Under the pieces are notes generated by a model. That model worked only from the letters and a program-made list of their open reading frames with translations, searched no databases and was not told the origin of the DNA. The position numbers and the translations under genes are program-made. Shown piece after piece: positions 1-36,707 of a DNA stretch of 36,707 nucleotides. This DNA is from Paracoccaceae bacterium (GTDB taxonomy: Bacteria; Pseudomonadota; Alphaproteobacteria; Rhodobacterales; Rhodobacteraceae). Each line of letters opens with the position of its first letter. Positions within the stretch are counted from its first letter, which is position 1. The stretch covers positions 1 through 36,707 of the forward strand of contig PUKW01000168.1 of assembly GCA_003550665.1 (NCBI GenBank), in the 5' to 3' direction.

Positions 1-231
1 GGCTCGCTGGTGATCGACACGATCACCGCCGGCGGCAAGATCAACGCCCCGGTCTCGCAGCGTGTGTTCTGGGTGATCTTCGAGGGGCTCGTGGCGGCAG
101 TGCTGCTGCTGGGCGGCGGGCTCGCCGCGCTGCAGGCGGCGGCGGTCTCGACGGGGCTGCCCTTCGCGATCGTGCTGGTCGTTGCCTGCGTCGCGCTCAT
201 CATGGGGCTGATGCGCGAGCCGCGCAGCTGA
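1..231 (+). CDS. BCCT-family betaine/choline/carnitine transporter, C-terminal end (partial)
   Basis: Only the last 76 codons are present; the reading frame is open from base 1 and the start lies outside the window. The segment begins GSLVIDTITAGG, then PVSQRVFWVIFEG, then a membrane stretch and a second hydrophobic helix after LQAAAVSTGLPFA. This matches my knowledge of the end of BCCT (BetT/OpuD-type) secondary transporters, where the last helices follow an RVFWxxxEG element and a LQxAAxxTGLPF element. Such transporters take up quaternary ammonium osmolytes, driven by sodium or protons, across the inner membrane. Substrate cannot be read from this fragment. The gene ends in TGA and is followed 20 bases later by a strong hairpin terminator. 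Confidence 0.8.
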   Translation, partial: GSLVIDTITAGGKINAPVSQRVFWVIFEGLVAAVLLLGGGLAALQAAAVSTGLPFAIVLVVACVALIMGLMREPRS

Positions 232-250
232 CGAGGGCCGCAGGAAAAGC

Positions 251-278
251 GAAAGGGCGCCCCTCGGGGCGCCCTTTC
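251..278. terminator. Bidirectional rho-independent terminator
   Basis: A perfect 12-bp stem (GAAAGGGCGCCC at 251-262 pairing with GGGCGCCCTTTC at 267-278) encloses a 4-base loop. It lies between the convergent BCCT gene (plus) and the dehydrogenase gene that ends at 376 (minus). On the minus strand the stem is followed by GCTTTTCC, a short T tract; on the plus strand by TCGTTGG, which is less convincing. It can plausibly end transcription from both sides. Confidence 0.75.
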
Positions 279-375
279 TCGTTGGTCCCGCAAGCCGGGG
301 CGGGGCCAAGGGGCTGCCCGGCGCCCAATGCGACCTCGGGGCCAGGTGTTCGCAGCGGTCCCGCGACGCGCGCGG

Positions 376-1314
376 TCAGTAGCCGCGGTCGGTGTCGACC
401 TGGTTGAGGAACGGCTCGCCCGCCTCGCCGCGGCGGATGTTTTCGGCGATGACGCGCGCGGCGGTGTGCGGGCGGGTTTCGGCGGCGATATGCGGCGTGA
501 CCGTGACGCGCGGATGCGCCCAGAAGGGGTGTTCGGGCGGCAGCGGCTCCTCGCGGAACACGTCGAGCGTGGCATGGGCGAGCTGGCCGGTGTCGAGCGC
601 GGCGATAAGCGCGTCGTCATCGATAAGCGGCCCACGCCCCGGATTTATCAGATACGCCCCGCGCGCCAGCGTGGCCAGGGCCCGGGCGTCGATGATGTTC
701 TGCGTCTCTTGCGTCTGCGGCAGCAGCGTGACCACGATCTGGGCGCGCGCGAGCGTTTCCGTGAGCCCGTCGGCCCCGGCACGGCACTCGACCCCCGCGA
801 CATCGCGCGGCGTCCGGCTCCAGCCGAGCACCGGAAAGCCGTGAGCGAGCAGCGCGCGCGCGCAGGCCTGCCCGAGCGCGCCGAGCCCGAGCATCGCGAC
901 GGGCCGCTCGCGCGCCAGCGGCGGCACCCGCTCGTGGCGCCAGACCCCGTCCTGCCCGGCGATATGGGCGTCGATGTCGAGGTGATAGCGCAGCACATGC
1001 CCGGTGACATAGTCGACCATGCCCTCGCTCAGCGACGGGTCCACCATCCGGCACAGCGGCATGCGCAGCGTCGGGTTGCCCACGATCCGCTCCACCCCGG
1101 CCCAGATATTGAGCACCGCCTTGCAATTCGTGAAGGGCGAGAGGTCCTGCAGCGGGCTGCCCGGCGCATAGATGATGTAATCCACCGCGGTCGGGTCGGG
1201 CGCGCTGTCGGTGAGGGTCACGTCCAGCCCGGCCTCGGCGAAGGCGGCGCGCAGCGGCTCCTGCCAGTCAGGCCAGCGATCGGCGCCGGCGGCGAAATGG
1301 GCGGTAATGGTCAT
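376..1314 (-). CDS. ghrA: Glyoxylate/hydroxypyruvate reductase A-type D-2-hydroxyacid dehydrogenase
   Basis: 312-residue cytosolic NAD(P)-dependent reductase of the D-isomer 2-hydroxyacid dehydrogenase family, expected to reduce glyoxylate and hydroxypyruvate. The nucleotide-binding glycine motif is visible as GLGALGQACA in the middle of the protein, followed by LLPQTQETQNII, the NPGRGPLIDDDAL element with its catalytic Arg region, TLDVFREEPLP (catalytic Glu region) and TPHIAAET (catalytic His). This arrangement and length fit the GhrA branch. The ATG overlaps the rodA stop as TGATG, so it is translationally coupled and is the last gene of the mreB-rodA operon. The terminator at 251-278 lies downstream. 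Its metabolic role has no obvious link to cell shape. Exact substrate is inferred from family. Confidence 0.85.
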   Translation of the reverse strand: MTITAHFAAGADRWPDWQEPLRAAFAEAGLDVTLTDSAPDPTAVDYIIYAPGSPLQDLSPFTNCKAVLNIWAGVERIVGNPTLRMPLCRMVDPSLSEGMVDYVTGHVLRYHLDIDAHIAGQDGVWRHERVPPLARERPVAMLGLGALGQACARALLAHGFPVLGWSRTPRDVAGVECRAGADGLTETLARAQIVVTLLPQTQETQNIIDARALATLARGAYLINPGRGPLIDDDALIAALDTGQLAHATLDVFREEPLPPEHPFWAHPRVTVTPHIAAETRPHTAARVIAENIRRGEAGEPFLNQVDTDRGY

Positions 1315-2459
1315 CACAGTCCTCTCGGTCGGTGGATATTGGCGCTTTGAATGAGTCCGAAGCCGAGCATGAGCACGAGCATCGCCGAGCCGCCATAGGA
1401 CACCAGCGGCAGCGGCACGCCGACTACCGGCGCGAGCCCCATCACCATCGCCATGTTGGTAGCGAAATAGAGAAAGAAGGTCACGGTGACGCCGATTGTG
1501 AGCAGCATCGCGAAGCGGTCCAGATGCTTGAGCGCGGCGACGATGCAAAAGATCACGATCAGCATGTAGAGCGTGAGCAGGGTCACGCCGCCGACGAAGC
1601 CGAACTCCTCGGCAAGCGTGGTGAAGATGAAATCGGTATGCTTCTCGGGCAGGAAATTGAGCCGCGACTGTGTCCCTTCCATGAAGCCGCGCCCGGACCA
1701 GCCGCCCGATCCGAGCGCGATCATCGACTGGTTGATGTGATAGCCGGTGCCGAGCGGGTCGAGCGTCGGATCGAGAAAGGAGTCGATGCGTCGGAACTGG
1801 TAATCGGCGAGGAGTTGCCACTCGGTCCCGCGCGAGGCCAGCACCGTCGAGACAAGTCCGCCCGCCCCGGCGATGACCACCGTGAAGTAGAGCCAGTGCA
1901 CCCCGGCCAGAAACATGACCGCCCCGCCACCCAGCACCAGCAGAAGCGCGGTGCCCAGATCGGGCTGTCGCAGCACGAGCGCGGCCGGCACGATCACGAT
2001 CACCAGCGCGATCAGCACCCAGAGCGGATGCGACGTGCGCCGCAGCGGCAACCAGTCGTAATAGGCCGCGAGCGCCATCACCGTGGTGATCTTGGCCAGT
2101 TCGGAGGGCTGCAGCCGGAAGAAGCCCAGATCTATCCAGCGCCGCGCGCCCATGCCGACCACGCCGAACAGGTCCACCGCGATCAGCAGCAGGATCGAGA
2201 GCGCATAGGCCAGCGTCGCCATATTGCGCCAGAACCAGATCGGCACGAAGGCGACCAGGAACATCATCATCAGCCCGACCGCGAAGCGCATCATCTGCGG
2301 CTCCGCCCATGGCTGCAGACTGCCACCGGCGATCGAGTAGAGCATCAGGAACCCGATCGAGGCCACCGCCATGAGCAGCACCACGAGGCCCCAATCGAGG
2401 TAGAAGACCTTCGCGAAGCCGGCCGGCACGCGCTTGACGGTGTATTCGAGATAGGTCAT
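1314..2459 (-). CDS. rodA: Rod-shape peptidoglycan glycosyltransferase RodA (SEDS family)
   Basis: 381-residue polytopic inner-membrane protein with about ten hydrophobic segments. SEDS proteins polymerise lipid II into glycan strands; RodA works with PBP2 in the elongasome. Seen directly are RRWIDLGFFRLQPSELAK (about 106-123), RQPDLGTALL (164-173), the extracellular loop with GTGYHINQSMIALGSGG (237-253), and LNFLPEKHTDFIF (268-279), whose Asp276 matches the catalytic Asp of the family. The C-terminal end PLPLVSYGGSAML (349-361) is also a family signature. The ATG overlaps the mrdA stop by four bases (ATGA), giving the usual PBP2-RodA pairing, and ghrA follows with a 1-base overlap. Confidence 0.96.
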   Translation of the reverse strand: MTYLEYTVKRVPAGFAKVFYLDWGLVVLLMAVASIGFLMLYSIAGGSLQPWAEPQMMRFAVGLMMMFLVAFVPIWFWRNMATLAYALSILLLIAVDLFGVVGMGARRWIDLGFFRLQPSELAKITTVMALAAYYDWLPLRRTSHPLWVLIALVIVIVPAALVLRQPDLGTALLLVLGGGAVMFLAGVHWLYFTVVIAGAGGLVSTVLASRGTEWQLLADYQFRRIDSFLDPTLDPLGTGYHINQSMIALGSGGWSGRGFMEGTQSRLNFLPEKHTDFIFTTLAEEFGFVGGVTLLTLYMLIVIFCIVAALKHLDRFAMLLTIGVTVTFFLYFATNMAMVMGLAPVVGVPLPLVSYGGSAMLVLMLGFGLIQSANIHRPRGL

Positions 2460-4393
2460 CCGCCCGCGGCCCCGCGGCGCAGGGAGATCATGCGCGCGAG
2501 CTCCTCCTGCTGCGTCTCGATGCGGTTGCGCTGGGCTTCGGGATAGGCATCGAGCGGCGGCATGCCGCCATGCAGCGCATGCAGCAGCACGTCGCGCACG
2601 ATCGGCGCGGCGGCCTGCGCGCCGCTGCCGCCGTGCTCGACAATTGTGGCCACGGCGACGCGCGGTGCGGCGGTGGGGCCGTAGCCGACGAAGAGCGCGT
2701 GGTTGCGCCGCTCCCAGGGCAGGTCCTCGCTGCTGAGCACGCCCGTCGCGCGCTCTTCCGGGGTTATATTGCGGACCTGGCTGGTGCCGGTCTTGCCCGC
2801 CATGCGCAACTCGTCGAGGACGACGCGCACGCTGCGCGCGGTGCCGCGCGAGTGGTTGTTGGCCTCGTCCATCCCTTCGCGGACCTTGCCCAGCCAGCGC
2901 TCGCTGATGCCGAGCCGATCCGGGGTGGAGACCTCGGCCTCGACCCCGTCGCGGGCCTTGAGCAGCCGCGGCATGATCTTGCGGCCGCTGGCCAGCCGGG
3001 CGGTCATCACCGCGAGCTGCAGGGGCGATGCCAGCACGAAACCCTGCCCGATGGAGGCATTGATGGTGTCGCCGATCTGCCAGCCCTCGCCGCGGTTGGC
3101 GCGCTTCCACTCGCGCGTCGGGTTGAGCCCCGCCGCCACCGAAGACATCGGCAGCTCGAAGCGCTCGCCGAAGCCGAACCGTGCCGCCATCGCGTTGAGT
3201 CGGTCGATGCCGATGCGCTCGGCGAGCTCGTAGAAATAGATGTCGCAGGACTCGCTGAGCGCGGAGACGAGATTGACGCGCCCGTGACCGCCGCGCCGCC
3301 AGCAATGGAAGCGGCGCCCGGAAATGTCGCGATGCCCCGGGCAGAAGACGCGCTCGTCGGCGTCGATCTCGCCCGCCTCGAGCGCGGCGAGCGCGGTGAC
3401 CATCTTGAAGCAGGAGCCTGGTGGGTAGGTGCCCTGCACGGTCTTGTTGCTCATCGGGCGCAGGCGGCTGTCGTTGAGAGCGGCGTAGTCCGCGCTCGAG
3501 ATGCCGCGCACGAACAGGTTCGGATCGAAGGAGGGCGACGAGACGCTGGCGAGGATATCGCCGGTGTGCACATCCATCGCGACCGTTGCGGCGCTTTCGG
3601 GGCCCATCCGCGCCTGGGTGTAGCTTTGCAGATCGGCGTCGATGGTGAGGGAGACGTCGCTGCCGGGCTCGCCGTCGCGCCGGTCGAGCTCGCGCATCAC
3701 GCGCCCGACCGCGTTGACCTCGACGCGGCGTGATCCGGCCGTGCCGCGCAGGGTATCCTCGAAATGGCGTTCCGCGCCGATGCGGCCGATCTGGAAATCC
3801 GGGATCTGCAGCACCGGGTCGGGCACATCGGGACGCTTCAGGTCGGTTTCGCTCACGGGGCCGACATAGCCGATGACATGCGCAAAATCCGGCCCCGCCG
3901 GATAGATGCGCGACAAGGCGGATTCGTGGGTGACGCCGGGCAGGGCCGGGGCATTCGCCGCCACCCGCGAGATGTCGCGCCAGGAGAGCCTGTCAACGAC
4001 CGTGATCGGCACGAACGGCGGGTGCCGCGCGGTATCCTCCAGGGTGCGCGCGATGACGCGCTCGGGCAGCTCGACGAGCTGGGTGAGCCGGTCGAGCACC
4101 TCCTCGACATCGCCGGCATCCTCGCGCACGATGACGATGCGGTAGTTCTGTTCGTTGAGCGCGAGCGCCGTGCCGTTGCGGTCGCGGATCACGCCGCGCT
4201 CGGGGGGAATCAGGCGGATATTGATGCGGTTCTCGTCGGCGAGCAGGCGGAACTGATCGGTCTGATCGACCTGCATGTTGCGCATCCGCCAGGCCAGGGT
4301 GCCCGCCACGGCGAGTTGCAGGCTGCCCAGAAAGAGCGCGCGGCGTGTGACGCGGCGCATGATCCAGCCCGTATCGCGATCCGGTCCCTTCAT
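2456..4393 (-). CDS. mrdA: Penicillin-binding protein 2, peptidoglycan transpeptidase
   Basis: 645-residue class B PBP that cross-links peptidoglycan during cell elongation together with RodA. One N-terminal membrane segment lies at about 19-35, followed by the dimerisation/pedestal domain (PPERGVIRDRNG at 63-74) and the transpeptidase domain. Catalytic motifs are SCFK at 327-330 (Ser327 nucleophile), SCD at 382-384 and KTGTS at 534-538. The first motif is usually STFK or STVK; Cys at the second position is a variant worth noting. The ATG start overlaps the mreD stop by four bases (ATGA), and the stop overlaps rodA in the same way. The family assignment is secure. Confidence 0.96.
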   Translation of the reverse strand: MKGPDRDTGWIMRRVTRRALFLGSLQLAVAGTLAWRMRNMQVDQTDQFRLLADENRINIRLIPPERGVIRDRNGTALALNEQNYRIVIVREDAGDVEEVLDRLTQLVELPERVIARTLEDTARHPPFVPITVVDRLSWRDISRVAANAPALPGVTHESALSRIYPAGPDFAHVIGYVGPVSETDLKRPDVPDPVLQIPDFQIGRIGAERHFEDTLRGTAGSRRVEVNAVGRVMRELDRRDGEPGSDVSLTIDADLQSYTQARMGPESAATVAMDVHTGDILASVSSPSFDPNLFVRGISSADYAALNDSRLRPMSNKTVQGTYPPGSCFKMVTALAALEAGEIDADERVFCPGHRDISGRRFHCWRRGGHGRVNLVSALSESCDIYFYELAERIGIDRLNAMAARFGFGERFELPMSSVAAGLNPTREWKRANRGEGWQIGDTINASIGQGFVLASPLQLAVMTARLASGRKIMPRLLKARDGVEAEVSTPDRLGISERWLGKVREGMDEANNHSRGTARSVRVVLDELRMAGKTGTSQVRNITPEERATGVLSSEDLPWERRNHALFVGYGPTAAPRVAVATIVEHGGSGAQAAAPIVRDVLLHALHGGMPPLDAYPEAQRNRIETQQEELARMISLRRGAAGG

Positions 4394-4935
4394 AGCCGGC
4401 GCCCCCGCGAATCGACTTCGCCCGTGGTCGGCTTGCGCAGCCGAAACGCGACAAAGCATAGCCCGACGACCAGCGGATAGGCGAGGATCGTCGCCATCAT
4501 GTGAAGCGCCACGAGCCCGAGATCGGACTGCGGCACCACCGTGACGACGAGCACCAGCCGGTTGACCAGCACCATCGCCGTGATCACGACCGCGACGACC
4601 AGCCATTCCGTGAACAGGCCGAGCTCGCGCATCTGCACATGACGCGCGCGCAGGAACTCGGTACCCAGCAGCACGATCAGCGCCCAGAGCCCCGGCGGCC
4701 GCATCAGAAGGAAATCCTCGATCAGGAACACCGCCGCCACCAGCAGCGCGGGCACGTAATCCGGCCGGCGCAACACCCAGGCGAGCGTCAGGCACAGCAT
4801 CAGATCAGGTCCCGGCCAGTTGGTCGGGGCGGTGTTGAGCGGTAGCAGCCGGACGAACAGCCATAACACCGCGAGCCCGAGGAAAAGCGCAGCGTAGCGC
4901 CACCGGCCCGTGGCGGGTTGGCGCGCCTCAGCCAT
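4390..4935 (-). CDS. mreD: Rod shape-determining protein MreD
   Basis: 181-residue inner-membrane protein with five or six hydrophobic helices and little else that is conserved, typical of MreD in size and composition. Recognisable parts are the N-terminal helix ending WLFVRLLPLN, then WPGPDLMLCLTLAWVLRRP and a central IEDFLLMRPPGLWALIVLL. MreD links the MreC periplasmic scaffold to the elongasome; its biochemical role is not settled. Identification depends heavily on its place between mreC and mrdA. It starts inside the end of mreC (8-base overlap) and its stop overlaps the mrdA ATG. Confidence 0.92.
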   Translation of the reverse strand: MAEARQPATGRWRYAALFLGLAVLWLFVRLLPLNTAPTNWPGPDLMLCLTLAWVLRRPDYVPALLVAAVFLIEDFLLMRPPGLWALIVLLGTEFLRARHVQMRELGLFTEWLVVAVVITAMVLVNRLVLVVTVVPQSDLGLVALHMMATILAYPLVVGLCFVAFRLRKPTTGEVDSRGRRL

Positions 4936-5863
4936 CGGCCGGCCTCCCCTCGGGGAGTTGCAGCGTTTCGCCCGGGGTGCGCGCTGTCTCCGGCGCAGCC
5001 TCCATGCGCGGCATGATCAGCGTTCCGGGGTCGTCGATCCGCTCGATGGGCTCGGAGCGCAGCACGCGGAGAAACTCCAGACGTTCGTAATCGGCCGACA
5101 GCCGCACCCGTAGCCGCCTGTCCGGCCCCTGCGCGAGCTCGCCCACGAGCAGCCCCGCGGGAAACACGCCGCCATCGCCCGAGGTCACGACCCGGTCGCC
5201 CGGGCGCGCATCGTCCGGATCCTCGAGAAATTCCATCAGCGGCAGGGGGTTGTTGTCGCCGGTGAGGATCGCGTCCTGACCCGAGGGCTGCACGGTGACC
5301 GGCACGCGGCTGTTGGTGTCGGTCAGCAGGATGACGCGGGATGTGCCGTCGCCGACACCGGAGATGCGCCCCACGAGGCCAAGCCCGTCCATCGTCGCCC
5401 AGCCGTCGCGGATGCCGTCGCGCCGGCCCACATTGAGCAGAACCGATTGCCGGAAGGGCGAACCCGAATCGGCCATCACGACCCCGGTGACATGGGTGAG
5501 CTGCGGGTCGAGCTGGACATTGTTGAGATCGAGAAGCTTCGCGTTCTTCTGTTCGAGTTGCAGCGCCGCCTCCCGCCAGGCCTTCATCTGCTGCAATTCG
5601 CGGCGCAGCTCCTGATTCTGCTCGTATAGGCGGGTGAAGGAGCGGACATCCTCGACCATGCCGACCGCGCTCGTGACCGGGCGCATCGCCCAGTCGAAGC
5701 TCGGCACGACGGTATCGACGAGATCGGCGCGCAGCCGCTCCATGCGCGGGCTGTCGACGCGCCACAGCACGAAGACACCGAGCAGCAGCAGCACCAGCGC
5801 CCCGATCAGGATGCGCCGGATCGGGCGGGAGAAATCATGCTGTTCGTCTCGGCCTGTCGCCAC
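4928..5863 (-). CDS. mreC: Rod shape-determining protein MreC
   Basis: 311-residue bitopic protein that forms a periplasmic scaffold for PBP2 and RodA. A single transmembrane segment at about 17-35 (ILIGALVLLLLGVFVLW) follows a short cytoplasmic tail. A coiled coil at about 70-110 (LYEQNQELRRELQQMKA) leads into the beta-barrel core with GVVMADSGSPFRQSVLLNVG and the conserved GLVGRI element. A Pro/Glu-rich tail ends the protein. The start is GTG, following mreB by 40 bases. I see no better ATG in frame, and translation from GTG leaves the transmembrane helix properly near the N-terminus. Confidence 0.94.
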   Translation of the reverse strand: MATGRDEQHDFSRPIRRILIGALVLLLLGVFVLWRVDSPRMERLRADLVDTVVPSFDWAMRPVTSAVGMVEDVRSFTRLYEQNQELRRELQQMKAWREAALQLEQKNAKLLDLNNVQLDPQLTHVTGVVMADSGSPFRQSVLLNVGRRDGIRDGWATMDGLGLVGRISGVGDGTSRVILLTDTNSRVPVTVQPSGQDAILTGDNNPLPLMEFLEDPDDARPGDRVVTSGDGGVFPAGLLVGELAQGPDRRLRVRLSADYERLEFLRVLRSEPIERIDDPGTLIMPRMEAAPETARTPGETLQLPEGRPADG

Positions 5864-5903
5864 GGCAACCTCGTCGCGGATGCGGGCGTCTCAGCGGCCC
5901 GCG

Positions 5904-7055
<1,152 letters not shown>

Positions 7056-7084
7056 TCAGCACGAATCCGCCCGCCCGGCGCGCC

Positions 7085-8647
7085 TCATGACGCCGATTGC
7101 AACGCCGCCCCCGCGCGCGCACGGTTGCGGTTGAAAAGCAGCTTGTTGAGCGCGTTCACATAGGCCTTGGCCGAGGCCACGACCGTGTCGGTATCGGCCG
7201 ACTGACCGGTAAAGACCGTGCCCTCATCCTCGAGCCGGACGCTGACCGTGGCCTGCGCATCCGTGCCCTCGGTGAAGGCGTGGACCTGGTAGAGTTGCAG
7301 CTTGACGTCGTGCGGGTAGAGCGCCTTGACGGCGTTGAAGGTGGCGTCCACGGGGCCGTCGCCGGTGGCCTCGGCGCTGTGCTCGGCACCGTCGATGACG
7401 AGGGTGAGCGCCGCCGTCTGCGGCGACTCGGTGCCGCAGACCACGCGCAGATGTCGCACCTGGATGTAGTCATGCGCGGCGTTGGTGCTGTTGTCGGCCA
7501 TCAGCGCGACGAGGTCCTCGTCATAGACCTCCTTCTTGCGGTCGGCGAGCTCCTTGAAGCGCACGAACACGTCCTTGAGCTGGTTCGCGCCGAGCTCGTA
7601 GCCCAGCTCCGACAGCTTCGCGTTGAGCGCCGCGCGGCCCGAATGCTTGCCCATCACCAGATTCGTCGAGCTCAGCCCGATATCCTCGGGCTTCATGATC
7701 TCGAAGGTCTCGGCATTCTTGAGCACGCCGTCCTGATGGATGCCGGACTCGTGCGCAAACGCGTTCTTGCCGACGATGGCCTTGTTGTACTGCACCGCGA
7801 AGCCCGAGACCGTGGCGACCATGCGGCTGGCCTGCATGATGCGTTTCGTGTCGATGCCCGTGCGGTAGGGCATGATGTCGTTACGCGTGCGCAGCGCCAT
7901 CACCACCTCCTCAAGCGCGGTGTTGCCCGCGCGCTCGCCGAGGCCGTTGATGGTGCACTCGATCTGGCGCGCGCCGGCTTCCACGGCGGCGAGCGCGTTC
8001 GCCGTCGCCATGCCCAGATCGTTGTGGCAATGCGTGGCGAAGACGACCGTGTCGGCCCCCGGCACCCGCTCGCGCAGCATGGTGATGAGAGCGGCGCTCT
8101 CGCGCGGGGCGGTGTAACCGACGGTGTCGGGGATGTTGATCGTCGTCGCGCCCGCCTTTATCGCCGTCTCGACGGTGCGGCACAGGAAGTCATGCTCGGT
8201 GCGGGTGGCGTCCATCGGCGACCACTGCACATTGTCGCACAGGTTGCGCGCATGGGTCACCGTCTCGTCGATGCGCTCGATCATGCGTTCCATGTCGAGC
8301 TCGGTGATGTCGCGATGGGTGGGCGAGGTGCCGATGAAGGTGTGGATGCGCGGGCTTTTCGCGTCGCGCAGGGCCTCCCAGGCGCGGTCGATGTCGGTCG
8401 GGTTGGCGCGGGCGAGGCCGCAGATCGTGGCGTTCTGCGCGAGCTTTGCGATGTCGCGCACCGCCTCGAAATCGCCGATGGAGGCGATCGGAAAGCCCGC
8501 CTCGATGATGTCCACGCCCATCTCGTCGAGCAGCTGCGCGATCTCGAGCTTCTCGTCATGCGACATGGTCGCGCCGGGGGACTGCTCGCCGTCGCGCAGC
8601 GTCGTATCGAAAATCAGGACGCGGTCCTGTTGGGAGCTCTCGGTCAT
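7085..8647 (-). CDS. leuA: 2-isopropylmalate synthase
   Basis: 520-residue enzyme that condenses acetyl-CoA with 2-oxoisovalerate, the first committed step of leucine synthesis. The catalytic HMGL-like TIM barrel begins with FDTTLRDGEQSPGA near residue 14. It continues with the metal-binding HCHNDLGMATANALAAVEAG and the GNTALEEVVMAL helix, then KHSGRAAL of the linker. The C-terminal third (from about 395) is the LeuA dimer domain that binds leucine for feedback inhibition. Length fits the full-length, feedback-regulated type. The ATG at 8647 was chosen because the frame upstream lacks family similarity, and GAGA lies about ten bases before it. A leucine-rich leader ORF and hairpin lie just upstream, which suggests an additional level of control. 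Confidence 0.97.
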   Translation of the reverse strand: MTESSQQDRVLIFDTTLRDGEQSPGATMSHDEKLEIAQLLDEMGVDIIEAGFPIASIGDFEAVRDIAKLAQNATICGLARANPTDIDRAWEALRDAKSPRIHTFIGTSPTHRDITELDMERMIERIDETVTHARNLCDNVQWSPMDATRTEHDFLCRTVETAIKAGATTINIPDTVGYTAPRESAALITMLRERVPGADTVVFATHCHNDLGMATANALAAVEAGARQIECTINGLGERAGNTALEEVVMALRTRNDIMPYRTGIDTKRIMQASRMVATVSGFAVQYNKAIVGKNAFAHESGIHQDGVLKNAETFEIMKPEDIGLSSTNLVMGKHSGRAALNAKLSELGYELGANQLKDVFVRFKELADRKKEVYDEDLVALMADNSTNAAHDYIQVRHLRVVCGTESPQTAALTLVIDGAEHSAEATGDGPVDATFNAVKALYPHDVKLQLYQVHAFTEGTDAQATVSVRLEDEGTVFTGQSADTDTVVASAKAYVNALNKLLFNRNRARAGAALQSAS

Positions 8648-8699
8648 GGTGCTGTCTCGCGGTTGGTCTCTGGAAATGCCGGTGGGCGCATGCGTTCCC

Positions 8700-8728
8700 C
8701 TGAGCGTCGCGCCCGTGGGCACGCTCAG
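8700..8728 (-). promoter_or_regulatory. Hairpin between leader peptide and leuA (candidate attenuator)
   Basis: CTGAGCGT at 8700-8707 is the exact reverse complement of ACGCTCAG at 8721-8728, and the loop contains a further GCC/GGC pairing. On the minus strand the first arm contains the stop codon of the leucine-rich leader ORF, so a ribosome stalled on its Leu codons would leave this arm free or change its pairing. A competing pairing exists between 8684-8689 and 8709-8714 (GGGCGC with GCGCCC). No T tract follows, so control could act on translation or Rho-dependent termination. Function is inferred. Confidence 0.45.
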
Positions 8729-8811
8729 AGGCGGCTAAGGAGCCCGAGCGCCGGCAGCCCGCCCAGTCGGGTGGCCGCGTGCGGTTGCGCGATATCGGCA
8801 ATGCGTTCCAT
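8725..8811 (-). CDS. Putative leucine leader peptide upstream of leuA
   Basis: A 28-codon ORF with an ATG at 8811 and TGA at 8727-8725. Six of the last thirteen residues are leucine, within LGGLPALGLLSRL at the C-terminus, a composition typical of leader peptides that sense charged tRNA-Leu. An in-frame ATG four codons upstream (8823) would add MFLI. No convincing Shine-Dalgarno is visible before either ATG; a weak TATGTT -10-like element at 8824-8819 would allow near-leaderless translation. It ends 77 bases before leuA, and its stop is embedded in the hairpin at 8700-8728. High GC inflates Leu somewhat, so this remains a candidate. Confidence 0.5.
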   Translation of the reverse strand: MERIADIAQPHAATRLGGLPALGLLSRL

Positions 8812-8908
8812 AATCAGAAACATAAGCAAGCCGCGCCGCCGATGAAAGGGCAAATTGACCCGCCGGTGCCGCCCGCTAGCTCAAGGCGCCTGAAAGAGGG
8901 GCAGGCGC

Positions 8909-9583
8909 ATGGTGCAATTCGGTTCGGCATTGGTGATCGGCGCCTCGGGCGGCATCGGCGCGGCGCTCGCAGCGGAGCTTGGCGCGCGTGGCGTGACGGT
9001 GACCGGGCTGTCGCGCAGCGCGGACGGGCTCGACGTGACCGATGCGGGATCCGTCGAGGCTTATCTCGGCGCGCTTGCGGGGCCATATGATCTGATCTTC
9101 GTGGCGACCGGTGCGCTCGAGATCGGCGGGCGGCGCCCGGAGAAAGCGCTCAGGCAGCTCGATGCCGAGGCGCTGATGGCACAGTTCGCGCTCAACGCCA
9201 TCGGCCCCGCGCTGGTGATGCGCCACGCGCCGCGGCTGATGCCGCGCGAGGGCAGGGCAGTGTTCGCGGCGCTGTCGGCGCGGGTGGGGTCGATCGGCGA
9301 TAACGGCTATGGCGGCTGGTATGGCTACCGCGCGGCGAAGGCCGCGCTCAACCAGCTCCTGCACACCGGCGCAATCGAGATCGCGCGCTCGCACCGCGAG
9401 GCCGTCGTCGCGGCCCTGCATCCCGGCACGGTGGCCACACCGCTCACGTCGAAATACGCCGGCCGCCACCCGACCGTGACGCCCGATCACGCCGCCGGGC
9501 GGCTCATCGATGTCGCCGCGTCGCTGACCCCGGCACAGACGGGCGGGTTCTTCGACTATTCCGGCGCGGAAATCCCCTGGTGA
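8909..9583 (+). CDS. Short-chain dehydrogenase/reductase (SDR)
   Basis: 224-residue single-domain oxidoreductase. The NAD(P)-binding motif GASGGIG is at 11-17. The catalytic tetrad can be read as Asn96, Ser123 (FAALSARVG), Tyr140 and Lys144 (GYRAAKAAL). Length is at the short end for classical SDRs and resembles the C-factor/CsgA-like group. The substrate cannot be deduced. The stop overlaps the photolyase start as GTGA, so the two are co-translated. A link to repair or to the photolyase chromophore is possible but only suggested by that coupling. Confidence 0.85.
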   Translation: MVQFGSALVIGASGGIGAALAAELGARGVTVTGLSRSADGLDVTDAGSVEAYLGALAGPYDLIFVATGALEIGGRRPEKALRQLDAEALMAQFALNAIGPALVMRHAPRLMPREGRAVFAALSARVGSIGDNGYGGWYGYRAAKAALNQLLHTGAIEIARSHREAVVAALHPGTVATPLTSKYAGRHPTVTPDHAAGRLIDVAASLTPAQTGGFFDYSGAEIPW

Positions 9584-11112
9584 GCGCGCCGCGGCTGGTG
9601 CTCGTGCTCGGCGATCAGCTCAGCGAGGAGATCGCTGCGCTGAAGGCGGCCGATCCGGCGCGCGACGTGGTGGTGATGGCGGAGGTGGCCGACGAGGCAA
9701 CCTATGCCCCGCATCATCCCAAGAAGATCGCCTTTGTCCTTGCCGCGATGCGCAAATTCGCCGCGCGGCTCGCGCAGCAGGGCTGGACGGTAGCCTACAC
9801 GCTGCTCGACGATCCCGGCAATTCCGGCTCGATCCCGGGCGAATTGATGCGCCGGGCCGAGGCGTATGGCGCGGGCGAGGTCATCGCGACGACGCCGGGG
9901 GAGTGGCGGCTGATCGGGCTTCTCGACGCGCTGCCGCTCACGGTGCGGCAACTGCCCGATGACCGGTTCCTGTGCTCGAATGCGCATTTCGCGCAATGGG
10001 CCGAGGGGCGCAAGACACGCCGGATGGAGCATTTCTACCGCGTGATGCGCCGCGAAAGCGGGATCCTGATGGATGGCGACGCGCCTGAGGGCGGCAAGTG
10101 GAATTTCGATCACGACAACCGCAAGCCCGCCTCCGACGACCTTCTGCGGGCGGGGCCGCTGCGCCACGCGCCTGACGCGACGACCCGCGCGGTGCTCGAC
10201 CTCGTCGCCGAGCGGTTCGGGGATCATTTCGGCAGCCTCGACGATTTCTGGTTCGCCACCGACCGCGACGGGGCGCGCGCCGCGCTCGATCATTTCATTG
10301 CGCATGGCCTGACCGAATTCGGCGCCTACCAGGACGCGATGCTGCGATCGGACGGGTTTCTCAACCATGCCGTCATCGGGCTTTACCTCAATGCGGGTCT
10401 GCTTGGGCCGCGCGAGGTCTGCGACGCGGCCGAGGCGGCGTACCGCGCCGGGCGCGCACCCATCAACTCGGCCGAGGGCTTCATCCGCCAGATCCTGGGA
10501 TGGCGCGAATTCATGCGCGGGACCTATTTCCTGGAGGGGCCGGGCTACATGGCGCGTAACGAGCTTGGCCATGACGGCGCGCTGCCGGCGCTCTACTGGG
10601 GCGCGCCGACGCACATGAACTGCCTGTCGGATGTCGTCGAGCAGACCCGGCGCGAGGCCTATGCCCATCACATCCAGCGGCTGATGGTGACGGGCAATTT
10701 CGCGCTGCTCGCGGGCGTGGACCCGGCCGCGGTGCATGAATGGTATCTCGCCGTTTATGCCGATGCCTATGAATGGGTCGAGGCGCCCAACGTGATCGGT
10801 ATGTCGCAATTCGCCGACGGTGGCGCGGTGGGCTCGAAACCGTATGTCTCGTCAGGGGCTTACATCGACAGGATGTCGGACTACTGCAAGTCCTGCGCCT
10901 ACCGGGTCCGCGACAAGAAGGGGCCGCGGGCCTGCCCGTTCAACCTGCTCTACTGGCATTTTCTCGACCGCCACCGCGACCGTTTCGCGGCCAATCCGCG
11001 CATGGCGCAGATCTATCGCAACTGGGACCGGATGGACCCGGCGAAGCGCGAGACTGTCCTGACCGAAGCGGGCGCGCTCCTCGCGCGCCTCGCAAAGGGC
11101 GAGACCGTCTGA
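9580..11112 (+). CDS. Iron-sulfur (6-4) photolyase / PhrB-type cryptochrome
   Basis: 510-residue member of the FeS-BCP branch of the photolyase family, which uses FAD and blue light to repair (6-4) photoproducts and, in characterised members, carries a 6,7-dimethyl-8-ribityllumazine antenna. The N-terminal half starts LVLVLGDQLS, typical of this branch. The C-terminal half has GFIRQILGWREFMRG (FAD-binding region) and four cysteines at 348, 436, 439 and 452 (MNCLS, DYCKSC, RACPF). These correspond in spacing to the [4Fe-4S] ligands of Agrobacterium PhrB. Translation starts at GTG within the SDR stop codon region. It converges with the MORN gene only six bases downstream. Confidence 0.92.
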   Translation: MSAPRLVLVLGDQLSEEIAALKAADPARDVVVMAEVADEATYAPHHPKKIAFVLAAMRKFAARLAQQGWTVAYTLLDDPGNSGSIPGELMRRAEAYGAGEVIATTPGEWRLIGLLDALPLTVRQLPDDRFLCSNAHFAQWAEGRKTRRMEHFYRVMRRESGILMDGDAPEGGKWNFDHDNRKPASDDLLRAGPLRHAPDATTRAVLDLVAERFGDHFGSLDDFWFATDRDGARAALDHFIAHGLTEFGAYQDAMLRSDGFLNHAVIGLYLNAGLLGPREVCDAAEAAYRAGRAPINSAEGFIRQILGWREFMRGTYFLEGPGYMARNELGHDGALPALYWGAPTHMNCLSDVVEQTRREAYAHHIQRLMVTGNFALLAGVDPAAVHEWYLAVYADAYEWVEAPNVIGMSQFADGGAVGSKPYVSSGAYIDRMSDYCKSCAYRVRDKKGPRACPFNLLYWHFLDRHRDRFAANPRMAQIYRNWDRMDPAKRETVLTEAGALLARLAKGETV

Positions 11113-11118
11113 GCCAGC

Positions 11119-12597
11119 TTACTCGTCCGTGTCGGGGCCGTCGGGGTCCTCGGGCGTTTCCGGGGCCTCGGGGGCCTCGGCGTCGTCGAGGGCGCCGTCC
11201 TCCCAGATCCCGGTCTCCTCGGTGCCGTCGGCAAAGCGCAGTGTTCCGAAACCGTGGCGCTCGCCGTCGCGAAAGCTGCCCTCATAGACATCGCCGCCCG
11301 GATAGGTGGCCACGCCCTGGCCGTGCATCTCGCCGTCGCGCCACTCGCCCTCGTATCTAAAGCCCTGCGGCGTCGCGAGCGTGCCTTCGCCCTCGCGCAC
11401 ACCCTCGAAGAAAGAGCCCTCGTATGTGGTGCCGTCTTCGAAGACGGCCACGCCCTCGCCGTGGCGCTCGCCGGCGCGCCAGCCGCCCTCATAGGTGCTG
11501 CCGTCGGGATAGCTCATCGCCCCGGAGCCATGTGCGCGGCCATCGGCGAAATCGCCCTCATAGACGATGCCGTCTTCGTATTCGGCGCGCCCCGCGCCCT
11601 CGATGATGCCGTCGACCCACTCGCCGTCGTAGCTGCTGCGATCGGCATAGGTGATGGCGCCCTCGCCATGCGCGCGCCCGTCGCGAAAGCCGCCCTCGTA
11701 GACGGCCCCGTCCGGGTAGGTCGCGCGGCCCTCGCCCTCCATGCGCCCCTCGGTCCACTCGCCGACATACTCGAAGCCGTCCTCGCGGTGGTATTCGCCG
11801 TGCCCATGGCGCGTGTCGTCGGCGAATTCGCCCTCATAGACCGAGCCATCGGCATAATCGACGCGCCCGGTGCCGCTGCGCTCGCCATCGGCGAAGCCGC
11901 CTTCGTAGACATCGCCGTCGGGGTCCTCAAGGCGCCCTTCGCCGTGGATGCGCCCCTCGGACCAGTCGCCCTCATACACCAGCCCATCCGCGCCGGTGAG
12001 CCGGCCGGTGCCGTGCGGGCGCCCATCCGCGACGCTGCCCTCGAACACGGCGTCGTCGGGGTAGGTGATGGTCGCCTCGCCCTCTTTCACGCCCTCGACC
12101 CAGCCGCCCTCGTAGCGATAGCCGTCCGGACGTTCCAGAACCCCCTCGCCATGCGGCTTGCCGTCCTCGAAGCTGCCCTCGAAGCGCACATCGTCGGCAT
12201 AGAGCTGCACGCCCTCGCCGGTCATCCGGCCCTCGACCCAGTCGCCCTCATAGGTGCTGCCATCGGTAAAGGTGATGCGGCCGGTGCCGTGGGGACGGCC
12301 CTCGACGAATTCGCCCTCGTAGACTTCGCCATCGGGATAGGTCGCGCGGCCTTCGCCGGTGATCTCGCCATCGCGCCATTCGCCGGTGTATTCGAAGCCG
12401 TTGGGCAGGGTGTAGGTGCCCTCGCCGTGCTGGACGCCGTCGCGGAACGTGCCCTCATAGACGCCGCCATCATCGTATTGACGGGTGACGACCTCGTCAT
12501 CGGCGCTCACCCCCGGCGCCAGTGCGAACCCCGCCAGCGCCAGAGCGACGAGCGCCGTGCCGCGCCGGAGCCTGCGCTTGTCCATGCCTGCCACCAT
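11119..12597 (-). CDS. Exported MORN-repeat protein
   Basis: 492-residue protein with a basic start (MDKRRLRRG), a hydrophobic segment and APGVSA, which reads as a cleavable signal peptide ending near residue 32. Residues 47-460 are 18 uninterrupted 23-residue MORN repeats of the type YEGxF/W..G..HGEG, with a partial nineteenth (ETGIWEDG). The tail is very acidic and Pro-rich (EAPEAPETPEDPDG). MORN repeats form extended beta-hairpin arrays that bind lipids or proteins; no catalytic domain is present. ATG 12597 is preceded by GGGGGAAC; a second ATG at 12585 is also possible and would give a more standard signal peptide. Function is unknown; a periplasmic or outer-surface scaffold is an inference. 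Confidence 0.85.
   Translation of the reverse strand: MVAGMDKRRLRRGTALVALALAGFALAPGVSADDEVVTRQYDDGGVYEGTFRDGVQHGEGTYTLPNGFEYTGEWRDGEITGEGRATYPDGEVYEGEFVEGRPHGTGRITFTDGSTYEGDWVEGRMTGEGVQLYADDVRFEGSFEDGKPHGEGVLERPDGYRYEGGWVEGVKEGEATITYPDDAVFEGSVADGRPHGTGRLTGADGLVYEGDWSEGRIHGEGRLEDPDGDVYEGGFADGERSGTGRVDYADGSVYEGEFADDTRHGHGEYHREDGFEYVGEWTEGRMEGEGRATYPDGAVYEGGFRDGRAHGEGAITYADRSSYDGEWVDGIIEGAGRAEYEDGIVYEGDFADGRAHGSGAMSYPDGSTYEGGWRAGERHGEGVAVFEDGTTYEGSFFEGVREGEGTLATPQGFRYEGEWRDGEMHGQGVATYPGGDVYEGSFRDGERHGFGTLRFADGTEETGIWEDGALDDAEAPEAPETPEDPDGPDTDE
11218..12459 (-). repeat. 18 tandem 69-bp units encoding MORN repeats
   Basis: All 18 units are exactly 23 codons long with no insertion or deletion. The aromatic residue after YEGx alternates Phe and Trp along most of the array (units 1-6 read F,W,F,W,F,W; units 11-18 read W,F,W,F,W,F,W,F). 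The real period is therefore often 46 residues (138 bp). The alternation slips between units 9 and 10, both Phe; unit 7 has Val. Confidence 0.9.
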
Positions 12598-12617
12598 GTT
12601 CCCCCAGTGTCGCCGTC

Positions 12618-12643
12618 GCGCCTGCGCCGCGCGCGGCAGGCGC
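12618..12643. other. Hairpin in the divergent MORN/nadE intergenic region
   Basis: GCGCCTGC at 12618-12625 is the exact reverse complement of GCAGGCGC at 12636-12643, with a GC-only 10-base loop. It sits 20 bases upstream of the MORN start and 100 bases before nadE. It may be a transcript structure or chance in GC-rich DNA. No T tract adjoins it and I assign no function. Confidence 0.3.
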
Positions 12644-12743
12644 CGCGAGGGTATGCGAGCCCCCCGCGGCTGACAAGAGTTTCGCCCCCGGCACTTTTCC
12701 TCGCCCGGCAGTCTGCTAAGACGTGGCGCAAATGAGGGCGCGC

Positions 12744-14402
12744 ATGGCACGACATTTCCGACTGACCCTGGCACAGCTCAACCCGACCGTGGGCGCCATC
12801 GACGCCAATGCCGCCCGCGCCCGCGAGGCCTGGGCCGCGGCGCGCGCGGCGGGGGCCGACATGCTCGCGCTGCCGGAGATGTTCGTGACCGGCTACCAGA
12901 CGCAGGACCTGGTGACCAAGCCCGCCTTCGCCGAGCATGCGATGCGCGCCATTGCCGATCTCGCCGCCGATTGCGCCGACGGCCCCGCGATCGGAATCGG
13001 CGGACCGCTGCGCGCGGATGGGCACCTCTACAATGCCTGGCACGTTCTTTCGGGCGGGCAGGTGCATGTGGTGCTGCGCAAGCACAAGCTGCCCAACGAC
13101 TCGGTGTTCGACGAGTGCCGGCTCTATACGTCCGGCGACATCAGCGGCCCCTACGGCATCGGCGCCGCGCGCATCGGAACGCCGATCTGCGAGGATGCCT
13201 GGAGCGAGGACGTGCCCGAGGCGCAGGCCGAGTCGGGCGCGGAGATGCTCGTGGTGCCCAATGGCTCGCCCTATTCGCGCGGCCGCCATGACACGCGCAT
13301 GGGCCACATGGTCGCGCGGGTCGTCGAGACGGAGCTGCCGCTCGTCTATCTCAACATGGTCGGCGGCCAGGATGACCAGGTCTTCGACGGGGCGAGCTTC
13401 GTGCTCAATCCGGGCGGCCAGCTCGCGGTGCAGCTGCCGCCCTTCGACGAGGCGATCGCGCATGTCGATTTCGCCGATGACGGCGATGGCTGGCGCGCGC
13501 AGCAAGGCGAACGCGCCAGCCTCGGCGACGCGATCGAGCTCGATTACCGCGCCATGGTCGAAGGCACGCGCGACTATGTGCGCAAGTCGGGTTTCTCGAA
13601 GGTGCTGCTGGGGCTGTCGGGCGGCGTGGACAGCGCGATCGTGGCGGCGATCGCGGCGGATGCGCTGGGTCCGGAAAACGTGCGCTGCGTTCTGCTGCCG
13701 TCCGAATTCACCAGCCGCGAGTCGCTCGAGGACGCGGCCGAGGTGGCATCGCGGCTCGGCTGCCGGCTCGACGAGCTGCCCATCGACAGCGCGCGCGCCG
13801 CGGTGACCGACACGCTCGCGCCGCTCTTTGCCGGGCGCGACGCCGATGTCACCGAGGAGAACCTGCAATCGCGGCTGCGCGGGCTGATGCTGATGGCGCT
13901 GTCGAACAAGTTTGGCGAGATGCTGCTGACCACCGGCAACAAGTCCGAGATCGCCGTCGGCTACGCCACGATCTATGGCGACATGAATGGCGGCTACAAC
14001 CCGATCAAGGATCTCTACAAGACGCGCGTCTTCGCCACCTGCCGCTGGCGCAACGGGGCGCATCGCCCCTGGATGGCGGCCCCGGCGGGCGAGGTGATCG
14101 CGCACCGCGTCATCGCCAAGCCCCCCTCCGCCGAGCTCGCCGCCGGGCAGCGCGACGAGGACAGCCTGCCGCCCTATGATGTGCTCGATGCGATCCTCGA
14201 AGGGCTCGTGGAGCGCGATGCCTCCGTCGCGGAGCTCGTCGCCGAGGGGCACCCGCGCGAGACCGTCAAGGCGGTGGAGCGGCTGCTCTACGTCTCGGAA
14301 TGGAAGCGGTTCCAGTCCGCGCCGGGCACGCGGCTGACGCGCCGCGCCTTCTGGCTCGACCGGCGGTATCCGATGGTCAATCGCTGGCGCGACGGGAGCT
14401 GA
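12744..14402 (+). CDS. nadE: Glutamine-dependent NAD+ synthetase
   Basis: 552-residue two-domain enzyme that amidates nicotinic acid adenine dinucleotide to NAD+, the last step of NAD synthesis. The N-terminal nitrilase-like glutaminase domain supplies ammonia; its Glu-Lys-Cys triad reads as Glu45 (LALPEMF), Lys115 (RKHKLPN) and Cys149 (GTPICED). The C-terminal synthetase domain has the PP-loop SGGVDS at 292-297 and TTGNKSEIAVGYATIYGDM further on. ATG 12744 is preferred over a GTG at 12723 and an ATG at 12732 because GAGGG lies six bases before it and the N-terminus then matches the family. Divergent from the MORN gene. Confidence 0.96.
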   Translation: MARHFRLTLAQLNPTVGAIDANAARAREAWAAARAAGADMLALPEMFVTGYQTQDLVTKPAFAEHAMRAIADLAADCADGPAIGIGGPLRADGHLYNAWHVLSGGQVHVVLRKHKLPNDSVFDECRLYTSGDISGPYGIGAARIGTPICEDAWSEDVPEAQAESGAEMLVVPNGSPYSRGRHDTRMGHMVARVVETELPLVYLNMVGGQDDQVFDGASFVLNPGGQLAVQLPPFDEAIAHVDFADDGDGWRAQQGERASLGDAIELDYRAMVEGTRDYVRKSGFSKVLLGLSGGVDSAIVAAIAADALGPENVRCVLLPSEFTSRESLEDAAEVASRLGCRLDELPIDSARAAVTDTLAPLFAGRDADVTEENLQSRLRGLMLMALSNKFGEMLLTTGNKSEIAVGYATIYGDMNGGYNPIKDLYKTRVFATCRWRNGAHRPWMAAPAGEVIAHRVIAKPPSAELAAGQRDEDSLPPYDVLDAILEGLVERDASVAELVAEGHPRETVKAVERLLYVSEWKRFQSAPGTRLTRRAFWLDRRYPMVNRWRDGS

Positions 14403-14437
14403 GAGCCGCCGCGCCGGGGGCGGATGCGGATTTATCC

Positions 14438-14466
14438 TTTTCAGCCGGGCCGGGCGCCTTTATATA
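14438..14466 (+). promoter_or_regulatory. Candidate sigma-70-type promoter for trcR
   Basis: TTTTCA (14438-14443) and TATATA (14461-14466) are separated by 17 bases. This would start transcription near 14474, giving a leader of about 78 bases before the trcR ATG. It is the only AT-rich pair in the nadE-trcR gap. Confidence 0.5.
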
Positions 14467-14551
14467 CGCTCCAACCCCCGAAAGCGTCGCGACGCGGGCC
14501 CGCCCGCAGCCGTTTTTCCGGCCGGCGACCCCATTGGACTGGAGACCGACG

Positions 14552-15331
14552 ATGACGAACCCGCCGCTGATGCCCAAGGCCACCGCCGTCTGGCTCGTGG
14601 ACAACACCACGCTGAGCTTTCGCCAGATCGCCGATTTCTGTGGCTTGCACGAGCTTGAGGTGCAGGGCATCGCGGACGGGGATGTCGCGACCGGCGTGAA
14701 GGGCTTCGACCCGGTCGCCAACAATCAGCTCGACCCGATCGAGATCGACAAGGGGCAGGCCGATCCCGCCTACCGGCTCCGGCTGAAATACAACCCCGCC
14801 GCGGCGGGCGAGGAAAAGCGCCGGGGGCCGCGCTACACGCCGCTGTCGAAGCGCCAGGACCGGCCGGCGGCGATCCTCTGGCTGGTCAAGTTCCACCCGG
14901 AGCTGAGCGATGCGCAGATCGGCCGGCTGGTGGGCACGACGAAGCCGACGATCCAGTCGATCCGCGAGCGCACGCACTGGAACATCAACAACATCCAGCC
15001 GATTGATCCCGTCGCGCTCGGCCTGTGCAAGCAGAGCGAACTTGACACCGCCGTGCTCAAGGCCTCCAAGCGCAAGGAAGATGCCGGCGAGGTGATGAGC
15101 GATGACGAGCGGCGCAAGCTGGTCTCGACCGAGCAGTCGCTCGGCATGGAGGACGAGCCGCGCATCCCGACCTCGATCGCCGGCCTCGAGAACTTCTCGC
15201 TCAGCGAGCGCGAGGAAGAACCCGAAGAAGAAACCGCGGCGGCCGACTACAGCGATGCCGAGAGTTTCTTCAACCTGCCCGACCCGAACGACGAGGAGGA
15301 GGATGCCGGCGACGATACGTCGCGCGGCTGA
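14552..15331 (+). CDS. trcR: Cell-cycle transcriptional regulator TrcR (DUF1013)
   Basis: 259-residue cytosolic DNA-associated protein. The N-terminal half has the DUF1013 pattern: PKATAVWLVDNTTLSFRQIA, then FCGLHELEVQGIADG, FDPVANNQLDP, and RRGPRYTPLSKRQDRPAAI. A helix-turn-helix-like stretch follows (LSDAQIGRLVGTTKPTIQSI). The last 60 residues are strongly acidic. In Caulobacter and relatives this conserved alphaproteobacterial protein is annotated as a cell-cycle transcription regulator acting in the CtrA/GcrA network; its precise targets here are unknown. The ATG at 14552 follows GGAG by nine bases. The luxR-luxI pair lies directly downstream. Confidence 0.85.
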   Translation: MTNPPLMPKATAVWLVDNTTLSFRQIADFCGLHELEVQGIADGDVATGVKGFDPVANNQLDPIEIDKGQADPAYRLRLKYNPAAAGEEKRRGPRYTPLSKRQDRPAAILWLVKFHPELSDAQIGRLVGTTKPTIQSIRERTHWNINNIQPIDPVALGLCKQSELDTAVLKASKRKEDAGEVMSDDERRKLVSTEQSLGMEDEPRIPTSIAGLENFSLSEREEEPEEETAAADYSDAESFFNLPDPNDEEEDAGDDTSRG

Positions 15332-15354
15332 CCGCCTCCCGGCACGGGCGGCAT

Positions 15355-15380
15355 CGTCGCGCGTCTGCGCGCCGGCGACG
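15355..15380 (+). terminator. Possible terminator hairpin after trcR
   Basis: CGTCGC at 15355-15360 pairs with GCGACG at 15375-15380, with an inner GCG/CGC pairing and a short asymmetric bulge. It begins 24 bases after the trcR stop. Only TT follows, so termination strength is uncertain. It would insulate the lux genes from trcR. Confidence 0.35.
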
Positions 15381-15444
15381 TTCCGCTGACCGCACACCCT
15401 TGGACGAACAATCCCGCGCCGCGGTGCCGCGAAGCTTGCACAGC

Positions 15445-15460
15445 TTAACGCGACGTTTAC
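15445..15460 (+). promoter_or_regulatory. CtrA-type binding site upstream of luxR
   Basis: TTAACGCGACGTTTAC matches the alphaproteobacterial CtrA consensus TTAA-N7-TTAAC at eight of nine defined positions. It lies 70 bases before the luxR ATG. Two further TTAA boxes (15494-15497 and 15508-15511) and one at 15462-15465 lie in the next 50 bases, unusual in DNA this GC-rich. CtrA control of quorum-sensing genes, and the reverse, is known in roseobacters; binding here is inferred. Confidence 0.4.
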
Positions 15461-15492
15461 CTTAATGCGTGTTGTGCGGCTCTTTACCTCTG

Positions 15493-15512
15493 GTTAAGGT
15501 TGACTGATTAAC
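15493..15512. promoter_or_regulatory. 20-bp inverted repeat before luxR (candidate lux-box-like operator)
   Basis: GTTAAGGTTGACTGATTAAC has perfect 5-base ends (GTTAA/TTAAC) around a 10-base spacer, ending 17 bases before the luxR ATG. The overall length equals that of a lux box, but the half-sites are not the classical CTG/CAG type. It overlaps a possible -10 element (TAAGGT, 17 bases after TTGTGC), where a regulator could act as repressor. Confidence 0.4.
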
Positions 15513-15529
15513 TGGATGAAACATGAAAA

Positions 15530-16141
15530 ATGATGGCAATCGAAGACATAGACAGGGAGCTTGAAGGGCTCGCGGAACTGGCGCCAAGCGGCTATTCGCT
15601 CGGCCTGCATATTCGATTTGCCGCGCCGCTGATGGTGTTTCAGACCTATCCGCCGGCTTGGACCGACATTTATACCTCGAACGCTTATGCTCTGCGCGAT
15701 CCCATGGTGGCGTGGGGGTTTTCGATGACTGGCGCCTGCCGTTGGAGCGAGATCGAGGTGCCCGATCCCTTCAAGGTGATGGAACAAGCGGCCGAGCACG
15801 GCCTGTGCTACGGCGTGGCCGTGGCTTGCGGGCCGCTCAGCTCGCGAACGATTGCCGGCGGGGCGCGCGCCGACCGCGAGTTCCTAGACACGGAAATCGC
15901 CGAGATCGAGGCGCATGTGCGGCGGCTGCACGATCTCACGGAGCCCCCCGAAAGCCTGACAACGGCTCAAGTCGAAGCCCTGCGCCTTATTGCGGCGGGA
16001 GATCGTCACGCGGCCGCAGCCGCGAAACTCAGCATATCCGAAAGCGCGCTCAAGGCGCGGCTGATGTCGGCGCGGCAGCGACTGTTCGCGCGCACGACAG
16101 CCGAAGCCATCCAGCGTGCGAAGGATTGTCGGCTGCTCTGA
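15530..16141 (+). CDS. LuxR-family quorum-sensing transcriptional regulator
   Basis: 203-residue regulator, shorter than the usual 230-250. The N-terminal autoinducer-binding domain keeps the ligand-pocket residues: Trp and Tyr in PAWTDIYTS, Asp-Pro in LRDPMV, Trp in CRWSEI and Gly in HGLCYGVAVACG. The C-terminal helix-turn-helix is LTTAQVEALRLIAAG followed by AAKLSISESALKARL. It departs from the LuxR consensus: the usually invariant Glu of the TxxE element is Gln, and several helix positions are Ala. The partner synthase luxI follows 59 bases downstream. Two adjacent ATGs (15530, 15533) are possible starts, neither with a good Shine-Dalgarno. It very likely responds to the acyl-homoserine lactone made by its neighbour. 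Confidence 0.88.
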   Translation: MMAIEDIDRELEGLAELAPSGYSLGLHIRFAAPLMVFQTYPPAWTDIYTSNAYALRDPMVAWGFSMTGACRWSEIEVPDPFKVMEQAAEHGLCYGVAVACGPLSSRTIAGGARADREFLDTEIAEIEAHVRRLHDLTEPPESLTTAQVEALRLIAAGDRHAAAAAKLSISESALKARLMSARQRLFARTTAEAIQRAKDCRLL

Positions 16142-16163
16142 GCGTCACGTCTCCTCCGGCGCA

Positions 16164-16184
16164 GGGTCTGAAGTTTTTCAACCC
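16164..16184. promoter_or_regulatory. Imperfect inverted repeat between luxR and luxI
   Basis: The 21-base stretch starts GGGTCTGAA and ends TTTCAACCC, which pair with one bulge around a T-rich centre. It lies 16 bases upstream of the luxI ATG, just before its ribosome binding site AAGGAGA. It could be an operator for LuxR or an RNA hairpin tuning luxI translation. Confidence 0.35.
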
Positions 16185-16200
16185 AGCAAGGAGACCCACC

Positions 16201-16788
16201 ATGGAAATGACGACGCTCTCGTTCGAAAACATGCACAACCATGGCGAGCTTTTCGCCAACCTTTTTCGCGCAAGACGAGAAACCTTTATCGTTGAGCACA
16301 AGTGGACCCTGCCACAGGCGCTCGGGATGGAGTACGACCAGTACGACACCCCGGCCAGCCGTTGGGTCGCGGTACATGAATTCGGCCAGGTCCTCGCAGG
16401 GATCCGACTCACCCCGACCACGGCGCGCTGCGGCATCTACACCTACATGATCCGCGATGCCCAGCGGGGGCTCCTGGAGGACATTCCGACCAACCTGCTC
16501 GACCAGGAGGCCCCCGTCGCCGATCATATCTGGGAGGCCTCGCGGATTTTCGTCGCGCGCGATGCACCGCACGAAAAGCGCCGCGAGATCCACGGCCGGC
16601 TGCTCGGCGAGATGACGCGAGCGGCGCGGGCCAACGGGGCGACCTGGCTGCTCTGCCTGATCCCGGGGATCTGGCCGCGTTGGCTCAAGCCCTACGGCAT
16701 CAAGGGCATTCCCGGCGGTCCGATGATGGACATCGAGGGCAGCCGCAACCAGTGCGTCTGGCTCGACCTGACTTCCAACCTGCATTGA
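16201..16788 (+). CDS. Acyl-homoserine-lactone synthase (LuxI family)
   Basis: 195-residue enzyme that joins an acyl chain from acyl-ACP to S-adenosylmethionine to make an N-acyl-homoserine lactone signal. The invariant N-terminal residues fall exactly at the family positions: Arg25, Phe29, Trp35, Glu44, Asp46 and Asp49 (GMEYDQYD). Arg69 in AGIRL, and Glu112 and Arg115 in WEASRIF, complete the active-site set. The ATG is preceded by a near-perfect AAGGAGA at seven bases, suggesting strong translation. Acyl chain length cannot be predicted. It forms a module with the LuxR gene upstream; a hairpin at 16828-16848 may end the unit. Confidence 0.93.
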   Translation: MEMTTLSFENMHNHGELFANLFRARRETFIVEHKWTLPQALGMEYDQYDTPASRWVAVHEFGQVLAGIRLTPTTARCGIYTYMIRDAQRGLLEDIPTNLLDQEAPVADHIWEASRIFVARDAPHEKRREIHGRLLGEMTRAARANGATWLLCLIPGIWPRWLKPYGIKGIPGGPMMDIEGSRNQCVWLDLTSNLH

Positions 16789-16827
16789 CGGGCGGATCGC
16801 CACCGCAATATCCGGGCGGCAGACCCC

Positions 16828-16848
16828 GCGCGCAGATGCACTGCGCGC
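16828..16848. terminator. Hairpin after luxI
   Basis: A perfect 8-bp stem, GCGCGCAG (16828-16835) with CTGCGCGC (16841-16848), and a 5-base loop ATGCA, 40 bases past the luxI stop. No T tract follows. It is the only clear stem before rarA and is a plausible end of the lux transcript. Confidence 0.45.
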
Positions 16849-16902
16849 CTCGCCGGGCGCGGCACCCTTTCAAGCCGCCGCGCCCGCGCATAATCTGGTC
16901 GC

Positions 16903-18219
16903 ATGGCCGACCTGTTCGATACGTCCCAGACCCCGCCTCCCGCCACCGATGCGCCGCGTCCGCTGGCGGACCGTCTGCGACCGCAGAGCCTCGATGCCGT
17001 CACCGGTCAGGACGCAGTGCTGGCGCCCGACGGCCCCGTCGGCGCCATGCTCGCGGCGGGCAGTCTCTCATCGCTCATCCTGTGGGGTCCGCCCGGCGTC
17101 GGCAAGACCACCATCGCGCGGCTCCTGGCCGAGGCGGCCGGGCTGAGCTTCACGCAGCTCAGTGCCATTTTCACGGGGGTTTCGGATCTTCGAAAGATTT
17201 TCGATGCCGCGCAGCTTCGGCGCGGGTCGGGAACCGGGACGCTCCTGTTCGTCGATGATATTCACAGGTTCAACAAGGCGCAGCAGGACAGCTTCCTGCC
17301 GCACATGGAGGATGGCACGATCGTCCTGGTTGGTGCCACCACGGAAAATCCCGCATTTGAATTGAATGCTGCGCTTTTGAGCCGCGCGCAGGTGATCACT
17401 CTGCAGCGGCTCACGCTTGCGGACATGGAGCGGCTGGCGCAGCGCGCAGAGGCCGAGCTGGACGCGCCGCTGCCACTGACGGGTCCGGCGCGCGCGGCGC
17501 TTCTGGAGATGGCCGATGGCGACGGGCGCGCGCTGCTCAACCTGATCGAGCAGATCGCGGCGTGGCGGCCGGATACGCCCATCGACGCACCGACGCTGGC
17601 AGCACGGCTCATGCGCCGGGCGGCGCAATACGACAAGTCCGGCGATGCGCATTACAATCTCATCTCCGCGCTTCACAAATCCGTGCGCGGCTCCGATCCG
17701 GACGCCGCGCTCTACTGGTTTGCGCGCATGCTCGAGGGCGGGGAGGATCCGCGTTTCCTGGCGCGGCGCATCACGCGCATGGCGGTGGAGGATATCGGCC
17801 TCGCCGACCCGCAGGCGCAGGCGATCTGCCTGCAGTCATGGGAGACCTATGAGCGCCTCGGCAGCCCGGAGGGCGAGCTCGCGCTGGCGCAGGCGGTCGT
17901 CCATCTCGCGCTGGCGCCGAAATCGAACGCGGTTTACGCCGCTTACAAGGCCGCGCGCGCGCTCGCGGCAAGGACCGGGTCCGAGCCGCCGCCAAGGCAC
18001 ATCCTCAACGCTCCCACCGGCCTGATGAAGGCGCAGGGCTATGGCGCGGGTTACGCCTATGACCATGATGCCGACGATGCCTTCTCAGGGCAGAACTACT
18101 TTCCCGAGGACATGCAGCGGCCCGTCCTCTATAAGCCGCCCGAACGGGGCTTCGAGCGCGAGCTGCGCAAGCGGCTCGACTGGTTCGCAAAGCTGCGCGC
18201 GCGGCGCGGCGGCGGTTGA
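16903..18219 (+). CDS. rarA: Replication-associated recombination protein A (RarA/MgsA AAA+ ATPase)
   Basis: 438-residue AAA+ ATPase related to clamp-loader subunits and eukaryotic WRNIP1, acting at stalled replication forks. Walker A is GPPGVGKT near residue 63. ATTENPAFELNAALLSRAQV contains sensor 1 and the Arg finger region. The C-terminal tetramerisation domain follows from about 235 (YDKSGDAHYNLISALHKS). Walker B reads LLFVDDIHRFNKAQQD. Family members normally have DEIH, so the catalytic Glu is replaced by Asp. The region 17160-17400 uses AT-richer codons than its flanks. No clear Shine-Dalgarno precedes the ATG; a TAATCT element at 16891-16896 would place the transcript start close to it. 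Confidence 0.93.
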   Translation: MADLFDTSQTPPPATDAPRPLADRLRPQSLDAVTGQDAVLAPDGPVGAMLAAGSLSSLILWGPPGVGKTTIARLLAEAAGLSFTQLSAIFTGVSDLRKIFDAAQLRRGSGTGTLLFVDDIHRFNKAQQDSFLPHMEDGTIVLVGATTENPAFELNAALLSRAQVITLQRLTLADMERLAQRAEAELDAPLPLTGPARAALLEMADGDGRALLNLIEQIAAWRPDTPIDAPTLAARLMRRAAQYDKSGDAHYNLISALHKSVRGSDPDAALYWFARMLEGGEDPRFLARRITRMAVEDIGLADPQAQAICLQSWETYERLGSPEGELALAQAVVHLALAPKSNAVYAAYKAARALAARTGSEPPPRHILNAPTGLMKAQGYGAGYAYDHDADDAFSGQNYFPEDMQRPVLYKPPERGFERELRKRLDWFAKLRARRGGG

Positions 18220-18295
18220 CAATGCCCGAGCGGCGCGAAACACACGCGCTCATGCGCACCCTTCCCCGCATTCCTCCGGCGCCCCGAGGCGGCGC

Positions 18296-19333
18296 ATGAG
18301 CGGCGTCCGGACCCTGACGCTCGGGCCCGACGACGCCGAGCAGCGGCTCGATCGTTGGCTGCGCAAGCGCTACCCGCAACTCACCCAGGGCCGCATCGAG
18401 AAGATGTGCCGCAAGGGGGAGCTGCGGCTCGATGGCGGGCGCGTGAAGCCCGCGGCGCGGCTCGAGGCGGGGCAGACCCTGCGCCTGCCGCCGCTGCCCG
18501 AGACCGCGCCGCCGCCGCCCGCCGAGGTGAGCGCATCCGATGCCGAGATGATCCGCGCCGCGGTGCTGTGGCACGATCAGCACATCATCGCACTCAACAA
18601 GCCGCCGGGCCTGCCGAGCCAGGGTGGCAGCGGCGTGGGCGGGCGCCATATCGACGGGCTCGCCGGGGCGCTGTGCTATGGCTACAAGGACAAGCCGAGC
18701 CTCGTCCACCGGCTCGACCGGGATACCTCGGGGGTGATGCTGCTTGCGCGTACACCGCGGGTGGCGCGGCGGCTCTCGGAGGCGTTTCGCGGCCGCGACA
18801 CCCGCAAGATCTATTGGGCGCTCACGGCCGGCGTGCCCCAGCCGCGCATGGGCACGATCCGTTACGGGCTCGTCAAGGCGCCGGGTCGCGGCGCGCAGGG
18901 CGAGGGTGAGAAGATGCGCTGCGTGGCGCCCGACGCCGTGGCCGACACGCCGGGCGCGAAGCGCGCCACGACGGATTTCGCCGTGCTCGAAACCCTCGGC
19001 CAGCGCGCGGCCTGGGTGGCGCTAGTGCCCGTGACGGGGCGCACCCACCAGCTGCGCGCGCACATGGCCGAGCTCGGCCACCCGATCGTGGGGGATGGCA
19101 AGTATGGCGGCTCCGGGCAGGAGAAGGCCGAGGGCGGCTGGGGCGCGCAGCTCGGTGGCGAGATCAGCCGCAAGCTGCACCTGCATGCGCGGCATCTGCA
19201 GCTCACGCATCCGGTCACCGGGGCGGCGCTGAGCATCACCGCCCCGTTGCCCGGCCACATGGCGCGCAGCTGGGCGACATTCGGCTGGTCGCCCGACGAC
19301 GTCCCCGATGACCCGTTCGAGGCGCCGCGATGA
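18296..19333 (+). CDS. RluC/RluD-family ribosomal RNA pseudouridine synthase
   Basis: 345-residue enzyme that converts specific uridines of 23S rRNA to pseudouridine. The N-terminal S4-like RNA-binding domain is at about 12-62 (EQRLDRWLRKRYPQL, GRIEKMCRKGELRLDG). The catalytic domain has HRLDRDTSGVMLLAR with the catalytic Asp, then VTGRTHQLRAHMAELGHPIVGDGKYGG. The ATG at 18296 follows GAGG and starts the protein directly before the S4 domain. Its stop overlaps the next gene (ATGA), forming a three-gene run with the HAD phosphatase and ATP12. RluC is the closest type; exact target uridines are not readable. Confidence 0.9.
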   Translation: MSGVRTLTLGPDDAEQRLDRWLRKRYPQLTQGRIEKMCRKGELRLDGGRVKPAARLEAGQTLRLPPLPETAPPPPAEVSASDAEMIRAAVLWHDQHIIALNKPPGLPSQGGSGVGGRHIDGLAGALCYGYKDKPSLVHRLDRDTSGVMLLARTPRVARRLSEAFRGRDTRKIYWALTAGVPQPRMGTIRYGLVKAPGRGAQGEGEKMRCVAPDAVADTPGAKRATTDFAVLETLGQRAAWVALVPVTGRTHQLRAHMAELGHPIVGDGKYGGSGQEKAEGGWGAQLGGEISRKLHLHARHLQLTHPVTGAALSITAPLPGHMARSWATFGWSPDDVPDDPFEAPR

Positions 19334-19995
19334 CGCTGCGGCTGATCGTCTTCGACGTGGACGGCACGCTGATCGACAGCCAGCGCGAGATCTGCGCGGC
19401 GATGCGGGCGGCCTATGCCGATCTGGATGTTGCGCCGCCGCCCGATGACGCGATCCTGTCGATCGTCGGGCTGTCGCTGCCGCAGGCGATCCGCCGTCTC
19501 GCGCCGGAACTTTCGGAGCAGCGGCAGGACGCCCTCGCCAATGGCTATCGCGCGCATTTCGCCCGCGCGCGCCGGGCCGGGGCGCTGCCGCCGCTCTATC
19601 CGGGCGCGCGCGGGCTGCTCGATGCGCTCGCCGCGCAGGACGACACGCTGCTCGGCATTGCCACGGGAAAGTCGCGGCGCGGGCTCGTCGAGCTTCTCGA
19701 GATGCACGGGCTTGGCGCGCGCTTTCTCACCATGCAGGTGGCCGACGATCACCCGTCCAAGCCGCACCCGGCGATGCTGCACGCGGCGCTCGCGGCGACG
19801 GGGGTCGAGGCGGGCGCGGCGACGATGATCGGCGATACGGAGTTCGACATGGAGATGGCACGCATGGCCGGGCTGCGCGGGCTCGGCGCGGGATGGGGAT
19901 ACCATGACGCGGCGCGGCTGCGCGCGGCCGGGGCGGAGCAGGTGCTGCCGGACATGAAGGCGCTTGGCGCCGTGCTCGGGGCCGGGCGGGCATGA
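19330..19995 (+). CDS. HAD-superfamily phosphatase, Gph-like
   Basis: 221-residue HAD subfamily IA hydrolase. Motif I is FDVDGTLID (Asp9, Asp11), motif II is GIATGKS, the motif III Lys lies in HPSKPHPAML and motif IV is MIGDTEFDMEMA. A helical cap lies between motifs I and II. Similar alphaproteobacterial proteins are annotated as phosphoglycolate phosphatase-like, but the substrate is not certain. It overlaps the pseudouridine synthase before it and the ATP12 gene after it by four bases each. Confidence 0.88.
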   Translation: MTLRLIVFDVDGTLIDSQREICAAMRAAYADLDVAPPPDDAILSIVGLSLPQAIRRLAPELSEQRQDALANGYRAHFARARRAGALPPLYPGARGLLDALAAQDDTLLGIATGKSRRGLVELLEMHGLGARFLTMQVADDHPSKPHPAMLHAALAATGVEAGAATMIGDTEFDMEMARMAGLRGLGAGWGYHDAARLRAAGAEQVLPDMKALGAVLGAGRA

Positions 19996-20714
19996 GCGGC
20001 TGGGCGCCCCGGCGATTCTGGCGCGCGGCGCGCGCGGCACCGCGCGACGGCGGCTATACCGTCGAACTCGATGCGCGCCCGGTGCGAACCCCGGCCAAGG
20101 CGCCGCTCGTCGTGCCGACCGAAACGCTCGCAACCGAGATCGCCGCCGAATGGGACGCGCAAGGCGAGACGATCGATCCGGGCTCGATGCCCGCCACCCG
20201 CGCGGCCAACGCGGCCATCGACAAGGTCGCCCCGCAGCGCGGCGCCGTGATCTCGGCGCTTGCGGGCTACGGCGCGACCGATCTGCTGTGCTACCGCGCC
20301 ACTGCGCCCGAAGGGCTGCGCGCGCGGCAGGCGCGAGCCTGGGACCCGCTGCTCGGCTGGGCGGCGCAGACGCTCGGCGCGCGGCTCGAGGTCACGCAGG
20401 GGATCATGCCGGTGACGCAGCCGGATGAAAGTCTCGCCGCGCTCGCGGATCACGTCGCCGCGCATGGGGATTTCGAACTCTGCGCGCTCGACGAGCTGGT
20501 GGCACTTTCGGGCTCGCTGGTAATCGGGCTGGCCGTCGCCACGCGGCATCGATCGGCGGCGACCTTGTGGCAGGCCGCGCAGCTCGATGAAAGCTGGCAG
20601 ATCGAGCAATGGGGCGCGGACGCGGACGCCGCGCAGAGCGCGCTCCACAAGCGCGACGCCTTCCTGTGCGCCGAGCGGTTCCTGCTTCTGGCCCGCGGCG
20701 AGAGCGATTCGTGA
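19992..20714 (+). CDS. ATP12-family F1-ATPase assembly chaperone
   Basis: 240-residue protein of the ATP12 family, which in mitochondria binds the alpha subunit during F1 assembly and is common in alphaproteobacteria. Recognisable elements are RRFWRAARAAPRDGGYTVELDAR at the start (split here as FWRAA and GGYTVELDARPVRTPAK), then AEWDAQGETIDPGSMPATRAANAAID and the central GYGATDLLCYRA. Starts at ATGA over the HAD stop. The distance from any atp operon cannot be judged in this window. Confidence 0.9.
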   Translation: MSGWAPRRFWRAARAAPRDGGYTVELDARPVRTPAKAPLVVPTETLATEIAAEWDAQGETIDPGSMPATRAANAAIDKVAPQRGAVISALAGYGATDLLCYRATAPEGLRARQARAWDPLLGWAAQTLGARLEVTQGIMPVTQPDESLAALADHVAAHGDFELCALDELVALSGSLVIGLAVATRHRSAATLWQAAQLDESWQIEQWGADADAAQSALHKRDAFLCAERFLLLARGESDS

Positions 20715-20858
20715 GCCTTCAACGCCGTTGCCGGGCTTGACGCCGTCGCCTTGATCGGCCCACAGTCGCAAGGGCTTGCGGGGTGGTCCTGCAATGCCGT
20801 GACGCGCCCTCGCGCGCTCCCGGCCCGGCCCTGTGCGGGATAGTTCCGGAAAGGACGC

Positions 20859-21872
20859 ATGCGACGCATCAATCTGCTTGGCAGCATAGGCGCCGCCATT
20901 CTCAGCGCTGGCGCGGCCCCGGCATCGACGCTCGAGACCGTGCGTGAGCGCGGAGAACTGCGTTGCGGCATCTCGACCGAACAGAAAGGCTTTGCCGAGC
21001 GCGACGCGGACGGCGCGTGGCGCGGCTTCGATATTGCCCTTTGCGAGGCGGTGGCGGCGGCGGTGCTCGATGATCCGGAAGCGGTGCGATTCGTCACCGG
21101 CGTGGACGATCACCCGCGCGAGACGATGGAGCTCGGCGAGATCGACCTTCTGCTCGGCGACTCGAAATGGACCTTCGACAACGATGTCGGGCGCGGGCTC
21201 GAATTCGCCGCGATCAGCTACCGCGACGGGCAGGGCTTCATGATCCGGCGCGAAAGCGGGATCACCACGGCGCGCGATCTCTACGATGTGGAAATCTGTG
21301 TGCGCGCCGACAGCATGGATGAGCGCAACCTGACCGACTATTTCGGCAGCGATCTCGAGACCGATCCGCTGCGCGTCGATGACAGCGCGGCGGCGCGCTC
21401 GGCCTATCTCGCCGATGACTGCGAGGCCTATACCGCCGATACGACGCTGCTCGCGGCGATGCGCGCGGATTTCTTCGAACCCTCCGACCATGTCATCCTG
21501 CCCGAGGTGATCTCGAAGGCGCCGCGCGGACCGGTGGTGCGCGACGACGATCCGGGCTGGGCCCGCGTCGTTCGGTGGACGCTCAACGCGCTCATCGCCG
21601 CCGAAGAGCTTGGCGTGAGCAAGGACAATATCGAGGAGCTGATCGACGAGACCGACACCCCGGAAATCAACCGGCTGCTCGGCACGACCGAGGATTTCGG
21701 CGACCGGCTCGGGCTCGACGATGCCTGGGCGCGTCGCGCGATCGAATCGGTGGGCAATTACGGCGAGATCTATGCGCGCACGATCGGTGCGGAGACCGAG
21801 ATCGGCCTTGCGCGCGGGCTCAACGCGCAATGGTCCGATGGCGGGCTGCTCTACGCGCTGCCGTTTCGCTGA
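20859..21872 (+). CDS. AapJ-like amino-acid ABC transporter substrate-binding protein
   Basis: 337-residue periplasmic solute-binding protein of the family 3 type. A signal peptide is visible (MRRINLLGSIGAAILSAGAAPAS), and the mature part begins TLETVRERGELRCGIS. Then come GFAERDADGAWRGFDIALCEAVAAAVL, IDLLLGDSKWTFDND and the second-lobe SYRDGQGFMIRRESG. Length and order match AapJ, the general L-amino-acid receptor. No permease or ATPase genes follow; the next gene converges after four bases, so it is an orphan receptor here. GGAAAGGACGC before the ATG gives a good ribosome binding site. Confidence 0.88.
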   Translation: MRRINLLGSIGAAILSAGAAPASTLETVRERGELRCGISTEQKGFAERDADGAWRGFDIALCEAVAAAVLDDPEAVRFVTGVDDHPRETMELGEIDLLLGDSKWTFDNDVGRGLEFAAISYRDGQGFMIRRESGITTARDLYDVEICVRADSMDERNLTDYFGSDLETDPLRVDDSAAARSAYLADDCEAYTADTTLLAAMRADFFEPSDHVILPEVISKAPRGPVVRDDDPGWARVVRWTLNALIAAEELGVSKDNIEELIDETDTPEINRLLGTTEDFGDRLGLDDAWARRAIESVGNYGEIYARTIGAETEIGLARGLNAQWSDGGLLYALPFR

Positions 21873-21876
21873 TCCG

Positions 21877-22380
21877 TCAGTCGAGGTCGCGCGGGACGCG
21901 GAATGCCACGACCGCGCCGGTTCCGGGGCGCAGGGCGTGCCAGTCCTCGATCCCGAAATCGGCGACCAGCGTCGCGCCGGTCGGGTAGCGGGCGAAATCG
22001 GGGTGGTCGGGCGGTGCGGCGACGAGTTGCGCGGCAAAGGCGGCGATGCCGGGGTTGTGCCCGACGACGATGACGCAGGCGCCCTCGGCTTGTTCGAGAA
22101 CGCGCAGCATGGCGAGCGGCTCGGCGTGAAAGAGGGCCGGTGCGACGATCTCTGGCGCGGCGCGCGGCAACTCGGCGGCGATCCGCGCCCAGGTCTCGCG
22201 GGTGCGCGCCGCGCTCGAGACGAGGGCCGCGTCGGGGATGTGCCCGGCGCCGGTCAGCCATTTTCCGATCCGCGTTGCCGCGGCGCGTCCGCGCGCATTG
22301 AGCACCCGGTCATGATCCGGCAGCGTCGGGTCGTCCCAGCTCGACTTCGCGTGGCGGGTGAGGATCAGGCGACGGGTCAT
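21877..22380 (-). CDS. SixA-type histidine phosphatase
   Basis: 167-residue small phosphoglycerate-mutase-fold phosphatase. The catalytic N-terminal motif is LTRHAKSSW (the RHG equivalent with the phospho-accepting His), the Arg is in SSAARTRETW, and the second His is in VIVVGHNPGIAAF. SixA relatives remove phosphate from histidine in phosphotransfer or PTS proteins; the substrate here is unknown. The ATG overlaps the stop of the ferredoxin-like gene (ATGA). It is the last gene of the long minus-strand run and converges with the binding protein gene. Confidence 0.88.
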   Translation of the reverse strand: MTRRLILTRHAKSSWDDPTLPDHDRVLNARGRAAATRIGKWLTGAGHIPDAALVSSAARTRETWARIAAELPRAAPEIVAPALFHAEPLAMLRVLEQAEGACVIVVGHNPGIAAFAAQLVAAPPDHPDFARYPTGATLVADFGIEDWHALRPGTGAVVAFRVPRDLD

Positions 22381-23042
22381 GGCTGGTGAAATCGGCTCAT
22401 GTGATAGGCGGACCGGGCCGGGTCGCGGCGATAGAGGCGGCTGACGGGACAGGCCCGGCGCACCGCGCACCCCTGTTCGAGGCAGTCGCGTCCGCCCGGC
22501 GTATCCAGAAAGGCGCGGCACGCCGGAACATCATAGCCTGCGGCGCCGAGGGCGTCCGCGGGGCATGCCGACAGGCAGGGCCGGTCCGCGCAGGCGGCGC
22601 AGGGCGATGCCGGCGGCGCTTCGGGCAGCGCAAGCCGCGGCCCGAGCGCAAGCGCGCCGCGAAACGAGACGAGCAGCCCCGCCGTCTCATGGACGAGCAG
22701 GCGCACCGGCGAGGTCCAGGCCCGCCCGGTGCGCAGCGCCCAGGCCTGAAACGGCACCCATGGTGGGCCGTCGAACGGATAGAGCGCTGCGGCGTCGAAA
22801 CGCCGGGCCAGCGCGCCGATCACCCGGCGCGACCAGCGATCGAGCGGATCGGCGCCGCCGTCGAGAAACTCGGGCGCGGCGGTGACATGGCTCCAGAAAC
22901 CCGGCTCCGCCGGCCCCAGAAGCAGGAGCGTTCCCGTGCCCGCGGGGGCGCCGTCCGCTGGGCGGGGATGAAATCCGCCGAGGATCTCGAGCGCCTCGGC
23001 GTCGGCTGCCCGTGCGATCCCTTCGTGGTCGGGCGTACTCAT
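22377..23042 (-). CDS. Ferredoxin-like protein with Cys-rich C-terminal domain
   Basis: 221-residue protein. The N-terminal 140 residues show no motif I can name, though they contain many aromatics ([13 protein letters not shown]). The C-terminal domain has Cys148, 151, 156 and 160 in [14 protein letters not shown], a normal [4Fe-4S] ligand set. A second group, Cys175, 187, 192 and 198, has irregular spacing (ACPV at the end) and may bind another cluster. The layout recalls the end of QueG-like epoxyqueuosine reductases, but the protein is much shorter and lacks their N-terminal domain. It lies between argB and the SixA phosphatase with four-base overlaps on both sides. Function unknown. Confidence 0.75.
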
Positions 23043-23902
23043 CCGGCGGCGCGGCGCGGCCCGCGGATCAGGCTGCCGGCGCCGTGCTCGGTGAAAAGCT
23101 CCAGCAGGCAGGCATTCTGCGCCCGCCCGTCCAGGATCACGACCGCGCGCACGCCGCCCTCGATCGCCTTGAGCGCCGTTTCGGTCTTGGGGATCATGCC
23201 GCCCGCGATGGTACCGTCGCGCGTCATGGCGCGCACATGCTCGGGATCGATCTCGGTGATGACGGCGCCGCTGTCGTCCATGACCCCGGCGACATCGGTG
23301 AGCAGAAGCAACCGGTCCGCCCGCAGCGCCGCCGCGATCGCGCCCGCCGCCGTGTCGCCGTTCACGTTGAGGGTCTCACCGCCCGCGCCGGCGCCGAGCG
23401 GGGCGACGACGGGGATCATCCCGGCCTCGAAGAGCCGCTCCAGAACCTCGGTATTGATCTCATCGGGCCGCCCGACGAAGCCGAGCTCGGCGTCGTCGCG
23501 CTCGCAGCGCATCAGCCCGGCATCCTTGCCCGAAAGCCCGACGGCCTTGCCGCCCTGATCGTTGATGGCCTGCGCGATACGCTTGTTGATCCGGCCCGAC
23601 AGGACCATCTCGACGACCTCGATCGTCGGCTGGTCGGTGACGCGCTTGCCGCGCACGAACTGCGAGACGATGCCGAGCCGGCCGAGAGTTTCGTTGATGA
23701 GCGGGCCGCCGCCATGCACGACGACCGGGTTCACGCCGACCTGGCGCATCAGGACGATGTCGCGGGCGAAGCTCTCCATCGCCGCGTCGTCGCCCATCGC
23801 GTTGCCGCCGAACTTGATCACGACGATGGCGCCGGTGTAGCGCTGCAGGTATGGCAACGCCTCCGACAGGGTGCGGGCCGTCGCGATCCAGTCTCGGGTC
23901 AT
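23039..23902 (-). CDS. argB: Acetylglutamate kinase
   Basis: 287-residue amino-acid kinase family enzyme that phosphorylates N-acetylglutamate, the second step of arginine synthesis. Key motifs are [11 protein letters not shown] (phosphate binding), [13 protein letters not shown] (substrate Gly-rich loop), [15 protein letters not shown] and [17 protein letters not shown]. The C-terminal Gly-Ala region and an N-terminal helix ([18 protein letters not shown]) fit the arginine-inhibited hexameric type. ATG 23902 is chosen because AAGAGA lies before it; an in-frame ATG at 23920 would add six residues with no ribosome binding site. engB lies 82 bases upstream. Confidence 0.96.
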
Positions 23903-23984
23903 GGTGGTGCGTCTCTTCATGGGCGTTTTTCGCGTCCGATGCGTCCTGTTAGCGCGACCCGGCGCCGGCGCCAAGAGGGGCGGT

Positions 23985-24635
23985 TCAGTCCATCCCGGCG
24001 ATGATCGCGCGCAGCGTCGCGATCCCGTCGCCTTTCTCCGCCGAGGTCAGGACGAGTTCCGGAAACGCCGCCGGATGCGCCTGAAGCCCGGCGCGCAGCT
24101 GCGCGAGCACATCCGCGCGCGCTGCGGCCTTGACCTTGTCGGCCTTGGTGAGAACCACCTGGAAGGTCACGGCAGCCTGATCGAGCAGCGTCATGATCTG
24201 CGCATCGGGCGGCTTGAGGCCATGCCGCGCATCCACGAGCACGAAGGCGCGGCGCAGATTCGGCCGCCCGGCGAGATAGGCGCGCAGCAGCGCCTGCCAT
24301 TTCTCCACCACCGCGAGCGGCGCCTTGGCATAGCCGTAGCCGGGCAGATCGACGAGATAATGCGTCGCGCCGAGCGTGAAATAGTTGATTTCCTGCGTGC
24401 GCCCCGGCGTGCCGGAGGTCCGCGCGATGCTGTTTCGCCCCGTCAGCGCATTGATGAGCGTCGATTTCCCGACATTGGAGCGCCCGGCGAAACAGACCTC
24501 GATGCGTTCGCCCGCGGGCAGCCCGTCCATCGTCACAACGCCCTTGAGAAAATCCACGGGCCCCGCGAAGAGCTTGCGCCCGCGCTCCGCGGCGGCGGGG
24601 TCGGGGGCCTCGACGAGGGGAAAGGGCAGGGTCAC
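23985..24635 (-). CDS. engB: Ribosome biogenesis GTP-binding protein YihA/YsxC (EngB)
   Basis: 216-residue small GTPase needed for large-subunit assembly. G1 is GRSNVGKS (51-58), G2 is in TSGTPGRTQ (74-81), G3 is DLPG (96-99) followed by GYGYAKAP, G4 is TKAD (163-166) and G5 lies in [11 protein letters not shown]. Length is typical. The start is GTG overlapping the MOSC stop (GTGA). It belongs to the yidC - MOSC - engB - argB run that is conserved in Rhodobacteraceae. Confidence 0.96.
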
Positions 24636-25399
24636 GACACGCGCACCGGGTCGCCCGGCCGCACCGCGCCGCCGCGGATCACGGTCGCGTAGACGCCGAA
24701 ATCGCGATGCCCGAACGCGGCGTCGAGCGCGCCGAGCGTGTCGGCATCCGCGCGTCCGGTCTCGGGGTTCGCGGTCGTGGCGGCACAGCGGGTGATGCGC
24801 TCATTGATGCGCAGCACGGCGTCGCCGACCTCGATTTCGCGGCCGATCAGATCGAACTCGGCCCAGGGCGCCAGCCCGTCGAGCCAGAGATTGCCGCGAA
24901 AGCGATGCACCGACAGGTCGCAGCCGAGCACCGCGCCAAGCGCGCGCAGCGAGCCCGCATTGAGAAGCGCAACATAGGGCGAGGGCACATCCGAAAGCGG
25001 CTGGTCCTGCGGTGCGCGCACTCCCCTGTGCGGCGCCGGGCGGTCGCCGGGCCAGAGCGGCGCGAGCCATGCGAGCAGTCGCTGCGCGTCCTCGGGATCG
25101 TCGGGCGCGACCTCGATGGCGGGCGCATCGGGATGGGCGAGCGCGATCCGGTCGGTCTGCGGGGCGAAGCGCGCCGTGACCGCCATGAGGCTGTGCCCGG
25201 TCACGCCGCGCAGAAATCGCGATTTCGGCACCCAGCAGCCCGGATCGTCATCGATGCCCGCCTCGGCATGCGCGACGGCCCACCGACGATCATGGGGCAG
25301 GGCGCGGCCTGGCTCGAGCGTCACCGTGTCGAGCACCTCGTAGCCGACCGACTTGATCGGGTGCCGGCAGATCCCGGCGAGGTGCCCCGCCTGGTTCAC
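24632..25399 (-). CDS. MOSC-domain protein
   Basis: 255-residue protein with an N-terminal MOSC beta-barrel (GICRHPIKSVGYEVLD, GRALPHDRRWAV) and a C-terminal MOSC domain. The latter has FRGNLWLDGLAPWAE and the conserved Cys205 in RITRCAATTANPETG, the residue that binds the molybdenum cofactor or sulfur in mARC- and YiiM-like proteins. It may be a molybdopterin-dependent reductase component or sulfur carrier; there is no partner reductase nearby. GTG start overlaps the yidC stop. Confidence 0.9.
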   Translation of the reverse strand: MNQAGHLAGICRHPIKSVGYEVLDTVTLEPGRALPHDRRWAVAHAEAGIDDDPGCWVPKSRFLRGVTGHSLMAVTARFAPQTDRIALAHPDAPAIEVAPDDPEDAQRLLAWLAPLWPGDRPAPHRGVRAPQDQPLSDVPSPYVALLNAGSLRALGAVLGCDLSVHRFRGNLWLDGLAPWAEFDLIGREIEVGDAVLRINERITRCAATTANPETGRADADTLGALDAAFGHRDFGVYATVIRGGAVRPGDPVRVS

Positions 25400-27420
25400 G
25401 ATTTGCCACGGCGCTTCTTGCCGCGCCCCTTGCCACGCGGCTTGCTCGGTGCGGGTTTCGGATCTTCCGGCGGCGCGGGGTCGTACGGCTCCTCGGTCCG
25501 TGGCTCCTCGGTTTCGGTCCTCGCGGACACGGAGTCACCATCCCCGGCCTCGGCCTCGGCCTCGGCCGCGGGCTTCGCGGCACCTGCCGCCGCGGTGGCC
25601 GGGGTCGCGCTCTTGCCGACGCCGAGTGACGTCTTGATGTTGCCGAGCAAGTCCGGTGTCTGACCGTTCAGGCGCATGATCAGATACTGCTGCGAGAAAG
25701 TGATCACGTTGTTGGCGATCCAGTAGAGCACCAGCCCGCTCGCGAAGTTGCCGAGCACGAACATGAACACCCAGGGCATCCAGTTGAAGATCATCGCCTG
25801 CGTCTTGTCGGGCGGCGCGGGGTTGAGCTTCATCTGCAGCCACATGGACACGCCGAGGAAGATCGGCAGAATCCCGATGAAGATCAGCGACAGGATCGAG
25901 CCGGGCTCCGGCGCGCCCCAGGGCATGATCCCAAACAGGTTCATGATCGAGGACGGGTCGGGCGCCGAGAGGTCGCGGATCCAGCCCACCCACGGCGCGT
26001 GGCGCAGCTCCAGGGTGACGAAGATCACCTTGTAGAGCGAGAAGAAGATCGGGATCTGCAACAGGATCGGCAGACACCCGGCGGCCGGGTTGACCTTCTT
26101 CTCCTTGTAGAGGGTCATCATCTCCTGCTGGAGCTTCTGGCGGTCGTCGCCGGCGCGCTCCTTGATCTTCTCCATCTCGGGCTGAAGCTCCTTCATCTTC
26201 GCCATCGAGACGTAGGATTTCCAGGCCAGCGGCAGCAGCGCCGCCTTGATGAAGAAGGTCAGGACGATGATCGACCAGCCCATGTTGCCGATGATCCCGT
26301 TGACCCAGTAGAGCATCGCGAAGATCGGCTTGGTGAGAAAGAAGAACCAGCCCCAGTCGATCGCGTCGAGAAAGCGGTCGATACCGCCCTCGTTCTGATA
26401 GGCGCGGATGGTGGACCATTCCTTCGCGCCCGCGAACAGCATCGAGCGCGTCTCGGCCCGTTCGCCCGGCGCGACGGTCATGGTGGGATGGCGGGTCTCG
26501 GTCTGGTAGATGTCGGCGGAGGGGACATATTTGGAGACCGCGCGGAACGAGCTGCCCGGTTCGGGCACGAGGGTCGCCATCCAGTACTTGTCGGTAAAGC
26601 CTATCCAGCCATCGCTCTCGACATCGATCGCGTCGGTGTTCGCGCCCTCGCGCTCGTCGAGGCTGTAGTCGGTCATGTTGGAGTAGCTGTCCTCGGTCAA
26701 CTCCCCGTCGGCGGCGCGTATCATCCCCTCGTGGAGGATGAAGAAGTTCGTCAGGTCGTCAGGCTCGCCATGGCGCGCGACGATGCCATAGGGCGCGGCG
26801 CGGACCTCGTCGTCGCTGGTATTCTCGATCCCTTGCGTGATCGAGAACATGTAGTTCTCGTCGATCTCGATGGTCCGGGTGAACACGATCCCGGACCCGT
26901 TCTCCCAGCGCAGCGTGACCGGGTCTTCGGTGGTCAGCGTGTCGCCGTCGGCGACCTCCCATTCGGTGTTGGCACCGGGCACATCGTCGAAGTCGAGCGC
27001 GCCGCCCGGCGCCCAGCCATAGAGCGCGTAGAAGGGTTCGGCGGTGCCGACGGGATTTAGGAACTGCACGATATCGGAGTCCTCGTCGACCTCTTCGCGG
27101 TAATCGCGCAGCGCGATGTCGTCGATGCGGCCCCCGAGCAGCGAGATCGACCCCGAGATGCGTGACGTATCGATGTCCACGCGGCCATGGTCGTCCGTGT
27201 CCTCGGCCGCCACGGCGGCATCCGCCTCGGCGGGGGCGTCGTCATCCTCTGCGGCCGGTGGGGTGGGAGCCGTGTCGGAAACCTCTTCGTCGGATTCCTC
27301 GGCAGTCTCGACCTCCCGGTCTGCCGGCGGCTCGTCCGGCGGGAACACGAAGAACCACACCAGTATCACAAGGAAGCTGAGCGCCGTCGCGAGGATGAGA
27401 TTCCTGTTCTGATCGTCCAT
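25396..27420 (-). CDS. yidC: Membrane protein insertase YidC
   Basis: 674-residue Gram-negative type YidC, longer than the 550-620 usual. N-terminal helix MDDQNRNLILATALSFLVIL is followed by an acidic Pro/Ala-rich linker (about 28-80). The periplasmic P1 beta-sandwich domain follows (about 80-340). The insertase core has helices at about 356-375 and GNMGWSIIVLTFFIKAALLP (378-397), with a positive residue (Lys392) in the groove where the conserved Arg/Lys sits. GCLPILLQIPIFFSLYKV and FVLGNFASGLVLYWIANN also lie in the core. The C-terminal tail is first acidic and then very basic (KPRGKGRGKKRRGKS), as expected for ribosome contact. It inserts Sec-dependent and Sec-independent membrane proteins and acts with YidD upstream. 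Confidence 0.96.
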   Translation of the reverse strand: MDDQNRNLILATALSFLVILVWFFVFPPDEPPADREVETAEESDEEVSDTAPTPPAAEDDDAPAEADAAVAAEDTDDHGRVDIDTSRISGSISLLGGRIDDIALRDYREEVDEDSDIVQFLNPVGTAEPFYALYGWAPGGALDFDDVPGANTEWEVADGDTLTTEDPVTLRWENGSGIVFTRTIEIDENYMFSITQGIENTSDDEVRAAPYGIVARHGEPDDLTNFFILHEGMIRAADGELTEDSYSNMTDYSLDEREGANTDAIDVESDGWIGFTDKYWMATLVPEPGSSFRAVSKYVPSADIYQTETRHPTMTVAPGERAETRSMLFAGAKEWSTIRAYQNEGGIDRFLDAIDWGWFFFLTKPIFAMLYWVNGIIGNMGWSIIVLTFFIKAALLPLAWKSYVSMAKMKELQPEMEKIKERAGDDRQKLQQEMMTLYKEKKVNPAAGCLPILLQIPIFFSLYKVIFVTLELRHAPWVGWIRDLSAPDPSSIMNLFGIMPWGAPEPGSILSLIFIGILPIFLGVSMWLQMKLNPAPPDKTQAMIFNWMPWVFMFVLGNFASGLVLYWIANNVITFSQQYLIMRLNGQTPDLLGNIKTSLGVGKSATPATAAAGAAKPAAEAEAEAGDGDSVSARTETEEPRTEEPYDPAPPEDPKPAPSKPRGKGRGKKRRGKS

Positions 27421-27521
27421 ACGCGATCACCACCCGTGCCTTGGAAAGTCGCGCGCAGCTTCAACAGATCGCGCGCGGCAAGGTCAAGTGCTTTCGCCCC
27501 GGCAAGCGATACGCGAGGCGC

Positions 27522-28937
27522 TCAGCGCAGCGTGTCCCCGAGGCGTGCGGCGTGCTGGAGACGGCGGTCATTGGCGCGTGCCCAGCCGAGGGTTTCGTCG
27601 AAGGGCATCGCATGGGCGATCGCCGGCCCCTGCACCTCGCCGCAGCCGAGCTGCGCGAGCGTCGCATGCGCGCCGGCGGTCGCGACCCCCTCGGCAAAGC
27701 TCGTGAGGTCCAGCTTTTCGGCCCGCGCGAGAGCGGCGGCGGCGGCCCGCTGCTGGTGGGGGTCGCTGTCGAGGTGGCGAAAGCGCGTCGCGTCGAGGCC
27801 CAGCCGGACCTTGCCGTGCTTGCGAAGGCGCGGCAGGCACTCATGCGCCCCATGGCCGTCCGTGACGTCGAGCACGCACCCCAGACGTGCGATTGCACCG
27901 AGGGTTTGCGTCGTCTCAGGATCGGGGTTCGCGATGGCGTCGCGCGGCGGGGCGAGCGCGAGACGATGCGCGCGCTGATCGAAACGGTCGAGCTCCCATT
28001 CGAGCATCGCCGCCAGGCTCGGATCGCGAAGCGCCTCGGCCGGGCAGGCCAGGATCACGCACCGGACCTGCACATCGGCGCGCTCCCAGCCCGACAGGGC
28101 CCTCAGGCCCTGCGCCAGGAGGTCGGGCCACGCCTCACCTGCAAGCGCGGACCCGGCCTGGTCGCCGAGGGAGAGGGCGAATCCCGCCACCGCGCCGGTA
28201 TCCGTGCACAGGCGCGGCTGAAACAGCGCCGCGCTCGACCGGGGTTGCGCGGCGGGCGGGCGCGAACGAGCGGCGGTGTAGGCGCGCACCCCCTGCGGCC
28301 CGGCGCGCCGCGCCCCGCGCGCCGCCTGCCGCGCCGCATCGAGGAGCGCCGCCGCCCCACTTTCGGGCGCGCCATCACTCAGACAGATACCCGCGGACAC
28401 GCCCAGCCGGATCGGCGCGTCGAACGGCAGCGTGATCCGTGACACCGCCTCCTGCAGACGCAGCGCGATCTGCAGCGCCGCCTCGATGTCGAGGCTGCGC
28501 GACGGTGACAGCACAACCACGAAGCCGCCGGTGTCGCATCGGTGCAGGAGATCGCCGTCGCGCATCGCGCGGCGCAGCGTGCCCTGGACCTGTCCCATCG
28601 CGTCCGCCCAGCGGCGCTGTCCGAGCCTGTGCGCAAGCGCATCGCCGTCATCGACGAGCAGCACGACGCAGCCTGTGCGCCCGCCGATTTCCTCGGCGCG
28701 CGTGATCATCGCGCGAAGCCGGGCGTCGAAGCCGTCGCTCTGCGGAGGCGCCACGCCCGACGCCGCGGCGATCACGGCGGCGATCGCGCATAGCAGCGGA
28801 ACCGCGAGCGCCGTCACCAGCAGCGCGTGCTCGCCGCCGAGCCAATACGCCGCGAGCGACAGCGCGGGCAGGAAGGCGAGAACCTCGGGCTGTCGCGCCA
28901 CCGCGACAATCCACCGCACTGCCCTGTCTCGCGTCAT
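27522..28937 (-). CDS. Degenerate GGDEF-EAL domain membrane protein
   Basis: 471-residue protein with two N-terminal hydrophobic segments (about 18-33 and 38-61). A GGDEF-like domain follows (about 75-220), then an EAL-like domain (about 235-460). The GGDEF active site reads CDTGGF (134-139) and has lost the Glu-Phe catalytic pair. The EAL signature reads GFAL (252-255), and the DDFGTG and KID elements are VTDGHG and LGLDAT. SFAEGVAT and GCGEVQGPAIAHAMP confirm the EAL fold. It is therefore unlikely to make or break cyclic di-GMP and may be a sensor or scaffold. GGGAGG precedes the ATG. It sits between ttcA and yidC. Confidence 0.85.
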   Translation of the reverse strand: MTRDRAVRWIVAVARQPEVLAFLPALSLAAYWLGGEHALLVTALAVPLLCAIAAVIAAASGVAPPQSDGFDARLRAMITRAEEIGGRTGCVVLLVDDGDALAHRLGQRRWADAMGQVQGTLRRAMRDGDLLHRCDTGGFVVVLSPSRSLDIEAALQIALRLQEAVSRITLPFDAPIRLGVSAGICLSDGAPESGAAALLDAARQAARGARRAGPQGVRAYTAARSRPPAAQPRSSAALFQPRLCTDTGAVAGFALSLGDQAGSALAGEAWPDLLAQGLRALSGWERADVQVRCVILACPAEALRDPSLAAMLEWELDRFDQRAHRLALAPPRDAIANPDPETTQTLGAIARLGCVLDVTDGHGAHECLPRLRKHGKVRLGLDATRFRHLDSDPHQQRAAAAALARAEKLDLTSFAEGVATAGAHATLAQLGCGEVQGPAIAHAMPFDETLGWARANDRRLQHAARLGDTLR

Positions 28938-29003
28938 GATCCGCCGCCTCCCCGTCCAGCCTGACTGCGCGGGAAACGCTACGCCTTGCAGGTGGTCGGC
29001 GAG

Positions 29004-29870
29004 TTAACGCCCGGGATCGGGATGTGTCGAATTTTCCGAAAATGGTGCGTTGCGCGCCAGCCCGGCGAAATCGAACAGCGACGGATCGAGAAGATGCGAG
29101 GGCCGCGCATTCATGAGCGCGCGAAACATTACCTGCCGCCGACCCGGGCTGCGCGCCTCCCAATCATCGAGCAGGGCCTTGACCTGCTGGCGCTGCAGGC
29201 CGTCCTGGCTGCCGCACAGATCACAGGGTATTATCGGGTAGCCCATGGCGCGGGCGAAGGCGTCGCAATCGGCCTCCGCAACGGAGGCGAGCGGGCGGTG
29301 CACGAAGAGATCGCCCTCCTCGTTGAGCAGCCGCGGCGGCATCGTGGCGAGCCGGCCGCCATGGAAGAGGTTGAGAAAGAAGGTCTCGAGGATATCGTCG
29401 CGGTGATGGCCGAGCACGACGGCCGAACAGCCTTCCTCGCGCGCGACACGATACAGGATCCCGCGCCGCAGACGCGAACACAGCGCGCAATAGGTGCGCC
29501 CGGCGGGGATCTTGTCGGTGACGATGGAATAGGTGTCCTGATACTCGATGCGGTGGGCGACATCCATGCGTTCGAGAAATTCGGGCAGCACCGTGGCGGG
29601 GAACCCCGGCTGACCCTGGTCGAGGTTGCAGGCCAGCAGCTCGACCGGCAGCAGGCCGCGCCATTTCAGCTCGGTCAGCGCGGCGAGCAGGGTGTAGCTG
29701 TCCTTGCCGCCCGACAGGCACACCAGCCAGCGCGCGCCCGGCTCGATCATGCCGTAGTGCTCGATGGCGGCGCGGGTTTCGCGGATGATCCGCTTGCGAA
29801 GCTTGCGAAACTCGGTCGTTGCGGGCGCATGCGACAGGAGCGGTGGCACATCGTCGGCGAGATCGCGCAT
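29004..29870 (-). CDS. ttcA: tRNA 2-thiocytidine biosynthesis protein TtcA
   Basis: 288-residue PP-loop ATPase that thiolates cytidine 32 of certain tRNAs using a [4Fe-4S] cluster. PP-loop SGGKDS is at 53-58. Cys128 and Cys131 (CALC) and the CDLC motif at 216-219 match the cluster ligands of the family. [19 protein letters not shown] is also typical. The ATG at 29870 is preferred because GGAGG lies five bases before it. A GTG at 29885 in frame would add five residues and put the ribosome binding site inside the gene. It follows yidD by 11 bases. Confidence 0.95.
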
Positions 29871-29881
29871 CACGGCCTCCG

Positions 29882-30133
29882 TCACAAGGTGTCACGGTGC
29901 GCGCCCTCGGCGGGCGGCGGCACAGGGTCGTAGCCATGCCCGCCCAGCGGATGGCATCGGCCGATCCGGCGCAGGATGAGCCAGCCGCCCCGCAGCCCGC
30001 CGTGCCGTTCGAGCGCCTCGAGGGCATAGGCCGAACAAGTCGGCTGATAGCGGCAGTAATGCCCCACCCAGGGCGACAGGACGAGCCTGTAGGCGCGCAC
30101 CGGAAGGGCGAGAAGGCGGGCGAGCGGGCTCAT
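29882..30133 (-). CDS. yidD: Membrane protein insertion efficiency factor YidD
   Basis: 83-residue amphipathic protein of the inner membrane's inner face that helps YidC. Family motifs are AYRLVLSPW, then [37 protein letters not shown]. The ATG at 30133 overlaps the rnpA stop (ATGA). Gene order rpmH - rnpA - yidD - yidC is widely conserved, here with ttcA and a GGDEF-EAL gene inserted before yidC. Confidence 0.96.
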
Positions 30134-30507
30134 GCGCGGGCCTTCCCGCGCTCGGCGTGCACGGCATCGAGCGCGGCGTGCAGATCGGCGCACAGGCTGT
30201 CGAAATCGCGCGTCACGGTCGCGCCGGGGCGCCCGACCAGCACGTAATCCCAGCCGGGTCGGCCGCGCCCGGGCAGCACCGCGCGCGCCGCGGCGCGCAG
30301 ACGTCGCTTGGCGCGGTTGCGGGTGACGGCGTTGCCGATCTTGCGCGAGCAGGTATAGCCGACGCGCAGCTCATCGTCGCCGTCGCGCCGCGGCCGCGCC
30401 TGCAGCAGCAAACTCGGCGTGCCGCATCGGCGCGCCCGCGCGGCACGCAGGAAATCCGCCCTGCGGCGGATCGTCGCGAGCGGCGGCGCGGTGCGCGGCT
30501 GCGCCAT
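30130..30507 (-). CDS. rnpA: Ribonuclease P protein component
   Basis: 125-residue basic protein that binds the RNase P RNA and helps process tRNA 5' ends. The conserved RNR motif appears in SRKIGNAVTRNRAKRRLRAA. The N-terminal half has RRRADFLRAARARR, and GWDYVLVGRPGA lies in the second half. Overlaps yidD at its end; rpmH ends 26 bases upstream on the same strand. Confidence 0.95.
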   Translation of the reverse strand: MAQPRTAPPLATIRRRADFLRAARARRCGTPSLLLQARPRRDGDDELRVGYTCSRKIGNAVTRNRAKRRLRAAARAVLPGRGRPGWDYVLVGRPGATVTRDFDSLCADLHAALDAVHAERGKARA

Positions 30508-30533
30508 GGCGGCCGGGATGACCGCCGCCGGGA

Positions 30534-30668
30534 TCAGGCCGAGAGCTTCTTGCGGCCGCGGGCGCGGCGGGCGTTGATGATATTGCGTCCGGCCTTCGTC
30601 GCCATGCGCGCGCGAAAGCCGTGGCGGCGCTTGCGGACGAGGTTGGAGGGCTGGAAGGTACGTTTCAT
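30534..30668 (-). CDS. rpmH: 50S ribosomal protein L34
   Basis: 44-residue ribosomal protein. The sequence begins [20 protein letters not shown] and ends GRKKLSA, an exact fit to the L34 family length and pattern. It is the first gene of the minus-strand run and is preceded by AGGGGAA nine bases before the ATG, with a strong promoter at 30723-30751. Confidence 0.98.
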
Positions 30669-30722
30669 GGCGTGTTTCCCCTAGATTGAGCGTTGCGGTA
30701 CGCGCTGACGCGCTTTGCCGCT

Positions 30723-30751
30723 TCTCTATGCAAGGGCGCGGGGCAAGTCAA
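30723..30751 (-). promoter_or_regulatory. Sigma-70-type promoter of rpmH
   Basis: Minus strand TTGACT (30751-30746) and TAGAGA (30728-30723) with a 17-base spacer. Transcription would start near 30716, giving a 48-base leader. This is the best promoter match in the window and fits the high expression expected for L34. Confidence 0.7.
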
Positions 30752-30859
30752 CGCGGTGCCGGTTCCGCGGGCAGCCTGCTGCGCACATCAAGTTAGTGTG
30801 ACGCGGCTGGTCTGCGCCGCGCGACCGGCCCATAGTCGAGGCTAGTCGAAAGGTCACAC

Positions 30860-31597
30860 ATGGACAGCCCCGAAGCCCCGCTGCCGAGCCGAAGCCGCGC
30901 CGTGATGCGCCGCCTGCCGATCCTCGTGATCCTGCTCGCGGCGGTGATCGGGACCGTGCTCCTGCGCGACCAGATCGATTTTTCGGTCCTGCGCGCGCAT
31001 CACGACACGCTCATGGGGCTGCGCGACGCGCATTACGCGCTCACCGTGCTGGGCTTCATGGTGGCCTATGTGCTGATCGTGACGCTGTCGCTGCCCGGCG
31101 CGGCGCTCAGCACGGTGACGGGCGGTTTCCTCTTCGGGGTGTTTCCCGGGGTCGTCTATACGGTCGTGGCCGCGACGATCGGCGCAGTGGCGGTGTTTCT
31201 CGCCGCGCGGATCGGCTTTGGCGACCGGCTCGCGGCGCGCATCGATGCGGGGCAGGGGCGCGTCAAGCGGCTCAGCACGGCGCTGCGCGAGAACGAGTGG
31301 GAGGTGCTGTTCATCATGCGGCTGATCCCGGTGGTGCCGTTCTTCGTGGGCAACCTGGTGCCGGCGATGATCGGGGTGCGCACGCATCGCTTCTTCGTCA
31401 CGACGCTTCTCGGGATCATTCCGGGCGGGCTGGTCTATACCTCGGTCGGCAACGGCCTTGGCGAGATCCTCGCGCGCGGCGAGCAGCCCGATATGGGGGT
31501 GATCTTCGAGCCGCATATCCTGCTGCCGATCCTGGGGCTCGCGGCGCTCGCCGCGCTGCCGATCCTGATCCGCAGCATGCGCCGGCGCGTGCCCTGA
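30860..31597 (+). CDS. TVP38/TMEM64-family membrane protein
   Basis: 245-residue inner-membrane protein with five or so hydrophobic helices, belonging to the DedA/SNARE-associated (VTT) superfamily. Signature segments are LSLPGAALSTVTGGFLFGVFPG and FIMRLIPVVPFFVGNLVPAM, plus the FFVTTLLGIIPGGLVYTSVGNG loop. Members of the wider superfamily are implicated in lipid carrier transport or scrambling; no specific substrate is known here. The stop overlaps the following oxidoreductase ATG (TGATG), so the pair is coupled. AAAGG precedes the ATG. Confidence 0.88.
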   Translation: MDSPEAPLPSRSRAVMRRLPILVILLAAVIGTVLLRDQIDFSVLRAHHDTLMGLRDAHYALTVLGFMVAYVLIVTLSLPGAALSTVTGGFLFGVFPGVVYTVVAATIGAVAVFLAARIGFGDRLAARIDAGQGRVKRLSTALRENEWEVLFIMRLIPVVPFFVGNLVPAMIGVRTHRFFVTTLLGIIPGGLVYTSVGNGLGEILARGEQPDMGVIFEPHILLPILGLAALAALPILIRSMRRRVP

Positions 31598-33009
31598 TGG
31601 CGCGGATCGAAACCGATGTCTGCGTCATCGGCGGTGGCTCGGGCGGGCTGTCGGTGGCGGCGGGGGCGGTGCAGATGGGCGCGCGGGTTGTGCTGCTCGA
31701 GGGCGGCAAGATGGGCGGTGACTGCCTCAACCATGGCTGCGTGCCGTCGAAATCGCTGCTCGCCGCCGCCCGTCGGGCGCAGGGCATGAGCGGCGGGCTC
31801 GGCGTCGCGGGGGCGGCGCCCGGGGTCGATTTCGGCGCGGTGAAGGATCATGTCGCCGACGTGATCGCCCAGATCGCCCCGCATGACAGCGTCGAGCGCT
31901 TCGAGGGGCTCGGCGTGCGCGTCATCCGCGCCTATGGCCGCTTTCTCGCGCCGCGCACGGTGGCCGCGGGCGACGACGAGATCACGGCGCGGCGTTTCGT
32001 GATCGCCACCGGCTCGCACCCGGCGATTCCGCCGGTTCCCGGGCTCGACACGGTCGACTACCTCACCAACGAGACGATCTTCGCGCTGCGCACGCCGCCG
32101 GCGCATCTCGTGATCCTCGGCGGCGGGCCCATCGGGATCGAGATGGCGCAGGCGCATCGTCGGCTGGGCAGCGCCGTCACCGTGATCGAGGCCGCCGCGG
32201 CACTCGGGCGCGAGGACCCGGAGCTTGCCGCTGTGACGCTGGCAAGGCTGCGCGCCGAGGGCGTCGAGATCATCGAGCACTGCGCCGCTGTGCGCGCGGA
32301 TCGCGACGACGCGACGGTCACCGTCACGCTCGGCGACGGGCGCGCAGTCTCCGGATCGCATCTGCTGGTGGCGACCGGGCGGCGGCCGGCGCTCGACGGG
32401 CTCGGCCTCGATGCGGCCGGGATCGCGCATGACGCGGGCGGCGTGCGCGTGGACCGAAGGCTGCGCAGCACCAACCGCCGCGTGCATGCAATCGGCGACG
32501 CCGCCGGTCAGGGGCAGTTCACCCATCTTGCTGGCTACCATGCGGGGATCGTGATCCGTGCGATGCTGTTTGCGCTGCCGGCCCGCGCCCGGACCGATCA
32601 CATCCCGCGCGTGACCTATACCGACCCCGAGCTCGCGCAGGTCGGGCTCACCGAGGCCGAGGCCCGCGCGCGCCACGGCGATCGCATCGACGTCGTGCGC
32701 GCGCAGTACGGCGACAACGACCGCGCCCGCACCGAGGGGCGCGCCGACGGGCTCATCAAGGTCGTGGTGCTGCGGGGCCGCCCCATCGGGGCGGGAATCG
32801 CGGGCGCGCAGGCGGGCGAACTCATCGGCGTGTGGGCGCTGGCGCTGTCGGCGCGGCTCCGGATGAGTGCGATTGCCGGTATGGTCGCGCCGTACCCGAC
32901 CCTGGGCGAGATTTCAAAGCGTGCCGCAGGTGCCTATTTTTCCCCGCGACTGTTTGGTAACACGCGAATAAGACGCGTCGTCGGGCTGGTGCAGCGTTTC
33001 CTTCCATAG
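31597..33009 (+). CDS. FAD-dependent pyridine nucleotide-disulfide oxidoreductase (mercuric reductase-like)
   Basis: 470-residue flavoprotein. FAD-binding GGGSGG is near residue 12, and the redox-active disulfide is Cys43-Cys48 in GGDCLNHGCVPSK. The NAD(P)-binding GGGPIGIEMAQ, the second FAD motif HAIGDAAG and a C-terminal dimerisation domain follow. In place of the His of the His-Glu pair in lipoamide dehydrogenase it has Tyr (APYPTLGE), as seen in the MerA-like group that accompanies TVP38 proteins. There is no N-terminal heavy-metal domain and no mer operon, so mercury reduction is unlikely. It probably acts with the membrane protein it overlaps, on an unknown substrate. Confidence 0.87.
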   Translation: MARIETDVCVIGGGSGGLSVAAGAVQMGARVVLLEGGKMGGDCLNHGCVPSKSLLAAARRAQGMSGGLGVAGAAPGVDFGAVKDHVADVIAQIAPHDSVERFEGLGVRVIRAYGRFLAPRTVAAGDDEITARRFVIATGSHPAIPPVPGLDTVDYLTNETIFALRTPPAHLVILGGGPIGIEMAQAHRRLGSAVTVIEAAAALGREDPELAAVTLARLRAEGVEIIEHCAAVRADRDDATVTVTLGDGRAVSGSHLLVATGRRPALDGLGLDAAGIAHDAGGVRVDRRLRSTNRRVHAIGDAAGQGQFTHLAGYHAGIVIRAMLFALPARARTDHIPRVTYTDPELAQVGLTEAEARARHGDRIDVVRAQYGDNDRARTEGRADGLIKVVVLRGRPIGAGIAGAQAGELIGVWALALSARLRMSAIAGMVAPYPTLGEISKRAAGAYFSPRLFGNTRIRRVVGLVQRFLP

Positions 33010-33032
33010 CCCGGCCGTTAAAGGGTGCGGGG

Positions 33033-34439
33033 ATGTTGGTGAATTCGCTCAGCGGACGTTTCCTGATGCTGACGATCGTTTTCGTGATGATCGCAGAGGT
33101 GCTGATATTCGTCCCCTCGGTCGCGCGCTTTCGCGAGGACTACCTGCTCAACCGGCTCGAACACGCGCAGATCGCGTCCTTTTCCGTGGAGGCGGGGGGC
33201 GGCATGATCGAGGGCGAACTCGAGGATGAAATCCTCGAGGATATCGGCGTCTTCAACGTCGCGCTGCTGCGTGACGATGTGCGCGAGCTGGTCCTGTCGC
33301 GATCGGTGCCCGAGGCGGTGCATGCGACCTACGATCTGCGCGAGCCGGGTGCCTTCGTGCTGATCCGCGACGCTTTTGCCACAATGCTCGACCCGCAGAA
33401 CAGGGTGATCCGCGTGATCGGCGATCCGGGCCACCGCGCCGGCACCCAGATCGAGGTCACGACGGAAAGCGCGCCGCTGCGCGATGCGATGATCGATTAC
33501 GGGCTTCGGATTCTGTACCTGTCCGGGATCATCGCCGCGATCACCGCGCTCCTGCTGTTTCTGGCGGTGCAGCGGCTGCTGGTTGCCCCGATCCGGCGCG
33601 TGGTCAGCCACATGACCGCCTATGCGGAGGCGCCGGAGGACTCGACGCGCATCATCAAGCCGACCTCGCGCGTACCCGAGCTGCGCGAAGCCGAGGAAGC
33701 GCTGCACACCCTGCAGACCCAGCTCAGCGGCGCGCTGCGCCAGCGCCAGCGCCTCGCCCAGCTCGGCGCCGCCGTCGCCCGCATCAGCCACGATCTGCGC
33801 AACATTCTCGCCACGGCGTCGCTTTTCGCGGATCGCATGGAGCAAAGCGAGGACCCCGCTGTCGCGCGCGCCGCGCCAAAGCTCGTCGCGTCGCTGTCGC
33901 GCGCGGCGACGCTGTGCGAAAGCACGCTCGCCTTCGGCAAGGCCGAGGAGCCGCCGCCGCGTCTCACACGGCTCGCCCTCGCGCCGCTGATCGCGGACGT
34001 CGTCGAGAACGAGCAGCTCGCCGCCGGTGACGATGCGATCCGGATCGAGGTCGACATCCCGCCCACCCTGACCCTGCGCGCCGATCCCGAGCAACTCTAC
34101 CGCGTCGTTGCAAATCTCGTGCGCAACGCGCGTCAGGCGCTCGAGGCGGTCGCGGAAGATGGCCGCATATCGATCGAGGCGGGCGAGAGCGACGACGCCT
34201 GGTGGTTGCGTGTGTGCGATACCGGCCCGGGCCTTCCGGAGAAGGCGCGCGCGCATCTTTTCACTCCGTTCCAGGGCAATGTGCGCAAGGGGGGGGTCGG
34301 GCTCGGACTGCCGATCGCCGCCGAACTCGTGCGCGGCCATGGCGGGCAGCTCGATCTCGAACGCACGGGTCCTGAGGGGACGAGCTTCCTGATCACATTG
34401 CCGAAAACGACGACCGGAGCCGACATCGAGGGGCGATGA
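33033..34439 (+). CDS. Sensor histidine kinase (orphan)
   Basis: 468-residue membrane kinase. First transmembrane helix at about 9-29, a periplasmic sensing region of about 125 residues with no recognised fold, and a second helix at about 157-178. A HAMP-like linker (about 180-235) follows, then the dimerisation domain with phospho-accepting His253 in ARISHDLRN. The ATPase domain has N-box Asn365 (NLVRNARQAL), G1 DTGPG (396-400) and G2 GGVGLGL (420-426). No response regulator gene is adjacent. AAAGGG lies before the ATG. The signal is unknown. Confidence 0.9.
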   Translation: MLVNSLSGRFLMLTIVFVMIAEVLIFVPSVARFREDYLLNRLEHAQIASFSVEAGGGMIEGELEDEILEDIGVFNVALLRDDVRELVLSRSVPEAVHATYDLREPGAFVLIRDAFATMLDPQNRVIRVIGDPGHRAGTQIEVTTESAPLRDAMIDYGLRILYLSGIIAAITALLLFLAVQRLLVAPIRRVVSHMTAYAEAPEDSTRIIKPTSRVPELREAEEALHTLQTQLSGALRQRQRLAQLGAAVARISHDLRNILATASLFADRMEQSEDPAVARAAPKLVASLSRAATLCESTLAFGKAEEPPPRLTRLALAPLIADVVENEQLAAGDDAIRIEVDIPPTLTLRADPEQLYRVVANLVRNARQALEAVAEDGRISIEAGESDDAWWLRVCDTGPGLPEKARAHLFTPFQGNVRKGGVGLGLPIAAELVRGHGGQLDLERTGPEGTSFLITLPKTTTGADIEGR

Positions 34440-34471
34440 CAGCGCCCGTGTCACCCGATGATTTCGCCCTT

Positions 34472-34498
34472 GCAAAGCCCTGCGACGGACGATAAGCC
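34472..34498 (+). promoter_or_regulatory. Possible tRNA promoter
   Basis: TTGCAA (34472-34477) and GATAAG (34493-34498) with a 15-base spacer, just upstream of the tRNA. The spacing is shorter than ideal but the -10 box lies 12 bases before the mature 5' end. Confidence 0.35.
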
Positions 34499-34510
34499 GC
34501 GTGCAGCGCT

Positions 34511-34587
34511 GCACCGGTAGCTCAGTTGGATAGAGCACGTGACTACGAATCACGGGGTCGGGGGTTCGAATCCTCCCCGGTGCGCCA
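34511..34587 (+). tRNA. tRNA-Arg (anticodon ACG)
   Basis: A 77-base cloverleaf can be folded by eye. The acceptor stem pairs GCACCGG with CCGGTGC, the D arm is GCTC/GAGC, and the anticodon arm is CGTGA-CTACGAA-TCACG with anticodon ACG at positions 34-36. A 5-base variable region, a T arm with loop TTCGAAT, discriminator G and an encoded CCA complete it. ACG (read as ICG) decodes CGU/CGC/CGA arginine codons. The gene is intact and is followed by an integrase gene in the same direction, typical of an island insertion site. Confidence 0.97.
34563..34587 (+). other. Probable attachment-site core at the tRNA 3' end
   Basis: The 3' half of tRNA-Arg, from the T loop to CCA, is the usual crossover region for tyrosine integrases whose gene lies next to a tRNA. 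The integrase gene starts 43 bases downstream in the same orientation. The second copy (att at the far end of the island) would be outside the window and cannot be checked. Confidence 0.4.
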
Positions 34588-34612
34588 TACTTCCCCTAGT
34601 TTTCGTGTGTTG

Positions 34613-34633
34613 CCATTGGGTTAACTCCAATGG
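34613..34633 (+). other. Hairpin overlapping the integrase start
   Basis: CCATTGG (34613-34619) pairs perfectly with CCAATGG (34627-34633) over a 7-base loop containing TTAAC. The right arm includes the ATG at 34630. The structure could hide that start codon in the transcript, or be a protein-binding site near the attachment region. Confidence 0.4.
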
Positions 34634-35291
34634 GAACGCGGCAAATGCACACATCCTGTCACACAATCCGACGCACGATCAGGCGTCGAGATAGCTTCTA
34701 CTACAACAGGCGAAACAAGGCTTCCGGCAGGATGATGCGGCTGAGCCTTGGTAGTGACCCGGAAGCGGCTGGAGCGGTGGCAGACCAGTTGACAGCAAGG
34801 CTTGATGAAATCTGGCGACACGATCCGAAGGCAGACGTAGACCTTCAAGCTGTAATCGCGGCACTCAACGATGACCCCAAGACGCTGACAGACTGGCAGG
34901 CGGAATACCTCAGGTTGAAGTCAATAGACCCCGACCCGACAAAGACCGCTGTAAGTGCCCTGTGTGCTGTGGCCGGGGACAATGATATTCGGTCGTATGA
35001 CAGCCGCGATGCGCGTAGGTTTGTGCACGCACTGCAACGGAGGGGGCTGCGAAGCGGGACGATCCGCCGACGGATTGCCTCAGTCAGCGCGGTTGTCAAT
35101 TTCGCATATCTTGAGATGGACCATGACCGCCAAAACCCCTTCTCAGGGCTGTTGATCCAAGCTGAGGGCAAGGACCAAGCTGAGGGCAAGGACCTTACCC
35201 CACGCGCCCCCTTCACCGTCGAGGAACTACAAGACCTCTATCGGGCAGCCTTGGCCGGGAACTCTACCTTGAGGCTATGTGTGCCCATCCT
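34630..35291 (+). pseudogene. Tyrosine-type site-specific integrase, interrupted
   Basis: About 220 residues of an integrase: an arm-binding N-terminus (RDSFYYNRRNKASGRMMRLS), a core-binding SAM-like domain (about 75-175) and the start of the catalytic domain (APFTVEELQDLYRAA, then CVPILGL). The frame then runs into an IS110 element exactly where the catalytic box I Arg (TGxRxGE) is expected, so all catalytic residues are missing. The frame closes at 35301 inside the element. ATG 34630 has no ribosome binding site and lies in a hairpin; ATG 34645 is a possible alternative. Base composition is clearly less GC-rich than in the genes before the tRNA, pointing to transfer. Confidence 0.82.
35158..35193 (+). 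repeat. 18-bp perfect tandem duplication in the integrase
   Basis: CAAGCTGAGGGCAAGGAC occurs twice in a row (35158-35175, 35176-35193). It keeps the frame and repeats AEGKDQ in the linker between core-binding and catalytic domains. Confidence 0.95.
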
Positions 35292-35307
35292 AGGGCTTTG
35301 ATGATGT

Positions 35308-35372
35308 GACCGTCCCCCGACGGCATCGGTGTGCCAAGGTGGGTCTGCGACGATCCACGAAGGAGGACGGTC
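35308..35372 (+). ncRNA. Structured leader of the IS110 element (possible bridge-RNA remnant)
   Basis: GACCGTCC (35308-35315) is the exact reverse complement of GGACGGTC (35365-35372), enclosing 49 bases with smaller possible stems such as GGCA/TGCC. The right arm covers part of the AAGGAGG ribosome binding site and ends directly before the transposase ATG. IS110-group elements are known to encode a guide (bridge) RNA in the non-coding part upstream of the recombinase; at about 80 bases this leader is short for one. It may be a partial guide RNA or a translation-control hairpin. Confidence 0.35.
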
Positions 35373-36165
35373 ATGTCGGAGATTACCACGGTCGGGCTCG
35401 ATCTGGCGAAGAATGTGTTTCATTTGCATGGCGCTGACGGCGCAGGGCGCGCCATTCTTCGCAAGAAGCTGAGGCGGGAGCAGGTCCTCGATTTCCTCGG
35501 GCGCCTGCCGAAGTGCGTGGTGGCGATCGAAGCCTGCGGCGGCGCCCACTTCTGGGGCCGCGAGATCGGCAAGCTGGGCCACGATGTGCGGCTGATCCCG
35601 CCCGCCTGCGTCAAGCCCTTCGTGAAACGTCAGAAAAACGATGCGGCCGATGCGGAGGCCATCTGCGAAGCGGCGCAGCGCCCGACGATGCGCGTCACGC
35701 CGAAGGCGTGCCTTTGGCACGACGCCCGTGAAGAGCGAAGAGACCCAAGGCACGGCGATGGTGTTTCGCGTGCGCGAGCTTCTGATCCGGCAGCGGACGC
35801 AGGCCATCAATGCCCTTCGGGGCCATCTGGGCGAGTTCGGGCAGATCGTGCCGCAGGGGGCAGTCAACGCCGCGCGATTGATCGCCATCGTCGAGGATCC
35901 GGAGAGCGGCCTACCCGCCGATGCCACTGCCACGCTGAAGGTGCTGGTCGGGACCCTCACCCATCTGGATGCGGAGATCGACAAGCTCGACGCCGAGATC
36001 GCCCGCCGGGCCAGGGAGAACGAGGTGGCCCGGCGCCTGATGACGGTGCCGGGCATCGGGCCACTGATCGCCACGGCCATCGCGACCCTTGCGCCGCCGC
36101 CCGAGCATTTCCGCAAGGCCCGGGATTTTGCCGCCTGGCTGGGTCTGGTGCCACGACAGCACCCG
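35373..36165 (+). pseudogene. IS110-family transposase, frameshifted and truncated
   Basis: The first frame gives the RuvC-like DEDD domain: Asp10 (VGLDLAKN), Glu53 (AIEACGG), Asp90 and Asp93 (KNDAADAEAI), up to RPTMR at about residue 107. Similarity then continues in the +1 frame from about 35727 with VKSEETQGTAMVFRVRELL and the Transposase_20 region VARRLMTVPGIGPLIATA, ending AAWLGLVPRQH. A 25-base insertion (35702-35726) flanked by ACGCC repeats explains the shift. The C-terminal catalytic serine region (normally after PRQH with GGK and KMG motifs) is absent. AAGGAGG lies six bases before the ATG. The gene is inactive. Confidence 0.82.
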
Positions 36166-36307
36166 ACGACGCGCCAAGATCTGCTCCGAAATCACCTCTT
36201 GCGCATGGGGCGGTTACACATGTTGCCCAAGTGGGGTATGAGGAGATTTACTTCGTGAATTCAGCGTGGTAGCTGGGGGGATGGGCATTCCCACACCCTC
36301 GACCTAC
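36166..36307. other. Unassigned junction between the IS remnants
   Basis: 142 bases with no gene that I can recognise. Composition is more AT-rich around 36215-36262 (GAGGAGATTTACTTCGTGAA). The stretch GGGGGGATGGGCATTCCCAC near 36276 may belong to the left end of the IS5-type element, but no matching right end is in the window. Confidence 0.3.
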
Positions 36308-36707
36308 ATGACCAGGAACTGGCAGGCCTACAGTGAGCCATTGTGTCGCCAGGTGTTCGAGACCAATGGCGAACGTGCTCAGGCGCCGGGGTTCGCTGAC
36401 GGTCTGGTTCGACCCAGAGATGATCTGGGAGGCGGAGCCGACCGGCAAGCGCGGCCGGCAGCGCGACTGCAGTGATGCCGCCATCCAGACCTGCCTGACG
36501 CTGAAGGGTGATACCCGCAAGTGCCATGACGCCATCGCGGACCGGGGTGCGGCCGTGTTCGGGCACGCGCTCGAACCGGTGGCGCTCGTGCCCTCACTAC
36601 CACCGCGCAGGAACGCCAGACCCTGGAAGCCGACGACGGCGGGAGCGCGAGCCCGCAACGAGGCATTCCGGCCCTCGAAGTATCTGGGCCGTGCGCGGTG
36701 GCGACGA
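36308..36707 (+). pseudogene. IS5-family transposase remnant with internal deletion (runs off window)
   Basis: Begins MTRNWQAYSEPL in one frame, then continues in another frame from about 36383 with RRGSLTVWFDPEMIWEAEP, TGKRGRQ and SDAAIQTCLTLK. From there it jumps straight to DTRKCHDAIADRGAA and RRNARPWKPTTAGARARNEAF, then SKYLGRARWRR. In complete IS5-type transposases roughly 120-130 residues, including two catalytic Asp residues, separate LTMK from DTRKCHDAI, so they are deleted. A further stretch, VFGHALEPVALVPS, interrupts the expected RGA-AIIPPRKNAKPWK. The gene is dead. The end lies beyond the window. Confidence 0.75.

Follow-up and report, generated by a model that had tools for sequence, protein, structure and literature searches.

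The window, the whole stretch of 36,707 nt that was analysed, comes from contig PUKW01000168.1 of a Paracoccaceae bacterium (Rhodobacteraceae, Alphaproteobacteria). Its leuA gene lies on the minus strand. The leuA product matched NF002087 with 840 bits compared to a cut-off of 729 and was assigned as a 2-isopropylmalate synthase. This leuA is of the bacterial type, and its TIGR00973 score was also above the cut-off of that model. A divergent SDR gene was found opposite leuA (8909-9583, plus strand), and the leader region lies between these two genes. Adjoining the SDR gene and likewise divergent from leuA is a gene for a deoxyribodipyrimidine photolyase-related protein (PF04244; 9580-11112, plus strand), and a 551-codon protein with 12 MORN repeat matches is encoded at 11119-12774 on the minus strand. 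The features of leuA and its leader region are as follows.

7085-8647, minus strand: leuA, 2-isopropylmalate synthase (520 aa), the predicted regulated gene, with a weak Shine-Dalgarno sequence
8684-8690, minus strand: P2 partner UGCGCCC
8697-8707, minus strand: 3' arm of the P1 hairpin, ACGCUCAGGGG
8708-8714, minus strand: P2 arm GGGCGCG in the P1 loop, forming a predicted pseudoknot
8721-8731, minus strand: 5' arm of P1, CCUCUGAGCGU, which holds the stop codon UGA
8725-8811, minus strand: leader ORF of 28 codons plus TGA (ATG 8811, TGA 8727-8725), probably leaderless
8734-8741, minus strand: UCCUUAGC, the P3 5' arm in relatives (partner GCUAAGGA), for which no partner was found in the window species
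8737-8748, minus strand: putative control codons CTC GGG CTC CTT (codons -7 to -4)
8819-8824, minus strand: -10 box TATGTT, 7 nt 5' of the leader ATG, with a predicted start of transcription at about 8811
8842-8847, minus strand: putative -35-like element TTTCAT, separated by 17 nt from the -10 box, read by eye from the sequence

The frame of leuA is open upstream as far as a GTG at 8722 within P1 (545-codon ORF; window positions 8648-8722), so automatic annotation may stretch leuA across the leader.

Translation from the ATG at 8811 on the minus strand gave the leader peptide MERIADIAQPHAATRLGGLPALGLLSRL (28 aa), whose final 13 residues, LGGLPALGLLSRL, include six Leu. The preliminary description of this DNA had reported such a 28-codon ORF with six Leu in thirteen residues, and this was borne out on the minus strand (8811-8725). 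The reading frame ends with ...RLGGLPALGLLSRL and then TGA at 8727-8725, and 77 nt lie between the leader stop and the leuA ATG at 8647. Pfam and NCBIfam searches with four leader peptides found no family.

Leaders of Rhodobacteraceae, the family of the window species, were collected with a regex and kept for the Leu-position counts if at least three Leu were present among the last 10 codons. The regex kept 127 of 134 family loci, 117 of them unique; among the seven missed, six have a covariance-model match and one (L121) has none. In 116 of the 117 unique loci, leuA was found at most 900 nt downstream of the leader. Leu was encoded at codon -4 in all 117 leaders, at -5 in 108, at -6 in 111, at -7 in 99, and at -1 in 95. 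At codons -7 and -6, all four bases occurred at the third position, and CT mostly stayed. Codon -4 was CTT or CTA in 113 of the 117 leaders. Among the 4180 Leu codons of the corresponding leuA ORFs, these two made up 8.1% and CTG 61%. The P3 pairing described below may contribute to the choice at codon -4. The leader ORF is predicted to be translated, because its frame, stop, and Leu identity are preserved despite variation at the third positions.

A conserved promoter-like sequence precedes the leader ORF. The motif TA...T was present 6-8 nt 5' of the ATG in 74 of 110 leaders compared to 57 of 8669 other ATGs of the same family loci, a count in which the in-frame ATG with the best -10 box was chosen per leader, favouring the leaders somewhat. 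The commonest leader -10 box was TATAGT. As a general rule, a short spacing between a -10 box and AUG means that transcription begins at or beside that AUG. Since the box lies 6-8 nt before the leader ATG, transcription should begin at or beside the leader AUG, and the conserved box suggests that the leader mRNA is leaderless in Rhodobacteraceae. The preliminary description had set a leuA transcript start downstream of 8725 against its proposal; the conserved promoter-like sequence is instead located upstream of the leader ORF, as read from the sequence only. An upstream ATG at 8823, which would give a 32-codon version, was rejected as the start: it forms part of the predicted -10 box (8824-8819), which makes its presence on the transcript unlikely. 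The -35 region of many relatives is CTTTTC- or CTTTCC-like and not TTGACA, which suggests a particular sigma factor or activator.

The leader stop codon is embedded in hairpin P1, whose stem consists of 11 bp including one G.U pair (8731-8721 with 8707-8697). A hairpin with the UGA in its 5' arm, 77 nt before leuA, had been correctly recognised in the preliminary description, but its stem had been given as 8 bp. Covariation of P1 was analyzed in a class-wide alignment (A2) of 24 class and 20 family sequences. Seven of 10 pairs changed on both sides and none of 500 shuffles matched this; 95% of cells paired, a percentage that is inflated because the class rows were picked by helix search, whereas the double changes are less affected.

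The 6-bp pairing of 8684-8689 with 8709-8714 had been taken for a competitor of the hairpin. However, positions 8714-8709 are within the apical loop of P1, so their pairing with 8689-8684 joins the loop to downstream sequence and makes an H-type pseudoknot, P2. For the P2, P3, and U-tract tests, 111 of the 117 loci were used, those with leuA at most 300 nt away and an in-frame AUG. The best P2 helix had 5-11 bp in all 111 family loci, and the own partners reached a total of 2228.5 compared to no more than 2075.5 in 5000 swaps, which ignore kinship. Among the 104 of 111 loci with the core motif, the central core pair was C-G in 88, U-A in 8, U-G in 7, and C-A in 1. The pair next to it was formed in 72 of the 104 loci, as C-G in 33 and as G-C in 32. 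Outside Rhodobacteraceae, P2 was unsupported in the 25 class loci tested (18520 of 20000 swaps as good, P1 required), and the P1 loop can fold there as a simple hairpin. The pseudoknot thus looks like a Rhodobacteraceae addition.

The spread of the element was analyzed with covariance models. Model R1, consisting of P1 and its flanks and built from 28 loci, gave one match each in 287 of 295 Rhodobacteraceae genomes (286 of 294 genera), 26 of these 287 having supplied training sequences; the other eight family genomes gave no match. Relatives matched by R1 include Rhodovulum, Paracoccus, Roseovarius, Jannaschia, and Rhodobacter. In a set of 80 loci, R1 matched 75 and not L121, L128, L132, L133, or L135, of which L132 and L133 contain only a short upstream stretch. 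In the family member L149 (G033), the region preceding leuA yielded no element.

A broader model, R2, matched 84 of 289 Alphaproteobacteria genomes at E ≤ 0.01, 19 of these 84 being in its training set. In a phylum-wide sample, 64 of 299 genomes matched and all 64 were Alphaproteobacteria; the share of the 299 from outside the class is not given. The best 26 of the 84 class loci, all non-family, were each immediately followed by a LeuA-type gene (recognised by motif in 20 and by a wider motif in 6), and 9 of these 26 were outside the R2 training set. Some weak R1 matches in the class were located away from leuA, namely L169, L177, L180, and L181, which showed no leuA motif. Matches outside the family include Bradyrhizobium, Afipia, and Salinarimonas, as well as a weak one in Thalassospira (E 0.014), and in Caulobacter and Phenylobacterium the pattern was seen by eye only, without a model match. 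The check for conservation in relatives that had been proposed came out in favour of the leader: the ORF, the stop position, and the pairing arms are kept with compensatory changes. On these counts, what precedes leuA is a real, widely conserved predicted regulatory leader.

With the window and 20 family loci, Rfam 15 returned no family at gathering score, and at E up to 10 the window region and L012 each gave one sub-threshold hit. A T-box, a leu leader, a riboswitch, or another Rfam family was rejected at the same gathering score. In the literature searched, LEU elements came up in a single paper, on Actinobacteria (PMC1262725), and no alphaproteobacterial leuA element of this kind was found; an earlier report elsewhere is possible.

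A further helix, P3, was found in relatives; it joins the last Leu-codon bases, UCCUUAGC (-13 to -6), to GCUAAGGA in the stretch preceding leuA. Covariants of this helix were UCCUAAGCC with GGCUUAGGA (L093) and CUACUAAGC with GCUUAGUAG (L076), and P3 of Paracoccus (L092) forms a 13-bp helix. Across the 111 family loci, the own partners outscored all 10000 swaps, which ignore kinship. Strong P3 (score of at least 16) was present in 54 of the 111 loci compared to 21.6 expected from swaps, and is confined to about half of the family loci. Perfect-helix scores set the own partners apart from swapped ones, unlike duplex energies, which separated them weakly: 11 of 111 loci fell in the best 5%, and with the other scoring 23 and 21 of 111 fell in the best 10%. 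For 25 class loci from outside the family, 1 of 20000 swaps was as good (P1 required; swaps ignore kinship). Within the 54 strong family loci, the P3 3' arm ended 14-24 nt before the AUG in 39, beside the Shine-Dalgarno sequence and off it, and 6-12 nt before the AUG in 9. Outside the family, the arm can cover the Shine-Dalgarno sequence; in L206, for example, UGGUCCUUCG is paired with CGAAGGACCA, which is located 5 nt upstream of the ATG.

A gene for a cupin-domain protein (118 codons in loci that cover its full length) was observed between the leader and leuA in L022, L058, L084, L086, L154, and L158, and by eye in L026 and L118. L084 failed the regex and was left out of P3 scoring. In all five scored cupin loci, P3 (8-10 bp) was positioned 5-10 nt before the cupin start, at the cupin ribosome-binding site. 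That P3 follows the first gene, cupin included, is the best single argument for P3.

The computational support comprises the ORF, its Leu codons, the stop within P1, P1 itself, P2 in the family, P3 in many relatives, the promoter-like sequence, and the lack of a U-tract in the family. With good confidence, we interpret the element as a leucine-responsive, ribosome-mediated translational attenuator of leuA that would work without a terminator. Transcription would begin at or next to the leader AUG, as the conserved -10 box indicates. The Leu codons before the stop would double as the P3 5' arm, and the 3' arm would be supplied by the ribosome-binding region of whichever structural gene comes first. 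P1, which holds the stop and would be closed by P2 in Rhodobacteraceae, would bring the P3 arms together. With ample charged tRNA-Leu, the ribosome would reach the UGA and leave, so that P3 could shut the ribosome-binding region and translation of leuA would be low. Under leucine shortage, the ribosome would stall on the Leu codons and cover the P3 5' arm, and the region would stay open for the translation of leuA. We infer the stalling, the leaderless start, and the direction of control. A leucine leader peptide without a terminator, acting probably on leuA translation, had already been put forward in the preliminary description. This gained support, with the pairing between the Leu codons and the ribosome-binding region clear in many relatives and not demonstrable in the window species.

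In the window, P3 had an anchored score of 12, which was equalled by 79% of swaps, and no base stem of this kind was found. The P3 duplex of the window (L001) ranked at 0.53 and 0.35 among swaps, and at 0.13 with a wider stretch. P3 was also absent in L002, from the same genus (G001), and in L003, and the same-genus L006 and L011 keep it. The window leuA Shine-Dalgarno sequence is weak, with 89% of the 111 loci being as strong or stronger. The last switch step may be weakened or done otherwise in the window species, since it combines no demonstrable P3 with a weak Shine-Dalgarno sequence. A switch that is decaying or rewired in the window lineage, leaving leuA weakly controlled there, is possible but tentative. 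The missing P3, the weak Shine-Dalgarno sequence, and the loss in L002 beside its retention in L006 and L011 point to such a decay, but the window species retains intact versions of the leader, the stop, P1, P2, and the promoter-like sequence. A GC-rich substitute pairing is also possible, which would argue against decay: the wider duplex ranks were 0.13 for L001 and 0.25 for L002, and the ribosome-binding region of L002 prefers its own arm (rank 0.04). A search for a P3 substitute in the window lineage gave no convincing candidate, and the window's own duplex did not stand out from swaps; UGCCGG with CCGGCA and GGGCUC with GAGCUC were seen, and a bulged CUCGGG with CCGCGAG was scored within the duplex. 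Decay or rewiring in this lineage would be compatible with translational attenuation in its relatives.

Transcription attenuation, in which stalling refolds the RNA and transcription ends before leuA at an intrinsic or Rho-dependent terminator, is unlikely. It would be in keeping with the Leu codons of a leader peptide whose stop coincides with a stable hairpin, as in E. coli leu (PMC6123439). However, in all 111 loci, which come from the family, five consecutive U were absent within 60 nt of the 3' arm of P1, and an intrinsic terminator in Rhodobacteraceae was rejected on this count. The lack of a T tract noted in the preliminary description therefore extends to all of these loci. Moreover, it is the ribosome-binding region that covaries with the Leu codons, namely that of the cupin gene in loci where the cupin gene comes first.

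An RNA that binds a protein or a ligand, with the ORF being incidental, appears quite improbable. This reading would be similar to the proposal for the actinobacterial LEU element, for which Seliverstov et al. (2005) preferred a binding protein (PMC1262725). Among family members, the sequence CUUAGC.GCCUCUGAGCGUGCC is nearly invariant, perhaps more so than pairing would demand. On the other hand, the frame, stop, and Leu identity are preserved despite third-position variation, rare Leu codons are chosen, and the promoter-like sequence is placed at the ORF start. A chance hairpin and ORF in GC-rich intergenic DNA, with which the whole-region folding energy of the window would agree in being no better than that of shuffles (z -0.28), is hardly credible given the matches in 287 of 295 family genomes and the covariation of the helices.

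The proposed translational attenuation by this leader was compared to known systems. The leuA of Actinobacteria is of another type than the bacterial-type leuA found here. Two Streptomyces plasmid leuA paralogues showed no element of this kind by eye. The LEU element of Actinobacteria, as described by Seliverstov et al. (2005; PMC1262725), also has a leader ORF with a run of Leu codons and a pseudoknot upstream of leuA, and its base stem pairs the Leu run with the leuA Shine-Dalgarno box. Such a base stem was found in many relatives and not in the window species, and the predicted pseudoknot is present in both the window and the family. The elements of the relatives look as if they were built to work like the LEU element. 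In contrast to it, the present element occurs in Alphaproteobacteria before a bacterial-type leuA, its stop codon lies inside P1, and its leader is apparently leaderless in the family; outside Rhodobacteraceae, moreover, the pseudoknot is unsupported and the P1 loop can be a simple hairpin. Because the base stem was not found in the window species and common descent with the actinobacterial elements is no more than a possibility, the window element was not filed as a LEU element member. Leader mutations of Streptomyces coelicolor leuA had effects inconsistent with classical attenuation, and the authors of the LEU element proposed a binding protein (PMC1262725).

Like the present element, the enterobacterial leu attenuator (leuL) precedes leuA and has a leader that encodes 28 residues and contains Leu codons, with a hairpin following the control codons (PMC6123439). 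In contrast to leuL, the 111 family loci showed no U-tract, no antiterminator was recognised, and the Leu codons pair with the ribosome-binding region. The rnTrpL/peTrpL system of Sinorhizobium meliloti (PMC10117765) likewise has a leader ORF starting from the 5' AUG of the transcript before an amino-acid gene in an alphaproteobacterium. It differs in that it responds to Trp and is a transcription attenuator yielding an sRNA (PMC10117765).

A broader proposal, for which our confidence is evenly divided, is that an unnamed RNA family found across Alphaproteobacteria controls leuA translation without a terminator. The Leu codons of its leader, leaderless at least in Rhodobacteraceae, would serve as an anti-Shine-Dalgarno sequence, one stalled ribosome would uncover the site, and the Rhodobacteraceae pseudoknot would have led to a LEU-like layout by convergence or transfer. 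If this is true, a large share of Rhodobacteraceae and a substantial fraction of the remaining Alphaproteobacteria would switch their leucine synthesis through an RNA element that is absent from the Rfam 15 families and undescribed in the literature searched. The design would be compact, with the sensing codons and the anti-Shine-Dalgarno sequence being the same bases. It would also reopen the question of the actinobacterial LEU element, whose mechanism was left unsettled by its discoverers (PMC1262725). Since natural covariants and natural losses, such as that in the window, exist among Alphaproteobacteria, attenuation is directly testable in easy hosts, e.g., Rhodobacter and Paracoccus.

Two further observations were made on the leader ORFs. 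Leader peptides often share their N-terminal residues as well (MTRxxHI...); HI falls within residues 5-8 in 53 of the 110 leaders, and the window has DI. This conservation, which the Leu switch leaves unexplained, may serve leaderless initiation or a function of the peptide. In class loci of other families (L162, L166, L171, L174, and others), the control codons were CTT CGA CTT (Leu-Arg-Leu), with the bases CUUCGACUUA recurring between loci.
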